A stretch of 64,000 bases of DNA from Arthrobacter sp. MYb229 (lineage in GTDB: Bacteria; Actinomycetota; Actinomycetes; Actinomycetales; Micrococcaceae). The stretch lies in contig NZ_PCPS01000002.1 of NCBI RefSeq assembly GCF_002975405.1, positions 248,001 through 312,000 on the forward strand, given 5' to 3'. Each line of letters opens with the position of its first letter. Position 1 is the stretch's first letter. A program made the position numbers and the translations under genes. The notes under the pieces were generated by a model. It was not told the origin of the DNA. It searched no databases and worked only from the letters and a program-made list of their open reading frames with translations. This document shows positions 1 to 64,000 of this stretch, piece after piece.

Positions 1-2
1 TC

Positions 3-1229
3 CGGTACTCCGGAGCGGGTCTGCTTGCCTTGGCTGCGGCTCCCGCACTGGCCAGTTGCGCCTCCCGCGGCACGGACGCAACCACCCTGCGACTGGGGGC
101 CATGTACCCTGTATCGGGCACTAACGCTCTGCTCGGCGAGGAATCATGGCGCGGAGTGCAGATCGCCACCGACCTGCGCAACGCAGGTGGAGGTGTCGCT
201 GGCAAGCAGATCGAAATGGTGTTCGCCGACGTTCCGGATGTGAACACCGCGGCCTCGGAGGCCCGGCGCCTGGTGTTCAACAAGAACATCAAGCTCGGCT
301 TCGGCACCTACAGCTCGTCGCTGGCTCTGGCGGCGACCGAAGTCTTTGCCCGCACCGGAAACGCCTACGTGGAGCTCGGCGCGGTCTCCGAGGCAGTGAC
401 CACCCGAGGCTATGACAAGGTCTTCCGACTGAACCCCACGGCCGCGGACATGACCGGACTGCATATGGACTTCATCCAGAACTACCTGGCCGGAGCGCTG
501 GGCAAGCCAGTGAAGGATTTACGCGTGATGATGCTCCACGAGGACTCCTCCTACGGGCAGTCCATCGTTTCGCTGGCCAAGGCAGCGGCTGACAAAATCG
601 GCCTGCAGCATTTCGAAGCGGAACCCTACAGCGCCAAGTCCACCGATCTGTCATCCACCGTGCTGCGCATGAAGTCGCAGGAGCCCGACATCGTCCTGGC
701 CGTGTCCTATGCCGCGGACGCGGTCCTGCTCGGCCGCCAAATCCGCGACAACAATGTCAAGCTCGGCGCCTTCGTGGGCACCGGTGGCGGCCACAGCCTG
801 GCCAGCTTCCAGAAAGCGCTCGGCGATGCGGCGGACGGGGTGTTCGACGTCGACTTCACACAGATCCACGTCAACCGCGACTTCACGCCGGGCATCGAGG
901 ACTTCATCTCCGAATACCACAAACGCTGGAACGCGGAACCGGCCTCCGGACATTCGCTGAGCAATTTCACCGGCGCCCAGATGCTCTTCGACATCCTGGA
1001 GACCACCGGGGGAAACGACGATCCGGAGGTGTTCGCCGCCGCGGCGCGAAAGTACCACCGAGAGGCCGGGACTTCGGCCGCCGGGTGGGGCTACGAGCTC
1101 GACGCGCAGAACCAGAACCAACAGGGAAGCATGTACGTCATGCAATGGTCCGGCTCCAAGCTGGAGACCGTCTACCCGCCCGAGGCCGCCGTCCGCGCGC
1201 CGAAACTCATCACACCATTCGGTTTGTGA
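3..1229 (+). CDS. ABC transporter substrate-binding lipoprotein (branched-chain amino acid/urea type), 5' end outside the window
   Basis: Periplasmic-type (cell-surface) solute receptor of the Leu/Ile/Val-binding family (Peripla_BP_6). The reading frame is open from the window edge. Its first codons give an Arg, a hydrophobic Ala/Leu stretch and then a lipobox (ALASC, Cys at 57-59), so the protein is a membrane-anchored lipoprotein and the true start lies upstream. The mature domain shows the family pattern: an early 'LRLGAMYPVSG' ligand-lobe start, 'GVQIATDLRNAGGGVAGKQ', and a late 'GGGHSLASF' region. The permease gene follows after 16 bp, then a second permease and two ATPases, so this is the receptor of a complete HAAT-type importer. 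The ligand is not known. The two downstream dehydrogenase/oxidase genes suggest a hydroxy-acid or related compound rather than leucine (inference). Confidence 0.9.
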   Translation, partial: RYSGAGLLALAAAPALASCASRGTDATTLRLGAMYPVSGTNALLGEESWRGVQIATDLRNAGGGVAGKQIEMVFADVPDVNTAASEARRLVFNKNIKLGFGTYSSSLALAATEVFARTGNAYVELGAVSEAVTTRGYDKVFRLNPTAADMTGLHMDFIQNYLAGALGKPVKDLRVMMLHEDSSYGQSIVSLAKAAADKIGLQHFEAEPYSAKSTDLSSTVLRMKSQEPDIVLAVSYAADAVLLGRQIRDNNVKLGAFVGTGGGHSLASFQKALGDAADGVFDVDFTQIHVNRDFTPGIEDFISEYHKRWNAEPASGHSLSNFTGAQMLFDILETTGGNDDPEVFAAAARKYHREAGTSAAGWGYELDAQNQNQQGSMYVMQWSGSKLETVYPPEAAVRAPKLITPFGL

Positions 1230-1245
1230 CCGATAGGAGCCTCTG

Positions 1246-2133
1246 ATGGATTATCTCTTGCAAACAATGGTCGCCGGGCTAATGCTCGGAGGCGTGTACG
1301 CCCTCGTGGCGGTCGGACTGAACCTCATTTTCGGCGTCGTGAAGATCATCAACTTCGCGCATGGCGAGCTCGTCATGGCGGGCATGTACCTGACCTGGTG
1401 GCTGTGGAGTGCTTGGAATATGAACCCCTACGTGTCGCTGGTCATCGTCACCCCGGTGATGTTCTTGGCCGGCATCGCGATCCAGAAGTTCATCCTGAGC
1501 CCGATGCAGAATTCCTCCCCGACCATGAAGATCTTCGTGACCTTGGGGTTGTCGGTGTTCTTGCAGAATCTGGCCCTCTGGATGTTCGGCGGCCAGTTCC
1601 GCGCGGTGAACTTCCCCTGGGCCGAGCAAAACCTGAGCCTGCTGGGCATCAACGTGACCTACGGCCGGCTCACCGCGTTCATCGTGGCGCTGGCTCTGGT
1701 GCTGGCGCTTTTCTACCTGATGAAGCGCACGCTCGTGGGCAAGGTGCTCAACGCGCTGGTCGAGGACCGCGAGACCGCGGGCCTGATCGGCATCCCGGTG
1801 AAGAAGTACTACCTGGCGGCCATGGGCATCGGAATTTCCCTGGCCGGCATCGCCGGCACCCTGATCATCCCCTTCCAGGCCGCCTACCCGCTGGTCGGCG
1901 CGCACTTCACCCTGCTCGCCTTCGTGGTCGTGGTGCTCGGCGGACTGGGCAACATGGCCGGCTCGCTGCTCGGCGGGTTGATCCTTGGAATCGTTGAAAC
2001 CCTCGCCGGGACCTACGTCGACCCGGCTCTCCAGCAGGTGGCGGTCTTCGTCGTCTTCATCATCGTGCTGATCGTCCGCCCGCAAGGGATCTTCGGCGGC
2101 TCGGCCCGGAACGCGGAAGTTGGATTGAAGTGA
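1246..2133 (+). CDS. livH: branched-chain-type ABC transporter permease, LivH family
   Basis: Inner-membrane permease of the HAAT importer (295 aa, normal for LivH). It starts with the family's N-terminal membrane segment and 'GGVYALVAVGLNLIFGVVKIINFAHGE', the hallmark LivH motif (residues about 12-40). There are about eight hydrophobic segments, and 'VVVLGGLGNMAGSLLGG' near residue 230 is the conserved loop that contacts the ATPases. A GGAG-type ribosome site lies just before the ATG (gataggagcctctg). Its end overlaps the next start as GTGA, which implies translational coupling. Family assignment is secure; the substrate is open. The symbol is by family only. Confidence 0.92.
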   Translation: MDYLLQTMVAGLMLGGVYALVAVGLNLIFGVVKIINFAHGELVMAGMYLTWWLWSAWNMNPYVSLVIVTPVMFLAGIAIQKFILSPMQNSSPTMKIFVTLGLSVFLQNLALWMFGGQFRAVNFPWAEQNLSLLGINVTYGRLTAFIVALALVLALFYLMKRTLVGKVLNALVEDRETAGLIGIPVKKYYLAAMGIGISLAGIAGTLIIPFQAAYPLVGAHFTLLAFVVVVLGGLGNMAGSLLGGLILGIVETLAGTYVDPALQQVAVFVVFIIVLIVRPQGIFGGSARNAEVGLK

Positions 2134-3146
2134 AAAAGCTCAGCCTTCCCTGGATCATCATCCCCACGACAGTGGCCCTGCTCTTGCCACTATTCCTGCG
2201 GGACCAGTACTTCCTGCACATCAGCGTGCTGATCCTGATCTACACCGGGGTCACCGTCGCTTGGAACATCATGTCCTTCGGTGGCGTGCTGTCCCTGGGC
2301 CACGCGGCCTTCTTCGGCATCGGCGCCTACACCGTGAGCATCCTCTACGTGGATTACGGGGTCAACCCGTGGCTGGGCATCCTGGCCGCCATCATCTTTG
2401 CCGCCGTCGGCTCGCTGGTGCTGGCCATCCCGCTGCTGCGGCTGCGCGGGCCATTCTTCACCCTGGCCACGCTGGCCTATGTAGAGGTGCTGCGCCTGCT
2501 GGCCATCTGGGCCGTGCCCGTGACCAACGGTTCGGTGGGCATCACCACCCCGCCCACCCAGGGCCTGGCCTACATCTCCTTCGAGTCTCGCCAGCCGTAC
2601 TACTACATCGCGCTGGCCTTCACGTTGGCCGCGATTGCGATCTCCATCTGGATCTACCGCTCGAAACTGGGCTACCACCTGCGGGCAGTGGCTACCGACG
2701 AGGACGCCGTGCGCGCCTTGGGTGTGCGCACCAACCGGGTCAAGCTGGGGTCGCTGCTGATCAGCGCCGGCATGACCGGAGCTTTTGGAGCTTTCGCGGC
2801 CCTGTACTTCTTCGTCATCGAGCCGGACACGCAATTCTCCGCCACGCTGTATTCCATCCAACCGGCACTGAACGGCATCATCGGCGGCATGGGAACCATC
2901 GCCGGCCCGATCGTCGGCGCGATCATCATGACACCGCTAGGCGAGTGGCTGCGCGTGACCTTCTCCGGTGCCAGCCAAGGCGTGAACTTCATGATCTACG
3001 GCGCGGTGCTGATCATCATCGTCCGCCTGATGCCAGGCGGTTTAGTTGAGGGCTTCAGGGCCATTGCCCGCAAGACCCGCCGCGGCGGCAAAGGACGCGG
3101 CGGAAAACGCTCGGCCGATGCGAAGACCACCAAGGAAGGAGAGTAA
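2130..3146 (+). CDS. livM: branched-chain-type ABC transporter permease, LivM family
   Basis: Second permease subunit (338 aa). It carries the LivM signatures 'GVLSLGHAAFFGIGAY' (about residues 50-65), the cytoplasmic 'RAVATDEDAVRALGV' motif (about 187-201) and 'GGMGTIAGPIVGA' (about 252-264). GTG is the start codon and overlaps the livH stop as GTGA. The C-terminus carries an unusual strongly basic tail of about 25 residues (Arg/Lys/Gly-rich, ending KTTKEGE) beyond the last membrane segment. It is likely cytoplasmic and its role is unknown. An AAGGAGAG ribosome site for the next gene lies inside its final codons. Confidence 0.92.
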   Translation: MKKLSLPWIIIPTTVALLLPLFLRDQYFLHISVLILIYTGVTVAWNIMSFGGVLSLGHAAFFGIGAYTVSILYVDYGVNPWLGILAAIIFAAVGSLVLAIPLLRLRGPFFTLATLAYVEVLRLLAIWAVPVTNGSVGITTPPTQGLAYISFESRQPYYYIALAFTLAAIAISIWIYRSKLGYHLRAVATDEDAVRALGVRTNRVKLGSLLISAGMTGAFGAFAALYFFVIEPDTQFSATLYSIQPALNGIIGGMGTIAGPIVGAIIMTPLGEWLRVTFSGASQGVNFMIYGAVLIIIVRLMPGGLVEGFRAIARKTRRGGKGRGGKRSADAKTTKEGE

Positions 3147-3151
3147 AGGCC

Positions 3152-3880
3152 ATGGGCAACTCACTGCTTAGCGTAGAGAATGTCACCAAGCGATTCGGCG
3201 GCATCCAGGCGGTCGGCGGCGTCTCGCTGGAACTGGGCCATCAGGAAATCATCGGGATCATCGGACCCAACGGGGCCGGCAAAACCTCCTTCTTCAACCT
3301 GCTCTCCGGGATGTTCATCCCGGACACCGGCAAAGTCACCTTCGACGGCAAGGACATCACCGGCACCGATCCGGCGACCCGGGCCCGCATGGGTGTAGGT
3401 CGCACCTTCCAGGTAGTCAGGCCTTTCAAGGGCATGTCCGTCGCGGAAAACGTAATGGTGCCGCTGCTGGTCAACGACCCGGGGGTTTCCAAGGCGCACC
3501 GCAAGGCCATGGAATTGCTCGGCGACCTGGGCATCGCGCAGCTCGCCGACACCCCGACGGAAGCATTGACCCTCGCCCAGCGCAAACGTGTCGAAGTGGC
3601 CCGGGCGCTGGCCACGGAACCGAAGCTGCTGTTGCTGGACGAGGTGCTCGCCGGGCTGAACAGCCGCGAGGTCATCGATGTGCTCCCGTTCGTCACCACC
3701 GTGCGGGACCGCGGCGTGAGCATCCTGATGATCGAGCACATCGTCTCGGCCGTGATGGAAGTATCCGACCGCATGATGGTTCTGGATCACGGGAAGGTGC
3801 TTGCCGTGGGCGACCCGCAAACCGTGATCAAGGATCCCAAAGTCATCGAGGCATACCTCGGTTCCGATGAGGAAGAGTGA
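3152..3880 (+). CDS. livG: branched-chain-type ABC transporter ATP-binding protein, LivG family
   Basis: Cytoplasmic ATPase subunit (242 aa). Walker A is 'GPNGAGKTS' at about residues 38-46, the LivG-specific 'GVGRTFQVVRPFKGMSVAENV' follows, the ABC signature is the variant 'LTLAQRKRVEVARALA', and Walker B is 'LLLLDEVLAGLN'. The C-terminus has the family's 'LDHGKVLAVGDPQTVIKDPKVIEAYLG'-type tail. It follows livM by 5 bp and is followed by the partner ATPase after 9 bp. Confidence 0.93.
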   Translation: MGNSLLSVENVTKRFGGIQAVGGVSLELGHQEIIGIIGPNGAGKTSFFNLLSGMFIPDTGKVTFDGKDITGTDPATRARMGVGRTFQVVRPFKGMSVAENVMVPLLVNDPGVSKAHRKAMELLGDLGIAQLADTPTEALTLAQRKRVEVARALATEPKLLLLDEVLAGLNSREVIDVLPFVTTVRDRGVSILMIEHIVSAVMEVSDRMMVLDHGKVLAVGDPQTVIKDPKVIEAYLGSDEEE

Positions 3881-3889
3881 GGCAAGACC

Positions 3890-4594
3890 ATGCTTGAGGT
3901 AATGAACATCTCCGCCTACTACGGCGACGCGCAGGCACTGGAAGACGTCACCCTGAGCCTTCCGGCGCACGGCGTCACGGCCTTCCTCGGTCCCAACGCA
4001 GCCGGCAAATCCACCACGCTGCGTGTGGTCAGCGGGCTTATTCCGGCAGCGACCGGAACCATCGAATTCGAGGGACGGGACATCACCGGCACATCGCCGC
4101 AGGAGCGTGTGGCGATGGGCATCGTGCACGTTCCCGAGGGTCGGCGGCTCTTCAACACTATGACGGTGGAGGACAACCTGATCCTCGGCGGCTACACGAA
4201 GCGCAAGGATCGCAAGACCGCCGCGCGGCTGGACGAGATCTACGACCACTTCCCGAAGCTGGCCGAGCGACGCAAACAAGAAGCCGGGCTGATGTCCGGC
4301 GGCGAGCAGCAGATGTGCGCCGTGGGACGCGGGATGATGGCCGGGCCCAAAGTTCTGATGATCGACGAAATGTCTCTGGGACTCGCACCCGTGATCGTCA
4401 AGCAGATGTTCGCGATCGTCAAGGGCATCGCAGCCACCGGCATGTCCGTCCTGCTGGTGGAGCAGCATGTGAAGAACGCGCTGGAGGTGGCCGACTTCGG
4501 CACCATCATCGACGGCGGCATTACTCGCGCCACCGGAACCGCGGCCGAACTGCGCGAAAGTGACGTGGTGCGGGAGTCCTACCTTGGGCACTAA
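3890..4594 (+). CDS. livF: branched-chain-type ABC transporter ATP-binding protein, LivF family
   Basis: Second ATPase of the importer (234 aa). Walker A reads 'GPNAAGKST' (about 33-41). The LivF features 'GIVHVPEGRRLFNTMTVEDNL' and 'MSGGEQQMCAVGRGMMAGPKVLMIDE' (signature plus Walker B) are present; in both, Met replaces the residue usually seen. It ends with the standard 'ESYLGH'. The start of the following dehydrogenase overlaps its last codons, so transporter and enzymes appear to be one transcription unit. Confidence 0.93.
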   Translation: MLEVMNISAYYGDAQALEDVTLSLPAHGVTAFLGPNAAGKSTTLRVVSGLIPAATGTIEFEGRDITGTSPQERVAMGIVHVPEGRRLFNTMTVEDNLILGGYTKRKDRKTAARLDEIYDHFPKLAERRKQEAGLMSGGEQQMCAVGRGMMAGPKVLMIDEMSLGLAPVIVKQMFAIVKGIAATGMSVLLVEQHVKNALEVADFGTIIDGGITRATGTAAELRESDVVRESYLGH

Positions 4595-5723
4595 TGCCGG
4601 AACCATGGTGGCGCTGCGCAAGCGAAGCGGAACGCCTAGGGACGTCGGCTTGGAACGAGTTCCAGTTCCGGTACCCGGCCCCGGACAGGTGCTGGTGCGC
4701 TCCGAGGCAGTGGGACTGTGCGGCTCGGATGTCCACGCGATGCGCGCCGATACGGGCTACGAATGGGTGCCGACCCCGGTGACCCTGGGCCACGAGGTCT
4801 GCGGCACGGTGCTCTCCGCTGCGGATGCAGCCGGGGAGTCGCTCGTGGGTTCCCAGGTGGTAGTTATCGCGATCGACGGTTGCGGGCAATGCGCCCAATG
4901 CCTGGCTGGCCGCGGAAACTATTGCGCCAAGCGCACCTGCTTCGGCCTACATAACGACGGCGGACTTGCCGAATACTTTGTTGTCGAAGCCACCCGGCTC
5001 TGGCCGGTTGGCCAGGGTCTGGAACCCGCGTTGGCGGTGTTGATCGAACCTGCGTCCATCGCCCTCCAGGCACTGCGCGTGCTGGACGCGGATCTGAACG
5101 GTGTGCGGATTGGGATCTCCGGCCCGGGAGCCATTGGGCTGCTGTGCGGACTGGAATGCGTGCGCCGCGGCGCGGATGTGGTGATCTACGGTCCGGAATC
5201 CGGTGCGGAGACCCGGTTGGACTATGCCCGCACACTAGGGCTACGGATTGGCGATCCGGAGGGCGCCCGCGAAGCCGCAGATCATTGGGTCGAGGCTTCC
5301 GGGTCCGGCGGCGCGCTAGCAGGGGCAATCGCCGCGCTGGGCATGCGCGGGAAGATCGTGGTGCCTGCCATGTTCGGGCGGCTGCCGGAGGTGGACATGA
5401 ACCAGATCGTGCGCAAGGGGCTGTCGCTACACGGATCCTACGGCTACATCCGCGAAGACTACGCCGCGGCCAGCAAATTGGTCGCCGAGCATCGTGAGGC
5501 GCTAGGTGAAATGTTCGAGGTCTTTGCCCTGGACCAGGTGGTGGACGCCATGTGCCGCACCGAACGTGCCGAGATCATCAAGGCGGTGGTGCTTCCCACG
5601 CTCTCCGCGGACCCGGAAGCGCAGCCGGGGATCCCAAATGTAAAGAGAATTGACGGCGCACAACCGGGCAGCTCGCTGCCCGGCGAGAGCGCACCGATAA
5701 AGGAAGAGAATAGAAATGTCTGA
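4584..5723 (+). CDS. zinc-dependent alcohol dehydrogenase family protein (threonine/sorbitol dehydrogenase-like)
   Basis: Medium-chain dehydrogenase, presumably oxidising a secondary alcohol with NAD(P). Catalytic zinc ligands appear in 'GLCGSDVH' and 'TLGHEVCG', the structural zinc site is the four-Cys run CGQCAQC...YCAKRTC, and the Rossmann motif is 'GISGPGAIGLLCG'. The start is uncertain. TTG at 4584 sits 7 nt after GGGAG and overlaps livF. The first ATG is at 4605 and gives MVALRKRSG, a natural family start, but has little ribosome site. The protein carries an odd tail of about 35 residues after the normal end (rich in Pro, Gly, Ser and Glu). It overlaps the next gene by 8 bp (ATGTCTGA). 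Substrate unknown; the pairing with a 2-hydroxyglutarate oxidase suggests a hydroxy-acid pathway (inference). Confidence 0.85.
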   Translation: MGTNAGTMVALRKRSGTPRDVGLERVPVPVPGPGQVLVRSEAVGLCGSDVHAMRADTGYEWVPTPVTLGHEVCGTVLSAADAAGESLVGSQVVVIAIDGCGQCAQCLAGRGNYCAKRTCFGLHNDGGLAEYFVVEATRLWPVGQGLEPALAVLIEPASIALQALRVLDADLNGVRIGISGPGAIGLLCGLECVRRGADVVIYGPESGAETRLDYARTLGLRIGDPEGAREAADHWVEASGSGGALAGAIAALGMRGKIVVPAMFGRLPEVDMNQIVRKGLSLHGSYGYIREDYAAASKLVAEHREALGEMFEVFALDQVVDAMCRTERAEIIKAVVLPTLSADPEAQPGIPNVKRIDGAQPGSSLPGESAPIKEENRNV

Positions 5724-6930
5724 ACGAATTGGCATCGTTGGCGGCGGCATCCTTGGTGTAGCGATCGCGCGCGCCCTCATGAACTCCGGTGACTTCGAGG
5801 TCACCGTGTTGGAGAAGGAAAGCCGGGTGGCCGCGCACCAGACGGGGCATAACTCCGGCGTGGTGCATGCCGGCTTGTACTACCAGCCCGGCTCGCTCAA
5901 AGCCACACTCTGCGCCCAGGGGCGCGAGCTGACCCGAGATTTCTGCCAGGAACGCAACCTTCCCTACCGGGAACTGGGCAAGCTGGTCGTCGCGGTGACC
6001 GAGGACGAACTGGGCAAGCTTGATGACATCGAGCGTCGCGCGCGGGAGAACAAAGTTCCGGGCATCAAGCGACTAGACGCCAAAGAAATGCGTGAGATCG
6101 AGCCGCACGTGGCCGGCGTCGCCGCGGTCCACTCCCCGGAAACGGCGGTGGTGGACTACTCAGCGATCACCGAGGCCATGGCCGAAGACGTGCGTCGCGC
6201 CGGAGGCAGGATCCTGCTGGGCCAAGAGGTAATCGCGGTGAACAACGCCTGCGGAACCGTGAACGTTTCGACGACTGCGGGGGCCCATACCTTCGACCGG
6301 CTGATCGTCTGCGCCGGGCTGCAGTCCGACGTGGTTGCCAAGATGGTTGGCGCCTCGCCGTCGCCCAAGATCCTGCCCTTCCGCGGCGAGTACTGGATGA
6401 TGGCTACCGACAAGCGCGATCTGGTTAAAGGCATGATCTATCCGGTACCGGATCCGCGCTTCCCATTCCTGGGCGTCCATTTCACCCGCGGCGTCTACGA
6501 CGAGGTGCACGTGGGCCCTAACGCGGTGCCAGCGCTGGCCCGCGAGGGCTATACCTGGGGTCAGATCTCGCTGAAGGACACCTTCGAATCGGCATCCTGG
6601 CCCGGCGCTCCGGCGCTCGCCAAGCAGCACTGGCTGATGGGCGTGCGCGAGATCTCCTCTTCACTGCTCAAACCGCTGTACTACCAGCAGGCCCGCCAGT
6701 TCGTGCCGGAGCTGAAATCACGTGACCTGACGGCGAAATCCGCCGCGGGCGTGCGCGCCCAGGCCTGGGACAAGGACGGGTCGCTGCTTGACGACTTCGC
6801 GGTGGATCAGGTCGGAGCGGTGACGCTGCTACGCAACGCGCCGTCGCCAGCCGCGACCTCGGCCATGTCCATTGCCGACTACGTATTGGAGAATTACCTC
6901 AAGGTGCTGCCGAAGAAGACCTTGTCATAA
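5716..6930 (+). CDS. lhgO: L-2-hydroxyglutarate oxidase
   Basis: FAD-dependent oxidase of the DAO fold (404 aa, normal for LhgO). It converts L-2-hydroxyglutarate to 2-oxoglutarate, feeding electrons to oxygen or the membrane quinone pool. The dinucleotide-binding 'GIVGGGILGVAIARAL' lies at residues 6-21. The LhgO-specific 'HQTGHNSGVVHAGLYYQPGS' follows at about 40-60, and 'CAGLQSDVVAKM' and 'FRGEYW' are further family motifs. A good AAAGGAAGAG ribosome site precedes the ATG. It is the last gene of the importer operon. The orthologue in Enterobacteria acts after glutarate hydroxylase (csiD), which is not seen here. The assignment to the LhgO family is firm; the physiological substrate could be a related 2-hydroxy acid. 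Confidence 0.88.
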   Translation: MSERIGIVGGGILGVAIARALMNSGDFEVTVLEKESRVAAHQTGHNSGVVHAGLYYQPGSLKATLCAQGRELTRDFCQERNLPYRELGKLVVAVTEDELGKLDDIERRARENKVPGIKRLDAKEMREIEPHVAGVAAVHSPETAVVDYSAITEAMAEDVRRAGGRILLGQEVIAVNNACGTVNVSTTAGAHTFDRLIVCAGLQSDVVAKMVGASPSPKILPFRGEYWMMATDKRDLVKGMIYPVPDPRFPFLGVHFTRGVYDEVHVGPNAVPALAREGYTWGQISLKDTFESASWPGAPALAKQHWLMGVREISSSLLKPLYYQQARQFVPELKSRDLTAKSAAGVRAQAWDKDGSLLDDFAVDQVGAVTLLRNAPSPAATSAMSIADYVLENYLKVLPKKTLS

Positions 6931-6938
6931 TCAGCCAG

Positions 6939-6989
6939 ACGAGTCATCGCCGGGACAGCTTATGAACTTTGCCGCCCCGCGATGAGTCG
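6939..6989 (+). terminator. imperfect inverted repeat between convergent genes
   Basis: Arms at 6939-6953 and 6975-6989 pair over about 15 bp with two mismatches, with a 21-nt loop and no clear T-run. It lies in the gap between lhgO and the convergent CHAD gene, so it may end transcription for one or both. Weak evidence. Confidence 0.35.
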
Positions 6990-7097
6990 AGTCTGAATGG
7001 TTGCGCTGTCGGTTGCCTTGAAAAAGGGGCGCACGTCAGTGATGCATGTGAACGCTGCCTGAGGTGGATCCGAAACGCATCGGAGTCAGCGGCGAAA

Positions 7098-8018
7098 TCA
7101 CAGATCCGGGAAATTCCTCCGGACTTGGAGGTACTGTCTCTCCGCTGCTTCCGCAATGCGTCGTTCCACGCTGATTATGCGTTCGCTGGCCTGCCCAGTT
7201 TCCGGAGGAAGATCGGGATCCGGGACGACTTTCTCAAGATACGCGCGGGTCATGACGCTGTCCTGATAGTTGCCTAGGATGCGTTGCAGTTTGCGGACCC
7301 TGTGGCCCAACGCGATCGCATGTTTGGAGTGGAGTGGAGTGGCGTGCAGCAGTCGTTTAGCGTCCTTGCACAGCCGGTGCAATGTTTCCTCGCGCCCGCG
7401 TCCGGATTTGCCTCGCAGCGTGGGTCGGAACGAGGGATCCGCATGCTGGGCCTGGTTGTTGACTAAAGTTGCGATCCTGACGCGGGCTGGCCGGACAACC
7501 GGGCCGGCAGCCGGGGGATGATCTCGAAAATGTTCGAGATTCTTCAGGATACGGCGGTAGCGTTTGGAACTCAACTGGTTCCGTGTCCGCTCGTGCCCGG
7601 TGGTGTAGGTCGTGTGAAAACCATGTTCGAGTGCTTCGGTAATTTTCGTAGTTTGCCATTCGGCTGGCAGTTCGTTAATGCGCGTGCGAAGCCGATTGAG
7701 GGTGACTTCAGCATCCAGGGCGTGGCCCAGAATGCCGGAAAGCCATTTCAATTCCTGACTCAGAACTTGGCAGGGGCCCGTTTCGAAAAGGTTCCCGTAG
7801 ATTTCTAGGCCCGAGCGCAGACGCCGCGTTGCGGTTCGCATGTCGTGAACTGCCTCGGGGTCTCCAGAATGCGCTATGGGTTATTGGATGCAGAGTTCCG
7901 CGAATTGCTTGTGGAAATATAGCCGTGCTGCCCCAAGCATCGATGGCTCTTCTATGTCCGGGAGGTCGGTGCCGCGTGGCCGCACGTGGAGATTCTTGGG
8001 CAATGGGAGATTGGACAT
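7098..8018 (-). pseudogene. CHAD-domain protein gene interrupted by an in-frame TAA
   Basis: CHAD domains are helical, Arg/His-rich polyphosphate-binding modules. The frame from 7841 downstream encodes the classic 'MRTATRRLRSGL' first motif, a second Arg/His patch ('RPTLRGKSGRGREETLHRLCKDAKRLLHA') and the terminal 'KLQRILGNYQDSVMTRAYL'. The same frame continues upstream past a TAA at 7881-7883, giving 'AHSGDPEAVHD' on one side and 'GAARLYFHKQFAELCIQ' on the other. Both are expected parts of the CHAD N-terminal helix. It reaches an ATG at 8018 with a GGGGAG ribosome site 7 nt before it. The intact protein would be about 306 aa, with the stop at codon 46. No CYTH domain is visible. Either a nonsense mutation, a sequencing error, or translation restarting at ATG 7841. 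I recognise nothing in the gap 8031-8327. Confidence 0.75.
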
Positions 8019-8327
8019 CAACAGCTCCCCTCACGAGTCCTCGGTCGATAGTCCCAATTCTAGCTGGCGGACATGAACACCGTGGGACTGGGGCCATCGC
8101 CTCGAACTATGAGCCCGGGATGATGCCTTCTGGCGTACCAGTCGTACCCGGTAAATCGGCCCCGGCTGTCGACCTTCCGTTCAGGCGAGCCGACCTGATC
8201 AGGGAAGATGTCAGGGTTTTTGGGTGCCGTATGCGTGGCGAATCGCTCGCCCAAACCGGCAGCTGCTGCGAACCCGGGTTCGGGTGCTTGCCGACTGAAG
8301 AAGAGGCTGCCCCCGAAGGAGTACGGA

Positions 8328-9101
8328 TTATTCCGCAACGGCGACCAGCTGCCGGCCCAGCTCGCGGGCGGCTTCCTGCAACTCCGGCACGGCTGATTTG
8401 ATAAAGGCTTCGTCTACACGGGTGACTGGCCCGGAGACCGAGATGGCCATCGGAGTCGGTGCCCCCGGGACCGGCACGGCGATGCATCGGACGCCGAGTT
8501 CCTGTTCTTCTTCATCGATGGCGTACCCGCGCTCGCGGGTGGCTTCAACATCGGTAAACAACTTGCCCAAGGTAGTAATGGTATTGGCCGTTTTTGGCGG
8601 CATTCCGGCCTGGGCGACCAAGCGCTGTACGCGCTCATCATCCAGTACCGAAAGCACCGCCTTGCCGACTCCCGAATTGTGGAGCATGGCGCGCCGGCCT
8701 ACCTCGGTGATCATCCGCATTGAGTGGGGGGACTGCGCCTGGGCAATATAGGTGACCATGTCGCCGTCGAGTACCGCAATATTGGCTGATTCGCCCAGCT
8801 TGCCTACCAGCTCCTTGAGTACCGGGGAGGCCAAGGCGCCAAGTTGGCGATTGGCCACTTCGCCCAGGCGGATCAGCCGCGGGCCCAGCGAGTAGCGGCG
8901 GTTGGGCAGCTGGCGGACATAGCCGACGCCGACCAAGGTGCGCAGCAGGCGATGGATGGTGGGCAGCGGCAGGGGAGTGTCCGCGGCCAGCTCGCTGAGC
9001 GCCGCCTCGCCTCCGGCGCGGGCGATGACTTCCAGAAGTTCAAAGGCTCGTTCAACGGACTGAACTCCACCGGTAGTGGACTTGCTGGCGGTCTGCGTCA
9101 T
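8328..9101 (-). CDS. IclR family transcriptional regulator (glyoxylate/allantoin regulator type)
   Basis: DNA-binding regulator (257 aa, standard). The N-terminal winged helix-turn-helix covers about residues 12-75 ('SVERAFELLEVIARAGGEAALSELA', 'LPTIHRLLRTL'). The C-terminal IclR effector domain covers about 85-250 with 'VGRRAMLHNSGVGKAVLS' and 'RERGYAIDEEEQELGVRCIAVPV', the ligand-pocket motifs. It is divergent from a malic enzyme-malate synthase-aldolase-ureidoglycine aminohydrolase operon. Family members in this context (AllR type) usually repress and respond to glyoxylate or allantoin derivatives; that effector is an inference here. The intergenic region carries two perfect palindromes that could be its sites. 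Confidence 0.9.
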   Translation of the reverse strand: MTQTASKSTTGGVQSVERAFELLEVIARAGGEAALSELAADTPLPLPTIHRLLRTLVGVGYVRQLPNRRYSLGPRLIRLGEVANRQLGALASPVLKELVGKLGESANIAVLDGDMVTYIAQAQSPHSMRMITEVGRRAMLHNSGVGKAVLSVLDDERVQRLVAQAGMPPKTANTITTLGKLFTDVEATRERGYAIDEEEQELGVRCIAVPVPGAPTPMAISVSGPVTRVDEAFIKSAVPELQEAARELGRQLVAVAE

Positions 9102-9318
9102 CTGCTGCTCCTTCTAGGGTACTGATTTTGGAAGTAGCTTACGTTTTAGTTCTACGATGCGAAATCCTAGCCCCAAGAATACCCCGAAAATCCCATTTTC
9201 TTCCACGATCCGAAAATTAGTGGATAAAAAATCGTGCTTCAGCACACAAAAACCTCTTGCATTTTCATTTTGAGGATAATAGTATCCACTATACGGAAAA
9301 CTTTTACAGGAGGATCTG
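9102..9318 (+). promoter_or_regulatory. divergent control region iclR / malic enzyme with two palindromes
   Basis: AT-rich 217 bp between divergent genes. GAAAAT-ccc-ATTTTC at 9186-9200 and GGATA-N4-TATCC at 9274-9287 are perfect inverted repeats. AGTGGAT (about 9219) and ATCCACT (9284-9290) form a distant inverted pair around them. An AGGAGG ribosome site lies at 9309-9314, before the malic enzyme ATG. These are candidate IclR operators; no site is proven. Confidence 0.5.
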
Positions 9319-10704
9319 ATGGCAGCACCAAGCCCGGGATATTCATTGACGCTTCGCGTGGAGACCCCAGCATCGATAACCGCGACCAGTGAACTGGCTG
9401 CGGCAGTAGGCTCGGCCGGTGCGCACATCACGGCCTTGGACGTCACCGAATCGCACCATACCCACATGGTGGTCGACGTTTCCTGCAACACCACCGACGT
9501 CGCCCACGGCGACACGGTTCGCGATGCCCTGAACAATCTTGACGGGGTGAATGTCCGCAACGTGTCGGACCGCACCTTCTTGATGCACCTTGGCGGAAAG
9601 CTCTCGGTGACGCCCAAGGTGGCGCTGCGCAACCGCGATGACCTCTCCCGGGCCTATACCCCGGGTGTTGCCCGCGTCTGCATGGCAATCGCAGAGAATC
9701 CGGCAGATGCCCGAAACCTCACGATCAAGCGCAATACCATCGCCGTGGTCACCGACGGTTCGGCCGTTCTGGGGCTGGGCAATATCGGCCCGGCCGCCGC
9801 TTTGCCGGTGATGGAAGGCAAGGCCGCGCTGTTCAAGCAGTTCGCCGACGTCGATGCCTGGCCGGTCTGCCTCGACACCCAGGACACCGACGAGATCGTC
9901 AACATCGTCAAGGCACTAGCCCCCGTCTACGGCGGGGTTAATCTCGAAGACATCGCCGCCCCGCGCTGCTTCGAGATCGAGGCCCGCCTGCGCGAGGAGC
10001 TGGACATCCCGGTCTTCCACGACGATCAGCACGGAACCGCCATCGTGACGCTGGCCGCCCTGGTCAATGCGGTGAAGGTAGTGGACAAGAAGCTTGCGGA
10101 CCTGCGCATCGTGGTTTCCGGTGTCGGCGCCGCCGGCAACGCCATCATCCAGCTGCTCAAGGCGCGCGGTGCAAGCAATATCGTCGCCTGCGGGCGCAAC
10201 GGAGCGATCAACCGCAACGAACAGTACACCGATGCGCACCGGACCTGGTTGGCCGAGAACACCAACCCGGAGAACTTCACCGGAACGCTGAAGCAGGCCG
10301 TAGTCAATGCCGATGTGTTCATCGGGGTTTCGGCACCGAATGTCCTGGACGAAGAAGATATCGCCGCGATGAACGAACGCGCGATCGTCTTCGCCATGGC
10401 CAACCCGGATCCCGAAGTGGATCCTGCGGTTGCCGGTCGCCACGCGATGGTGGTCGCCACCGGACGCAGCGACTTCCCGAACCAGATCAACAACGTGCTG
10501 GCCTTCCCCGGATTCTTCCGCGGATTGCTCGACGCTGGCGTTGCCGATATAACCGACGCCATGCTCTTAGCCGCGGCAGATGCCATCGCCGCCCGGGTTG
10601 CGCCGGAAGAGCTGAATCCCGGGTTTATTGTCCCTTCGGTCTTTGACCCGCTGGTAGCCGGGAACGTGGCGGCAGCGGTGGTCCAAGCAGCCGGAAAGCA
10701 GTAA
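9319..10704 (+). CDS. NAD(P)-dependent malic enzyme with N-terminal ACT domain
   Basis: Oxidative decarboxylation of malate to pyruvate plus CO2 (461 aa). Residues about 8-80 form an ACT-like regulatory domain ('TLRVETPASITATSELAAAV', 'NLDGVNVRNVSDRTFLMHL'). The malic enzyme catalytic part begins at about 90 with 'RDDLSRAYTPGVARVCMAI', includes 'TDGSAVLGLGNIGPAAALPVMEGKA', and has metal ligands in 'DIPVFHDDQHGTAIV'. The Rossmann motif is 'VVSGVGAAGNAIIQLL' at about 265. It is first in a four-gene operon that makes and uses glyoxylate, so it likely drains the malate formed by the next gene product to pyruvate. Confidence 0.93.
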   Translation: MAAPSPGYSLTLRVETPASITATSELAAAVGSAGAHITALDVTESHHTHMVVDVSCNTTDVAHGDTVRDALNNLDGVNVRNVSDRTFLMHLGGKLSVTPKVALRNRDDLSRAYTPGVARVCMAIAENPADARNLTIKRNTIAVVTDGSAVLGLGNIGPAAALPVMEGKAALFKQFADVDAWPVCLDTQDTDEIVNIVKALAPVYGGVNLEDIAAPRCFEIEARLREELDIPVFHDDQHGTAIVTLAALVNAVKVVDKKLADLRIVVSGVGAAGNAIIQLLKARGASNIVACGRNGAINRNEQYTDAHRTWLAENTNPENFTGTLKQAVVNADVFIGVSAPNVLDEEDIAAMNERAIVFAMANPDPEVDPAVAGRHAMVVATGRSDFPNQINNVLAFPGFFRGLLDAGVADITDAMLLAAADAIAARVAPEELNPGFIVPSVFDPLVAGNVAAAVVQAAGKQ

Positions 10705-10759
10705 AACCCACACGTAAATATTGTCGCTGGAACACGACACTGACAGGTTAAGGAGCACC

Positions 10760-12388
10760 ATGACCATCTCAATTACACGAATCCCAGAGGTAAGCGGCGC
10801 GGAAGCGATCCTCAGCGCCGAGGCGCTGGCATTCATTGAAAAGCTGCACGAAAAGTTCGCCGGCACGCGCAACGAGCTGCTGGAAGCACGCGGTGAGCGC
10901 CGCCAGCAGTTCTCCAAGGCACGCGCCATCGACTTCGACCCGGAAACCGAGGCGGTGCGCACCGGGGACTGGAAGGTCGCCGAGGCCCCTGCAGCCCTGC
11001 GCGACCGCCGCGTGGAGATCACCGGCCCGGCAAGCCCGGCCAAAATGGCCATCAACGCGCTGAACTCAGGGGCCAAGGTCTGGCTTGCGGACCTGGAGGA
11101 CGCCTCGACGCCGAGCTGGTCCAATGTCATCGACGCGATCGCCAACCTGAACGCGGCGGCTCGCGGGGAGCTGTCCTTCACCTCGCCGGAGGGCAAGACC
11201 TACGCGTTGCGCACCGACGCGCCACGCGCGGTTGTTGTGGTCCGCCCCCGCGGCTGGCACCTGCCGGAGAACAATGTGCTGATCGACGGCAAGCCGGCGA
11301 TCGGTGCGCTGGTCGACTTCGGCCTGCACTTCTTCCATAACGCCAAGGTGCTGGCAGAATCGGGCCAGGGCCCGTTCTACTACCTGCCGAAGATGGAGCA
11401 CTACCTGGAGGTGCGCCTCTGGAACGAGGTGTTCACCTTCGCACAGGCCGAGCTCGGCATCGACTACGGCACCGTGCGCGCCACGATGCTCATCGAAACG
11501 ATTCCCGCGGCCTTCCAGATGGAAGAGTTCCTCTACGAACTGCGCGACCACGTCTCGGGCCTGAACGCCGGACGCTGGGATTACCTGTTCTCCATCATCA
11601 AGACCTTCCGCGAGGCGGGAGACGCGTTCATCATGCCGGACCGCTCGGCCGTGGCCATGACCGCGCCGATGATGCGCGCCTACACCGAGCTGCTGGTGAA
11701 GACCTGCCACAAGCGCGGGGCTTTCGCCATGGGAGGCATGGCCGCCTTCATCCCGAACCGCCGTGAACCAGAGGTCACCGCCGCGGCCTTCGCCAAGGTC
11801 CGTGAAGACAAGAACCGCGAAGCCACGGACGGCTTCGACGGCTCCTGGGTTGCCCACCCGGACCTGGTGGAAATCTGCAAGGAAATCTTCGACGGCGCAT
11901 TGGGTGATAAGCCAAACCAGATCGACCGCCAGCGTCCAGAGGTTGAGGTCACCGCCGCGCAGCTGCTCGACGTAGCCAGCGCCCCGGGCGAGGTCACCGA
12001 GGCTGGCGTCCGCGCCAACCTGTACGTCGCGGTGAACTACGTGGCCGTGTGGCTTTCGGGCAATGGCGCGGTAGCCATCCACAACCTGATGGAAGATGCC
12101 GCGACCGCGGAGATCTCCCGCTCGCAGATCTGGCAGCAGATCCGCAACGAGGTCGTGGCCTCCGACACCGGCAACACCATCACCACGCAGTTGGTCTCCA
12201 CGATCCTCGCCGAAGAGGTTGAGCGTCTGCGTTCCGAAGTGAACAACGAGGAGCAGTTCGCCGCCTTCTACCAGCCGGCAGCCGAGCTGATCGCGAAGCT
12301 GACCAGCGGCAAGGATGAGGACTTCGCTGACTTCTTGACCACCCCAGCGTACGAACTATTGGATAAGGAATTCGTGACCAAGCCATGA
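10760..12388 (+). CDS. aceB: malate synthase A
   Basis: Condenses glyoxylate with acetyl-CoA to malate. ATG at 10760 has TTAAGGAG 6-7 nt upstream; an earlier TTG in frame has no ribosome site. The length of 542 aa fits malate synthase A. Family motifs are 'ALNSGAKVWLADLEDASTPSW', 'RPRGWHLPE', 'YYLPKMEHYLEVRLWNEVF', 'GTVRATMLIETIPAAFQMEE' and 'GLNAGRWDYLFSIIK'. The catalytic Arg and Asp fall within these. It overlaps the following gene by 4 bp (ATGA). No isocitrate lyase is nearby, so here it probably serves ureide-derived glyoxylate rather than the glyoxylate shunt (inference). Confidence 0.95.
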   Translation: MTISITRIPEVSGAEAILSAEALAFIEKLHEKFAGTRNELLEARGERRQQFSKARAIDFDPETEAVRTGDWKVAEAPAALRDRRVEITGPASPAKMAINALNSGAKVWLADLEDASTPSWSNVIDAIANLNAAARGELSFTSPEGKTYALRTDAPRAVVVVRPRGWHLPENNVLIDGKPAIGALVDFGLHFFHNAKVLAESGQGPFYYLPKMEHYLEVRLWNEVFTFAQAELGIDYGTVRATMLIETIPAAFQMEEFLYELRDHVSGLNAGRWDYLFSIIKTFREAGDAFIMPDRSAVAMTAPMMRAYTELLVKTCHKRGAFAMGGMAAFIPNRREPEVTAAAFAKVREDKNREATDGFDGSWVAHPDLVEICKEIFDGALGDKPNQIDRQRPEVEVTAAQLLDVASAPGEVTEAGVRANLYVAVNYVAVWLSGNGAVAIHNLMEDAATAEISRSQIWQQIRNEVVASDTGNTITTQLVSTILAEEVERLRSEVNNEEQFAAFYQPAAELIAKLTSGKDEDFADFLTTPAYELLDKEFVTKP

Positions 12389-13638
12389 GCAATCTCTTCG
12401 ATGAGTCAACCCTAGCGGCCGTGGAAGCGCGGCTGGCCGACACCGACAGGCTCCTCGCCCACGGCTACCCGGGGGAGAGCGGAGCGCGCCAGCCGGTGCA
12501 CACCGTGTATGTTCCCGGGGACCGGTTCACCGGCGAGCTTGCCGCGCAGTGGGGCGCCGCAGCCCTCGCGGTCGCCGGCGGTGCCGCGGGACTCGGCGAG
12601 CTGGCGGCCACGCTGGGACTCGCCGAGCCCGAGCGGCTCGGTGCCTTGGTGGCGGCCAAGCTAGAGGTTGAACCCATCGAAGATCTGCGCCTCGACTTCG
12701 AGGATGGCTACGGCAACCGGCCGGACGCCGAGGAGGACGCGCACGCACTAGCCGCCGCCGACTCGGTATCCGCCGCCGTAGCCGCAGGGCAGGCACCGGC
12801 CTGCCTGGGCATCCGCTTCAAATGCTTCGAGGCCCCTACCCGGGCACGCGGCATCCGCACCCTGGATCTATTCATCTCCCGGCTGCTTGAAAACGGTCCG
12901 CTGCCCGCCGGGCTGCGGCTGACTCTGCCCAAGGTCAGTACCGTAGCTCAGGTCGAGGCGATGGTATTCCTCGCCGAGAAGCTGGAGCAGAATCATGGGC
13001 TCGAAGCCGGAGAGATCCGCTTCGAGGTGCAGGTAGAGACGCCGCAGGTGATCATCGCGGCCGACGGCAGCCACCCGGTGGCGCAGCTGATCCACGCCGG
13101 CCAAGGCAGAATTTCCTCCCTGCACTACGGCACCTACGACTACTCGGCCTCCCTTGGCATCGCAGCCGCCTACCAATCGATGGAGCACCCGGTCGCCGAC
13201 TTCGCCAAGGACGTCATGCAGGTGGCGGTCGCGGGCACCGGGGTGGAGCTATCGGACGGCTCCACCAACATCATTCCGGCCGGAGACCCGGAGAATATTG
13301 CGGCGGCCTGGGCTCTGCATGCCCGACTGGTGCGCCGCCACCTGGAACGCGGGATCTACCAGGGCTGGGATATGCACGCGAATCAGCTGCCCACCCGCTA
13401 CCTGGCCACCTTCGCCTTCTTCCGCGAAGGATTGCAGGCCGCAGCGACGCGGCTGCGCAACTACGTCCACCGGATCGACTCGGCCATCATGGACGAACCG
13501 GCCACCGCGCGAGCCCTGGCCCGCTATATCCACCGCGGCGTGAGCTGCGGTGCGGTGGGCGAAGAAGAAGTCCAGGAACTAGCCCAAATCACAACCGCCG
13601 AACTCGAAGCAATCGCGCTAAACCGTTCACATGCCTAG
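12385..13638 (+). CDS. DUF6986 family aldolase-like protein (HpcH/HpaI TIM-barrel superfamily)
   Basis: 417-aa protein with a citrate lyase/malate synthase-like barrel: 'IEDLRLDFEDGYGNRPDAEEDAHA' (acidic metal or CoA-ester site, about 94-117), 'GIRFKCFEAPTRARGIRTLDLF', 'LPKVSTVAQVEAMVF', 'RFEVQVETPQVIIAADG' and 'LHYGTYDYSASLGIAAAYQ'. The start overlaps the malate synthase stop (ATGA). Proteins of this family recur beside malate synthase in actinobacterial allantoin clusters. The reaction has not, to my knowledge, been established; a C-C lyase acting on a glyoxylate-derived acid is a guess from fold and context. Confidence 0.8.
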   Translation: MSNLFDESTLAAVEARLADTDRLLAHGYPGESGARQPVHTVYVPGDRFTGELAAQWGAAALAVAGGAAGLGELAATLGLAEPERLGALVAAKLEVEPIEDLRLDFEDGYGNRPDAEEDAHALAAADSVSAAVAAGQAPACLGIRFKCFEAPTRARGIRTLDLFISRLLENGPLPAGLRLTLPKVSTVAQVEAMVFLAEKLEQNHGLEAGEIRFEVQVETPQVIIAADGSHPVAQLIHAGQGRISSLHYGTYDYSASLGIAAAYQSMEHPVADFAKDVMQVAVAGTGVELSDGSTNIIPAGDPENIAAAWALHARLVRRHLERGIYQGWDMHANQLPTRYLATFAFFREGLQAAATRLRNYVHRIDSAIMDEPATARALARYIHRGVSCGAVGEEEVQELAQITTAELEAIALNRSHA

Positions 13639-13648
13639 GAGGAACATC

Positions 13649-14482
13649 ATGACCGCAGCAGCCGCACAAAAAGCCGCGTACTACACCAACTTCGGCGGCC
13701 ACCCGCCGCAAACCGACCTGTTGACCGATCGCGCGATCGTCACCGAGGCCTACACGGTCATTCCCAAGGGGGTGCTGCGCGATATCGTCACCAGCGTGTT
13801 CCCCGAATGGTCCAGCACCCGCGCCTGGGTGCTGAACCGCCCGGTGGCCGGGGGCGCCACCACCTTCGCCCAGTCGATTCTCGAAGTCTCTCCCGGCGGA
13901 GGAGCGGCCAAGCCGGAACCTCAGGCCGAGGTGTCGGGCTTCATCTTTGTGCTGGGCGGCGAATTGACCCTGGTGATCGAGGGCCAAGAGCATGTGCTCG
14001 CCGATGGCGGCTACGCCTACCTGCCGGCCGGAGCCAGCTGGTCCGCACGCAACGACGGCGCCGAGGTGGCGAATTTCCACTGGATCCGCAAGCGCTACGA
14101 GCCGGTGGCCGGCGTGGCGGCACCGGGGCCGGTAGTGGGCAACGAACGCGACGTGGAACCGGGCGAGATGCCGGGCACCGACGGCAAATGGCGCACCACC
14201 CGGATGCTCGACCCGAATGACATCGCCTTCGACTTCGGGGTGAATATCGTGACCTTCGAGCCGGGAGCCTCGATTCCCTTCGCCGAAACCCACGTGATGG
14301 AACATGGCCTGTATGTCCTGGAAGGAAAGGGCGTCTACCGCTTGAACGGGGACTGGGTCGAGGTTGAAGCCGGGGACTACATGTCACTGCGCGCCTTCTG
14401 CCCACAGGCTTGCTACGCCGGAGGGCCGAGCAACTTCCGTTACCTGCTGTACAAGGATCAGAACCGCCAGGTCGCGTTGTAG
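13649..14482 (+). CDS. allE: (S)-ureidoglycine aminohydrolase
   Basis: Bicupin enzyme that releases ammonia from (S)-ureidoglycine to give (S)-ureidoglycolate. The ATG at 13649 has an AGGAGG ribosome site; an ATG at 13631 in the same frame is too close to that site to be used. There are 277 aa with two cupin domains: the first has 'FIFVLGGELTLVIEGQEHVLADGGYAYLPAG', the second 'FEPGASIPFAETHVMEHGLYVLEGKGVYRL', whose His/Glu residues are the expected Mn ligands. The ending 'FRYLLYKDQNRQ' is typical of AllE. Allantoinase and allantoicase/allantoate amidohydrolase genes are not in this window. A strong terminator follows directly. Confidence 0.92.
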   Translation: MTAAAAQKAAYYTNFGGHPPQTDLLTDRAIVTEAYTVIPKGVLRDIVTSVFPEWSSTRAWVLNRPVAGGATTFAQSILEVSPGGGAAKPEPQAEVSGFIFVLGGELTLVIEGQEHVLADGGYAYLPAGASWSARNDGAEVANFHWIRKRYEPVAGVAAPGPVVGNERDVEPGEMPGTDGKWRTTRMLDPNDIAFDFGVNIVTFEPGASIPFAETHVMEHGLYVLEGKGVYRLNGDWVEVEAGDYMSLRAFCPQACYAGGPSNFRYLLYKDQNRQVAL

Positions 14483-14493
14483 GGCATTAAAGA

Positions 14494-14532
14494 ACGCTGG
14501 CTGCGGAACTCGTTGAGTTCCGCAGCCAGCGT
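14494..14532 (+). terminator. terminator hairpin after the ureide/glyoxylate operon
   Basis: Perfect 18-bp inverted repeat (14494-14511 with 14515-14532) with a 3-nt loop. It sits between convergent genes and probably ends both transcripts. There is no long T-run. Confidence 0.8.
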
Positions 14533-14579
14533 GAGCCTTGGGCGTGCCGGAGAGAAGTCCCGGGTGCGCGTGGGGCTTG

Positions 14580-15278
14580 CTACCAAGCAGGCAGGGCCGG
14601 GATCGGCCCATCTGCCTCAATGTGCCGCGACTGGCCGCGGGCGAGCCATTCGATGAGGCCTTCGCGGTCCGAGCGGACCTTCAGCGCGCCGTCGCCGATA
14701 ACCCATTCGTCGCCTTCTTCGGTGACCAGCGTCATGCCCGGGGCGTTCTTCACGCGCATGGTGCGTACCGCGGCCTCCACGGCGTTTTCTTGTGAATCCG
14801 GGTCCGCCTCCTCGATGGTCCAGGCGGTGTCCAGATCGTGGTGGTGGATGACGATCTCCGCGATCCGAAGCGCCACGATGGAGGTCGCCGGGATGATCTT
14901 GCCGTGCAGATCCACCTCTTCGACCACTAGCTCGCCGGTGAGACGCTCGGACTGCTCGGCAAAGAACGTTGCCGCGTCGCGGAAACCCGCGAGCAGTTCT
15001 TCGCGGGGCAAGGCGGCAAGCTCGGCGATTTCTGCGTTGCGCGCCTCGGTGGACGCATAAAGCTGCTGCGGTTCGCCGGTAATGGCCCAATCGATGAGCT
15101 TGACCAGGGTGCGGCCGTTGGATGCGAGGTGGGCGATGACATGCGCTCGGCTCCAGCCCTCGCAGAGAGAATCGGCGGCCAGCTCATCGGCGGACAGGGT
15201 GTCAATCGTGGCCATCATCATCGAGGTTTCACGGTTGAGTCGGGAGAGGTCTGAATGCAATCGGGCGGTGTTGATCAT
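14580..15278 (-). CDS. maleylpyruvate isomerase family mycothiol-dependent protein
   Basis: 232-aa member of the DinB-like four-helix metalloenzyme family used by actinobacteria for mycothiol-dependent reactions. The N-terminal domain (about 1-160) has 'LCEGWSRAHVIAHLASNGRTLVKLIDWA' with the first metal His, and 'ALRIAEIVIHHHDLDTAW' with the His cluster. The C-terminal part (about 165-232) is the SCP2-like 'VTEEGDEWVIGDGALKVRSDREGLIEWLARG'. Substrate unknown; members serve in detoxification or thiol transfer. It stands alone, convergent with the allE operon. The gap 15279-15433 holds no clear gene. Confidence 0.85.
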   Translation of the reverse strand: MINTARLHSDLSRLNRETSMMMATIDTLSADELAADSLCEGWSRAHVIAHLASNGRTLVKLIDWAITGEPQQLYASTEARNAEIAELAALPREELLAGFRDAATFFAEQSERLTGELVVEEVDLHGKIIPATSIVALRIAEIVIHHHDLDTAWTIEEADPDSQENAVEAAVRTMRVKNAPGMTLVTEEGDEWVIGDGALKVRSDREGLIEWLARGQSRHIEADGPIPALPAW

Positions 15279-15433
15279 GCTGTCACCCTACCAATGGGTG
15301 GTTTGAAAATGACTCGGAAAACCGATCTATATCGAACGAGTATCGCCGTACCCGTCAGAAGTTTCAGTGCTTGGAGCCTAGCGCTGCAGCTGGATTTGAG
15401 TATAAGAAGTCGAAGTTTCAGGAGTAGGGGCTG

Positions 15434-16003
15434 ATGAGTTCATACGCTTCGGTATTGCAATTGAAATTCAGAATCAGACGTACCAGTCCGCCGATCTGGC
15501 GCAGGGTTTTGGTTCCAGGTTCGATGCGGCTGGACCAATTGCATCAGGTGATTCAGTACAGTTTCGGTTGGTACGACGCGCACCCGCACCAGTTTGAGCT
15601 CAATGGTGTTAATGGGGTGAGCTTCGGTCCGGCTGGTTCCGAGATTAGATCCGATGTTGATGAGTCCACGGTATGCCTCGACGAACTGCTAAGTCATGGG
15701 CAGGGCAAGCTCGATTACGTCTATGACTTCGGTGACTACTGGGAAGTCCGTATCGAGCTGGAAGGACTGCCACCGGTCGACGCTGGCCCGTTGCCGCGGT
15801 GCATTGGCGGGCGCAGGATGGCTCCACGGGAAGACTCGGGAGGGCCGCTTGGGTGGGCCATGGTGATCGAAGCGCTGAAGGACCCGGATCATCCGGATCA
15901 AGCGGAGTACCGAGAATGGCTCTTCCTGCGCGACGGTGAGCAGTTCGATGCTTCGCTTTTCGACAAGCAGCGCGTCAACGAAATGTTTGAGTATGCCCGC
16001 TAG
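15434..16003 (+). CDS. plasmid pRiA4b ORF-3 family protein
   Basis: 189-aa single-domain protein. It shows the family pattern: 'LKFRIRRTSPPIWRRVLVPG' at the N-terminus, 'LHQVIQYSFGWYDAHPHQFE', 'LDYVYDFGDYWEVRIELE' and 'PLPRCIGGRRMAPREDSGG'. The family is widespread, often beside mobile DNA, and has no established function. An AGGGG ribosome site lies close to the ATG. A second, larger member starts at 21001. The gene abuts the Fic cassette described below. Confidence 0.88.
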   Translation: MSSYASVLQLKFRIRRTSPPIWRRVLVPGSMRLDQLHQVIQYSFGWYDAHPHQFELNGVNGVSFGPAGSEIRSDVDESTVCLDELLSHGQGKLDYVYDFGDYWEVRIELEGLPPVDAGPLPRCIGGRRMAPREDSGGPLGWAMVIEALKDPDHPDQAEYREWLFLRDGEQFDASLFDKQRVNEMFEYAR

Positions 16004-16034
16004 CTGCTGACCGGACACATTGAGCCCCTCAGGT

Positions 16035-16107
16035 AAACGTGTAAAAAATTGGGCGCATTTTTCACGCGTTTACCCGACATGTAAAAAACCTTTACATGTC
16101 TTCTTGG
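16035..16107. repeat. palindromic module A, downstream copy flanking fic
   Basis: 73-bp element nearly identical and in the same orientation to the one at 17211-17282. It contains an imperfect inverted pair (AAACGTGTAAAAAAT and ATTTTTCACGCGTTT) and a perfect one (ACATGTAAA-N5-TTTACATGT, 16077-16099). The shared half-site is ACRTGTAAA. It ends four bases from the fic stop codon. Differences from the other copy are mostly transitions plus one indel. Confidence 0.8.
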
Positions 16108-16110
16108 GTT

Positions 16111-17184
16111 CTAGCCTGCCAGTAGCTCGATGAAGCGATGATTGATAAATAGCCACTCACGGCCTAATTTGATCTGTCTTAGTCGCTGATTGGAGCTAAA
16201 TTCATTCAGCCATTTTGTCGCAGTCGGGCGCGAGATTCCGCAGCGGCTGACTACGTCATTGATTCGGCAATAAGGCTTTTCGAATAAAAGATCAAGCAGT
16301 TCCGCATTCGGTCCTGCTGAGGATTCAGTTCGCAGCTCGTCGCGCATGACTAGTTGCAACTCTTGGATGCTGTCAATTAGCTGCAGAGTCTCGTCGGCTG
16401 TTACTTGAATGCCCTTGAGCATGTATAGCAGCCAGCCCTCCCAGTCATTGTCCTTGGTGACGGCTAGGAGCCTAGTGTAGTACTCCTCTTTGTTGCGGAT
16501 GATGTATCGCGATAAGTAGAGAACCGGCTCCCTTAACAGCTCGACTTCAACGAGTAGGAGGATGTTCAAAATACGCCCGGTGCGGCCGTTTCCATCTGAG
16601 AAGGGATGGATCGCTTCGAATTGATAATGAGCGGCGCTCATAATGACCAATGGATCAATGTCTGGGTTTTCGTGAATGAAGCGTTCCCACTCGGCCAATT
16701 TTTCTTTGATCCGATCCGGGCCTTCGGGTGGTGTGTACCGGGCTTTGCCAGTCACAGGATTTCCAATGTAGGTGCCCGGAAGAGCGCGAACGTCCATGTC
16801 GCGGCCCTTGATATTTGTGCAAACTTCAAGCGCGGTCCGAGTCGTCAACGGACGGCTTTCGATGCTTTGAAGTCCTGTGAAGAGTGCCTCGCGGTAACGC
16901 AGAGTTTCTTTGGTGTCGGAGGATGCATGAACTTCTGAATCCGCTGCTAAACGAAATAGGTCGTCGGTAGTCGTTACGATATTTTCAATCTCGGAACTCG
17001 CTTGTGCTTCGAGCAACGGCAGCGAGCTTATGAGCACACCGGGATTAGGTATACGAAGGACGGCTTGATTCATGGCGGCCAGTGAAGCCCGGGCCTTAGT
17101 TGTCGCTTTGAGTACCGGCCGGGTTTCAAGCTCACTTGCGGGAGGAGCTGCTAGATCGTTGAACGGTAGTTCTGCTTTCCACAT
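16111..17184 (-). CDS. fic: Fic family AMP-transferase with N-terminal inhibitory motif and C-terminal winged helix
   Basis: 357-aa Fic protein; the family transfers AMP (or other nucleotide parts) to protein hydroxyls. The catalytic motif HPFSDGNGRTGR lies at residues 193-204. A class II auto-inhibitory motif, SSEIEN (S63, E67, N68), lies in the N-terminal helix, so the protein should be self-inhibited without a separate antitoxin. The C-terminus (about 310-345) reads 'INDVVSRCGISRPTATKWLNEF', a helix-turn-helix that could bind the adjacent palindromes. The gene is visibly AT-richer than its neighbours, which suggests transfer. The ribosome site is weak. Direct palindromic repeats flank the gene on both sides. 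Confidence 0.92.
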   Translation of the reverse strand: MWKAELPFNDLAAPPASELETRPVLKATTKARASLAAMNQAVLRIPNPGVLISSLPLLEAQASSEIENIVTTTDDLFRLAADSEVHASSDTKETLRYREALFTGLQSIESRPLTTRTALEVCTNIKGRDMDVRALPGTYIGNPVTGKARYTPPEGPDRIKEKLAEWERFIHENPDIDPLVIMSAAHYQFEAIHPFSDGNGRTGRILNILLLVEVELLREPVLYLSRYIIRNKEEYYTRLLAVTKDNDWEGWLLYMLKGIQVTADETLQLIDSIQELQLVMRDELRTESSAGPNAELLDLLFEKPYCRINDVVSRCGISRPTATKWLNEFSSNQRLRQIKLGREWLFINHRFIELLAG

Positions 17185-17210
17185 AGGGACAGTCTATCTA
17201 AGCCATCACG

Positions 17211-17282
17211 AAACGTGTAAAAAAATGTACGTATTTTTTACACGTTTATCTGATATGTAAAAACCTTTACACGTCTTCTCGG
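17211..17282. repeat. palindromic module B, promoter-side copy flanking fic
   Basis: 72-bp copy of module A lying 26 bp upstream of the fic start. It contains a perfect 15-bp-arm palindrome (AAACGTGTAAAAAAa/t with ATTTTTTACACGTTT, 17211-17245) and a weaker second one (ATATGTAAA, TTTACACGT). Its position over the likely fic promoter suggests operator function, possibly autoregulation by the Fic winged helix (inference). Confidence 0.8.
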
Positions 17283-17360
17283 CAATTTCCCCGCTGTAGG
17301 CCGAATGCCTGGTTTGTCTTGAGACATGGGCCTTTGGGCACACGCCTCCGAGGAGATGTA

Positions 17361-17587
17361 ATGGCTGAGCGAAAAATTTGAGGTGCCGGATTCAATCGCC
17401 GCTGCGGCATCGGGCAGACGCTAGATGCGGGCGAACTCGAGCAGATGGCGCTGGCCGAGGTGATCGGGCTTCCTCGCGCACCCAACGCGAAGTTTTGAGT
17501 GCTGGTTACGATGCAGTTGAGCCTGGGTTCTGTGGTGCCAGGGCGATCAAGGAATCGGTCGAGATTTGGTTCAAGGACCAAGGTTGA
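17361..17587 (+). pseudogene. small gene (~75 codons) broken by several frameshifts
   Basis: A GAGGAG ribosome site precedes ATG 17361, which opens MAERK. Plausible protein text then continues in successive frames: 'FEVPDSIAAAASG', then 'TLDAGELEQMALAEVIGLPR' and 'APNAKF', then 'AGYDAVEPGFCGARAIKES' and 'VEIWFKDQG', ending at TGA 17585-17587. A 15-bp terminator stem follows 15 nt later. The whole looks like one decayed conserved small gene. I do not recognise the family. Confidence 0.55.
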
Positions 17588-17602
17588 CCGGTAAAAGTAA
17601 GA

Positions 17603-17635
17603 CTCCCCAGCAATGGCTTGGCCACTGCTGGGGAG
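17603..17635 (+). terminator. terminator hairpin
   Basis: Arms 17603-17617 and 17621-17635 pair 14 of 15 (CTCCCCAGCA...TGCTGGGGAG) with a TTG loop. It follows the broken gene and faces the convergent small acidic gene, so it may serve both. Confidence 0.75.
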
Positions 17636-17655
17636 CAAATGCGCTTGTAGGTAGG

Positions 17656-17826
17656 TTATCGCTGGGTTTCTTCGGGACTGACTTCTGTTGCCGGACCATC
17701 GGGGGTCGCCCCGCCTTCGTCGGTCCAGTCATGTCCCGCTTCATCGGAAAGCGCAGGATCCGAAATGTGATCCTCCAGCGTCTTATCCGAAATATCGGTG
17801 GAATTCGTTGGGACGTTTTCGTTCAT
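17656..17826 (-). CDS. small acidic conserved-type hypothetical protein (56 aa)
   Basis: The ATG at 17826 has a GGGAGAAG ribosome site 4 nt upstream, better than an in-frame start at 17874. The peptide is strongly acidic and has no hydrophobic segment: MNENVPTNSTDISDKTLEDH then 'ISDPALSDEAGHDWTDEGG' and a Pro/Thr/Glu tail. Such low-complexity acidic proteins are common near stress genes in Arthrobacter-like genomes. No function is assigned. It shares the terminator at 17603-17635 with the broken gene. Confidence 0.65.
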   Translation of the reverse strand: MNENVPTNSTDISDKTLEDHISDPALSDEAGHDWTDEGGATPDGPATEVSPEETQR

Positions 17827-17975
17827 ATCTTCTCCCTTTACTCGAACTTCCGCCACCAGCCACTTGCCTGCCAATAATGGCCAAGGACTAAGGGGCCGAG
17901 CGATCCTTACTCGGCCAATGTAGCACCAGAAGCGCCGGTACGCGAGCGGTTTGGAGCAAGCTCCCAGCTAACTTA

Positions 17976-18203
17976 TTAAGTACCTTCGGATGGGGCTGGA
18001 TGATTCCTCTTGGTAAGCGGGCACTTGGGTGCAGAGCGATTTTGCTGCCCCGAGTCTCCAGCGGCTCGGCGCAGGAAGTCGCCGGACTGGCAATCCAGGA
18101 AACGGCAACAAGAGACGAAATCGAAAACCTTATCGTCAAAGTGTGGCCGTCTTTGGGGGCGGCTTGAGAAATTTACCTTGGGCTTTTTAGATCCAGCGTT
18201 CAC
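17976..18203 (-). pseudogene. remnant of a YozG-type helix-turn-helix regulator
   Basis: Immediately downstream of the DUF2975 gene, where such genes normally have a small Cro/CI-type partner, the frame reads 'FDFVSCCRFLDCQSGDFLRR'. It resembles the usual ending (TLxAICxxLDCQPGDLLxW). The preceding about 20 codons do not form a recognisable HTH, and the frame runs on about 30 codons past the normal end. This suggests a deletion or decay of the partner gene. The remainder of 17876-18213 shows nothing else. Confidence 0.4.
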
Positions 18204-18213
18204 CTATCGGTGG

Positions 18214-18702
18214 TCATGGGTTCTCAACGAGCTCTGCCATCCCGTCTGCAAGATTGGTCGCCCGGCGCAGCAGCCCCTTCATGACCAGCATCAGGAGAAC
18301 GAACGCGCTTCCGCAAGCCGTGAGGGCGGCGATCGCCAGTGCAACACCGGGGCCACCCGCACCTACCCCTCCGAGTAAGTGGACGCCAAGAGATAGGGCC
18401 AGAAATGTGGCCACGGCGATCGACGCGATGATGGTGTTGACCCAGCCGAAGGCCCGCAGGGTGAAGATGGTCCGGCGTTCCACCATGGTCAGCAACTTCC
18501 AGATAGCAGCCATTGAGACCTGCAGGCAGGCAATTGCGACTATGACCACCACCGTATAGGGGGTGGCCAGGAATGCGACCTCGGGAAAGAGTGCGGCATT
18601 CTGCGCCGCAAGCGTAGGCACGACCCACGCTTGCCACAGGAGTCCGCCGAGAAAGATCAGAATGAGGAATGCTCGAAGCAGGGCAACCGGCAACTTGTTC
18701 AT
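18214..18702 (-). CDS. DUF2975 domain membrane protein
   Basis: 162 aa with four predicted membrane segments (about 8-28, 45-68, 85-110 and 118-142). The cytoplasmic loop 'AIWKLLTMVERRTIFTLRAFGWVNTI' is the DUF2975 signature. The family is usually co-transcribed with a small HTH regulator; here that partner seems broken (17976-18203). An AT-rich inverted repeat at 18705-18738 (ATTGATATTCGATA / TGTTGATAATCAAT on the coding strand) covers the region just before the start and may be the old operator. Confidence 0.85.
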   Translation of the reverse strand: MNKLPVALLRAFLILIFLGGLLWQAWVVPTLAAQNAALFPEVAFLATPYTVVVIVAIACLQVSMAAIWKLLTMVERRTIFTLRAFGWVNTIIASIAVATFLALSLGVHLLGGVGAGGPGVALAIAALTACGSAFVLLMLVMKGLLRRATNLADGMAELVENP

Positions 18703-19220
18703 AGATTGATTATCAACATTTAACTATCGAATATCAATAGATTTTGTATCCGGGGTACTTCAGCGCCCCGACGAGACTTTGGCTGATCTCGGCGGAGTCG
18801 CCGCGTGGGAGAGAGCGGCGGAAATTATCAACGATTGAGGTTTCACATATTTTGAACGCTCGAATGATGGGGATAGAAGCGGAAAAGCGGCCCTCAGTCG
18901 CTAGCTCGTCGGTTGATGCGTGAGGCCGCCGTGCCGAGTGTTGCTGATTGATGTCCTGGAGCCTGTTGCCGAACTGACCGGTCTTTGCCGTTCGCAATCG
19001 CAAGAGCCGGATTTTCCAAGCTGCTCTGGTGCTGTGCAGAGTCGATGGTCGTGTCCTTGCTCGGCCAATGCCCCTCCGCAAAAGGCACGTGCTCTACTTC
19101 GGCCAAGCCGTGCCAGCGCCCGTTATTGCTGCAGTGGTAGCTTGGAGGGAATCAAGGAATACCAAAAACCTTGGTCTTCCTCATCTCCCGGAATACGGGA
19201 CGCCAGATTAGGGGCATGCG
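18703..19220. other. intergenic region without a recognisable gene
   Basis: About 520 bp between divergent DUF2975 and formate-THF ligase genes. It contains the AT-rich palindrome at 18705-18738. An open minus-strand frame at 18734-19081 matches no family I know and has no clear ribosome site. The fhs ribosome site (AGGGG) is at its right edge. Confidence 0.5.
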
Positions 19221-20906
19221 ATGACAGCAACGCCAGAAACCGACATGAGCAATCTTGGGATTGCCTCGCGGGCGGCGCTCAGGCCAATTTCCGAGATCGC
19301 CGAGTCGGCGGGGATCCCTGAAGCCGCAGTTGAGTCCTATGGCAGGTACAAGGCCAAGGTCGACCCGTCGCTTTTGACTGCTCGTGGTGTCCGCCCCGGA
19401 AAGGTCGTTCTGGTCAGCGGAATTTCCCCGACGCCCGCAGGGGAGGGGAAATCCACCATGGTGGTGGGTTTGGGCGATGCGCTGGCGGCCACCGGGGCCA
19501 AAACCATGATCGCCTTGCGCGAACCGTCCATGGGCCCGAACTTCGGCATGAAGGGCGGGGCCACCGGTGGCGGTTACTCCCAGGTGCTCCCCATGGATGA
19601 GATCAATATGCATTTCACCGGGGATTTCCACGCCATCACCAGCGCCAACAACCTGTTGATGGCGCTGCTCGACAATCACCTGCACCAGGGCAATGCCTTG
19701 GGCATCGATCCGCGGCGCATCACATTCAAGCGCGTTTTGGACATGAACGACCGCGCGCTGCGCCACGTGGTCATCGGCCTTGGCGGAGCGACCGAGGGAA
19801 TCCCGCGGGAAACCGGTTTTGAGATTACCGTCGCCTCCGAGGTCATGGCGGTCTTCTGCCTGGCCACCGGGCTAGAGGACCTGCGCGCCCGGCTTGGCCG
19901 TATGACCATCGGATACACCTATGACAAGGCTCCGGTCACCGTTGATGACCTGGGCGCCGCTGGCGCCATGGCGATGCTGCTCAAGGACGCGATCAAGCCC
20001 AACCTGGTCCAGTCCATGGGCGGCACGCCCGCCTTCATCCACGGCGGGCCGTTCGCCAACATTGCGCACGGCTGCAACTCGGCCATCGCCACCAACACCG
20101 CACGCGCGCTGGCCGACGTCGTGGTGACCGAGGCAGGCTTCGGTACCGACCTCGGTGCCGAGAAGTTCATGGACATCAAGGCCCGCTATGCCGGGTGCGA
20201 CCCCGACACGGTGGTTATCGTCGCCACCATTCGCGCGCTGAAAATGCACGGGGGAGTTCCCAAGGGCGAGTTGGGCAAGGAGGATGTCGCGGCCGTGCGC
20301 GCTGGTTTATCCAACCTCGCGCGGCATGCCTCGAACATCAGGAAATTCGGCATCCAGCCGGTGATCGGGATCAACCGGTTCACCGCGGATACCGAGGCCG
20401 AACTGGCTGTGGTCACCGGATGGGCCGAAGCGCAGGGCGTTGAATGCGCGATTGCCGACGTCTGGGGCCATGGCGGCGCGGGGGCCGGCGACCTGGCCTC
20501 CGCGGTCTTGCGGGCCATCGAAGCGCCAAACAATTTCGCTCCGCTGTACGAACTGGAGCTGCCCATCGAGGAAAAGATCCTGACCGTGGTGCGCGAGATC
20601 TACGGGGGAGCGGATGTCGAATACTCCGCCAGCGCACGGCGGATGCTCGAGCAGATCCACGCCAACGGCTGGGACGACCTGCCGGTGTGCATGGCCAAGA
20701 CCCAGTATTCCTTCTCCGACGACCCCAAGCTCCTGGGCGCCCCGGAGGGGTTCACCTTGCAGGTCCACGAGCTGATCCCCAAGACTGGCGCAGGCTTCAT
20801 CGTGGCCATCACCGGGGCGATCATGACCATGCCGGGCCTTCCCAAGGTTCCGTCAGCCATGCACATGGACGTCGACGGCAAAGGGAACGCCGTGGGGCTG
20901 TCGTAG
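19221..20906 (+). CDS. fhs: formate--tetrahydrofolate ligase
   Basis: ATP-dependent formation of 10-formyl-THF from formate (561 aa, normal). The nucleotide loop is 'SGISPTPAGEGKSTMVVGLGDA' at about 70-90. 'REPSMGPNFGMKGGATGGGYSQVLPMDEINMHFTGDFHAI' is the most conserved family block, and 'EAGFGTDLGAEKFMDIK', 'NKFxTD'-like 'INRFTADTEAEL' and 'KTQYSFSDDPKLLGAP' are also present. ATG 19221 has AGGGG 7 nt upstream; an in-frame ATG at 19245 is an alternative. It is a single-gene unit and supplies one-carbon units to purine or methionine synthesis. Confidence 0.95.
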   Translation: MTATPETDMSNLGIASRAALRPISEIAESAGIPEAAVESYGRYKAKVDPSLLTARGVRPGKVVLVSGISPTPAGEGKSTMVVGLGDALAATGAKTMIALREPSMGPNFGMKGGATGGGYSQVLPMDEINMHFTGDFHAITSANNLLMALLDNHLHQGNALGIDPRRITFKRVLDMNDRALRHVVIGLGGATEGIPRETGFEITVASEVMAVFCLATGLEDLRARLGRMTIGYTYDKAPVTVDDLGAAGAMAMLLKDAIKPNLVQSMGGTPAFIHGGPFANIAHGCNSAIATNTARALADVVVTEAGFGTDLGAEKFMDIKARYAGCDPDTVVIVATIRALKMHGGVPKGELGKEDVAAVRAGLSNLARHASNIRKFGIQPVIGINRFTADTEAELAVVTGWAEAQGVECAIADVWGHGGAGAGDLASAVLRAIEAPNNFAPLYELELPIEEKILTVVREIYGGADVEYSASARRMLEQIHANGWDDLPVCMAKTQYSFSDDPKLLGAPEGFTLQVHELIPKTGAGFIVAITGAIMTMPGLPKVPSAMHMDVDGKGNAVGLS

Positions 20907-21000
20907 GACAGCTAGCCGGAGAATGCCCTATTTCCGCTCTGGAAGCGCCTAACCCACGTAGCCTTGAAACAAAGATGTCCAAGCGCGTGAGGGAGACCCG

Positions 21001-22749
21001 GTGGCCAAGAAGAAGAAAAAGCAAGTAAAGCAGGGGCACCCCGGACGTGTTCAGGCACCGGTGGTGTCCATGGGGCGAGTGAGAGTCGACCGCGGGCTGG
21101 ATGCGCTGTCGCCTGAATTCGTGCGTTGGTATGGCGAGCGGCGGCAAGATTCGGAAACCGCCTTGCTTGCCTTGGCGGCCGTGCGCGAAACGCTGGGCAT
21201 GTACGCCGAAGTCGTAGGACTGGAATCCGTCACCGAGTTCAACGCACCCAAGCTGTTCGGGGTGTTGAACTCCATGATCGAGTTCGAGGAAGCCGAAGAG
21301 CCGGAAGATCTCTCCGGGGAACTGCGCATGGTGCTCTACATGGCCTGGGCAGACTACCTTGATTTTATCGAGGATACCGGCCGCTGGACCCAAGACCTCG
21401 CCGAGCTGAGTTGGCTGCGCGGCAATCTGGAGACCGCGGCTCCGTTCAGCGCAGACGCTCTTTCCGCGCCCGGGAATCCTGGTGAGCTCGAAGAGCAGGC
21501 GCTCGCCGAACTGCGCCAGCTTCCCATCGTGGAATTGGCCCATGGCCTGGCCCGCTGGTGCCTTGGGAAGGGCGCCGCCGAATGGGGCGCCGGCCCGGGA
21601 GAACAATTCCTGGCTTCCGCTGCCAAGGCCTTGGAGGGCGAACTTCCCAAGGGGCTGGACGAGGCGCAAGCCGAGCTGGTGCTTTCCCTGGCCATTGCTT
21701 CGCTCGCGGTGGCCGGCGTCATCACCCTCGAAGCGCACGCGTCGCCGAAAGCCGGTCCGGCCGCCGGGGCATTCCAGAAGTCCGAGGGGCAGCAGGCGTT
21801 TTCCGCGAACTATGTTTTCCTGCAGGCATTCCTCGATCTCTTCCTCGAAGCGCCCGAGGACGCCGATGAAGAAACCCTGGAAGCCTGGGGACTGTCTAAT
21901 CTCTGGTTGCTTGAGGCCATTGAAGGATCCGCGCATCGGGTGGCCGAGCCGCGAGATGAGCAATGGTCGCCGGCGGCCTGGGAACAGGCCCACCAGCGGC
22001 TGGGCGAATTGCGGTTCCTCGGTTTGGTCGAGGAAGGTGAGCACTACACGCTCCCACGTCTCGTCGCGGCGACTCTCACCGATCTGGATGATGAGCTCGA
22101 TGAGGAAGATCTGCAAGACGAAGAGCTGAACGCGCTGTTCGGCTTCGATTCGGAAGAGCCCAAACGGGAAAAGCGTGCCGAACCATTTACCGGCAAGGTG
22201 CTGCAGCTGAAGCTGGGTCTGAAAGACGCCAAACCGCCGATCTGGCGCCGGGTGCTGGTGCCAACTGACCTGCACCTGGGCGACCTGCACGACATCATCC
22301 AGGCAAGCTTCGACTGGTACGACGGGCATCTGCACGAGTTCCGCTCGGGCGGATACGGCGGCACCAGCTACGGACCCGATATCGAGCAGATGGAGTTTGA
22401 CGAAGACGAATCAGGCGTCCTGATTTCCGAATTGCTCAAAGCCGAAAAGGACCGGCTGGACTACGCCTATGATTTCGGGGATGGCTGGGAGATCCGCATC
22501 GAGGTGGAACAGGTGCTGGAATCCGCGGCCGGGGCGCTGCCGCGCTGCACCGGAGGCCGGCGCATGGCACCGCTCGAAGACAGCGGCGGCACCTGGGGAT
22601 GGGCGGAAAAAGTCGCCGCCATCGGCGACCCCGCCCATCCGGAACACGGGCAAGTCATGGAATGGCTCGAAGGCATGGGCCTGGACGAGATTGATCCGAC
22701 GTCCTTCAGCATGCAGGAGATCAACGAAGCGCTAGACCAGGAGTTCTAG
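21001..22749 (+). CDS. large pRiA4b ORF-3 family protein with helical N-terminal domain
   Basis: 582 aa, GTG start with GAGGGAG upstream. Residues about 1-15 are Lys-rich. About 20-370 form an acidic, mostly helical domain ending in a winged-helix-like 'HQRLGELRFLGLVEEGEHYTLPRLV'. About 395-575 is a full pRiA4b ORF-3 domain ('LKLGLKDAKPPIWRRVLVPTD', 'YDFGDGWEIRIE', 'LPRCTGGRRMAPLEDSGG'). The N-terminal domain resembles the stand-alone protein at 34058-35167 in order and pattern. Function unknown. It compares with the single-domain member at 15434-16003, so the window holds fused and separate versions of both halves. Confidence 0.85.
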   Translation: MAKKKKKQVKQGHPGRVQAPVVSMGRVRVDRGLDALSPEFVRWYGERRQDSETALLALAAVRETLGMYAEVVGLESVTEFNAPKLFGVLNSMIEFEEAEEPEDLSGELRMVLYMAWADYLDFIEDTGRWTQDLAELSWLRGNLETAAPFSADALSAPGNPGELEEQALAELRQLPIVELAHGLARWCLGKGAAEWGAGPGEQFLASAAKALEGELPKGLDEAQAELVLSLAIASLAVAGVITLEAHASPKAGPAAGAFQKSEGQQAFSANYVFLQAFLDLFLEAPEDADEETLEAWGLSNLWLLEAIEGSAHRVAEPRDEQWSPAAWEQAHQRLGELRFLGLVEEGEHYTLPRLVAATLTDLDDELDEEDLQDEELNALFGFDSEEPKREKRAEPFTGKVLQLKLGLKDAKPPIWRRVLVPTDLHLGDLHDIIQASFDWYDGHLHEFRSGGYGGTSYGPDIEQMEFDEDESGVLISELLKAEKDRLDYAYDFGDGWEIRIEVEQVLESAAGALPRCTGGRRMAPLEDSGGTWGWAEKVAAIGDPAHPEHGQVMEWLEGMGLDEIDPTSFSMQEINEALDQEF

Positions 22750-22760
22750 CCCAGGCTCGC

Positions 22761-24140
22761 TCAGCCGCACAAGCTTTGGCTTGCCTTGCGGTTGGTCGTT
22801 TTGACCGGAGCCTTTTCGGCTCCCTCGATCTCAAGGTAGTCCTGGCCGAGGAGCAACTGGACGCCTTCTATGGGCGCCTTGACCGGACGAAGATCCAGGT
22901 CTAGTTCCTTGGCCAAGGCCTTGGCCGTCTGCCGGGCTTCCTGGGTGTCGGCGGCCAGCAGCCGCGTTGCCGCCTGGGGAGCTTCGGCGGTATCAATTTC
23001 GGAGATCGAGAAGCCCTGCGCGGTTGCTTTGGCAGCGAACTGCGATGCCAGCTGATTCACTCGCGCGCCGTTGGTGATTCGCACGGCAGCCTCGCGCGAG
23101 CTGGCCGCTGGCGCCGCTTCTGCTTTCGAGCTCTCTTTATCGCCTAGATTTACCGGGGTGTCTGCGCTCAACCGCTCGAAGATCGTGGACGCCTCGGGAG
23201 CGGGGACAACGCGGTTGCGGTTCTGCGGAGCCGGCTGCCAAGGCATGGTCATGAAGGTGATTTCCCCGGTGGGCACCGCTTGGATGCGGGTGGCCAAGGA
23301 GGCCAGATTGGCCAGCGAGCTGAGTCCCGGATCAACGGTCATCGATGAGGTGACCGCATCCAGGAAGGAATACAGCCGGTCCGGCCGGGTGAGCGTTTCA
23401 CGACTCGTGGCCCGTTGCACGACGGCCGACATCACCATCTGCTGATGGCCCAGGCGGGCGATATCGCTGCCGTCCCCGACCGCATGCCGGGTGCGGGCCA
23501 AGGCCAGTGCGTCTTCTCCCTTGACCGTTTGGTTGCCCGCCGGGAGATCCAGATTCGCCTTGGGGTCCTGCATCTGATCGGCTAGGCACACGTCGATGCC
23601 GTCGAGCGCGTCAACGATGGAAATGAAGCCCTCGAAATTGACCTCGATGAAGTGGTCGAGATCCACGCCGGTCAGGGATTCAACGGCGGCGACCGAGCAG
23701 GCGGGGCCGTAGTTCAGTGCCGAATTGATCATCCCGTGACCGCCTGCGTAATGTCCGTGGCCGGTATCCTCGCAGGCGGGAATCTCGAGCAATGTATCGC
23801 GCGGGATCTGTACCGCGTCGATGCGCTCATTGCCGGCAGCCAGGTGAACGAGCACCATGGAATCGCTGCGCGCCGATCCGTTGTCCTTGCCGAAATCCGT
23901 TGAGCTGAAGGTCCGGCTGTCCGACCCCAGCAGGAGGATGTTCATGCCCCGGCTGGAATCGGGTACCCGCTGCTCCGTGGCGCGCATCGCGGCGGTGGAG
24001 ATATTTCCCTGAAGCCGGAACCAGGCGGCTCCGACTCCGACGACCAGTGCCAGGACCAGCGCCGCGGCGATGATGCGAAAATTGCGCTTGCGTCGCGGAG
24101 AATTTTTCCTGGTGGGCGTTGCGGGCCGCTGATGGGTCAT
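22761..24140 (-). CDS. LCP family cell-wall glycopolymer transferase with LytR C-terminal domain
   Basis: 459-aa LytR-CpsA-Psr protein. These membrane enzymes attach undecaprenyl-linked polymers to peptidoglycan. A cytoplasmic basic N-terminus (TRKNSPRRKRNFR) precedes one membrane helix (about 24-44). The LCP domain follows (about 65-260), with 'NILLLGSDSRT', 'RSDSMVLVHLAAGNERIDAVQIPRDTLLEIP', 'SALNYGPACSVAAVESLTGVDLDHFIEVNFEGFISIVDALDGIDVCL' and 'LALARTRHAVGDGSDIARLGHQQ'; the Arg/Asp catalytic residues are visible. A LytR_C domain (about 350-440) closes it. GGAGA precedes the ATG. Confidence 0.93.
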   Translation of the reverse strand: MTHQRPATPTRKNSPRRKRNFRIIAAALVLALVVGVGAAWFRLQGNISTAAMRATEQRVPDSSRGMNILLLGSDSRTFSSTDFGKDNGSARSDSMVLVHLAAGNERIDAVQIPRDTLLEIPACEDTGHGHYAGGHGMINSALNYGPACSVAAVESLTGVDLDHFIEVNFEGFISIVDALDGIDVCLADQMQDPKANLDLPAGNQTVKGEDALALARTRHAVGDGSDIARLGHQQMVMSAVVQRATSRETLTRPDRLYSFLDAVTSSMTVDPGLSSLANLASLATRIQAVPTGEITFMTMPWQPAPQNRNRVVPAPEASTIFERLSADTPVNLGDKESSKAEAAPAASSREAAVRITNGARVNQLASQFAAKATAQGFSISEIDTAEAPQAATRLLAADTQEARQTAKALAKELDLDLRPVKAPIEGVQLLLGQDYLEIEGAEKAPVKTTNRKASQSLCG

Positions 24141-24306
24141 AGCTCAGGTCTCCTGCGAAAGTCAGGCGGGAATATCTACACCAGCCGACCATGCAAGGCA
24201 CGGACCGCGCCAATAGCCAAAGTGCGCGGACCCATGTATTTTCCCTATGGATCTGCCCGCCACCCCGGGCTTTCCGCGGGAGCGCAGATTCCGCGAGATC
24301 TGCGTC

Positions 24307-25200
24307 TCACAGGTGATCCAGGAACTCCTCCAGGGCGGGGTTCTTGAACGAGTCCTTGCGGAAGATCGCACCAATGGGCCGTCCGGCATCGGCGGCCAAG
24401 GGAACCTGCAGCCCGCCGAAGACTTCGGCGGTGCTGGCCAGCACCTGGGGAACCATGGTGATTCCGCCAACGGCGATGCTCAGCTGGACCAGAGCGTCGC
24501 GCTGCGTGGTGGTGATGATGCGTGGCGCGGTGGCGCCGAGATTTCGGTAGACCTCATCGGTGATCAGCCGGGTGGAAGTCCCCTGCGGCAAGGTGACCAG
24601 CGTGAGCCCGCCGAGCAGTTCGGAGTCCAACGCAGTGCGCACGGTATGCGCTAAATCGGTGGAAAGGACCGCCGTAAACCTTTGCTTGCGCACGAAGCGC
24701 GTCTGAAGGTCGGCGGGGATCCGCTCGTCCACGCCGAATGCGAGATCTGCGCGTCCCAGGCGTACCGAGTCGATCAGCTGTTCGTGATCCTCGACGCTGA
24801 CTATTTCGATTTGGATCCCGGGGTGATTGCGGTGGAACGGGCCGAGATATTCCGGAAGGACTCCGGCAATGAGCGAGGGCAGGCCCGCGATGCGCAATGA
24901 GCCCGAATCCAGCGACCGGGTTGAGGAAGCCAGCGCGTCGATCGAGGAGATCTCGCGCAGGGCTCGCCGCCCGGCCGGGATGATGCTCCTCCCGGCTTCG
25001 GTGAGCAGCATGTTCCGCCCCGCGGCCCGGAAGACCGGCATGCCCAGGGTCTGCTCCAACGCTCGAATTCTGCGTGACAGCGAAGGCTGGGAAATTCCGA
25101 GGATATCCGCCGCGGCGGTGAAGGATCCATAGTCCACCACGGTGATAACGGCCGCAATCTGAGCTAGGGAAATATTGCTGGAGTTGAGGTGAGTGGCCAT
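24307..25200 (-). CDS. LysR family transcriptional regulator
   Basis: 297 aa. The N-terminal HTH (about 10-70) has 'ITVVDYGSFTAAADILGISQPSLSRRIRALEQTLGMPVF'. The effector domain covers about 95-290 with 'GVLPEYLGPFHRNHPGIQIEIVSVEDHEQLIDSVRLGRADLAFG' and 'VGGITMVPQVLASTAEVFGGLQVPL'. It does not face an obvious divergent target, so the regulon is unknown. It lies downstream of the LacI regulator on the same strand. Confidence 0.9.
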   Translation of the reverse strand: MATHLNSSNISLAQIAAVITVVDYGSFTAAADILGISQPSLSRRIRALEQTLGMPVFRAAGRNMLLTEAGRSIIPAGRRALREISSIDALASSTRSLDSGSLRIAGLPSLIAGVLPEYLGPFHRNHPGIQIEIVSVEDHEQLIDSVRLGRADLAFGVDERIPADLQTRFVRKQRFTAVLSTDLAHTVRTALDSELLGGLTLVTLPQGTSTRLITDEVYRNLGATAPRIITTTQRDALVQLSIAVGGITMVPQVLASTAEVFGGLQVPLAADAGRPIGAIFRKDSFKNPALEEFLDHL

Positions 25201-25301
25201 GAATCGGAGGTCCCTTTGAACTATGACTGCATCTGGCGTGATTGCAGGGAAACGCTAGCATGCTCCGGGGCTCCACCGAGCTCCAACACCTGCCTGCGGC
25301 A

Positions 25302-26339
25302 TTATCTGGGGGAAGGCGCAGGAGCGTTGGCGGTGCCTGTGGTGGAGGCGCGGATGACCAGCTTCGGGGTGAAGACAAACTGCTCGCGGACCGCATTTTC
25401 GCCCGCTTCGGCTTCGCGCAACAGGACATCGACCGCGGTGCGCCCGATTTCTTCGGCCGGCTGGCGCACGGTGGTGATCGGGACGACCGCCGACTCGGCG
25501 AAAGCTATGTTGTCGTATCCGACCAGCGCAATGTCCTCTGGAACCTTCAGCTTCCCGGACATCACAAATGCCTGCAGGATGCCTAGAGCCAGTAGGTCGT
25601 TGGCGGCAAAAACACCGTCCGGGCGTTGCCCGGGCGCCATGGCCACGATGCGTTCTCCGGCGGCGCGGCCTTCGATGACGCTCAGCTGCTTGGTTGGCAG
25701 ATATTCGAGGGATGCATCCGAAGCGCCGGCGATGACCGACTGCGCGCCTTCCAGGCGATGCCGGACCTGTTCGATGCTCTGCGGCCCGCCGACGAAGGCG
25801 ATGCGCTTGCGTCCCAGCTCGACAAGGTGCTGGACGGCGATTCGGCCGCCCTCCACGTCGTTGACGGAGACCGAGGAGAAGCTGCGGTCGCCGCTTCCGC
25901 GGTCCACCAAGACCACCGGGGTGCCGGATTCGCGGATGCGCCAAAGCCGGCTCAGATCGCTGTGCATGGGGGAGATGAGCACCCCCGCGACGCGCTGCTG
26001 GTCAAATAGGTCAAGCAGCTGCTGTTCGGTGGTCAGCGAGCTATCGCTGGCGCCCATCAGCACCGTGTAGCCGTTTTCCAGGGCTCGGTGCTGGGCTCCC
26101 TGGGTGACGTCCATGAAGAACGGGTTTCGGGCATCGAGGATCACCAGCCCGAAGCTGCGGCTGTGCCCGGCCCGCAGCTGGCGGGCGGCGTCATTGCGCA
26201 CAAATCCGAGCTTGTCGATGGCCTCGGTGACCTTGCGAACCGTCGCCGGTGCGACGACCTCTGGGCGGTTGAGTACGTTGGAGACCGTTCCGACCGAAAC
26301 ACCTGCCTCGCGAGCGACTTCCTTCACGCTTACCGACAC
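25302..26339 (-). CDS. LacI family repressor of the rhamnose operon
   Basis: The GTG at 26339 (start MSVSVKEVAREAGVSVG) has GGGA 7 nt upstream and places the HTH at the very N-terminus as LacI proteins have it; an upstream in-frame start at 26408 would add about 23 unrelated residues. HTH at 3-50 ('GTVSNVLNRPEVVAPATVRKV'), hinge, then a periplasmic-binding-like effector domain ('SRSFGLVILDARNPFFMDVTQGA', 'VVLVDRGSGDRSFSSVSVNDVEGG'). It is divergent from rhaM-rhaI-transporter-rhaEW-rhaB, and the two ATTGAA-N4-TTCAWT palindromes between them are its likely operators. It should release DNA when rhamnose or a derivative binds (inference). Confidence 0.88.
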   Translation of the reverse strand: MSVSVKEVAREAGVSVGTVSNVLNRPEVVAPATVRKVTEAIDKLGFVRNDAARQLRAGHSRSFGLVILDARNPFFMDVTQGAQHRALENGYTVLMGASDSSLTTEQQLLDLFDQQRVAGVLISPMHSDLSRLWRIRESGTPVVLVDRGSGDRSFSSVSVNDVEGGRIAVQHLVELGRKRIAFVGGPQSIEQVRHRLEGAQSVIAGASDASLEYLPTKQLSVIEGRAAGERIVAMAPGQRPDGVFAANDLLALGILQAFVMSGKLKVPEDIALVGYDNIAFAESAVVPITTVRQPAEEIGRTAVDVLLREAEAGENAVREQFVFTPKLVIRASTTGTANAPAPSPR

Positions 26340-26418
26340 GTAGTTTCCCGCCTTTGCCCCGATGGTCTTCTCCCGAGTATATCGTGCGGCGCCCGCTCGG
26401 CTTGCCACAGGGCGCGAG

Positions 26419-26434
26419 ATTGAATGGATTCAAT
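26419..26434. promoter_or_regulatory. putative LacI-type operator 1
   Basis: Perfect 16-bp palindrome ATTGAA-TGGA-TTCAAT in the lacI/rhaM divergent region, 80 bp from the repressor start. It shares both half-sites with operator 2. Confidence 0.6.
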
Positions 26435-26461
26435 TAATTTTGGCAGATTTTTGGATTCTGC

Positions 26462-26491
26462 TTGAACTTGAGCCATGTTCTGGTCTAAAGT
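26462..26491 (+). promoter_or_regulatory. putative promoter for the rhamnose operon
   Basis: TTGAAC and TAAAGT spaced by 18 bp, lying between the two operator palindromes and 87 bp before rhaM. Confidence 0.45.
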
Positions 26492-26506
26492 CGGTGAAGT
26501 TCGGTG

Positions 26507-26522
26507 ATTGAAACGATTCATT
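26507..26522. promoter_or_regulatory. putative LacI-type operator 2
   Basis: ATTGAA-ACGA-TTCATT, one base from a perfect palindrome, with the central CG typical of LacI operators. It is just downstream of the likely -10 box and 56 bp before rhaM, a position that would block transcription. Confidence 0.6.
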
Positions 26523-26577
26523 TTGGGTCGATCATCACCGACTCAGCGTCACAAGCATTCAACGAAGAGGGCAACGC

Positions 26578-26913
26578 ATGAACAGGGTTTGTTTTCAGCT
26601 GCAGGTCAAGCCGGACCGGCTGGCCGAATACACCGAACGCCACGCCGCCGTCTGGCCAGAGATGCTGCGGGCAATCAACGACGCGGGACGCCGCAATTAC
26701 TCGCTCTTTCTTCGCGCCGATGGCTTGCTGATCGGCTACTACGAAACCGCCGACGACGCAGCCGCCCAAGCCGCACTGGATGCGGATCCACGCACCTCGG
26801 CCTGGGAAGCGCAAATGTCCGAGTTCTTCATCTCCCTCGACGGGCGCCCCGACCAGGGTGCGCCGCGCCTGAGCGAGGTATTCAACCTCGAAGACCAGCT
26901 GGCCCAGCTCTAA
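26578..26913 (+). CDS. rhaM: L-rhamnose mutarotase
   Basis: Interconverts alpha- and beta-L-rhamnose. 111 aa with the dimeric alpha+beta-barrel pattern: 'CFQLQVKPDRLAEYTERHAAVWPEMLRAINDAGRRNYSLFLR' at the N-terminus (the His in ERHAAVWPEM is catalytic in the family) and 'DQLAQL' at the end. The AGAGGGCAACGC leader gives a weak ribosome site. First gene of the rhamnose operon. Confidence 0.92.
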   Translation: MNRVCFQLQVKPDRLAEYTERHAAVWPEMLRAINDAGRRNYSLFLRADGLLIGYYETADDAAAQAALDADPRTSAWEAQMSEFFISLDGRPDQGAPRLSEVFNLEDQLAQL

Positions 26914-26949
26914 ACGGCGACACCGGCAAACCAATTCCACCACCGAAGA

Positions 26950-28134
26950 ATGGAGAGATCCATGGGCGCTAAGCTGACCCCCGAGATCCTGACCACCCTT
27001 GAACGATTGGCCATCGAAGTCCCTTCCTGGGCCTACGGCAACTCCGGCACCCGCTTTAAAGTGTTCGGCACCCCGGGCACCCCACGCGATGCCTATGAGA
27101 AGATCGCCGATGCCGCGCAGGTCAACCGCCTGACCGGACTGGCTCCGGCCGTGGCCCTGCACATTCCGTGGGATAAGGTGGCGGACTTCGGCTCGCTACG
27201 CGCCCACGCGAACGGGCTCGGGGTGGAACTGGGAACCATCAACTCCAACACCTTCCAGGACGACGAATACAAGTTCGGCGCGCTGACCCACGAAGATCCG
27301 AAAGTCCGCCGCAAGGCCATCGACCACCATATCGAGTGTGTAGACGTCATGGACGCCACCGGCTCCCAAGACCTGAAAATCTGGCTGGCCGAAGGCTCGA
27401 ACTACCCGGGGCAGGCAGATATGCGCGGCCGCCAGGACCGGCTTTCGGATTCGCTGTCCGAAATCTACGCGCGGCTGACCGGCGAGCAGCGCCTGGTGCT
27501 TGAGTACAAGTTCTTCGAGCCCTCCTTCTATCACACCGATGTTCCGGACTGGGGCACCTCCTACGCCCAGGTCGCCGCGCTCGGCGAGCGGGCGTTGGTC
27601 TGCCTGGACACCGGACACCATGCCCCGGGCACCAATATCGAGTTCATCGTGATGCAGCTGCTGCGCCTGGGCAAGCTCGGCTCCTTCGACTTCAACTCGC
27701 GCTTCTACGCAGATGATGACCTGATCGTCGGCTCCGCCGACCCGTACCAGCTCTTCCGCATCATGGCCGAGGTGGCCCGCGGCGGCGGGCTGGATGTCGA
27801 TACCCCGATCACCTTCATGCTCGATCAGTGCCACAACGTGGAAAACAAGATCCTGGGCCAGATCCGCAGCGTACTGAATGTGCAGGAAATGACCGCTCGG
27901 GCGTTGCTCATCGACCGGGTTGCGTTGACCGAGGCGCAGCTCGCCGGCGATGTGCTGGCCGCCAACGACATCTTCATGAACGCCTTCTACACCGATATTC
28001 GCAGCGAACTCGCCAGCTGGCGTGAATCGCGTGGCTTGCCGGGCGACCCGATGGAGGCCTTTCGCGTCTCGGATTACCAGAGCCGCATCGAAGCCGAACG
28101 CGCCGGCGGCGTGCAGGCGGGGTGGGGTGCCTGA
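26950..28134 (+). CDS. rhaI: L-rhamnose isomerase (RhaI type)
   Basis: Converts L-rhamnose to L-rhamnulose. 394 aa, a xylose-isomerase-like TIM barrel. Motifs: 'VPSWAYGNSGTRFKVFGTPGTPRDAYEKI', 'LVLEYKFFEPSFYHTDVPDWG' (metal Glu), 'LVCLDTGHHAPGTNIEFIV' (Asp/His metal ligands), 'GSFDFNSRFYADDDLIVGSADPYQLF' and 'MLDQCHNVENKI'. This is the Pseudomonas/Actinobacteria type rather than the enterobacterial RhaA. It overlaps the transporter start as TGATG. Confidence 0.95.
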   Translation: MERSMGAKLTPEILTTLERLAIEVPSWAYGNSGTRFKVFGTPGTPRDAYEKIADAAQVNRLTGLAPAVALHIPWDKVADFGSLRAHANGLGVELGTINSNTFQDDEYKFGALTHEDPKVRRKAIDHHIECVDVMDATGSQDLKIWLAEGSNYPGQADMRGRQDRLSDSLSEIYARLTGEQRLVLEYKFFEPSFYHTDVPDWGTSYAQVAALGERALVCLDTGHHAPGTNIEFIVMQLLRLGKLGSFDFNSRFYADDDLIVGSADPYQLFRIMAEVARGGGLDVDTPITFMLDQCHNVENKILGQIRSVLNVQEMTARALLIDRVALTEAQLAGDVLAANDIFMNAFYTDIRSELASWRESRGLPGDPMEAFRVSDYQSRIEAERAGGVQAGWGA

Positions 28135-29429
28135 TGACTACGGCACTGACGAAAAAGCGCGGCATCAGCGGCTGGAAAGCCACCATTGCCGTGGCCATGA
28201 GCAATTACATCGAAGCCGGGGCAATTATTGCCTTGGCCACCAGCCTGACCCTTTGGCAGGGTGCCTTCGGATTTGATGACGGCATGGTCGGGGTCATCGC
28301 GGCGATCTCCGCCAACGCTTTCGGTGCCGCGGTGGGTGCGCTGATCGGCGGCCCATTGTGCGACCGGCTGGGCCGCAAATTCATCTACACCTACGACCTG
28401 ATCGTCTTCATGGTCGGTGCGCTGATGATTACCTTCGCCGCCAGCACCGTGCTGCTGATTATCGGTGTGATCCTCATGGGCATCGCGGTGGGCGCCGGAG
28501 TTCCGGCTTCCTGGACGTACATTGCCGAGGAGGCTCCGCAGGAGTCGCGCGCAGCCCACGTGGGAACCGCGCAGCTGGCCTGGTCCTTCGGACCGGCGGT
28601 CGGCTTTGCCCTGGCCATCATGGTTGCACCACTAGGAGTGAATGGGTCCCGGCTGATCTTCTTCCACCTGTTCATCGTCGCCGCCATCACCTGGTGGGTG
28701 CGCCGCGGGCTTCCCGAATCCACCCGTTGGAAGCAGCAGCGCGCCGAAGAAATCGCCTCCGGAGCCAAGATCTCCTTCTTTTCCGGCGTCAAGGGGTTGC
28801 TGGCCGAACGCAAGAACTGGTCGGCGCTGTTCTTCCTGCTCGGGGTGTATGGATTGTGGAATACCGTGGCCGGCCAGGCCGGCATCTTCCAGCCACGCGT
28901 GTACGCGGCGGCCGGCGTCGAATCGGCCACGCAGCAGAACCTGCTGCAGGTTCTGGTCTGGGTGCTCACCGCGGCCGCCACCTACTTCGGCTTCATGAAG
29001 TACGGGGACCGCGTCTCGCGCCGCTGGCTGTACTTTGGCGGAGCCGCCCTGGGCGTTGCCGCCTGGGTTGTGCTGATCTTCGCCCCTCCGGGAGCCTTCT
29101 CGCTGCTGTTCTTCGCCTGCGCCTGGGGCATTTCCGCCGGTTTGGGAGCCCAAGCCTTCTACGGCCTATGGACCGCGGAACTCTTCGCCACCAAATACCG
29201 CGCCAGCGCCCAGGGCGTGCTGTTCATGCTCGCCCGCGTCCTGGTCGGCTTGCTATCCCTGGTTTTCCCGGTCCTGCTTTCCGGCATCGGGCTGGAAAAG
29301 CTCGGCCTGCTGATCATCGGCCTGCTGGTAGTTGCCCTGCTGATCGGCACCATCTGGGCGCCGGAAACCCGCGGCAAGTCCCTCGAAGAAATCGAAGCCC
29401 AGCGCTACGGCACCAAGATCAACGCCTAA
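28134..29429 (+). CDS. MFS sugar transporter, probable L-rhamnose permease
   Basis: 431 aa with twelve membrane segments. Sugar-porter type signatures are 'GGPLCDRLGRKFIYTYDLIVFMVG' in loop 2-3, 'GVPASWTYIAEEAPQESRAAHVG' in helix 5-6 and 'PETRGKSLEEIEAQRYG' at the C-terminus (the PETKG motif). The start ATG overlaps the rhaI stop; an earlier in-frame start at 28122 would lie inside rhaI. Its position inside the rhamnose operon, which has no ABC genes, makes rhamnose uptake its likely role. Confidence 0.85.
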   Translation: MTTALTKKRGISGWKATIAVAMSNYIEAGAIIALATSLTLWQGAFGFDDGMVGVIAAISANAFGAAVGALIGGPLCDRLGRKFIYTYDLIVFMVGALMITFAASTVLLIIGVILMGIAVGAGVPASWTYIAEEAPQESRAAHVGTAQLAWSFGPAVGFALAIMVAPLGVNGSRLIFFHLFIVAAITWWVRRGLPESTRWKQQRAEEIASGAKISFFSGVKGLLAERKNWSALFFLLGVYGLWNTVAGQAGIFQPRVYAAAGVESATQQNLLQVLVWVLTAAATYFGFMKYGDRVSRRWLYFGGAALGVAAWVVLIFAPPGAFSLLFFACAWGISAGLGAQAFYGLWTAELFATKYRASAQGVLFMLARVLVGLLSLVFPVLLSGIGLEKLGLLIIGLLVVALLIGTIWAPETRGKSLEEIEAQRYGTKINA

Positions 29430-29469
29430 TACGACTCAAGGATTGAACACAGACATGTCGAGAGAAACC

Positions 29470-31506
29470 ATGACCATCAGCACCGCAGAACAGCTCATTA
29501 CCCGTTCAAACCGCCTCGGTGCGGACAAGAAGAACACCAACTATGCCGGAGGCAACACCTCGGCCAAGGGCTTCGCGTCCGACCCGGTCTCCGGAGAACA
29601 GGTTGAGCTGCTCTGGGTCAAGGGATCCGGCGGAGACCTGGGCACCCTGACCGAGAAGGGCCTGTCGACCCTGCGGCTGGACCGGATGCGCTCGTTGGCC
29701 AAGGTCTACCCGGGCGTGGACCGCGAAGATGAGATGGTGGCGGCTTTTGACTACTGCCTGCACGGCAAGGGCGGAGCCGCACCCTCTATCGATACCGCCA
29801 TGCACGGCCTGGTGGATGCGCCCCATGTGGATCATCTGCACCCGGATTCCGGCATCGCCATCGCCACCGCTAAGGATGGCAAGGAGCTGACCGCGCAAAT
29901 CTTCGGTGACAAGGTGCTCTGGGTTGATTGGCGCCGCCCGGGCTTCCAGCTGGGACTGGACATTGCCGCAATCAAGGATGAAAACCCGAACGCAGTCGGC
30001 TGCATTCTCGGCGGACATGGCATCACCGCATGGGGCGAGACGTCCGAGGAATGCGAAGCCAACTCGCTGTGGATCATCGACACCGCGGCGGACTATATCC
30101 GCGAACACGGCAAGGCCCAGCCATTCGGTGCCCAGCTGCCCGGATTCGAAGCACTGCCGGAAGCCGAACGCCGGGCTCGCGCCGCCGCCCTGGCCCCGAC
30201 CCTGCGCGGTCTGGCCTCGACGGACAAGCCGATGATTGGCCACTTCACCGACGATGAGCGAGTCCTTGATTTCCTGGCGAGCGAAAAACTAGACGAACTT
30301 GCCGCACTGGGCACTTCCTGCCCGGACCACTTCCTGCGCACCAAGATCAAGCCAATGGTGCTGGATCTTCCGGCCACCGCTACCCTTCAGGAGCAGTTGG
30401 CCCGCCTGAGCGACCTGCACGTGGAATACCGTGCCGATTACCAGGCCTACTACGAGGCCCACAAGGATGAAAGCTCCCCAGCCATCCGCGGTGCAGATCC
30501 GCTGATCGTGCTGATCCCCGGCGTTGGCATGTTCTCCTTTGGCGCCAACAAGCAGACCGCTCGCGTGGCCGGCGAGTTCTACCTGAATGCCATCAATGTG
30601 ATGCGTGGCGCCGAGGCCCTGTCAACCTACACCCCGATCTCCGACGCGGAGAAGTTCCGCATCGAGTACTGGGCGCTGGAAGAAGCCAAGTTGGCCCGCA
30701 TGCCTCAGCCGAAGAGCCACGCCGGGCGCATCGCCCTGGTGACCGGCGCCGCGTCCGGCATCGGCAAGGCGATCGCCGCCCGGCTGGCCGCCGAGGGGGC
30801 CTGCGTAGTCATTGCCGATTTGGATTTGGCCAAGGCGCAGGCCGCGGCCGCGGAATTGGGCAACGCCGATGTGGCCGTCGGTGTCGCCGCGAATGTGGCC
30901 GATGGCGCCGCCGTCCAGGCGGCCATGGACGCCGCGGTGCTCGCCTTCGGCGGTATCGACCTGGTGGTGAACAACGCCGGATTGTCGCTGTCCAAGAAGC
31001 TGCTGGAAACCACCGAAGCGGACTGGGACCTGCAGCACGATGTGATGGCCAAGGGCTCTTTCCTGGTCTCCAAGGCGGCGGCCAAGGCGCTGATCGACCA
31101 GCGCATGGGCGGAGACATCATCTACATCTCCTCGAAGAACTCCGTCTTCGCCGGCCCGAACAACATCGCCTACTCGGCCACCAAGGCCGACCAGGCCCAT
31201 CAGGTGCGCCTGCTGGCCGTGGAACTGGGCGAACACGGGGTCCGCGTGAACGGTATCAACCCCGATGGAGTGGTGCGCGGCTCGGGCATCTTCGCCTCGG
31301 GCTGGGGCGCCAACCGCGCCGCCACCTACGGAGTGAATGAGGAAGACCTCGGCCAGTTCTACGCGAACCGCACCATCCTCAAGCGCGAAGTGGTCCCGGA
31401 AAACGTGGCCGACGCCGTCTACGTGCTCACCGGTCCGGAACTGACCCGCACCACCGGCCTGCACATCCCGGTTGACTCGGGCGTTGCGGCGGCCTTCCTG
31501 CGATGA
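29470..31506 (+). CDS. rhaEW: bifunctional rhamnulose-1-phosphate aldolase / lactaldehyde dehydrogenase
   Basis: Cleaves L-rhamnulose-1-phosphate to dihydroxyacetone phosphate and lactaldehyde, then oxidises lactaldehyde. Two domains: a class II aldolase/adducin domain (about 1-400: 'RSNRLGADKKNTNYAGGNTSAKG', 'VDAPHVDHLHPDS' with the zinc histidines) and a short-chain dehydrogenase domain (about 420-678: 'GRIALVTGAASGIGKAIAARL', 'VVNNAGLSLSKKLLE', catalytic YSATKAD). ATG 29470 has GAGAGAAACC upstream and gives the family-like N-terminus; ATG 29455 is an alternative. It overlaps rhaB by 4 bp. Confidence 0.92.
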   Translation: MTISTAEQLITRSNRLGADKKNTNYAGGNTSAKGFASDPVSGEQVELLWVKGSGGDLGTLTEKGLSTLRLDRMRSLAKVYPGVDREDEMVAAFDYCLHGKGGAAPSIDTAMHGLVDAPHVDHLHPDSGIAIATAKDGKELTAQIFGDKVLWVDWRRPGFQLGLDIAAIKDENPNAVGCILGGHGITAWGETSEECEANSLWIIDTAADYIREHGKAQPFGAQLPGFEALPEAERRARAAALAPTLRGLASTDKPMIGHFTDDERVLDFLASEKLDELAALGTSCPDHFLRTKIKPMVLDLPATATLQEQLARLSDLHVEYRADYQAYYEAHKDESSPAIRGADPLIVLIPGVGMFSFGANKQTARVAGEFYLNAINVMRGAEALSTYTPISDAEKFRIEYWALEEAKLARMPQPKSHAGRIALVTGAASGIGKAIAARLAAEGACVVIADLDLAKAQAAAAELGNADVAVGVAANVADGAAVQAAMDAAVLAFGGIDLVVNNAGLSLSKKLLETTEADWDLQHDVMAKGSFLVSKAAAKALIDQRMGGDIIYISSKNSVFAGPNNIAYSATKADQAHQVRLLAVELGEHGVRVNGINPDGVVRGSGIFASGWGANRAATYGVNEEDLGQFYANRTILKREVVPENVADAVYVLTGPELTRTTGLHIPVDSGVAAAFLR

Positions 31507-32987
31507 GTTCGTATTTGGGCACCGCGCCGGTTGCGGCGATCGATCTGGGCGCCACCAGCGGCCGAGTGATGCTCGGCCGTCTGGTGGACGGCAAGGTCGA
31601 ACTCAGCCTGGTGCATCGCTTCGCCAACGGCGCGGTTGCGCTGTCCACGCTGGGAGACGGGGCGGACACCGGGGCGCTGGCCTGGGACATCGACCAGCTG
31701 TGGGAAGAAATTCGCCACGGGTTGGCGATGGCCTTCGCCCAGCATCCCGACATCGCTTCCATCGGCGTGGACTCGTGGGCGGTGGACTATGCGCTGCTGA
31801 AAAATGGGCAACGTCTGGGGCAGATACGCCACTACCGGGATCCGCGCAATGAGCTCGCCGTCCCGGCGCTGGAAGCCAGCTTTGACCGCAAGGAGTTGTT
31901 TGCCCGCAACGGCTTGCAGTTCCTGCCTTTTAATACGGTGTATCAGCTGGAAGCCGAACGGCAAGAATCCCGGCTGGCCCAAGCCGATACGCTGCTCTTG
32001 GTCCCGGACTACATCAACTATTTGTTGACGGGAATGGCGCGCAGCGAGTGGACCAATGTCTCCACCACCGGGCTGTTGAACCTGAACTCCGGGACGTGGG
32101 ACGCGGAACTGAGCGAGCATTTGCAAGTCGCTAGCTTGCTAGCTCCCTTGATTCGCCCAGGTGAAGTGGTCGGAAACTTGCGTGGATCGCTGGCTCGCGA
32201 GTTCGGAGCCCACGCTGAGGTCAGGGTGCTCGCTGTCGCCTCGCACGACACGGCAAGCGCCGTGGCGGCCACCCCGTTGGCGAGCGCGCATTCGGCCTAT
32301 ATTTCGTGCGGCACCTGGGGATTGGTGGGGGTTGAGCTCCAGTCGCCGGTGCTTGAGCCACGTGCGCAGGAAGCGGGTTTCACCAACGAGCTGGGCCTCG
32401 ACGGAACCGTCAGATTCCTGAAGAATGTGACCGGAACTTTTCTGCTCAGCGAGGCAATACGAGAATGGAATGAGCAGGCCGAAACCGACGGCAGCGACAG
32501 CGTGAAGCTGGAGCAGCTCTTGGCGCAGGCCGAACAGCTGGGGGTCCCTGGCACGCTCATCGACCCGCAGGCCGATAGCTTCCTGGCTCCGGGGGCAATG
32601 CCCGAACGGATCAGCGACGCGGTCATCGAAGCAGGTGGCAAGAAGCCGGAATCCCGAGCTGAGATCATTCGAATCGTGATCGAGTCCCTCGCCGAGAGCT
32701 TCGCCACCCAGGCGTTCAGGGCCGCAGCACTTGGCGGGTTTGTGCCTGACGCGATTCACCTTGTGGGTGGTGGTTCGCAAGGCAGTTTGCTCTGCCAGCG
32801 TACCGCCGATCGTGCGGGAATCCCGGTCATCGCCGGACCGGTCGAATGCACGGCCCTGGGCAATGTGCTGGTGCAATTGCGTGCCATGGAATCGCGCCCC
32901 TGGACCACGGGGGAAGTGCGTGAGCTGGTACGAAAATCTGTTGATTGGGTGAGCTACCAACCCAGGCTGGCAAAAAACTTGGTATGA
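31503..32987 (+). CDS. rhaB: rhamnulokinase
   Basis: FGGY-family sugar kinase phosphorylating L-rhamnulose (494 aa). N-terminal 'PVAAIDLGATSGRVMLGRL' phosphate-binding motif, 'SIGVDSWAVDYALL', 'FLPFNTVYQLEAER', 'LLLVPDYINYLLTG' and 'SEWTNVSTTGLLNLNSGTWD' are RhaB-specific. The second-domain 'VAATPLASAHSAYISCGTWGLVGVE' and 'AIHLVGGGSQGSLLCQRTADRAG' complete the ATP site. Start ATGA overlaps the rhaEW stop. A hairpin terminator follows. Confidence 0.95.
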   Translation: MSSYLGTAPVAAIDLGATSGRVMLGRLVDGKVELSLVHRFANGAVALSTLGDGADTGALAWDIDQLWEEIRHGLAMAFAQHPDIASIGVDSWAVDYALLKNGQRLGQIRHYRDPRNELAVPALEASFDRKELFARNGLQFLPFNTVYQLEAERQESRLAQADTLLLVPDYINYLLTGMARSEWTNVSTTGLLNLNSGTWDAELSEHLQVASLLAPLIRPGEVVGNLRGSLAREFGAHAEVRVLAVASHDTASAVAATPLASAHSAYISCGTWGLVGVELQSPVLEPRAQEAGFTNELGLDGTVRFLKNVTGTFLLSEAIREWNEQAETDGSDSVKLEQLLAQAEQLGVPGTLIDPQADSFLAPGAMPERISDAVIEAGGKKPESRAEIIRIVIESLAESFATQAFRAAALGGFVPDAIHLVGGGSQGSLLCQRTADRAGIPVIAGPVECTALGNVLVQLRAMESRPWTTGEVRELVRKSVDWVSYQPRLAKNLV

Positions 32988-33038
32988 GATCCGTGTGGGC
33001 ATCTCGTATCAGCGCTGTTCATTGCCCATGAATAGTGC

Positions 33039-33081
33039 CAAGACCTAGTGAACGAAGATCTTCTTCATTTGCTAGGTCTTG
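33039..33081 (+). terminator. terminator after the rhamnose operon
   Basis: 10-bp perfect arms CAAGACCTAG / CTAGGTCTTG (33039-33048, 33072-33081) with an internal TGAA..GAAGATCTTC..TTCA secondary stem, followed by TACTTTAAT. Confidence 0.7.
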
Positions 33082-33117
33082 TACTTTAATGCGCCGTGAG
33101 ACAAAACTGGCGCAAAC

Positions 33118-33148
33118 GAAGGCAGCCGCAAATTCGGCGGCTGCCTTC
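33118..33148. terminator. terminator hairpin, probably for the methyltransferase gene
   Basis: 12-bp perfect stem GAAGGCAGCCGC / GCGGCTGCCTTC with a 7-nt loop, 21 bp beyond the methyltransferase stop on the minus strand. On that strand the stem is followed by GTTTGCGCCAGTTTTG. Confidence 0.7.
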
Positions 33149-33168
33149 GGCGAGTGTGTTGACCGTGC

Positions 33169-33819
33169 CTAGTTGCCGCGCTGCACAAATACGACAGTAT
33201 CTTCCAAGGTCGCCGGTTTGCCGTCGGGATCGGTGACCTCGCGTTCGACAATTTCGGCTCGCAGGATTGTCCACGCATTCGAGTCCAGGCTCAGCGATTC
33301 CAGCTCGGAATCCGGGGTGGGGAATCGATGCTGAGCCATTTGTTCGTTGGAGGCCCAGGAGGGGGCCGCGGCGTGCGAAACCGCCAGCAAATGCCCGCCC
33401 GGGGCTACGAGCGAGGCGGCCTTCTGCATGATTTCTGCCCGCGGAATTTCGAAGGGGGCTTGGAAAAAGCTCAGGGTCACCAGGTCAAATCGCTCTTCGC
33501 TGTCCCAGGTGGTGAGATCCTCCGCGATGAAGCTGGCGTCTTTCTCGCTGAGTCCCTGCTCCTTTGCCGCGGAGCGTGCCCGTTCAACCGCGGTCGCAGA
33601 AATATCGACACCGGTTGCTTGCCATCCCTTGTTCGCCAGCCAGATGGTGTCTGCACCCTCTCCGCAACCGAAGTCCAGAGACCTGCCCGAGGGAAGATCT
33701 GCCACGATCTCGGCAAGCATTTTGTTGACGTTCCCGGACCAGATCCGTTCGGACTGTCCGTAGTGGCTCTCCCAGAAGGCCACCGCGTCCGGTGCTGTGG
33801 TGTGGTGGTGTTCGTGCAT
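33169..33819 (-). CDS. class I SAM-dependent methyltransferase
   Basis: 216 aa, TehB/thiopurine-methyltransferase-like. The SAM motif I is 'GRSLDFGCGEGADTIWLANKGW' (about 44-65), followed by 'GVDISATAVERARSAA', 'IAEDLTTWDSEERFDLVTLSFFQAP' and 'VAPGGHLLAVSHA'. A strong GGGGA ribosome site precedes ATG MHEHHHTT; the His-rich opening could bind a metal. These enzymes often detoxify oxyanions or small electrophiles; the substrate is not deducible. Stands alone. Confidence 0.88.
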   Translation of the reverse strand: MHEHHHTTAPDAVAFWESHYGQSERIWSGNVNKMLAEIVADLPSGRSLDFGCGEGADTIWLANKGWQATGVDISATAVERARSAAKEQGLSEKDASFIAEDLTTWDSEERFDLVTLSFFQAPFEIPRAEIMQKAASLVAPGGHLLAVSHAAAPSWASNEQMAQHRFPTPDSELESLSLDSNAWTILRAEIVEREVTDPDGKPATLEDTVVFVQRGN

Positions 33820-34057
33820 TGAGTCCCCGCTTAGCGATCATTGAAAGTAATGCCTTCAGCCTAAGGTGATTCCGCGATGCTGGCATCCGAATTTGCCTCA
33901 CGCGCAAAAAGTGGGATCGCAATCGATGAAATTCACTCGTGGAGAGCCAAAGTTCGAGATAATTCGCACCCCGGTGGATGCGGAGCGAATGAGTGCGAGC
34001 CGGGCTCAGCCCGTAGGCTTTAACAAAACGAATCCGCACAAGAACCAAGGACATTTC

Positions 34058-35167
34058 ATGGCCAGCAAAAAGAAGCAGGGCAAGAAGAACTCGGGCGCAG
34101 GAAACCCCGCAAAAGCAGCACAGCGCGGCCGCAGCGTCTTCAAAGTCCAGGCAGAAATTTCGGTAGATGCGATGCGCGAGGACTACGCCGCGTGGGTCAC
34201 CGAAACCGTGCCGGCCTTCGGCGCCGCGGAAGCCGCTCAGATCGCTGAGATCCAGCTGGGCGTGGTGCGCTCGGTCGGCGCCGAATATGCCGAACTGGCG
34301 CGCAGCTCCAATCTGCGAGATATCGACCCAGAGCTCTTCGGACAGGTATTCGCCGAATTCTTGGTGAACCTGCCTGAGGGCCTCGAAGCCGAGCCAATCT
34401 TCACCGCCTGGCTGGACTACTTCTCCTTCCTGACCTCCCGTGGAACCTGGGAAGGCGGGGAAGAGAACCTCACCGAACTACGTGAACTGCTCGACGACGC
34501 GCTGAAGGGTTTCGCCGAGGAAGACGCGGAGCTGTGCGCACTGCTGCGCGGCACTGAACTGTACGCCAAGGTCAAGGCCTTCTCCGAAGCTCTGGGAGAC
34601 GGCGTGGACATCAGCGCGTTCAGCGAAGCCGACAATGAGGCACGGGTTCGCGTGATGAACGCGGTCGGTGTGGACGCGGCGACGGTGAAGGTCGACGAGC
34701 CAGCCCCGGATGTGTTCGCCCACGTCTGGAACGCGGCCATACTCTCAGTTGTTGACCCTTCCGGCGGCAAGATCGTTCGCGACGAAGAGGCCTTCGCGCA
34801 CTTTGTCGAAGGCGAAGAATCCGAGAGCGCGCAGCTGCTCTTCGAGATGGGCGTCGGCTGCGTGCAAAGCCACCTGATCCCCAACGATGCCTTCACCGAA
34901 CGCGACGAAGCATTCTTCCTGGTGCTGCGGAATCTGCTGGTCACCGCCGTCACCGGCCGTGAGGCTGACTTCGAAGGGCTACGCCGCAATTGCGGTCCGA
35001 AGAACTTCGACGCGGTTCTTCCCGAAGCTCGTGAGGCACTGGCCTCGCTAGCAGCGTTTGGACTGCTTCAGGTCAAGGGCGAAGAGTACGGTGTTGACGA
35101 GCGACTGCTACCGGTCATTTCTGCAGGCCTGAGCGAAGCGGAGAGCCTGATCGAAGAATCGGAATAG
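34058..35167 (+). CDS. hypothetical protein related to the N-terminal domain of the pRiA4b fusion protein
   Basis: 369 aa, start at ATG 34058 (MASKKKQGKKN) with AAGGA 7 nt upstream; the frame is open further upstream but reads as non-coding. A Lys-rich N-terminus and an acidic helical body are shared with the protein at 21001-22749. Matching landmarks are 'LFGQVFAEFLVNLPEGLEAEPIFTAWLDYFSFLTSRGTW' here against 'LFGVLNSMIEFEEAE...VLYMAWADYLDFIEDTGRW' there, and near the end 'REALASLAAFGLLQVKGEEYGVDERLLP' against 'HQRLGELRFLGLVEEGEHYTLPRLV'. So it is that protein without the pRiA4b ORF-3 domain. No function known. Confidence 0.7.
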   Translation: MASKKKQGKKNSGAGNPAKAAQRGRSVFKVQAEISVDAMREDYAAWVTETVPAFGAAEAAQIAEIQLGVVRSVGAEYAELARSSNLRDIDPELFGQVFAEFLVNLPEGLEAEPIFTAWLDYFSFLTSRGTWEGGEENLTELRELLDDALKGFAEEDAELCALLRGTELYAKVKAFSEALGDGVDISAFSEADNEARVRVMNAVGVDAATVKVDEPAPDVFAHVWNAAILSVVDPSGGKIVRDEEAFAHFVEGEESESAQLLFEMGVGCVQSHLIPNDAFTERDEAFFLVLRNLLVTAVTGREADFEGLRRNCGPKNFDAVLPEAREALASLAAFGLLQVKGEEYGVDERLLPVISAGLSEAESLIEESE

Positions 35168-35176
35168 GCTTGCCGG

Positions 35177-35599
35177 CTACTCCGGGGAATCCTCCGCTCT
35201 GGCGAAAGCAATTTTGATGAGCTGACGCAGAATCTCCATGTCGATATCCTCCAGCTTTTTCACGTAAACACAGCCTGCTCCCTCGGTGTATTTTCCTAGC
35301 CGGGGGAGCAGTTGTGCGCCAGCTTCCTGATCTTTCAACCCGTAGATGGACAGTTGCGCCTTGCGGGGAGAGAAACCGGTCTTGAGCCAGATTCCGGTGT
35401 TCCTGGAGTTTGATGGTGAGACGTAGGTGTACTGCCCGTAGCCAACAATCGATGGCCCCCACAGAACCGGTTCAGCCCCTGTGACCTCGCGAAAGATGCT
35501 GTTGAGCAGTTGGCCGTCTTCGCGTCGTTTTATCGGGGTGGCCGACTGGATGAAGTCCTCCACGCTTGCGTTGGTAGGTCGGGTTTTCGCGGTGCTCAC
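35177..35599 (-). CDS. DUF1801 domain protein
   Basis: The GTG at 35599 (MSTAKTRPTNASVEDFI) overlaps the stop of the upstream MFS gene as GTGA; the frame is open further up but lies in that gene. 140 aa with the DUF1801/YdhG pattern: 'ASVEDFIQSATPIKRREDGQLLNSIFREVTGAEPVLWGPSIVGYGQYTY' and 'LSIYGLKDQEAG'. Fold family known, reaction unknown. Translationally coupled to the transporter. Confidence 0.8.
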   Translation of the reverse strand: MSTAKTRPTNASVEDFIQSATPIKRREDGQLLNSIFREVTGAEPVLWGPSIVGYGQYTYVSPSNSRNTGIWLKTGFSPRKAQLSIYGLKDQEAGAQLLPRLGKYTEGAGCVYVKKLEDIDMEILRQLIKIAFARAEDSPE

Positions 35600-36972
35600 G
35601 TGGTCACCGGTTCGGGCGCTTGGAAAATTCGAGAGAGCTTGCGGTATTGCTTGCTGCTCATGGCCAGCAAGGCCACAACCACCATGATTAGTCCCGCGCC
35701 GAGGAAGATGAGCGCGATACCTCGTGCATCGCCCTGGCCAACGAGCCAACCGAAGCTTGCATCGCCCTCTTCGGTCTTCATGAACGGAATGATCAGGTAC
35801 TGGGCCACCGGGGCGATCATAAATGCGGTGATGGGCGCTGCCGCGGCCTCCATCATCTGCGCAAACCCGAAGACCCGTCCCTGCCGCCGGAAGGGCACGA
35901 CTTTCTGGATCACGGTCTGCTCGGAAGCTTCAACCGCCGGGATCAGGATCATGTACAACCAGATCCCCACGATGTAGAGCCAGGTCCATTCTCGGATGGT
36001 GAAGAGCGCACCGAGCATGCCCATCACCACCACGGCCAGCAATAGGGTTCGAATCGGGTTCTTGCCCAAGCCGAACTTGGCGATGAGCAGGCCGCCTATG
36101 ATGAACCCCGTCGAAGCCAGGCCAAAGACGATGCCCCAGGCTTCTACGCTCATGATGGTCAGCCCATAGGGATCCATCAGCGCCATGTAGACCCCGCCGA
36201 TGAAGTTATTGAACATGGAGAAAATGATCAGGGCGAACAGGCCCGGGATAGCCAGAACGGTGGTGAATCCGAGTTTGAGGTCGGTTCGCTTGGTATGCCC
36301 CGGTTCCACCTCGGGTGCTTCCTCGGGCAGCGATACCGTCAGCAAATGTACGAGCGTCACCACGACCAGAACCAACGCCAGGGTGAGCGTCCACCCCATG
36401 CCCAGCAGGCCAATGGACAGCCCGCTGAACACGCTGGTGACGATGAATGCGATGCCCTGCACCGTACCGACCAGCCCATTGGCGTTGGCGTGGCGTTCCA
36501 CGGGAATCAGCAGGGTTACGGTGGTCGACAAGGCGATGCCACGCATCTGCTCAACCACGGCGCCGATGAGGATGACGCCGCAGAACAACCAGAATTGCCA
36601 ACCGCCGATATTCAGGATGGCTTCGGTGGGCAACCACAGGTAGATCAACGCTGCCAAAGTGAACATGAGAGCGGTGAACACCGCAGAGAACACGAACACC
36701 GATTTCTTCTTGTGGTTATCCACGATGGTTCCGAACACCATGGAGAACAGCGCGATCAGCAGCATGAAGGTACCGCCGATGATTCCGGTGGCCATCACGT
36801 TTTCGGTTTCGAGGTAGACCCAGAACGTCAGCGCAAACCACAAGTAGCTCGTGGTGAGGTTTGCTACGGCGGTGTTGACGAGGATATGCATGAAGGATCG
36901 CTGCCCGTCGCGTGGAACCCCTGGGTTCGGCGCGATCGAGTCTAGTTCACGATCCGGAGGTACATCGGTCAT
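35596..36972 (-). CDS. MFS transporter (12-helix, multidrug-exporter-like)
   Basis: 458 aa with about twelve hydrophobic helices. It resembles the EntS/MFS_3 type exporters: 'LWFALTFWVYLETENVMATGIIGGTFMLLIALFSMVFGTIVDNHKKK' (loop 2-3 motif with Asp and Lys) and 'QMRGIALSTTVTLLIPVERHANANGLVGTVQGIAF'. Substrate unknown. It heads a two-gene unit with the DUF1801 protein. The 184-bp gap to the divergent GNAT gene has no gene. Confidence 0.8.
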   Translation of the reverse strand: MTDVPPDRELDSIAPNPGVPRDGQRSFMHILVNTAVANLTTSYLWFALTFWVYLETENVMATGIIGGTFMLLIALFSMVFGTIVDNHKKKSVFVFSAVFTALMFTLAALIYLWLPTEAILNIGGWQFWLFCGVILIGAVVEQMRGIALSTTVTLLIPVERHANANGLVGTVQGIAFIVTSVFSGLSIGLLGMGWTLTLALVLVVVTLVHLLTVSLPEEAPEVEPGHTKRTDLKLGFTTVLAIPGLFALIIFSMFNNFIGGVYMALMDPYGLTIMSVEAWGIVFGLASTGFIIGGLLIAKFGLGKNPIRTLLLAVVVMGMLGALFTIREWTWLYIVGIWLYMILIPAVEASEQTVIQKVVPFRRQGRVFGFAQMMEAAAAPITAFMIAPVAQYLIIPFMKTEEGDASFGWLVGQGDARGIALIFLGAGLIMVVVALLAMSSKQYRKLSRIFQAPEPVTT

Positions 36973-37156
36973 CGGAGGGTCCCATGTTCATATGGTGCGC
37001 CAGTGTGTAGTAGTGAAAAGAATACTGACAACTACCGACAATGTCAGCGGGTCGGATAGGGAGCAACAGAACTTGTTGGCTCACTTGCCTTCGCGCAAAT
37101 AATTATTCGGCAGGTCACATCCGGGAAATCAGGTTGTCATCGGATGTTGCAAGGCT

Positions 37157-37627
37157 ATGAATATGGAAATCATCTTCAGGCAAGTCAGCGCCGCCGATCC
37201 GGCCGTGGATTTATCGATCGCTGAGCACTTGCGTGAGCTGAGCCCGACCGCGCCGCCGGAAAGCCGGCACGCGCTGAACAGCACACAGCTCGGGGAAAAT
37301 GACATGAAGATATTTGCCGGCTACCTCGGAGGCCAGATCGTAGCCTTGGGGGCGTTGCGGAACCTGGACAAGTCGAGAGCCGAGTTGAAAAGCATGCGCA
37401 CCGCAGCGGCGCACCGCGGCAGGGGATTAGGCCGCGCGATGCTGGAACGTCTGATCGGGCAGGCCCGTGCGACCGGCATCAGCGAGCTCTATTTGGAGAC
37501 TGGAACACACGATCATTTCATTCCTGCCCGCAAGTTATATGCTTCGGCCGGGTTCACCGTTTGCGAAGCGTTCGGTTCCTATGCCGAGGACCCGCACAGC
37601 GTCTTCATGCATCATCGGCTCGACTGA
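37157..37627 (+). CDS. GNAT family N-acetyltransferase
   Basis: 156 aa. The acetyl-CoA loop reads 'KSMRTAAAHRGRGLGRAMLERLIGQAR' (motif A, about 85-111), followed by 'LYLETGTHDHFIPARKLYASAGF' (motif B). Start ATG 37157 with AAGG nearby; a second ATG is two codons on. Close to the YjdJ/ElaA-like single-domain acetyltransferases. Target unknown. Confidence 0.88.
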   Translation: MNMEIIFRQVSAADPAVDLSIAEHLRELSPTAPPESRHALNSTQLGENDMKIFAGYLGGQIVALGALRNLDKSRAELKSMRTAAAHRGRGLGRAMLERLIGQARATGISELYLETGTHDHFIPARKLYASAGFTVCEAFGSYAEDPHSVFMHHRLD

Positions 37628-37645
37628 ATCGGGCGCTGCTGCGCC

Positions 37646-39151
37646 TTAGCCGCCGAGTTTCCCGCCCAAACGCTCACGCATTCTCAGGCTTGCCTCGTTG
37701 AGGCCCAGTACCTGAACCTGCTTGCCGTACTTCTCGTATTTATCCGTCACGGAATCCAGCGCTGCGATCGTGGAGGCGTCCCACAGATGGGAGGCGGACA
37801 TATCGATGATGATCCGTTGCGGATCCCCGGCGTAGTCGAACTGGGTGTAGAGGTCGTTGGAGGAAGCGAAGAACAATTCGCCGTCGACGGTGTAGATGGC
37901 CGCTTGGCCGTCTTCCACCCCGGTGACGCTGCGTTTGACCGTCACGAAATGCGCCACCCGGTTGGCGAAGAGCACCACCGCGGTGAGAACGCCCAGGCCC
38001 ACACCGATGGCCAGGTTGTTGGTGGCCACGGTGAAGACCACGGTGACAACCATGACCGCAGTTTCGCTCTTGGGCATCATCTTCAGCGTGCTCGGGCGGA
38101 TGCTGTGCCAATTGAACGTCGTGAACGACACGAAAATCATGATCGCGACGAGCGCCGCCATCGGTATCTGCGCCACGATGTCGCCGAAGAGCACTGCAAG
38201 CAAGAGCATGAATACGCCGGCGAACATGGTGGATATGCGGGTACGCCCGCCGGAGGCCTTCACCCCGATCATGGTTTGGCCGATCATGGCGCAGCCACAG
38301 ATTCCGCCAAAGAATCCGGTCACGATATTGGCGGTCCCCTGGCCCCATGATTCTCGGGTCTTGCTTGACGGGGTGTCGGTGATGTCATCTACGAGTTTGG
38401 CCGTCAGCAGCGATTCCAGCAGGCCAACGAATGCGACTGCCAACGCATAGGGCGCGATTACCTTCAAGGTCTCCATGGTGTAGGGAACCTGCGGGATGAT
38501 GAAGAAAGGCAGCGAATCGGGCAGCTCTCCCTTGTCTCCCACCGTAGGCACGGTGACCTTGGCGAACACGGTGATCAGGGTCAGCACCACGATCGCGACC
38601 AGCGGGGCGGGAACCGCCTTGGTGATCTTAGGGAAGAAATAGACTATGCCGAGACCGAGCAGCACCAGCGGGTAGACGACCCACGGCACTGCCGTCAGCT
38701 CGGGCATCTGTGAGAGAAAAATCAGAATGGCCAAGGCGTTGACGAAGCCGAGCATCACCTGTCTGGGGATGAAGCGCATCAGCTTCGCCACACCTAGCAG
38801 GGCGAGGACGACCTGAAAGATTCCGGCCAGAATGACCGCGGCGAACAGATGGTCCACCCCATGGCTTCGCACCAGGGGAGCAACCACGAGGGCCACCGCG
38901 CCGGCGGCCGCGGAGATCATTGCAGGACGGCCACCGGTAAAAGCGATCACGATCGACATCGTGAACGAGGCGAAAATACCGATTCGGGGATCCACACCGG
39001 CAATGATCGAGAAGGCGATTACCTCCGGAATCAAAGCTAGGGAGACCACAAGCCCGGCGAGCAGCTCGGTCTTCAGAAGCCTCGGAGACTTCAGCGTGCG
39101 CCATACGGATTGGCGCTCTAGCGGGGACAGGTCGGTGGCCACGGTCGCCAT
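37646..39151 (-). CDS. SulP family inorganic anion transporter with STAS domain
   Basis: 501 aa. The membrane domain (about 25-390) contains 'LLAGLVVSLALIPEVIAFSIIAGVDPRIGIFASF' and 'FTGGRPAMISAAAGAVALVV', the SulP signatures, plus 'GFFGGICGCAMIGQTMIGVKASGGRTRISTM'. A short STAS domain (about 410-495) follows with 'IIIDMSASHLWDASTIAALDSV', the Ser-containing regulatory loop. GGAG precedes the ATG. The usual substrates are sulfate, bicarbonate or other anions; no carbonic anhydrase gene is adjacent to favour one. Confidence 0.9.
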   Translation of the reverse strand: MATVATDLSPLERQSVWRTLKSPRLLKTELLAGLVVSLALIPEVIAFSIIAGVDPRIGIFASFTMSIVIAFTGGRPAMISAAAGAVALVVAPLVRSHGVDHLFAAVILAGIFQVVLALLGVAKLMRFIPRQVMLGFVNALAILIFLSQMPELTAVPWVVYPLVLLGLGIVYFFPKITKAVPAPLVAIVVLTLITVFAKVTVPTVGDKGELPDSLPFFIIPQVPYTMETLKVIAPYALAVAFVGLLESLLTAKLVDDITDTPSSKTRESWGQGTANIVTGFFGGICGCAMIGQTMIGVKASGGRTRISTMFAGVFMLLLAVLFGDIVAQIPMAALVAIMIFVSFTTFNWHSIRPSTLKMMPKSETAVMVVTVVFTVATNNLAIGVGLGVLTAVVLFANRVAHFVTVKRSVTGVEDGQAAIYTVDGELFFASSNDLYTQFDYAGDPQRIIIDMSASHLWDASTIAALDSVTDKYEKYGKQVQVLGLNEASLRMRERLGGKLGG

Positions 39152-39495
39152 AAGGGCTCCATTCAGTTAGACATCCCCGAATCGAAAATGCGGAGGGGAC
39201 CTGACAAAATTATCTCATTTGCCGAAGCCTCAGCCAGCGCCGCGTGCATGATGCGTACTACATGTCCGAGGCGAGCAGCCCCAAACGCAATCTTCGATTA
39301 GGGCCCCGATGGATGCCCCGAACTACGCTGCCTCTGTGGACAACGTTTTATTTCTATTGGCGATCGGTGTGGGATTTTCAACCCGGGAAGCTCGTGTGCA
39401 CCGTGGTGTGGGCGTGAGGGACATGGTCGGAGCCCAATTGCCACCACCGTTTTCTTACGAAATGCCTCGCCGCTCGAGGGCGCCCGGCTTAACCA
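39152..39495. other. intergenic stretch before the repeat array
   Basis: About 340 bp upstream of the SulP gene. No gene or RNA family is recognised. It leads into the first of three repeat copies in a gene-free 1-kb region. Confidence 0.5.
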
Positions 39496-39595
39496 AGAAT
39501 TCCCGCCGGCTAAGCCGGCGGGAATTCTAACGATCATCACTCGCACCTTCAATGAGGTAACTCCAGACTAAGAGTCGACTCTGTGCTGGAGCTGA
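39496..39595 (-). repeat. hairpin repeat, copy 1 of 4 (putative structured RNA/terminator)
   Basis: Perfect 16-bp stem 39496-39511 / 39513-39528 (AGAATTCCCGCCGGCT). The 29-nt block conserved in all copies is at 39531-39559 (CGATCATCACTCGCACC then TTCAATGAGGTA on +). Similarity to copies 2 and 3 continues to about 39595. Read on the minus strand, the conserved block (small hairpin ACCU-CAUUGA-AGGU, then CGA-GUGAUGA-UCG) precedes the stem as a transcript ending would. Confidence 0.8.
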
Positions 39596-39664
39596 GTAAT
39601 TCCGCGAGATAACCCGACAATCAACTATCGGCCCGCTGACGAGGATTATCTTGCCGATTAACAA

Positions 39665-39762
39665 GAGCATCCCGCCGGTTGCCCGGCGGGATGCTCCCGA
39701 TCATCACTCGCACCTTCAATGAGGTAATTCCACTCTAAGATACGACTCTATGCTGGAGCTTT
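39665..39762 (-). repeat. hairpin repeat, copy 2 of 4
   Basis: 14-bp perfect stem 39665-39678 / 39683-39696 (GAGCATCCCGCCGG, loop TTGC), then the conserved block at 39698-39726 and an extension matching copy 1 through 'GACTCTATGCTGGAGCT' at about 39743-39760. The stem sequence differs from the other copies while pairing is kept. 39763-40056 shows no gene, tRNA or other feature. Confidence 0.8.
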
Positions 39763-40056
39763 GGTTTGGCTCGGTATTCAAGCAACGGGTAGCTTGCAGT
39801 CGAACTACCTGGCGCCGGAACCTAGGATCCATCTGGAGGCGAAAGAAAAAGAACTACCGAGTAAATGATCTGGGTGTTGGCTATTGGAGGTTCTCGGGCA
39901 AGCGCGGAATTTTGAGTCTAAGGTCTTGTCGGCCCGCTCGGCAATCGACACCGGAGCGAACGGAAAAGTTTGCCGATCATTTCGTCGACAGAGTCCTGAC
40001 CTTGGGTTGGAACCGCCGGGCTCGTGCCGCACAGTGGGTTGAACGGCCAAAATTGA

Positions 40057-40160
40057 AAAGCTCCCGTTGGATACAATCCAACGGGAGCTTTACGATCATC
40101 ACTCGCACCTTCAATGAGGTACTTATAACTCTAAGCGCGCTTTCTGTGCAGGCACTTTGG
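40057..40160 (-). repeat. hairpin repeat, copy 3 of 4, directly 3' of thiC
   Basis: 16-bp perfect stem 40057-40072 / 40076-40091 (AAAGCTCCCGTTGGAT, loop ACA) and conserved block 40093-40121, with the weaker extension to about 40160. On the minus strand the stem is followed by TTTTCAATTTT, so it can act as the intrinsic terminator of thiC, whose stop is at 40183. Confidence 0.8.
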
Positions 40161-40182
40161 CTGCGCTTCGGGTTTCCCGGTT

Positions 40183-42030
<1,848 letters not shown>

Positions 42031-42088
42031 ACAAGGTATCACGACTGACAACGTGGACTTGCAAGGAAGACGAGAAACTTTAAAGTGA

Positions 42089-42153
42089 AAGGCTCCCGTT
42101 GGGCAATATCCAACGGGAGCCTTACGATCATCACTCGCACCTTCAAGGAGGTG
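42089..42153 (-). repeat. hairpin repeat, copy 4 of 4, directly 3' of an MFS gene
   Basis: 14-bp perfect stem 42089-42102 / 42110-42123 (AAGGCTCCCGTTGG) and conserved block 42125-42153. On the minus strand the stem is followed by TTTCACTTT and it lies 72 bp past the MFS stop. Two bases change in the first small hairpin (CACCU-CCUUGA-AGGUG), turning the U.G end pair of the other copies to C-G and creating ACCUCCUU, the anti-Shine-Dalgarno sequence. The extended similarity of copies 1-3 is absent. Confidence 0.8.
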
Positions 42154-42224
42154 TCTACGACATTACCCGGGGTTTCTATGTCAAAGCTGAGCATAAACTC
42201 GGCAATTCCGAAGAGCCGGGGTGA

Positions 42225-43673
42225 CTACTTGTTCAGGCTGAGTTCCTGCGACGCGTCGACTTCGATCGCCCTCTTCTTCGCGGCGTTGGGAATGCAGGCC
42301 GCCAAGATTGCCGCGACCACGGAAATGCCAGCTCCAAGTATCAGCGCCGCGCGGAATCCGGATTCTGACGGTAGTGAAGCTCCGCCGAAATCGGTGGTCA
42401 TCTGGGCCAGCACCAGGCCGATGACCGCGGCGCCGGTGGTCGTGCCCAGCGAACGCATCAGCGTGTTAAAGCCATTGGCCGCAGCCGTTTCGCTGCGGGG
42501 GACTGCGCCCATGATGATCGCCGGCATGGCGCCGTAGGCCAGAGCCACACCACCGTTGATGACGAGGCTGGTGAGCATCAGGCTCCACGCGCTACCCATG
42601 CCGAGCAGGGTCAGGCAGTAGCCGACGGCGATGACCGAAACGCCAAGTACCAGCGTGAACTTCGGGCCTCGTGCGTCGGAAAGCCGCCCGCCGACAGGGG
42701 AGAGTACCAGCATCATCAGGCCGCCTGGAGCCATCCAGAGGCCGGCTGCGAGAATCGACTGGCCCAAGCCATAGCCGGTCTGCGACGGCAGCTGCAGGAT
42801 CTGTGGCATGACCAGCATGCTGGCGTACATTCCGAAGCCGACGAAAATCGAGGCGATATTTGTCAGCAGCACCCGCGGAATAACAGCGGTGCGCAGGTCA
42901 ACCAGCGGATCCTTGGTCCGTGTTTCCCAAATGCCCCAGAGCAACAGCGTGAGGGCGGCGATTCCGAACAGGCCCAGCGTCAGCGGTGCCGCCCAGCCCC
43001 AAGAGGAGCCCTTGGAGACAGCAAGCATGAGCGAGATCAGGCCAATGCCCAGCCCAATGGCGCCCAGCCAGTCGAAGCGCTGTCCGGCGGCGCCGGCCGG
43101 CAGGGCAGGAATGAGTTTCCAGATGGCGACAACTACCAGCAGCGTGACTACCGCGCTGCCGTAGAACAGGGCGCGCCAGTTGGCGAAATCAATGACGGCG
43201 GCGGAAATCGGCATGCCGATGGCGCCACCGACGCCCAGCGTGGCGCTGACCGTGGCAATGGCCGAAGACAGGCGTTCCTTCGGGACAAGGTCACGCAGCA
43301 TGGCGATGCCCAGTGGCACCATGCCCGAGCCTAGGCCTTGCAGTGCGCGGCCGACGATCATGACCTCCACCGTGGGGGCCATGGCGCACACGATGGAACC
43401 GAGGATCAGTGGCAGCGCCAGGATGAGCAGCATGCGCCGTTTGCCAAAGAGGTCGCCCAAGCGCCCGGAAATTGGTACTGCCACCGCGGCTGCAAGTAGC
43501 GTGGCGGTGATGATCCACGCGGTGTTTGAGGCTGAGGTATCAAAAATTCCGGGCAGCTGTGGGATCAGCGGCGTGACCATGGTCTGGGTGATCGACGAAG
43601 CGATGCCCGCGGAGGCGAGAACGGCGACGGCTAGACCTGAGCCGGGAATCCCGGCAGAGGTGGGTTTGGACAC
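42225..43673 (-). CDS. MFS multidrug transporter (14-helix DHA2-like)
   Basis: 482 aa with about 13-14 membrane helices. Motif A 'GRLGDLFGKRRMLLILALPLILGSIVCAMA' in loop 2-3, 'RALQGLGSGMVPLGIAMLRDLVPKERLSSAIATVSATLGVGGAIGMPISA' (motif C region) and a repeat-like 'GGRLSDARGPKFTLVLGVSVIAVGY' in the second half. Divergent from a MarR regulator 93 bp away, a common drug-efflux arrangement. Substrate unknown. Confidence 0.9.
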   Translation of the reverse strand: MSKPTSAGIPGSGLAVAVLASAGIASSITQTMVTPLIPQLPGIFDTSASNTAWIITATLLAAAVAVPISGRLGDLFGKRRMLLILALPLILGSIVCAMAPTVEVMIVGRALQGLGSGMVPLGIAMLRDLVPKERLSSAIATVSATLGVGGAIGMPISAAVIDFANWRALFYGSAVVTLLVVVAIWKLIPALPAGAAGQRFDWLGAIGLGIGLISLMLAVSKGSSWGWAAPLTLGLFGIAALTLLLWGIWETRTKDPLVDLRTAVIPRVLLTNIASIFVGFGMYASMLVMPQILQLPSQTGYGLGQSILAAGLWMAPGGLMMLVLSPVGGRLSDARGPKFTLVLGVSVIAVGYCLTLLGMGSAWSLMLTSLVINGGVALAYGAMPAIIMGAVPRSETAAANGFNTLMRSLGTTTGAAVIGLVLAQMTTDFGGASLPSESGFRAALILGAGISVVAAILAACIPNAAKKRAIEVDASQELSLNK

Positions 43674-43700
43674 GAGAGCCTCTCAGAGTGAATGTGTAAG

Positions 43701-43728
43701 ATGCATAAAATGTTCATAATACATGTTC
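43701..43728. promoter_or_regulatory. putative MarR operator in the divergent MFS/marR region
   Basis: Imperfect palindrome ATGCATAA-N8-TAATACAT (43701-43724) and a direct repeat ATGTTC (43710 and 43723) in an otherwise AT-rich 93-bp gap. Shape and position fit a MarR-type site; not proven. Confidence 0.4.
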
Positions 43729-43766
43729 GGGTATGATCGAATGAGTAGAAGTGGAGAATTAGGTAC

Positions 43767-44207
43767 ATGAAACGCCGCACAGCAGATATCGAGTATGAGC
43801 AAACGCTGCTCAGCCGCTACACCATCGCGCAGCGCCGAAGCGGTGATGGCTTGGATCGCAGCGTCTATCTGCTGATGAGCCGCATCGAAGTCCAGGGGCC
43901 GATGTCGATCGGTGAAATGAGCACGGTTTTTCTCCTCGACGCCTCGACCCTGCAACGTCAAACCACCACCGCTGTGCGGGACGGCTATCTCGAACGAATC
44001 CTCGATCCGGCGGGCAGTGTTGCGCGAAAGTTTGCCTTGACCGAACTGGGGCAGCAGCGGCTCACGGAGGTTCGCGAGCATTCGGTCAGCGCAATCGACC
44101 GCATTACCTCGGATTGGCCGGCCGAAGAAGTCAACAAATTCGCAGAACTTCTGCATAAGTTCAACGCGTCAATCGAGGACTACCGCGAACAGCAGGGCGG
44201 TAAGTAG
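43767..44207 (+). CDS. MarR family transcriptional regulator
   Basis: 146 aa with the winged helix at about 35-110: 'GPMSIGEMSTVFLLDASTLQRQTTTAVRDGYLERILDPAGSVARKFALTELGQQRL' covers recognition helix and wing. TTAGGTAC precedes the ATG. Likely represses the divergent MFS exporter and itself. Confidence 0.9.
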   Translation: MKRRTADIEYEQTLLSRYTIAQRRSGDGLDRSVYLLMSRIEVQGPMSIGEMSTVFLLDASTLQRQTTTAVRDGYLERILDPAGSVARKFALTELGQQRLTEVREHSVSAIDRITSDWPAEEVNKFAELLHKFNASIEDYREQQGGK

Positions 44208-44316
44208 TCGGCTACGCGTCAAGGGTGCGTAATGCATATAAATCAGCTCGCTGGTGCTCAAAAGTATGTATGCCTGCCTATATTCCGGGGATTCAAGAGC
44301 ACCTAATGTTGAGTCC

Positions 44317-45486
44317 ATGACACAGCGCACGCCAGCCGCGGCCCAACCACTAAATGTGGCAATCGTTCCGGACTCCTTCAAAGGCAGCGCCCGGGCCAGC
44401 GAAGTCGCGGACGCGATCGCCGCAGGGGTGAATGCGGCTGCTACCTCTGTGGCCCGTACGGTATCGATCACCGCCGTTCCCTTTGCCGATGGCGGCGAGG
44501 GAACCCTCGATGCGTTGATCGACGCTTGGGGAACCGAAGCGAAGGTCGTTGAAACAACCGATGCGCTGGGCAGGACCGTCAACTCGCGTTTCGGGTTGTC
44601 TGCAGATGGAACGACCGCCGTGATCGAGGCGGCGGAAGCCGCGGGATTGCCCCAGGTCAGTGACGTACCGCGGCAACCACTTCAAGCCACCACTTTTGGG
44701 CTGGGCCCACTTGTCATTCAAGCCTTGGAGCTTGGAGTGCAGCGAATCATTCTTTGTCTTGGTGGCTCGGCCACCACCGATGGCGGAGCTGGATTGCTCG
44801 CAGCTCTGGGTGCGAAGTTCCTCGATGCTCAGGGCAAAGAATTGGCTGCGGGCGGTGGTGCGCTGAACGACCTGGCGAGCATCGATATCTCCGGTCTGGA
44901 TTCGCGAGCTTCTCGAGTCAAATGGCAGATCGCCTGCGATGTCACCAATCCGTTGCTGGGAGAAAACGGGGCCGCCGCGGTTTTCGGACCGCAAAAGGGC
45001 GCCTCGCCCCAGGAAGTGGAAGCACTGAATGCGGGACTGGCTCGGCTCGCTGACACCTTGGAAACCGCGTCCGGTCGAAAGCTGCGCGAGCAGCCCGGCA
45101 TGGGAGCCGCCGGCGGCTTGGCGCTCTGCCTTGGATCTTACTGCGAGGTTGAGCTCGTGCCCGGGTGGGAACTGGTAGCGCAGGCTTTGAACGCGCACCA
45201 GATTCTTGCCGACGCGCAGCTGGTCTTTACCGGTGAGGGGCGCCTGGATTCGCAATCCCTGCAGGGCAAGGTGGTCAGCGGGGTGCTGCAAGCTGCGCGC
45301 AGAGATGCAGACATTATCGTGATCGCCGGATCGGTAGACCTTGCCGAGGAGCTGCTCGCCGAGTCGGGAATTCTCGCAGCCTATTCGATAGCACAGGGCC
45401 CGGCCGATCTCGGTGAGCTTTCATCGCAGGCTTTGGAGCTCATCCGGCGCACCGCATATCAGGTGGCGCGCACTTACCTGCATTAA
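44317..45486 (+). CDS. glxK: glycerate kinase (GlxK/GarK family)
   Basis: Phosphorylates D-glycerate to 2-phosphoglycerate (389 aa). 'NVAIVPDSFKGSARASEVADAIAAG' and 'VPFADGGEGTLDALI' are the family's N-terminal motifs; 'LCLGGSATTDGGAGLLAALGAKFLDA', 'VTNPLLGENGAAAVFGPQKGAS' and 'FTGEGRLDSQSLQGKVVSGV' follow. ATG 44317 matches the family start; the frame is open to 44254. It may use glycerate derived from glyoxylate (see the ureide operon) or imported by the GntP permease 8 kb away (inference). Confidence 0.93.
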   Translation: MTQRTPAAAQPLNVAIVPDSFKGSARASEVADAIAAGVNAAATSVARTVSITAVPFADGGEGTLDALIDAWGTEAKVVETTDALGRTVNSRFGLSADGTTAVIEAAEAAGLPQVSDVPRQPLQATTFGLGPLVIQALELGVQRIILCLGGSATTDGGAGLLAALGAKFLDAQGKELAAGGGALNDLASIDISGLDSRASRVKWQIACDVTNPLLGENGAAAVFGPQKGASPQEVEALNAGLARLADTLETASGRKLREQPGMGAAGGLALCLGSYCEVELVPGWELVAQALNAHQILADAQLVFTGEGRLDSQSLQGKVVSGVLQAARRDADIIVIAGSVDLAEELLAESGILAAYSIAQGPADLGELSSQALELIRRTAYQVARTYLH

Positions 45487-46192
45487 AGTAGGCGCCTATT
45501 CGGGCGCTTGCCGGATCGGCGCTGAGCAATCCGGCATTCATGATCACGCGCACCGGCTCCTCGTAATATTTGCCACTGTCCGCATGGCTCCCCGCGTAGT
45601 TCGGCAGAAGACCCGAATGATTACACACCTGAGTTGAATCCTTCACACCAAGATTTTCACAACAAATTGGTCGAGTGGCCGTGGTGTGCCGCTGCAGACG
45701 GACCCGACACAAACGCCTCGGTCCGGATCCAGCCCTATGGGCGTTGCGCAGGACCAGACGCCCGTGATGTGAAACGCGATGTTGAACAGGAGCATGCAGA
45801 GATTCTTGCTTCGGCCCTGGATCGCGATGCGCGATGGGCTGGTGAACTGTTGTGTAACGGCGCGGCGAGGCTCCCCTGTTCTCCGCACGAACCGTCCGCT
45901 TCCTGAACGCGTAGTTCAGGACGTAGTTGGTTGCGTAGGAGGGGAAGTCTAGGGCGAACAATCTGGGTCGGCCCGGAAGTCGTGGTGTGTATGGAGCTAG
46001 GAACCGTGAAATTCAGCTGTTTTTGAGGCCAATTTTTCGAGTCTGAGATGCCGAGTTGGGGGAGTGGCGTAGCTTCAGAAGCGAGTCGCTCAGGGTGGGC
46101 GCGCGCGGATGAATAATCTTTTGAATTGCTCCGAGCAGGCGACCGGGCGGACAGCCGGGAATACCTAGCCTGCATCGTAGCTTGGCACCAGT
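45487..46192. other. gene-poor 700-bp region
   Basis: No recognisable gene. Minus-strand open frames at 45440-45961 and 45643-45888 show some protein-like text (for example 'LDFPSYATNYVLNYAFRKR' near the start of the first) but match no family and lack convincing ribosome sites. Could be decayed coding sequence. Confidence 0.4.
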
Positions 46193-47284
46193 ATGGCAAT
46201 CAATGACAAATCGGTACAGAGTGAACAACGCACAGCGCTCGTGGTTGGAGCGACGGGCATCGCAGGATCTGCACTTGTGGAGACCCTCGCCACCGCAGGA
46301 TGGTCAGTTATTGCCTTGTCCCGCAGGCCGGGGGCTGATCGCGACGGAGTGCGCTGGCTTTCCGCGGACCTGACTTCGGCTGAATCAGTGGCGGCCGTTC
46401 TCGCTCCTGAACATCCGACGCACATCTTCTTCACCGCTTGGTCGCGGCAGGACTCTGAGGAAGAGAACATCACTGTCAACGCAGGCATGTTGCGAGTTCT
46501 CTTGGCCGCGCTGCGGGACAAGCCGGTTGCCCATGTGGCTCTGATGACGGGGCTAAAGCACTACCTTGGCCCTTTCGAAGCCTACGCCGCCGGCGAGATG
46601 CCGGATACTCCGTTCCATGAAGAAGAACCGCGGCTGCCCGTTCGGAACTTCTACTACGCGCAAGAAGACGAGTTGTTCGCCGCGGCCGCCGAGCAGGGGT
46701 TCACCTGGTCCGTGCACCGCGCGCACACCGTCATTGGGCATGCTGTGGGAAACGCAATGAATATGGGGCTCACGCTCGCCACGCAAGCAACGCTGTGCAA
46801 GGAAACGGGAGAACCGTTCGTCTTCCCGGGCTCAGAAATGCAATGGAACGGGCTGACTGACATGACAGACGCCGGTCTGCTTGCAGAGCATATGCTCTGG
46901 GCTTCGACGACCCCTGGTGCCGCCAATGAGGCCTTTAATATCGTCAATGGCGATGTCTTTCGGTGGCGCTGGATGTGGCCGAAGCTCGCCGCGCACTTTG
47001 GAGTTGAATGGGAAGGCTACCAACAGGCGCCTCGGCCTCTCGAGCAAGCCATGAGCGGCCGGGAAAGGCAGTGGAGTGAGTTGGCGCTGAAGCACGGGTT
47101 GGCGGAACAAAAGCTGGATCGCATGGCTTCGTGGTGGCACACCGACGGTGACCTAGGGCGAAACATAGAAGTGGTGGCAGACATGGGGAAGAGCAGGGTG
47201 GCTGGCTTTACCGGGTATCGTCGAACATTTGATGCTTTCGTGGCGCTGTTCGACCGCTATCGCGTGGATCAACTCATCCCCTAA
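46193..47284 (+). CDS. PRISE-type short-chain reductase (SDR75E, progesterone 5-beta-reductase/iridoid synthase-like)
   Basis: 363 aa. Rossmann motif 'ALVVGATGIAGSALVETLATAGW' (about 16-38), 'ALSRRPG', 'HIFFTAWSRQDSEEENITVNAGML', 'MTGLKHYLGPFEAYA', the PRISE catalytic 'NFYYAQEDELF' (Tyr), and 'WSVHRAHTVIGHAVGNAMNMG'. The family reduces activated C=C bonds of enones. There is almost no ribosome site at the ATG, so the mRNA could be leaderless. Native substrate in bacteria unknown. Confidence 0.88.
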   Translation: MAINDKSVQSEQRTALVVGATGIAGSALVETLATAGWSVIALSRRPGADRDGVRWLSADLTSAESVAAVLAPEHPTHIFFTAWSRQDSEEENITVNAGMLRVLLAALRDKPVAHVALMTGLKHYLGPFEAYAAGEMPDTPFHEEEPRLPVRNFYYAQEDELFAAAAEQGFTWSVHRAHTVIGHAVGNAMNMGLTLATQATLCKETGEPFVFPGSEMQWNGLTDMTDAGLLAEHMLWASTTPGAANEAFNIVNGDVFRWRWMWPKLAAHFGVEWEGYQQAPRPLEQAMSGRERQWSELALKHGLAEQKLDRMASWWHTDGDLGRNIEVVADMGKSRVAGFTGYRRTFDAFVALFDRYRVDQLIP

Positions 47285-47890
47285 GTAGCGTCTATCTCTG
47301 GGCCAGAGAGACGAGCGTCGCCGCAACGGCTTAGCCGTCCACGTCGAGAATAAACAGGCGCAGCAGCTGGGAATGCGCTGTTATCGAAGCATTTACCCGG
47401 CCTGGGCGGGGGATCAAAGCCTAGTGAAAACGGAATCTCCGTAGGTGGGAATTTTCGTGGAATTGCGGTCCGGCGTCGGGGCGTAGTTCTCCAGCGGAGA
47501 AATATGGCCGTTGAGCTGAGGGCGGGTCATTCCCAGTTTTGTGCAAAGAACTGGGAATGACGTACGTAAAACTCGGCACTATGCGCTCTTGACGTCCGAA
47601 GAGGTTCTCGTAGCGATGGTCAATGACGAGCGAGATGCACAGCATCAGAACGAGTTTACGGAGTCGAGCGATGATCATTTCACCGAAGGCCACCCGTTCA
47701 TGACGAAACTGTAGCCGGAGCAGGTTTGGGTACTTAACTTCACTGGAATTCCAGGTTCCATCGGCTGAGCAAGAACATGAAAGTTATTGTTAACCCAGTG
47801 GATCATCTGGCTTAACTAGAACGTTCGCAAGAGTCACTTCCATGAATCGGTCAGGGAGAAGCTGAGTCTTTTGGGCTCCTACTTAAGTAT
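47285..47890. other. gene-free region with a hairpin and a possible coding remnant
   Basis: A perfect 13-bp inverted repeat, GTCATTCCCAGTT / AACTGGGAATGAC, lies at 47526-47538 and 47549-47561. The frame 47589-47714 encodes 41 protein-like residues, opening with Leu-Thr-Ser-Glu-Glu and ending at Thr-Lys-Leu then TAG; it includes 'NDERDAQHQNEFTESSDDHF'. It starts at TTG with no ribosome site and may be a gene remnant. The region turns clearly AT-rich towards its right end. Confidence 0.4.
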
Positions 47891-47892
47891 TA

Positions 47893-47921
47893 TTGACACG
47901 GTGAAATTTATTTGATTTATG
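47893..47921 (+). promoter_or_regulatory. promoter-like -35/-10 pair upstream of the micro-gene
   Basis: Consensus TTGACA (47893-47898), 17 bp, then TTTATG (47916-47921) in AT-rich DNA. A transcript from here would have a leader of about 145 nt before the ATG at 48075. A closer promoter cannot be excluded. Confidence 0.45.
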
Positions 47922-48074
47922 CTGTTTACCTGAGGTTAGTTAGATATTCAAAGAATAAAACTCGTAATAATTGAGAATATTCACCGCAGGAAACTCGACC
48001 ACTGTTAGTTTTATTTACATCAGCACCCGTTGATAACGTGGACTTTTATTCACATCGCACTTTCTGGAGGAATC

Positions 48075-48137
48075 ATGGATCTGGTCAATACTCTTTTGGA
48101 GATCATTCTCGGCCTTCTCGGTGGGCTCGGCGGCTAA
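48075..48137 (+). CDS. 20-aa hydrophobic, Gly/Leu-rich micro-peptide
   Basis: MDLVNTLLEIILGLLGGLGG, then TAA. A strong ribosome site (CTGGAGG) lies 5 nt before the ATG and a perfect 19-bp terminator with a T-run begins 24 nt after the stop, so the gene has its own expression signals. The peptide has only two charged residues (Asp2, Glu9), both acidic, a helical Leu/Ile core and a GG-rich C-terminus, with no signal peptide or Cys. It is shorter than normal annotation cut-offs. It resembles in general character leaderless bacteriocins, phenol-soluble-modulin-like peptides or small membrane toxins, but I do not recognise a family. No immunity or export gene is adjacent. The plus-strand frame that overlaps it in another register has no such signals. 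Confidence 0.7.
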   Translation: MDLVNTLLEIILGLLGGLGG

Positions 48138-48161
48138 AGCCCCGCAATGTAGTACTTTTTG

Positions 48162-48202
48162 ATAATGTCCCGCCGAAGGCAAAGCCTTCGGCGGGACATT
48201 AT
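48162..48202 (+). terminator. strong intrinsic terminator of the micro-gene
   Basis: Perfect 19-bp stem (ATAATGTCCCGCCGAAGGC, loop AAA) followed by TTTTTTATTTATG. The T-run is only on the plus strand, which assigns it to the micro-peptide transcript. Confidence 0.92.
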
Positions 48203-48209
48203 TTTTTAT

Positions 48210-48509
48210 TTATGCATTGAAGAGACGGGTTAGTGGTTCGGGCTGAGGAGTCTTGGCCTCGACTCGACGCAATTCTTTATGCGGCGCCATCGGCACAATA
48301 GCGCGTTCCTGACGGGAATGTTCGGGCCAGATTCCTAGCTTGCCCGAGGGGGAATGGCTGTAGGATCCAGAGCATCCTTGATCTTTGGCCGTAGTCGGTG
48401 CGCAGTGTTGCGTTGAAAACAAATCCACCGAATCTGCGATCCACGTGCCTGCAGCATCCAGCAGCTCTGCATGCAGGGGATGGGTATGGCGCACGCCGCC
48501 GATCGTCAA
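48210..48509 (-). CDS. doubtful hypothetical protein (99 aa)
   Basis: Open frame with somewhat protein-like text ('HTHPLHAELLDAAGTWIADS', 'APHKELRRVEAKTPQPEPL') but no recognised family, no good ribosome site and a stop just 8 bp from the opposing terminator. Could be a decayed gene or chance. The interval 48510-48753 to its right shows no other gene. Confidence 0.25.
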   Translation of the reverse strand: MTIGGVRHTHPLHAELLDAAGTWIADSVDLFSTQHCAPTTAKDQGCSGSYSHSPSGKLGIWPEHSRQERAIVPMAPHKELRRVEAKTPQPEPLTRLFNA

Positions 48510-48753
48510 TGCGCTGGGAACTCAGGATGCGGCTCTACTTGCGGGGGCCGTGCAGTGAGCGAACCGGCGCCTACTCGGTTGCTCGGCCTGGGGCGGGCCT
48601 CCATGGTCCTCCGCTACTGGGGGCGTGGTTCGGTCCGAGGCTTATCCACCGCCGAGTCCAGAGATCTCATGCCAGGGGTGGACTTGGAGTACGCACAGTT
48701 ACACCCGTCCGCTGAGGACGTGGCGCCACAGGCTTTCATAGGCTTGTGTTGTG

Positions 48754-49290
48754 ATGAAGAAAAAACTTGTTCCCTTGATAGCACTTGCCATTCCGACCAC
48801 TTTGCTGCTGACCGGATGTGACGTCAGTCAGCTAACCGAAGACAAATATGAGCACTCGGCCTCCAAAACCGCAAAGACTTCCGCAGAAGGCGTAGCTTCC
48901 GGGTTGCTTCCCAGCTGGGCTCCCAATGGTGGAACCGACGTCCGCCTGGAGCAACGCAGCACCGGGCACGAGCGAATTTTCACCATGGACTACTCAGGTG
49001 AACTTCCAAGCGGCAAATGCGAGCCGCTGGCTAACACCGGCGTTCCCAGCGCCAAGGAACTGGAAAAAGGCTACGCCGCCGATTCGCGGACCAAGGACAT
49101 GGCACCAGAGGATTTCGTGACCTACCGAACCCTCGAAGCCGACTGGTGGCCGGCGGACGCTGAATTGCAGAGCACCGCGCTCTGTGGACGTTGGTGGGTG
49201 CACCAAGATGCAGGCAAGCTGTACGCTTTCGCGCCAGATGTTGCCAGCGTGGCCGAGGCCATCGTCAAGGAGCGCGCTGAGGCCGAGTAA
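48754..49290 (+). CDS. secreted lipoprotein of unknown function
   Basis: 178 aa. The signal peptide MKKKLVPLIALAIPTTLLL ends in the lipobox LTGC (Cys at about 22), so the protein is anchored on the outer face of the membrane. The rest is a compact domain with two further Cys ('GKCEPLA', 'TALCGRWWVH') that may form a disulfide, and Trp-rich 'LEADWWPADAELQ'. A GTG immediately before the ATG is an alternative start. I know no family for it. It stands alone, convergent with map. Confidence 0.8.
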   Translation: MKKKLVPLIALAIPTTLLLTGCDVSQLTEDKYEHSASKTAKTSAEGVASGLLPSWAPNGGTDVRLEQRSTGHERIFTMDYSGELPSGKCEPLANTGVPSAKELEKGYAADSRTKDMAPEDFVTYRTLEADWWPADAELQSTALCGRWWVHQDAGKLYAFAPDVASVAEAIVKERAEAE

Positions 49291-49297
49291 GCCCGGC

Positions 49298-50074
49298 CTA
49301 GGAGGAGGGCGGCAGGGTCAATACTTGAGGCGCCCCCTCGGTGATCAGTACCGTGTGTTCGGTATGCGCGGTACGGCAACCCGTTGCGCTTCGCAAGGTC
49401 CAGCCATCGGGATCGGTGATGAGCTTCGCGGTGTTTGTCATAACCCATGGTTCCAGCGCGAGCATTAATCCGGGAACCAGCTTATAGCCTCGGTTGGGCC
49501 GTCCGTTGTTCGAAATGTGAGGTTCCTGATGCATTGTCGAGCCGATCCCGTGGCCGCCGTATTCGATATTGATCGAGTACCCGGCCTCGCGCAAGACTGT
49601 GCCGATGGCATAGGAAATATCGCCAATTTTGGCCCCTGGCCGGGCCGCATCAATTCCGGCAGCTAACGCGTGTTCCGTGGCTTGGATCAGCTGGGTGCTT
49701 GCGGTGTCCTGGGTCGGCCCCACGATAAAGCTGATGGCAGCATCAGCGGCGATGCCTTCCTTGGAAATCGCTAGATCCAGGGTCAGTAAATCACCGTCGG
49801 CCAGTGCGTAGTCGTGGGGTAATCCGTGCAGCACCGCATCGTTGACCGCGGTGCAGATGTAATGGCCGAATGGTCCGCGTCCAAAAGCTGGTGCGTAATC
49901 GACATAGCAGGATTCTGCGCCTGCTCCGAGGATCATCTCGCGGGCCCAAGCGTTGATGTCCAAAAGGTTGGTGCCCACCACGCTGCGGTCCCGCAGGGTT
50001 TGCAGGATCTGCCCCACGAGAGCTCCGGTGACCTTAGCCCGGGCAGCTTCGTGGGAATTCAGGATCTCGATCAT
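49298..50074 (-). CDS. map: type I methionine aminopeptidase
   Basis: Removes N-terminal Met from new proteins. 258 aa. Metal ligands are in place: Asp in 'LLTLDLAISKEG', Asp in 'ADAAISFIVG', His in 'YGGHGIGSTMHQEPHI' and Glu in 'MLALEPWVMT'; the last catalytic Glu is in 'TEHTVLITEGAPQVL'. It is divergent from a small Xre regulator across a 10-bp inverted repeat, so it is probably a regulated second copy rather than the housekeeping gene, which usually sits with adk/secY (inference). Confidence 0.93.
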   Translation of the reverse strand: MIEILNSHEAARAKVTGALVGQILQTLRDRSVVGTNLLDINAWAREMILGAGAESCYVDYAPAFGRGPFGHYICTAVNDAVLHGLPHDYALADGDLLTLDLAISKEGIAADAAISFIVGPTQDTASTQLIQATEHALAAGIDAARPGAKIGDISYAIGTVLREAGYSINIEYGGHGIGSTMHQEPHISNNGRPNRGYKLVPGLMLALEPWVMTNTAKLITDPDGWTLRSATGCRTAHTEHTVLITEGAPQVLTLPPSS

Positions 50075-50087
50075 GCGAAGCCTTTCA

Positions 50088-50139
50088 TAAAACCAATAAC
50101 AATACCGTCCATACTATACCGGTACTATGATTGGTTTTA
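50088..50139. promoter_or_regulatory. inverted repeat between map and xre, putative operator
   Basis: TAAAACCAAT (50088-50097) and ATTGGTTTTA (50130-50139) are perfect inverted 10-mers. The right arm overlaps the first codons of xre. A TATACC box at 50115-50120 is placed to start a leaderless xre transcript at ATG 50127. The geometry suggests autoregulation of both genes by the Xre protein. Confidence 0.55.
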
Positions 50140-50441
50140 TGGTTAGATTGCCCCTCACTTTTGAAGAACTCGAACGCGGCGAGCGCCTCGGCGCCCTCTT
50201 GCGCCGGGCAAGAGCCGAGCGGACCATGGTTGACATTGCCTTTGACGCGGGAATTTCCCCGGAGACGCTACGCAAGATCGAGTCCGGGCGAGTGGCCACC
50301 CCCGCATTCTCAACTATTGCCGCCATCGCGGGGGTCCTTGGACTCTCGCTGGATGAACTATGGAATTCCGTGCTTGCCCAAGAGCCGGACGCCAGCGGTG
50401 CCCGATCCAGCCGAATGGCGCGCGAGCGGCTTGCGAGCTAG
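50127..50441 (+). CDS. small Xre family HTH regulator
   Basis: 104 aa. The HTH covers about residues 19-75: 'RLGALLRRARAERTMVDIAFDAGISPETLRKIESGRVATPAFSTIAAIAGVLGLSLDELW'. It has no ribosome site; ATG 50127 may be leaderless, and ATG 50139 (MVRLPLTFEEL) is the alternative. The Ala/Arg/Ser tail is short. Likely controls itself and the divergent map gene. Confidence 0.88.
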   Translation: MIGFMVRLPLTFEELERGERLGALLRRARAERTMVDIAFDAGISPETLRKIESGRVATPAFSTIAAIAGVLGLSLDELWNSVLAQEPDASGARSSRMARERLAS

Positions 50442-50443
50442 TT

Positions 50444-50760
50444 CGCTGAAATGCTGCGCTTTCGAAGCGGATCACGCCCCTGGCGATCGCTCCGCTCTCC
50501 TGTGCCCAGTAGTCCTCATTGATCTTTTCCAGCGGAACCTCCTGCGCGGTCAAATCATCTAAGTTCAGCCGACCTTGTTGATGAAGTTCCGCATAGTACG
50601 GAGCGCCCTGACGGGCGTTCGAGGGGCCCTTTCAGGTCCCGTGCAGGCTGCGTTGGTGCATGGGCATGCCTAGCATGGCGTTGAGTCCTAGTGGCTTGCC
50701 CTGTGGCAACCCGATGAGGTGCACGTGCCCGCGGGTTCGATCTAAGCGAGGGCTTCCTTG
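50444..50760 (-). pseudogene. C-terminal remnant of a zinc alcohol dehydrogenase
   Basis: On the minus strand one frame reads 'GHVHLIGLPQGKPLGLNAML', then 'LHGT', a TGA stop, then 'GAPYYAELHQQGRLNLDDL' and 'PLEKINEDYWAQESGAIARG' 'VIRFE'. This is the order of the last third of a medium-chain alcohol dehydrogenase (Rossmann strand, 'RGS' region, 'GRLNLDDL', 'PLEKINE...ARGVIRF'). Just upstream 'EALA' stop 'IEPAGT' continues the protein in another frame. The N-terminal catalytic half is missing. The original stop codon is also lost. Confidence 0.7.
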
Positions 50761-50835
50761 CCCAGCGGCGGTCTTCATCGACTACCTGGATGCTGAAGCT
50801 GTCACCGGTGATAATGAGACGTGCTGAATGTATGC

Positions 50836-51253
50836 GTGCTCGGGTACATGGCCGCGGGCCTCGCAGAAGGTGCCGAACTGGTTACCTGCGGAGAACCGGT
50901 GAGCGCGGAGGGCCCTTCGTTCCGCCAACCGTCCTGAACAATGTGAAGCCGAAATGTCGGTGTCAAAAGAAGAGATCATTGGGCCGGAGCTCGCGGACAC
51001 TAAATTCAGTGATGAAGATTCCCGCACGGTCGTACTGCGCCAAGCCTTCGGCAATGGCTGCGGGCTGAATTCGATCATTTTCACCCGAGGCATCTCCGAG
51101 GCGTTGCTGATTGCGAAGAAAATCCAGGCTGGCAATCTCCGCGTGAATACCGGAGCCGGCATGGACGCGAACATGCCATCTGGCGGTTTTAAGCAGTCCG
51201 GCTGGGGTATGGAAAGGGCCCCAGCGACTCGGACGGCTAGGATAAAACCATGA
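50836..51253 (+). pseudogene. C-terminal remnant of an aldehyde dehydrogenase
   Basis: Three frames in turn give the C-terminal part of a NAD-dependent aldehyde dehydrogenase: 'LAEGAELVTCGEP', then 'GGPFVPPTVLNNVKP', then 'EEIIGPELADTKFSDEDSR', 'AKKIQAGNLRVNTGAGMDAN' and 'MPSGGFKQSGWGMERA'. The catalytic Cys region and N-terminus are absent. The final stop overlaps the cdaR start as ATGA, which suggests the intact gene once sat in one operon with cdaR or that cdaR translation is still coupled to the remnant. Confidence 0.75.
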
Positions 51254-52311
51254 GCGAACAGGAGCAGCCCCGGCTAGGCAGCGCACTGGCGCAAAAGGTC
51301 GTCGACACCATCGCGCCGACGATTAACCGCCATGTCAATATCATGAATGCCCACGGGGTAATCATTGCTTCCACCGATGCGGCCCGCATCAGAACGCATC
51401 ACGAGGGCAGCGCCGAGGCGATCCGCCGCAACCAGATCATCCGCGTCAGCCAGGCCGATGGCAGCGCCGGAACCCAGCCCGGGGTCAACGTTCCGCTCAC
51501 ATTGGATAATCAGCTGTGCGGGGTCGTCGGCGTCACCGGAGCCCCGCATGAGGTCGAGCCGCTAGCCGATCTGATTGCACTGACCGTGCAGTTGCTCTTC
51601 ACCCAGGAACGCGAGCACTCGCGCAGTACCCGCCGTGAAACAGAAGCCCGGGACATTATCTCCGCGTTGCTGGCCGGATGGGCCGAGCCAAAAGCCATTG
51701 ACCGGAGCCTGGCAGCGCACGGCCTGCGCGGACCAACGCAACTGGAGGCATGGATCCCGCGCAGCGCGCAGGATCCATTGCTGGATGTACCGGCCGTTGA
51801 GGGCCGGCGCACTTCCTGGATCAACCTCTCCGGTGCGTTCTGGCGGATCCGGCTGGCGAACGAACCGGCCTTCGAGGAAGACCAAGGCGCAACGGAGCGC
51901 TATCTTGCCTCCGCCCCGGCAGAAGGCGCCGGACACCTGCTGGCCGAAGCCGAAGCCCTCCGTGCCCTCGTGGCGCTCCCGGCGCTGATACCCCAGCGAC
52001 GAAACCGGGAGATCTGGAGCCCGGAAATCGCCACCGCTATCGCGCGCACACCGGCGCAGAGCCTGAGCCATATTGCCCGGCCCGCCCGGGACTTGAGCGA
52101 AGAGCAAGCGAAGACGCTGCTGGTCGTCACTGCCGCAGCATCGATGACCCAGGCCGCAACCGAACTGCACATACACCGCAATACCCTGGTGCAGCGTCTG
52201 GAGCGCGTAGCCCTGATCGCCGGGGTGGACATCCGCCACACCGGCCAGGCGGTGCGGCTGCAGCATGCCATCTACGCAGCGGTCGCCCTAGACCAGAAAC
52301 ACATATTCTAG
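51250..52311 (+). CDS. cdaR: CdaR family (sugar diacid/glycerate) transcriptional activator
   Basis: 353 aa. N-terminal diacid-recognition domain (about 10-135: 'ALAQKVVDTIAPTINRHVNIMNAHGVIIASTDAARIRTHHEGSAEAI', 'LTLDNQLCGVVGVTGAPHEVEPLADL') and C-terminal PucR-type HTH (about 290-345: 'TQAATELHIHRNTLVQRLERV'). AGGA lies 7 nt before the ATG. It precedes a GntP permease, the standard partner, so it likely activates uptake in response to glycerate or a sugar diacid. Confidence 0.9.
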   Translation: MSEQEQPRLGSALAQKVVDTIAPTINRHVNIMNAHGVIIASTDAARIRTHHEGSAEAIRRNQIIRVSQADGSAGTQPGVNVPLTLDNQLCGVVGVTGAPHEVEPLADLIALTVQLLFTQEREHSRSTRRETEARDIISALLAGWAEPKAIDRSLAAHGLRGPTQLEAWIPRSAQDPLLDVPAVEGRRTSWINLSGAFWRIRLANEPAFEEDQGATERYLASAPAEGAGHLLAEAEALRALVALPALIPQRRNREIWSPEIATAIARTPAQSLSHIARPARDLSEEQAKTLLVVTAAASMTQAATELHIHRNTLVQRLERVALIAGVDIRHTGQAVRLQHAIYAAVALDQKHIF

Positions 52312-52329
52312 GAATTTCCGGCATAAGAA

Positions 52330-52347
52330 TATGGGCGTGCGCCCATA
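52330..52347. promoter_or_regulatory. palindrome in the cdaR-gntP gap
   Basis: TATGGGCG-TG-CGCCCATA, 8-bp perfect arms, 18 bp past the cdaR stop and 226 bp before gntP. Could be a CdaR/other operator or a short terminator. The rest of the 262-bp gap shows no gene. Confidence 0.4.
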
Positions 52348-52573
52348 GGTGATTGAGTCCGCAGTCCCTAGTATTGGCAAGATGCTCGAAGTTGAGCGCC
52401 CGCTGAACCGGTCCTCCCGGCCGATACAGCCTTCGCAGGAAAAGCCTGAGCAGCTTGACCTGGCGGAATAGCGGGCGGCAGCAACGGGCCGGAACTCGCA
52501 CCCAGAACGACCGCCTGCGTCATTGCAGGTTCGGGCTGGGGGCCACAGATATTGGCAAAGGAGCCAACTCGCC

Positions 52574-53935
52574 GTGTATGAACTCCTCGTTCTGCTGATC
52601 CTCGTGGTGGCCATTGTGCTGGTCACCGCACGCTGGAAAATCAGCCCCTTCCTCGCCCTCATCGGCGCGGCCATCCTCGCGGCCTTCGCCTACAAGATCC
52701 CCATCGCCGAGGTCGCCTCCACGGTGACCACCGCCTTTGGCAGCACCATGGGCAATATTGGCCTCGTAATCCTCTTCGGCACGATGATCGGCATCATCCT
52801 GGAGCGTTCCGGGGCCGCGATCTCCATGGCCGATGCGCTGATCAAGCTGCTGGGCACCAGATTCCCCAACCTGACGCTGTCGCTCATCGGCTACATCGTT
52901 TCCATACCGGTCTTCTGCGACTCGGGCTACGTGGTGCTCAACTCCCTGCGCAAGGCCATCACCCTGCGCACCGGTGTTTCCACGCTGGCCACCTCCATTG
53001 CCTTGATGACCGGCCTGTATGCCACCCACACCATGGTCCCGCCGACCCCAGGACCGCTGGCAGCCGCCGAGTCCATCGGCATCGCCGACAACCTCGGATT
53101 GATCATCGCCATCGGCCTGCCGGTGGCAGTGGTCTCGGCCATGGCCGGGCTGTTCTATGCCAGCCGCTTCAACAAGTCCACGTGGACTCCGCTGCCATCC
53201 GAGGATGAGAACGACATCTCCGAACTAGATTACGAGCAGCTGCGTGCAAGCTTCGGCAAGCTGCCAAGCCCTGGCTTGGCCTTCCTGCCGATCCTCGTTC
53301 CGCTGGTCTTGATCTGCGCGGCATCGATCGCCAAGCTTCCATCGCATCCCTTCGGCGAAGGCGCCGCACTGGAAGCACTGTCCTTCATCGGCACCCCGGT
53401 GATCGCGCTGATCTTCGGTTTGCTCGCCGCGACCTTGCTGCTGAACGGCAATAAGAAGCTTGCCGACTTCAACGAGCAGATGCACGAAGCCGTGCGCACC
53501 GCGGCGCCCATCCTGCTCATTACCGGTGCCGGCGCAGCCTTTGGTGCTGTGCTGGCAGCCTCGGAGCTGACCACGATCCTCTCCGATTCGCTCAGCGGCT
53601 TGGGTCTCGGCCTGGCTGTGCCATTCCTGATCGCCGCGGCATTGAAGTCGGCGCAGGGCTCGTCCACCGTATCGATGGTGACCACCTCGGCGCTGGTCGC
53701 CCCGATGCTCGGATCCCTCGGTCTGGACTCCGAACTGGGCATGGTGCTCAGTGTCCTGGCAGTTGGCGCCGGCGCGATGGTCGTCTCGCATGCCAACGAT
53801 TCCTACTTCTGGGTGGTCTCCCAGCTCAGCCGCATCCCGGTGATCACGGCCTACAAGACCTTGAGCGTGGCCACCGCCATCCAGGGCACCGCCGCATTTG
53901 CTACCGTCTGGATCCTCGGGGCAGTCCTGCTCTAG
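52574..53935 (+). CDS. GntP family permease (gluconate/glycerate type)
   Basis: 453 aa with about twelve membrane segments. GTG 52574 follows AAGGAG with a 10-nt spacer and gives the family start MYELLVLLILVVAIVLVT; the frame is open to 52523 in non-coding-looking sequence. Family motifs are 'GFGSTMGNIGLVILFGTMIGIILERSGAAISMADALI'-like, 'PVFCDSGYVVLNSLRKAI', 'THTMVPPTPGPLAAAE' and 'KSAQGSSTVSMVTTSALVAPML'. A CdaR activator lies upstream. Glycerate is the best guess for substrate given the glycerate kinase in the window (inference). Confidence 0.9.
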   Translation: MYELLVLLILVVAIVLVTARWKISPFLALIGAAILAAFAYKIPIAEVASTVTTAFGSTMGNIGLVILFGTMIGIILERSGAAISMADALIKLLGTRFPNLTLSLIGYIVSIPVFCDSGYVVLNSLRKAITLRTGVSTLATSIALMTGLYATHTMVPPTPGPLAAAESIGIADNLGLIIAIGLPVAVVSAMAGLFYASRFNKSTWTPLPSEDENDISELDYEQLRASFGKLPSPGLAFLPILVPLVLICAASIAKLPSHPFGEGAALEALSFIGTPVIALIFGLLAATLLLNGNKKLADFNEQMHEAVRTAAPILLITGAGAAFGAVLAASELTTILSDSLSGLGLGLAVPFLIAAALKSAQGSSTVSMVTTSALVAPMLGSLGLDSELGMVLSVLAVGAGAMVVSHANDSYFWVVSQLSRIPVITAYKTLSVATAIQGTAAFATVWILGAVLL

Positions 53936-53960
53936 TAAATCCAAGAAGCCTGCATCAACG

Positions 53961-53994
53961 AATAACCGCGCCATCAGAGGATGGCGCGGTTATT
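53961..53994 (+). terminator. terminator after gntP
   Basis: 15-bp perfect stem AATAACCGCGCCATC / GATGGCGCGGTTATT with loop AGAG, 26 bp past the stop and followed by GGTTTAACT. Sits between convergent genes. Confidence 0.85.
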
Positions 53995-54084
53995 GGTTTA
54001 ACTGGCGGGATGGCCGCAATGGATACCTGATGGCGGGAGGCCCGAATTGATGGCGCACTCAGACGGTGCGTGGCAAGCCAAAGA

Positions 54085-56391
54085 TCATCGCTGGCCAGCT
54101 ATCCAAACCGCGATTTGCGTCCTTGAAGTGAATCCGAGCTTGGCCAAAATCCGTTCTACGTGCCCGTCGATGGTTCGCGGTGAAACCACCAGGCGTTGGG
54201 CGATCGAGCGGTTAGTCAACCCTTGGGCTACCAATGCTGCTACTTCGGTCTCCTTTTTGGTCAGCGGGTTCGGTATGGCGCAAGAGTCGAGTTTTGATTC
54301 GATGCCCAAGGCGTAGTCAAGAGCCTGGGCCTTGGATAGCGGGGCGCGGTCGGGGGCGCTGTATTCTCGACCCAGTGCCGTGTGAAGCAACCGCCGGCTT
54401 CGCGAGGAAGCATCTGCCATCTGCGGGCCAAAAGCCTGCACGGACGTTCCCAGCTCGGACCAGACCGAGTCCACGGCACGGGCTAATTCGGCAGAGCGTT
54501 CGAAGTTTCCCTGCGAAACTGTGATCCACTGCAGAGCCTCTAAGCTGAGCGCAATGCAGATGCCGTCCTGGAAGGATTCGCGCTGGATATGCAGGGAAGC
54601 TAGAGCTTCGCTGGAAGCGCGGTCGTATTGCTCGAGCTTCCAATAGCTCAGTGCGCTGATCCAGTGCGCATACGCTCTGTTCCATAGCTCTCCGCACGCT
54701 TCGGAGCGGTCGATCACCAGCTGGCAGGTGTCCAAGGCTCGTTGCGGACAGTCATTGAGCACTTCAGCCATGCCAAGCTGGAAGAGCGCGGTGAGCTGCG
54801 AGGCGGTATCCCCCTGCCGGGCGTGGGCCGCGGCCACCTGCTCGTAAAGTTCGATGGCCCCGGGCAGATCGCCGCTGAACAGCTTGTGCAGCGCAATCCA
54901 GTGCTCGGCATGGGCGGCCAAGGCGCCGTTGCCGAGCCGTTGGGCAATGCTCAGGCACTGCCGCGCATAGTCCGCCCCTGCATCATGCTCGCCTTGGATG
55001 AGGCTCACCCAGGCGGCCACCCACAATGCGGAGGCGTGATCGCTGGAGGCGTTGTCCTCTTGCCGGTTAATGATCCGCTCCAGCAGGGCGCGTCCCTCAG
55101 TGATGAAGTTCCCGGAGACCCACTGGTAGCGCAGTAGTGACGCCAGCCGGGCAGCTGCCTTCTCTTCCCCGGGGGTGGACAGGGCCCAGTCGAAGGCCGC
55201 CGCGAAATTCGGGCGGTTAACCCGGACCGTGCGCAGGAAACGGCTTTGATCCGGACCGCACCACTGGCGCACCATGTTTTCGGCCAGCTGGAGATAGTGG
55301 CCGAAGTGCCGGGTCCTCAGGGTTGTGATCTCTTCAGCATCGATGAGCAGTTGCTGGCCGTATTCGCGGATGCTGACCAGCTGATGGTAGGACAGGAACT
55401 CTCCCTCCCGGCGAACTGCCAAGATCGACTTTGCCACTAGGGAATCCAGCAGATCCAGTATTTCGGATGGCTCCAAGGCCTCGAACGCGCAGACTTCCTC
55501 GACCGCGTCCAGATCGAAGTTGCCGGGAAATACGGAGAGGCGGCGCCAGAGCAGCTGCTCGGACTCCGAGCACAATTCGTAGCTCCAATCGATCAGGGCG
55601 CGTAGCGTCTGCTGTCGTGGCAGAGCGGTCCTGTCGCCTTGGGTGAGCAGCTGGAAACGGCGATCGAGACGGTGCAGCAATTGGGTGGTCGACAGTGAGC
55701 GCAGGCGGGTTGTCGCCAGCTCAATAGCTAGCGGCATGCCATCGAGCTGGGCGCAAAGCTGTGCGACGACCGGGGCCGTGGCGGCATCGAGGGCAAAGGA
55801 TGGGACGACGTTCCGAGCTCGTGCCACGAAGAGGGCCACTGCTTCAAAGCCTTCGATCTGGGCAAAAGGGACTTGCTCATCGGGGCCAGGAAAAGACAAC
55901 GGCGGGATGGCATAGATGGATTCGCCGGCGATGCCCATCGGTTCCCGACTGGTGGCCATGACACGTACTCCGGGGGCCTGGGCGAGTAGTCGGTCGACGA
56001 GGAAGCTGACTTCGTCAAGCACATGCTCGCAGTTATCCAGCACGAGCAGCAGTTCCTTGTCCTGCAAGAAGTCTGCTAGGCGGTCCAATGCAGAACGCTT
56101 CGACTGATCGGAGATGTCCAGGGCAGCCGCGACGACGGGCGCCACTGCAGCATTGTGGTTCAGCGGAGCCAGCTCGGCTACCGCGACACCGTCCCGGTAG
56201 GCCCTGTGGGCCAACCGGGTGATTTCCCCCGCCAGGCGTGTCTTGCCCGCGCCGCCCGGGCCGGTCAAGGTCACCATCCGGGAAGTCGCCAATAGTGCCT
56301 TCGCCTCTTCCAGCTCCCGGCGGCGTCCAATGAAAGAGGTCGCTTCCAGTCGCCCTTCCGAGAATCTGGTATCTCTGAAATGCCTAGTCAT
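54085..56391 (-). CDS. large ATPase-LuxR family transcriptional regulator
   Basis: 768 aa. The NTPase domain starts at about 18 ('TSFIGRRRELEEAKALLATSRMVTLTGPGGAGKTRLAGEI', Walker A GPGGAGKT at 44-51; Walker B 'ELLLVLDNCEHVLDEVSFLVDRLL'). A winged/helical region follows ('ALPRQQTLRALIDWSYELCSESEQLLWRRLSVFPGNFDLDAVEEV'), then TPR-like helices (about 400-690). The C-terminal LuxR HTH is at about 705-765 ('LTKKETEVAALVAQGLTNRSIAQRLVVSPRTIDGHVERILAKLGF'). It is divergent from hpaC-hpaB; the perfect palindrome TTGTGTC-N4-GACACAA between them is a likely target. Signal unknown. Confidence 0.9.
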   Translation of the reverse strand: MTRHFRDTRFSEGRLEATSFIGRRRELEEAKALLATSRMVTLTGPGGAGKTRLAGEITRLAHRAYRDGVAVAELAPLNHNAAVAPVVAAALDISDQSKRSALDRLADFLQDKELLLVLDNCEHVLDEVSFLVDRLLAQAPGVRVMATSREPMGIAGESIYAIPPLSFPGPDEQVPFAQIEGFEAVALFVARARNVVPSFALDAATAPVVAQLCAQLDGMPLAIELATTRLRSLSTTQLLHRLDRRFQLLTQGDRTALPRQQTLRALIDWSYELCSESEQLLWRRLSVFPGNFDLDAVEEVCAFEALEPSEILDLLDSLVAKSILAVRREGEFLSYHQLVSIREYGQQLLIDAEEITTLRTRHFGHYLQLAENMVRQWCGPDQSRFLRTVRVNRPNFAAAFDWALSTPGEEKAAARLASLLRYQWVSGNFITEGRALLERIINRQEDNASSDHASALWVAAWVSLIQGEHDAGADYARQCLSIAQRLGNGALAAHAEHWIALHKLFSGDLPGAIELYEQVAAAHARQGDTASQLTALFQLGMAEVLNDCPQRALDTCQLVIDRSEACGELWNRAYAHWISALSYWKLEQYDRASSEALASLHIQRESFQDGICIALSLEALQWITVSQGNFERSAELARAVDSVWSELGTSVQAFGPQMADASSRSRRLLHTALGREYSAPDRAPLSKAQALDYALGIESKLDSCAIPNPLTKKETEVAALVAQGLTNRSIAQRLVVSPRTIDGHVERILAKLGFTSRTQIAVWIAGQR

Positions 56392-56515
56392 CTATGAATT
56401 AGCTCCAATCTTGCGGGGCCTTCCCTGCGTGTCGCCGCGGTTGCTACCAGGCCGTGTGCTGCAACACGAAACACAGGTTCTGCTGGTTTATAGTCTCTCA
56501 TTTTGGCACGCCCAA

Positions 56516-56533
56516 TTGTGTCGCATGACACAA
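56516..56533. promoter_or_regulatory. putative operator between the LuxR-ATPase gene and hpaC
   Basis: Perfect inverted repeat TTGTGTC-GCAT-GACACAA, 97 bp before hpaC in a 238-bp divergent gap. Size and symmetry fit a LuxR-type dimer site. Confidence 0.5.
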
Positions 56534-56629
56534 ATAGGGCATGCGAGGGGGTAGTTCTACCCGTGTGCGCTGGCCGGGCATCGGCCAAGCTGGTGTGCAC
56601 CATCGGAAGTTCGAACCCAGGAGCGAGCC

Positions 56630-57217
56630 ATGAGCCAGCAGACCACTGATGCAGACCATTTGCCGAAGATCGACCAGCGCGAATTGCGCAACGCCTTCGG
56701 CAAATTCGCAACCGGCGTCACGGTGGTCACCTGCCGCACCCCGGATGGCGTACCGCACGGCGCCACAGTCAACGCGTTCACCGCGGTATCCCTCGACCCG
56801 CCGCTTGCCCAGGTCACGCTGATCCGGGGAAACAAGGTCTCCGGATATTTGGAAGAATCACCTTTCGCGATCAACATCATGTCCGCCAACCAGTTGGACA
56901 CCTGCCTGAACTTTGCCGGCAAGCCCATGAAGGGCGAAGTGGCCTGGCGATCGGACGCGCAGGACATCCCGGTAATCGAAGGAAATATCGCCACCCTCGA
57001 ATGCGAGCCCTGGGCCACCTACGACGGTGGCGACCACCTGATCGTCATCGGACGGGTGATTGCCCTGCACAGCGACAACGAGCTGGAACCCCTTGGCTTC
57101 TTCGGTGGCAAATTCCGCGATGTCGGCGACTACATCGGCGGTGCCCCTTGGACCTCCTGCGGAGACTCCCTTGCCTCCGGCTGGTTCGAGGGAAGCACCG
57201 ATTTCAAATCCTTCTAA
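56630..57217 (+). CDS. hpaC: flavin reductase component of 4-hydroxyphenylacetate 3-monooxygenase
   Basis: 195 aa flavin reductase-like domain; supplies reduced flavin to HpaB. 'LRNAFGKFATGVTVVTCRTPDGVPHGATVNAFTAVSLDPPLAQVTL' is the family signature (about 20-65). 'FAINIMSANQLDTCLNFAGKP' and 'TLECEPWATYDGGDHLIVIGRVIAL' (HLIVIGRV motif) follow. GGAGCGAGCC precedes the ATG. It lies 43 bp before the oxygenase gene. Confidence 0.9.
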   Translation: MSQQTTDADHLPKIDQRELRNAFGKFATGVTVVTCRTPDGVPHGATVNAFTAVSLDPPLAQVTLIRGNKVSGYLEESPFAINIMSANQLDTCLNFAGKPMKGEVAWRSDAQDIPVIEGNIATLECEPWATYDGGDHLIVIGRVIALHSDNELEPLGFFGGKFRDVGDYIGGAPWTSCGDSLASGWFEGSTDFKSF

Positions 57218-57260
57218 GCATCTCCAATCCGACCGACCCAACCCATAGGAGCTGAACACC

Positions 57261-58856
57261 ATGACCCAGATATCCGAGCCCACCCAATCCGCCAGCGACA
57301 TGTCCGCGCGGACCACCCCAGCCAACCCGAAATTACCGATGACCGGCGACGAGTACATCGAGTCGCTGCGCGATGGCCGAGAAGTCTACATCCACGGCGA
57401 ACGCGTCAAGGATGTAACAACCCATCCGGCCTTCCGCAACTCGATCCGCATGGCAGCCCGGCTATATGACGGGTTCCACGACCCGGCGACCTCCGGCAAG
57501 CTGCTAGTCCCGACCGATACCGGATCCGGCGGCATGACCCACCCCTTCTTCAAGGTTCCGAAGTCCGTGCAGGATCTGAAGGACTCGCGCACCGCGATAG
57601 AGACCTGGTCCCGGATGAGCTATGGCTGGCTCGGGCGCTCGCCGGACTACAAGGCGGCGTTCCTGGGAACCCTGGGTTCCATGCCGGAGTTCTACTCGCC
57701 ATACCAGGAGAACGCCCTGCGCTGGTACAAGGAGTCGCAGGAGAAGGTGCTGTACTGGAACCACGCGATCATCAATCCCCCGGTTGACCGTCACTTGCCG
57801 CCCGATCAGGTAGCCGACGTCTTCATGAAGGTGGAGAAGGAAACCGACAACGGCGTCATCGTCTCCGGGGCTAAGGTCGTGGCCACCGGCTCGGCGATCA
57901 CCAACTTCAACTTCATCTCGCACTATGGGCTGCCGATCAAGAAGAAGGAATATGCGCTGATCTGCACCGTGCCGATGGATGCGCCTGGAGTCAAGCTGAT
58001 CTCGCGCACCTCCTACGCGCAGAACGCCGCGGTCACCGGCACCCCGTTCGACTACCCGCTGTCCTCGCGCATGGATGAGAACGACGCGGTATTCGTCTTC
58101 GACAAGGTGCTGGTGCCGTGGGAAAACATCTTCGCCTACGGCGATCCGGAGCAAATCAACGGCTTCATGCCGCAGACCGGCTTCATCCAGCGCTTCACCT
58201 TCCAAGGCTGTATCCGCTTGGCAGTGAAGCTGGACTTCATCGCCGGACTGCTGCTCAAGGCCTTGGAAATCACCGGAACCCAGGACTTCCGCGGGGTGCA
58301 GGCAAGGGCCGGAGAAGTCATCGGCTGGCGCAACCTGTTCTGGGGCCTGGTCGACGGCATGATGCTCAACCCGGACCAGGGCCCTAATGGCTCGGTGCTG
58401 CCAAAGATGGACTACGGGCTGGCCTACCGCATGTTCATGGCCCAGGGCTACGGCCGGATCAAGGAAATCATCGAGCAGGATGTGGCCTCGGGCCTGATCT
58501 ACCTGCCCAGCGGCGCGCTGGATTTCCAGAATCTGGAGATCCGCCCGTATCTGGACAAGTACGTCCGCGGTTCCAACGGAGTGCAGGCCGTTGACCGGGT
58601 CAAGCTCATGAAATTGCTCTGGGATGCTATCGGTTCCGAATTCGGCGGACGGCACGAACTCTACGAGCGGAACTATTCGGGAAACCACGAGAACGTGCGC
58701 ATCGAAATGCTCATGCATGCCAAGAATTCCGGCGCCACCTCGCTGATGAACGGCATGGTCGAGCAGTGCATGGGGGAGTACAACCTGGACGGCTGGACGG
58801 TTCCCGATCTATTCAACAGCGATGACGTTAACGCCTACATGAAGCGCGGTCGCTAA
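57261..58856 (+). CDS. hpaB: 4-hydroxyphenylacetate 3-monooxygenase oxygenase component (HpaB family)
   Basis: 531 aa FADH2-dependent aromatic hydroxylase of the HpaB/PheA family. '[45 protein letters not shown]' at the N-terminus, '[37 protein letters not shown]', '[24 protein letters not shown]', and '[27 protein letters not shown]' are the family blocks. No ring-cleavage genes follow, so the phenol and its fate are open; 4-hydroxyphenylacetate or another phenol would fit. Forms a two-component system with the gene upstream. Confidence 0.92.
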
Positions 58857-58935
58857 TTCCACCCAGCCAGCGGGCGGGATGCCGGGCGGTGCGGGAAACC
58901 CTCGTCAGTTATAAGAACTCAATGAAAGGAAACAC

Positions 58936-60126
58936 ATGTGCGAGATCCTCGGGCGGGCCGCGGCCGCCGGAATCGGCAGGCGTGCGATGCTTGCCAGTTT
59001 GGGGCTCGGCGCAGCTGCGGCCGGGCTGGGAGCCATGGCTGGCCCGGCGCGCGCGACTGATCCAGCAAGACGGGAATTCGGCCCGGCGCCAGCTGGCAGC
59101 AGCAACACCCGGCTGGTGCTGCTGGGCACTTCCGGCGGCCCTCCCTATTGGCCCGGCGGGTCCCGCGAGGGAATCTCCACCGCGCTGGTGGTGGGGGACC
59201 GCTACTACATCATCGATGCCGGCCATGGAGTTATGGGCCAGTTGCGCAAAGCCCGGCTGGGGATCAACTATGAAACAGATATGGACGGTCCGCTGGATGC
59301 GCTCGGCGGCATCTTCCTGACCCACTTGCATTCGGACCATGTCGCAGATCTGAATAACATCCTCAGTGAAGGCATCTTCAACGGGTTACAGCATGTGGAG
59401 AAGAAAGTGCCGATTTGGGGACCGGGAAATCGCGGGGAACTGCCCGAACTATTCGGCGGAGGCAAGGCGCCCAAACCCCTCAATCCGCGCAATCCCACCC
59501 CTGGGACCAAGCAGATGACGGACCTGCTGGTCCAAGCCTTCGCCACGGATTTCAACGATCGCCTTTTCGACAATCGAAAACCGCGACCGGACGAGCTCTG
59601 GGAAGCGTTCGATGTGCCTGTTCCCAAGGAGTATATGAAGAACCCCAACTCGGATCCCTGCCCGGCCATGGAGCCTTTCGACTTCTTCGAGGACGACCGC
59701 ATTAAGGTCTCGGCCATCCTGGCCAACCACGCACCGGTATTCCCGTCTCTGGCCTATCGATTCGAAACCGAAGAAGGATCCGTCGTCTTTTCCGGGGACA
59801 CCGGTTTGACGCCCAACATCACGACCCTGGCGCAGGGAGCCGATGTCCTGGTGCACGAGGTACTCGACAAGACATGGCCCGAGTCGCTGTTCCCGCAGCC
59901 GCGCAGCGACGCGCAAGAAGGCCTATACCAGCATCTGATACAGGCGCACACCTTGATTGAGGACGTGGGGAAGGTAGCTCAGGCGGCAAACGTCGGAACC
60001 TTGGTGCTCTCGCATCTGGTGCCCGGGAACCGCCCCGACGAGGTTTGGGCGCGTTGCGCCGAGGATTTCGACGGGAAGCTGGTGATCGGCCGAGACCTCG
60101 ACGTCATTGGCGTCGGAACGCAGTAG
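58936..60126 (+). CDS. Tat-exported metallo-beta-lactamase-fold hydrolase
   Basis: 396 aa. A twin-arginine signal (GRRAMLASLGLGAAAAGLG, Arg15-Arg16; cleavage near GPARA-TD at about 40) implies export of the folded enzyme. The MBL motif HLHSDH (H130, H132, D134, H135) lies in 'LTHLHSDHVADLNN', with later ligands in 'VFSGDTGLTPNI' and 'LVLSHLVPGN'; this resembles the tRNase Z/arylsulfatase-like branch. AAAGGAAAC precedes the ATG. It follows hpaB by 79 bp, so it may act on an ester precursor of the phenol (inference). Substrate not known. Confidence 0.88.
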   Translation: MCEILGRAAAAGIGRRAMLASLGLGAAAAGLGAMAGPARATDPARREFGPAPAGSSNTRLVLLGTSGGPPYWPGGSREGISTALVVGDRYYIIDAGHGVMGQLRKARLGINYETDMDGPLDALGGIFLTHLHSDHVADLNNILSEGIFNGLQHVEKKVPIWGPGNRGELPELFGGGKAPKPLNPRNPTPGTKQMTDLLVQAFATDFNDRLFDNRKPRPDELWEAFDVPVPKEYMKNPNSDPCPAMEPFDFFEDDRIKVSAILANHAPVFPSLAYRFETEEGSVVFSGDTGLTPNITTLAQGADVLVHEVLDKTWPESLFPQPRSDAQEGLYQHLIQAHTLIEDVGKVAQAANVGTLVLSHLVPGNRPDEVWARCAEDFDGKLVIGRDLDVIGVGTQ

Positions 60127-60166
60127 GTCCAGGGGTGCGCCGTAGCAGGCGTATCCAGAGCATCGT

Positions 60167-60213
60167 GCGCAGGGGTGACAGTTGGCGGCAATCCGCCGCA
60201 ACCTCCCCTGCGC
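60167..60213 (+). terminator. terminator after the MBL hydrolase gene
   Basis: Outer 9-bp stem GCGCAGGGG / CCCCTGCGC (60167-60175, 60205-60213) enclosing an inner GCGG-caat-CCGC hairpin; followed by TTCTTGCG. The rest of the gap to 60462 shows no gene. Confidence 0.65.
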
Positions 60214-60462
60214 TTCTTGCGTTGGCCCGAGAGCGAAAGGACTGGACCGCAGGACTGTGCGCAAAGGCGGTACAACGGCTTTCTGGTGGATGCTCCACGC
60301 CCTGGACCCTGGCCTAGTTTTACGAATTATTCTGTAATGTGCCAGGCAATAGTCGACATTTTTCTCCCCGACCCAACAATCCTGACTCCCTTCTGAGCGT
60401 CATATTGCCTCTTATGACTGCATTCTCGTTCGCTCGTACTTCAACTGCTTGACTCGAAGTAC

Positions 60463-60551
60463 CAACCATCCAGAGCGGCTGAGAGACCTGGCTCGACGAC
60501 GCCGCAGCAAGCCTGCATTCGGCAGCTAGTGCTAACGCCAGGTTCGATGGA
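60463..60551 (+). promoter_or_regulatory. SAM-I (S-box) riboswitch
   Basis: Closing helix CCATC / GATGG (60466-60470, 60546-60550). Inside are, in order, CCAGAGCGGCUGAGAGACC, GGCUCGACGACGCCGCAGCAA, a CUGC-AUUCG-GCAG hairpin and the highly conserved GUGCUAACGCCAGG, which together define the SAM-I aptamer. The usual GGG...CCC pair is replaced by GAG...CUC, a compensatory change. It precedes two flavoprotein genes and should switch them off when S-adenosylmethionine is abundant. Confidence 0.9.
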
Positions 60552-60553
60552 TC

Positions 60554-60600
60554 AGCAGAAAGCAACTTTCTGCTTCCTTCGGAGCAAGACTCTAAGGGAG
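60554..60600 (+). promoter_or_regulatory. riboswitch expression platform, possible ribosome-site sequestor
   Basis: A hairpin AGCAGAAAG-caa-CTTTCTGCT (60554-60574) follows the aptamer. Next, CUUCCUU (60573-60579) can pair over seven bases with AAGGGAG (60594-60600), which is the Shine-Dalgarno site of the following gene. This suggests control of translation start. Inferred from pairing by eye. Confidence 0.5.
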
Positions 60601-60607
60601 AACGAAA

Positions 60608-61834
60608 ATGACCGTACTGAGCACGCAACTGCCCCGCGTTCCCTACACCGGGAGCGCAGACGAGGCCGAGCTCGCCCACTGGCGCGAGATCGCCGAGCAG
60701 GTCGCGGCCACCCTGGCCGCCGATGCGCTGGAGCGCGACCGCAAACACGAGCAGCCCTTCGCCGAGGTGCAGCTGCTGCGCGAGGCCGGGCTGCTGAACC
60801 TGCTGGTTCCGGCCGAATTCGGGGGAGCCGGAGCGCACTGGGCCACCGCCTTTGAAACCATCCGCATCCTGGCCGCGGCCGACGGGTCCATCTCCCAGCT
60901 GCTGGCCTACCACTACATCAACCAGTCCGGCATCGCCTTCTACGCTCCGGCCGAAGCCCAGGCCGAGTGGTGGCGGCGCACCGTGGCCGGAGGCTGGCTC
61001 TGGGGCGATTCGGTGAATCCGGTGGACCCGCAGCTGACGCTCACCGCGGAGGACGATGGCTTCCGGCTGAACGGTTTCAAGCGTTTCTCCACCGGCTCCG
61101 GAGTCGGCGAGATGATCGTCGTCAACGCCGAAGTCTCCGGAGGCCCGCGCCACGGCGAAGTGTTGGCCTTTGTCCTCCCGCGCAACCGGGAAGGGCTGGA
61201 AATCGTCGATGACTGGGACTACCTGGGCCAGCGCTTGAGCGCCTCGAACTCGCTGAAGTACCACAACGTGCGCATCGAGGCCGCCGATCTGCTCGGGGCG
61301 GTGACCGACGAGCCGGTCTCCACCCTGCTCACCCCCGGGATCCAGCTGGCCTTCGCGAACTTCTACCTGGGCATCGCCGAGGGCGCGTTGGCCCGCGGCA
61401 AGCAGATATTGCTGGGCCGCAAGAACGCCTGGTTCCTCTCGGCGGCGGAGAGCTACTCCCAGGACGTCGTCTTCCAGCGCACCGTGGGCGAGCTGAAGGC
61501 GCGCACCGCCGCGGTGGCCGCCCTGGCCGAGAAGCTCGGCCGCAAATTCGATGCGCTGCTGGCCAAGGCGGGGAATGTCACCCAGCCTGAACGCGCGGCG
61601 CTGGCGGTGGAAATCGCCGAGGCCAAGGTGGTCTCCACCGAGATCGGCGTGGAGGTCGCCAACCGCATCTTCGAGGTCACCGGTTCCTCCTCTACGCAGA
61701 ATGATGTGGGCCTGGATCTGTTCTGGCGCAATGTGCGCACCCACTCGCTGCACGACCCGGTGGACTACAAGAAAATCGAGGTCGGCGCGTACTTCCTGCG
61801 CGGGGAAACCCAGCCGCTCTCGCTCTACACCTAA
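60608..61834 (+). CDS. acyl-CoA dehydrogenase-fold flavoprotein (SfnB/DszC-like, sulfur acquisition)
   Basis: 408 aa. Acyl-CoA dehydrogenase fold with three domains: 'LREAGLLNLLVPAEFGGAGAHWATAFETIRILAAADGSISQLLAYHY' (helical, about 50-97), 'GWLWGDSVNPVDPQLTLTAEDDGFRLNGFKRFSTGSGVGEMIVV' (beta, about 130-175) and 'RIFEVTGSSSTQNDVGLDLFWRNVRTHSLHDPVDYKKIEVGAYFL' (C-terminal). This matches the SfnB/DszC/DNT monooxygenase-type group, which act on organosulfur compounds with reduced flavin, rather than true fatty-acid dehydrogenases. A SAM-I riboswitch upstream ties it to sulfur limitation. AAGGGAG 7 nt before the ATG. Confidence 0.82.
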   Translation: MTVLSTQLPRVPYTGSADEAELAHWREIAEQVAATLAADALERDRKHEQPFAEVQLLREAGLLNLLVPAEFGGAGAHWATAFETIRILAAADGSISQLLAYHYINQSGIAFYAPAEAQAEWWRRTVAGGWLWGDSVNPVDPQLTLTAEDDGFRLNGFKRFSTGSGVGEMIVVNAEVSGGPRHGEVLAFVLPRNREGLEIVDDWDYLGQRLSASNSLKYHNVRIEAADLLGAVTDEPVSTLLTPGIQLAFANFYLGIAEGALARGKQILLGRKNAWFLSAAESYSQDVVFQRTVGELKARTAAVAALAEKLGRKFDALLAKAGNVTQPERAALAVEIAEAKVVSTEIGVEVANRIFEVTGSSSTQNDVGLDLFWRNVRTHSLHDPVDYKKIEVGAYFLRGETQPLSLYT

Positions 61835-61867
61835 ACCTCAACCGCACCCACGGATTGGACCGAACTG

Positions 61868-63097
61868 ATGACCGTACTTGCCACCGCCAATCGCCTGGCT
61901 GAATTGAAAACCCGCTTCGCCCCGCACTTTGAAAAGATCGCCGCCGGCGCCGCCGAACGCGACCGCAGCGGAGAACTGCCGCACCAGCAGGTGGCCGAGC
62001 TGGCCGCCGCCGGCTTCGGCGCATTGCGCGTCCCGGTCTCCCACGGCGGGGCAGGGGCCACCTTGGCCGAGCTCTTCGAATTGCTCGTGGACTTGGCCGC
62101 CGCGGACTCCAGCATCGCCCAGGCCTTGCGCGCCCACTTCGCTTTCGTCGAAGACCGCCTGGTAGCCGCCCCGGGGCCGGGGCGCGACAAGTGGCTGGCC
62201 CGCTTTGCCGCCGGGGAGCTGGTGGGGAATTCCTGGACCGAGATCGGCACCGTGAAGGTGGGCGAGGTGATCACCAAGGTCACCCCGGATGGCGAGGGAG
62301 GGTTCCTGGTCAACGGCACCAAGTACTATTCCACCGGCTCGATCTTCGCCGACTGGCTGGATACCTACGCCGAGCGCACCGATACCGGCAAGCGCGTGAT
62401 CGCCGCGGTCAACCGGCACCAGCCCGGCGTGGTGCTGGCCGATGACTGGGACGGCTTCGGACAGCGCACCACCGGCACCGGAACCTCCACCTTCACCGAC
62501 GCGGTCGTCGCCGAGGAGGACCTGATCGACTTCGACACCCGCTTCAAGTACCAGACCGCCTTCTACCAGCAGGTGCTGCTGGTGGTGCTGGCCGGGTCCG
62601 CCAAGGCCGCCGAACGCGACTTCGCCGCCGAGCTGAAGGCCCGCAAGCGCACCTTCAGCCACGGCGCCGCCAACGTGGCCGCCGAGGATCCGCAGCTGCT
62701 GCAGGTCATCGGCGAGGTGTCGGCGGCTGCGTTCGCGGCGGCCGGAACCGTGGAACGCGTGTCGCAGTCCCTGCAGGGAGCCTATGAAACCGCGCTGGCG
62801 CTGCACGAGGGCGAGGTGACGGTGGAGGAAGACGAGGCGGCCAATGATGCGGCCGAGCTGGCCAGTGCGCAGGCCCAGGTGGTGCTCACCCCGCTGGTGC
62901 TCAACGCGATCACCCACGCCTTCGACGCGCTGGCCGCTTCGGCCACCAGCGTTTCGAAGAACCTGGATCGGCACTGGCGCAATGCCCGCACCGCCGGCAA
63001 CCACAACCCGTGGGTGTTCAAGGCCCGGCTGATCGGCGACCTGGCGGTCAACGGCACCGAGCTGCCGCGGGTTTGGGCCATCGGCGCCTCGAAGTAG
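61868..63097 (+). CDS. second acyl-CoA dehydrogenase-fold flavoprotein, same operon
   Basis: 409 aa paralogue of the preceding gene with the same order: 'VAELAAAGFGALRVPVSHGGAGATLAELFELLVDLAAADSSIAQALRAHFAFVE', 'GNSWTEIGTVKVGEVITKVTPDGEGGFLVNGTKYYSTGSIFADWLDTYAE', 'LADDWDGFGQRTTGTGTSTF', and C-terminal 'KNLDRHWRNARTAGNHNPWVFKARLIGDLAVNG', very like flavin-dependent monooxygenases of the DszC group. 33 bp from the upstream gene; weak ribosome site. Likely a sulfur-source oxygenase under the same riboswitch. No flavin reductase is adjacent; hpaC at 56.6 kb is the nearest. Confidence 0.82.
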   Translation: MTVLATANRLAELKTRFAPHFEKIAAGAAERDRSGELPHQQVAELAAAGFGALRVPVSHGGAGATLAELFELLVDLAAADSSIAQALRAHFAFVEDRLVAAPGPGRDKWLARFAAGELVGNSWTEIGTVKVGEVITKVTPDGEGGFLVNGTKYYSTGSIFADWLDTYAERTDTGKRVIAAVNRHQPGVVLADDWDGFGQRTTGTGTSTFTDAVVAEEDLIDFDTRFKYQTAFYQQVLLVVLAGSAKAAERDFAAELKARKRTFSHGAANVAAEDPQLLQVIGEVSAAAFAAAGTVERVSQSLQGAYETALALHEGEVTVEEDEAANDAAELASAQAQVVLTPLVLNAITHAFDALAASATSVSKNLDRHWRNARTAGNHNPWVFKARLIGDLAVNGTELPRVWAIGASK

Positions 63098-63111
63098 CAT
63101 CCACAGAGCGG

Positions 63112-63146
63112 GCAGGCCCAGCCCTCATCTTGAGCGCCGGGCCTGC
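63112..63146 (+). terminator. terminator hairpin after the SAM-regulated operon
   Basis: GCAGGCCC (63112-63119) pairs with GGGCCTGC (63139-63146), 19-nt loop, 15 bp beyond the stop. Moderate stem and no clear T-run. Confidence 0.5.
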
Positions 63147-63149
63147 TGC

Positions 63150-63578
63150 GTGTAGCGCAACAATCACCGAGCAGCTCGCCGGTACCCCCTGGATGCACCT
63201 CGCCCACAACAACTCGCTGCAGATAAAGCACTGGTAACTCGCGGTCCGCGGTGTCCTTCCGATAGTAGGCGGCGCTCGGACTCGGCGATTGCATGATTCC
63301 GTAGCGCATGTTCCCTGCAGAATCCGTGGCATATGGTGCCAGAAATGAACGCGCCAGGTAGAGGATGTCTCCAGCGGCAATCCGATGCTCGCCGCAGTCG
63401 AAAACACCGCGGGTCTCCCAGCTGACCTCGATGCTTGAAAGCTCTTGTTCGAGCCTGTAGCACTGGCGCTCGTCGGCCACGACCGCGATGATCGGTTCGA
63501 TGAAGTCCAGCTCGGGATAGGGGCTGGGCTGCTCCCCTCCCGAAAAGGATCCTCAGCGTATTTCTGAAAGTTCTGCAT
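63150..63578 (-). pseudogene. hypothetical gene with a frameshift and no proper end
   Basis: From ATG 63578 the frame gives MQNFQKYAEDPFREG. At a GGGG run (about 63536) a one-base shift is needed to continue as 'EQPSPYPELDFIEPIIAVV', 'ADERQCYRLEQELSSIEVSW', 'GVFDCGEHRIAAGDILYLAR' and 'GIMQSPSPSAAYYRKDTADR'. After about 63150 the frame has no stop until it is deep inside the opposite-strand flavoprotein gene, so the true 3' end seems lost. No family recognised. Could also be a real gene with a sequencing indel. Confidence 0.35.
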
Positions 63579-63750
63579 CGCGGCAACTTATATCCTCTTC
63601 AATAAGCGGGCATGCCTGAAGATAACGGGCATTTCGATTGTAGGTGTCCGCTCCAAGACGCCTCCGACCAGGTTGTTCCGAACGGCTGTGCGCAGCGTGC
63701 TTCATGGAATCCGCTTCGGCGGGTTTTAGGCCGCTGGCTAGACTGAGTGG

Positions 63751-64000
63751 GTGATCAACTACACCCTGCGTCAAATACAGTATTTTGTCGCCGTCGCCGA
63801 AACCGGGTCCATCTCTGCGGCCGCCGGCGCCTGCCATATTTCGCAGGCCGCCATGTCGCAGGCGATGGACGAACTTGAACGGGTGGTGGGATCGCAGCTG
63901 CTGGTGCGGCGCCGGGCGCGCGGCGTGGTCCTCACCGCGGTAGGTACGGACTTCCTCCACGATGCCAAGCAGCTGGTGCGCCATGCCGAAGAGGTGCAGG
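63751..64000 (+). CDS. LysR family transcriptional regulator, 3' end outside the window
   Basis: GTG start. The first 83 codons encode a LysR HTH: 'YTLRQIQYFVAVAETGSISAAAGACHISQAAMSQAMDELERVVGSQLLVRR' and 'GVVLTAVGTDFLHDAKQLVRHAEEV', the standard linker helix start. The ribosome site is weak (GACTGAGTGG). Target genes are probably outside the window or the preceding operon. Confidence 0.88.
   Translation, partial: MINYTLRQIQYFVAVAETGSISAAAGACHISQAAMSQAMDELERVVGSQLLVRRRARGVVLTAVGTDFLHDAKQLVRHAEEVQ

Follow-up and report, generated by a model that had tools for sequence, protein, structure and literature searches.

To our knowledge, staphylococci are the main source of the alpha-type surface-active peptides described so far. 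The alpha-type phenol-soluble modulins (PSMs) of Staphylococcus (Pfam PF17063) carry no signal peptide, form one amphipathic helix, and are encoded by small genes that are easily missed. Other described peptides of this size range are the leaderless bacteriocins, which are short hydrophobic helices made without a leader (the known ones are mostly cationic and longer than the peptide described here), and the short hydrophobic type I toxins such as Ibs, which have about 20 residues and are encoded by small units in more than one copy. Alpha-type modulins measure 20-25 residues (PMC12607899). Passages of the same report describe LspU of Staphylococcus aureus, a newly found small amphipathic peptide that was called PSM-like on the grounds of its sequence and helix, is encoded in the 5' region of a lipase mRNA, and was shown experimentally to be exported via the PSM transporters (PMC12607899). 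For Glutamicibacter mysorens, antimicrobial peptides have been described as LC-MS compounds of less than 1 kDa, in passages that contain no peptide sequence (PMC9982118).

This study followed up a predicted micro-gene for a 20-residue hydrophobic peptide in a stretch of 64,000 nucleotides from Arthrobacter sp. MYb229 (hereafter, the window), which has a GC content of 61% and belongs to a genome of 4.0 Mb. Its conservation indicates a real, easily overlooked gene that has its own conserved control region and is present in a few related bacteria of soil and cheese type. The peptide resembles the alpha-type modulins in length, in having one amphipathic helix and no signal peptide, in the small size of its gene, and in a sub-threshold profile match of two relatives. 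It differs from them in that it occurs in another phylum, scores below the family cut-off, is purely acidic in the window, and has a Gly-rich C-terminal end, and in that each copy is solitary, with an upstream region and a hairpin of its own. With the leaderless bacteriocins it shares the absence of a leader, the short hydrophobic helix, and a box that also precedes pairs resembling bacteriocin and immunity genes by eye; unlike them, it has no recognised immunity gene among the ten immediate neighbours of its five copies (two of the ten being of unknown family). Size and the occurrence of small units in more than one copy are shared with type I toxins such as Ibs, but the peptide is amphipathic rather than uniformly hydrophobic. 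It is PSM-like in the same sense as LspU, which in the passages cited is encoded in an mRNA 5' region, whereas the gene described here is free-standing. In the open-licence literature searched, no such peptide was reported for Glutamicibacter or Arthrobacter.

The peptide gene in the window

All parts that had been claimed for the micro-gene, namely, a TTGACA hexamer, an AT-rich leader, a GGAGG ribosome-binding site, a 20-codon frame, and a 19-bp stem with a T-run, were found (Table 1). When both strands of the window were scanned for a ribosome site followed by 12-40 codons, a perfect hairpin of at least 10 bp and a T-run, the unit at 48075 was the sole match. No such unit occurred in 2000 first-order Markov resamples of the surrounding 1466-nt stretch (47285-48750); perfect hairpins reached at most 10 bp in 200 resamples, as compared to the 19 bp observed. 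A looser terminator scan on its own was not above chance (one found, 1.6 or 0.6 expected). There was no Rfam match at the unit; elsewhere in the window, Rfam identified a TPP riboswitch (41923-42030, minus strand) and a SAM riboswitch (60463-60553, plus strand).

Table 1. Features of the peptide gene in the window, and its copies in other genomes of the genus.
Feature	Sequence	Position	Strand	Description
Box TCCTACTTAAGTATTATTGACA	Window	47877..47898	+	Conserved; dyad TAC-N4-GTA abutting a -35-like TTGACA hexamer (47893-47898)
CGTAATA element CGTAATAATTGAGAATATTCA	Window	47963..47983	+	Inverted repeat in two relatives
Extended -10-like element TGTTAGTTT	Window	48003..48011	+	TGCTAGATT in three relatives; putative promoter role
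Short hairpin ATCAGC-ACCC-GTTGAT	Window	48019..48034	+	At the predicted RNA 5' end
Ribosome-binding site GGAGG	Window	48066..48070	+	4 nt before ATG
Peptide gene	Window	48075..48137	+	ATG at 48075, 20 codons, TAA at 48135-48137; encodes MDLVNTLLEIILGLLGGLGG
Terminator-like hairpin	Window	48162..48202	+	Perfect 19-bp stem, 3-nt loop, followed by TTTTTATTTA (T-run)
Peptide copy	G016	3350985		MDLINTILELLASLLGGLGG
Peptide copy	G016	3411402		MELINTLLEIIKGLLGGLGG
Peptide copy	G007			MELINAILEILKGLLGGLGG
Peptide copy	G006			17 residues, GTG start; (V)DALLELILGLLGGLGG
Fifth regulatory copy	G016	3629695-3629873		RNA-model E = 0.025; box, CGTAATA element, -10 and ribosome site present

Copies in related genomes and conservation of the reading frame

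Searching 38 genomes at the DNA level yielded two matches, both in one genome (G016) and both coinciding with the peptide frame, and a peptide profile was then built from three, later five, peptides. In a sample of 18 genomes of the genus (one genome per species), the profile found five copies in four genomes, i.e., the window copy and four copies in three others. The GGLGG end is conserved among the copies. The purely acidic charge that had been pointed out holds for the window copy and for two of the four full-length copies in all, but position 12 is Lys in two of the four relatives.

Equal change at all codon positions had been named beforehand as the pattern that would speak against a translated frame. 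Instead, pairwise comparison of the four full-length copies (six pairs) gave 34, 5 and 61 differences at codon positions 1, 2 and 3, which shows that selection acts on the peptide. Among the changed codons, 49 were synonymous and 29 nonsynonymous. Variable columns were distributed as 10, 1 and 16 (of 19 for each position), with P = 9e-5 for the third position. Mean identity was 0.71 within the frame versus 0.38 directly after it. The conservation of the frame in five copies and the mostly third-position change in the four full-length ones, together with the amphipathic helix and the sub-threshold PSMalpha matches described below, support the claim that the surrounding signals serve a translated peptide.

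The gene is sporadic and narrowly distributed. The profile found the peptide in 4 of 395 family genomes (4 of 295 in an earlier sample), all within the genus, and only in its own genome among 396 order genomes and among 396 phylum genomes (these samples overlap). No match to one relative was found in plasmids and phages by tblastn, a weak test for 20 residues, and a related-locus search of genome contigs and viral contigs gave none that was confirmed, 20 residues hardly reaching the E limit. Several weak matches were dropped as chance, namely, a 27-bp match in G023, profile matches in G002 and a second one in G000 (E 0.83 and 0.94), and RNA-model matches in G009 and one in G016 (E 0.34 and 0.65).

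Peptide properties and family assignment

The peptide helix is strongly amphipathic. In the four full-length copies, the computed hydrophobic moment of residues 1-18 was 0.40-0.48 with a maximum at 100-104 degrees, and was reached by at most 0.001 of 5000 shuffles; the G006 peptide has a weaker moment of 0.28, reached by 0.019 of shuffles. In length (20-25 residues) and, judged by the computed moment, in its amphipathic alpha-helix, the peptide agrees with the description of alpha-type modulins. It is not a phenol-soluble modulin by membership: PSMalpha (PF17063) was the sole library family matched, two of the four peptides scanned did so at E = 0.0022 and 0.07, and the best score, that of a relative, was 18.4 bits as compared to the gathering cut-off of 23. 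The window peptide and the G016a relative matched no Pfam family, the G006 peptide was too short for the Pfam scan, and none of three reversed peptides matched PSMalpha. NCBIfam gave no match for the four peptides and PHROGs and PADLOC gave nothing, while two PDB rows at E 3.3 were dropped. The family is thus not named in any of the libraries searched, namely, Rfam, Pfam, NCBIfam, PHROGs, PADLOC and PDB, a result limited to a collection of one genome per species and to open-licence literature.

The upstream control region and the predicted RNA

Upstream of the frame, four copies share islands of 0.71-0.89 identity between stretches of 0.28-0.49. The box with TTGACA (47879-47898) has an identity of 0.86, followed by a stretch of 0.49; the CGTAATA element 0.73, followed by 0.28; the extended -10 (TGnTAGwTT) 0.89; the 5' hairpin 0.73, followed by 0.43; and the segment from the ribosome site to the ATG 0.85. 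The CGTAATA element starts exactly 40 nt before TGnTAGwTT in all five regulatory copies, while merely 7-18 of the 33 nt of the spacer between them are identical in pairwise comparisons. Because the extended -10-like element is conserved, the transcript may start near 48018, about 7 nt after it, and the AT-rich 'leader' may be mostly promoter. Given such a start, the centre of the CGTAATA element would fall near -44, where activators usually bind, and the ATCAGC-ACCC-GTTGAT hairpin would be the first structure of the RNA. The TTGACA hexamer is conserved, yet the promoter scans report no promoter that uses it; it may represent a second promoter or belong to a binding site.

All 6 pairs of the 5' hairpin are kept in four of four copies. 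Two of the pairs show a one-sided change and none a double change, so that covariation lends the hairpin weak support; it was not found in the divergent G016 copy, nor did it appear when the G006 copy was folded. Of a stem predicted to cover the ribosome site, all five pairs stand in one of four copies, the other three breaking one or two. A hairpin of -30 to -37 kcal/mol lies within 170 nt after the stop in five of five copies, not all with a T-run, a count that has no shuffled control.

The fifth regulatory copy, in G016, has a diverged 18-residue frame (MNTITALFDFRKEHMNGL) without the amphipathic pattern (0.414 of shuffles reach its moment) and a post-stop hairpin of -19 kcal/mol; it reads as a copy that has either decayed or been re-purposed. 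No match to the box was found for the G006 copy. A search for the second element (CGTAATATTYGCGAATATTGG, up to 3 mismatches) gave three matches, two at the G016 peptide copies and the third in G008.

The box elsewhere and its possible regulator

With up to 3 mismatches, the box consensus was found at 13 places in 9 of the 18 genomes of the genus, and at none in a reversed control. Four of the places are the peptide genes that supplied the consensus (the window box has 3 mismatches to it), one is the diverged copy, and the other eight precede small frames whose secreted or membrane character was judged by eye. At these eight places, the box contains TTTACA or something close to it, with TAnnnT 17-18 nt further (by eye). 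In G002 and G012, the box precedes a 167-residue Gly/Ala-rich protein with a signal-peptide-like start, followed by small membrane-like frames. This protein, frame 1579-2082 of loci L048 and L052 in box-strand numbering, has no family match, and the arrangement resembles bacteriocin and immunity genes by eye. Membrane-like proteins of 71 to 93 residues follow the box in G013, G009 and G007 (two). In G005, the box precedes a secreted-type frame that contains a stop, and G017 has a comparable place; a 141-residue membrane-like protein follows in each case, as read at loci L049 and L051 (with the stop in L051). Seven box-neighbour proteins had nothing over the cut-off in Pfam or NCBIfam.

With up to 2 mismatches, which excludes the window copy, 9 of 295 family genomes have the box. 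Eight of these belong to the genus; in the ninth, it precedes a relative of the G005/G017 system by eye. A box-preceded secreted-type frame in another genus (locus L088) resembles those of L049 and L051 by eye. Among genome contigs there were seven box matches, two in Glutamicibacter and five in other phyla, the latter presumed to be chance matches; contig NZ_BJNY01000008.1 of Glutamicibacter uratoxydans NBRC 15515 carries the same box. Viral contigs gave one match, in sequence that is unrelated by eye.

The regulator of the box is a separate question, compatible with any reading of the peptide. The dyad recalls BlaI/CopY operators, and BlaI-family genes are present in all 18 genomes of the genus, but it is quite improbable that the box is a BlaI-type operator. 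Autoregulation is usual for this family, and the box is missing within 1.5 kb on either side of all 23 BlaI-family loci found (best score 12.2, as compared to 22.7-29.9 for the sites), on which ground BlaI was rejected as the box regulator.

Genomic surroundings

The five copies sit at unrelated places, with unrelated flanks. Their ten flanking gene calls belong, by Pfam, to epimerase-like, copper-type ATPase, pterin dehydratase, ArsR-type regulator, GNAT, cytidylyltransferase, isochorismatase and acyltransferase families, with 2 of the 10 without any family; the gene caller accepts frames of at least 40 codons, and smaller neighbours would be missed. No exporter was found among these ten immediate neighbours. 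By eye, a pair of genes resembling those of an ABC transporter is located about 5 kb away from the G007 copy (L019, 13085-14878).

The DNA on both sides of the micro-gene had been described as free of genes. By the gene calls made here, this holds for 47285-48753, save for a weak 41-codon call at 47589. The stretch 48296-48385 (minus strand), however, resembles the 3' end of a FAD-linked oxidase gene, and the gene-free flank is thus partly the product of gene decay. The matching place in G009, G001 and G011 lies about 10 kb from a lipoprotein gene; of the two loci read (L034 in G009, L035 in G011), the L034 frame matches PF02913 (E = 8.7e-12). By self-match, the gene-free stretch also contains another inverted repeat, CATTCCCAGTT...AACTGGGAATG (47526-47561).

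Discussion

The reading that we prefer, to which we give about an even chance, is that of a leaderless amphipathic surface-active peptide, in the manner of an alpha-type modulin or a leaderless bacteriocin, with its own regulated promoter. The bacteriocin and immunity-like appearance, by eye, of some box-preceded small genes was counted in favour. Counted against it were the purely acidic charge of two of the four full-length peptides, PSMalpha matches under 23 bits with the window peptide unmatched, and the presence of the gene in only 4 of the 18 genomes, one of which (G006) lacks the box and the 5' hairpin and has the weaker moment; in addition, such a helix could also fit a membrane partner inside the cell.

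We regard as rather unlikely an intracellular membrane peptide, i.e., a type I toxin or a small peptide that regulates a membrane protein, encoded by a short RNA under tight control. It would fit the size and hydrophobicity, the free-standing units with strong hairpins, the two copies in one genome, and the third G016 regulatory copy, the frame of which has lost the amphipathic pattern, as a dispensable toxin could leave behind. Against it, the helix is amphipathic, not uniformly hydrophobic, and the ribosome site lies outside any conserved stem. A scan for an antisense antitoxin found no minus-strand promoter-like site in 47200-48800, which carries little weight as the same scan misses the gene's own putative promoter. 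A secreted signal perceived through a cellular receptor would also fit the short, hydrophobic and sporadic peptide with its conserved GGLGG end, but it is improbable: no receptor-like family was found among the ten immediate neighbours (an ArsR-type regulator gene adjoins one copy), and an amphipathic pattern along most of the helix would exceed what a signal needs. A regulatory RNA with the short frame as an incidental part or as a leader, to which the stable predicted fold (z = -4.1, probably mostly the terminator) and the conserved 5' hairpin might point, is very improbable given the third-position bias, the conserved ribosome site, start and stop, the drop in identity after the frame, the distance to the next gene call (48754), and the absence of any compensatory pair in four sequences, so that equal codon change with conserved pairing, as expected of an RNA without coding role, was not observed.

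If the peptide is indeed surface-active, the product of the free-standing gene would be an amphipathic alpha-helix of about 2 kDa that ribosomes make without a leader. Transcription from the extended -10 near 48003 would be turned on by one or more regulators that recognise the TCCTAC-N4-GTA box and the CGTAATA element, and the resulting short RNA, which starts with a hairpin, would then be translated. The first Met is retained where Asp or Glu follows, and would probably be kept here. The peptide would lie flat on membranes or leave the cell as is, serving in spreading, in the biofilm matrix, or in membrane damage to competitors.

More tentatively, and with more doubt, a PSM-like family may exist in Actinobacteria that is run by a previously undescribed TCCTAC-N4-GTA/TTKACA box regulon, in which amphipathic peptides, bacteriocin-like secreted proteins and small membrane proteins of one genus would form a single competition or surface programme. 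If an unrelated genus of Actinobacteria has a set of such peptides, be it through convergence or through distant relationship, one would have to ask how often gene callers miss peptides of this kind, and the shared box would offer a handle for finding more unannotated small genes, as well as their regulator.
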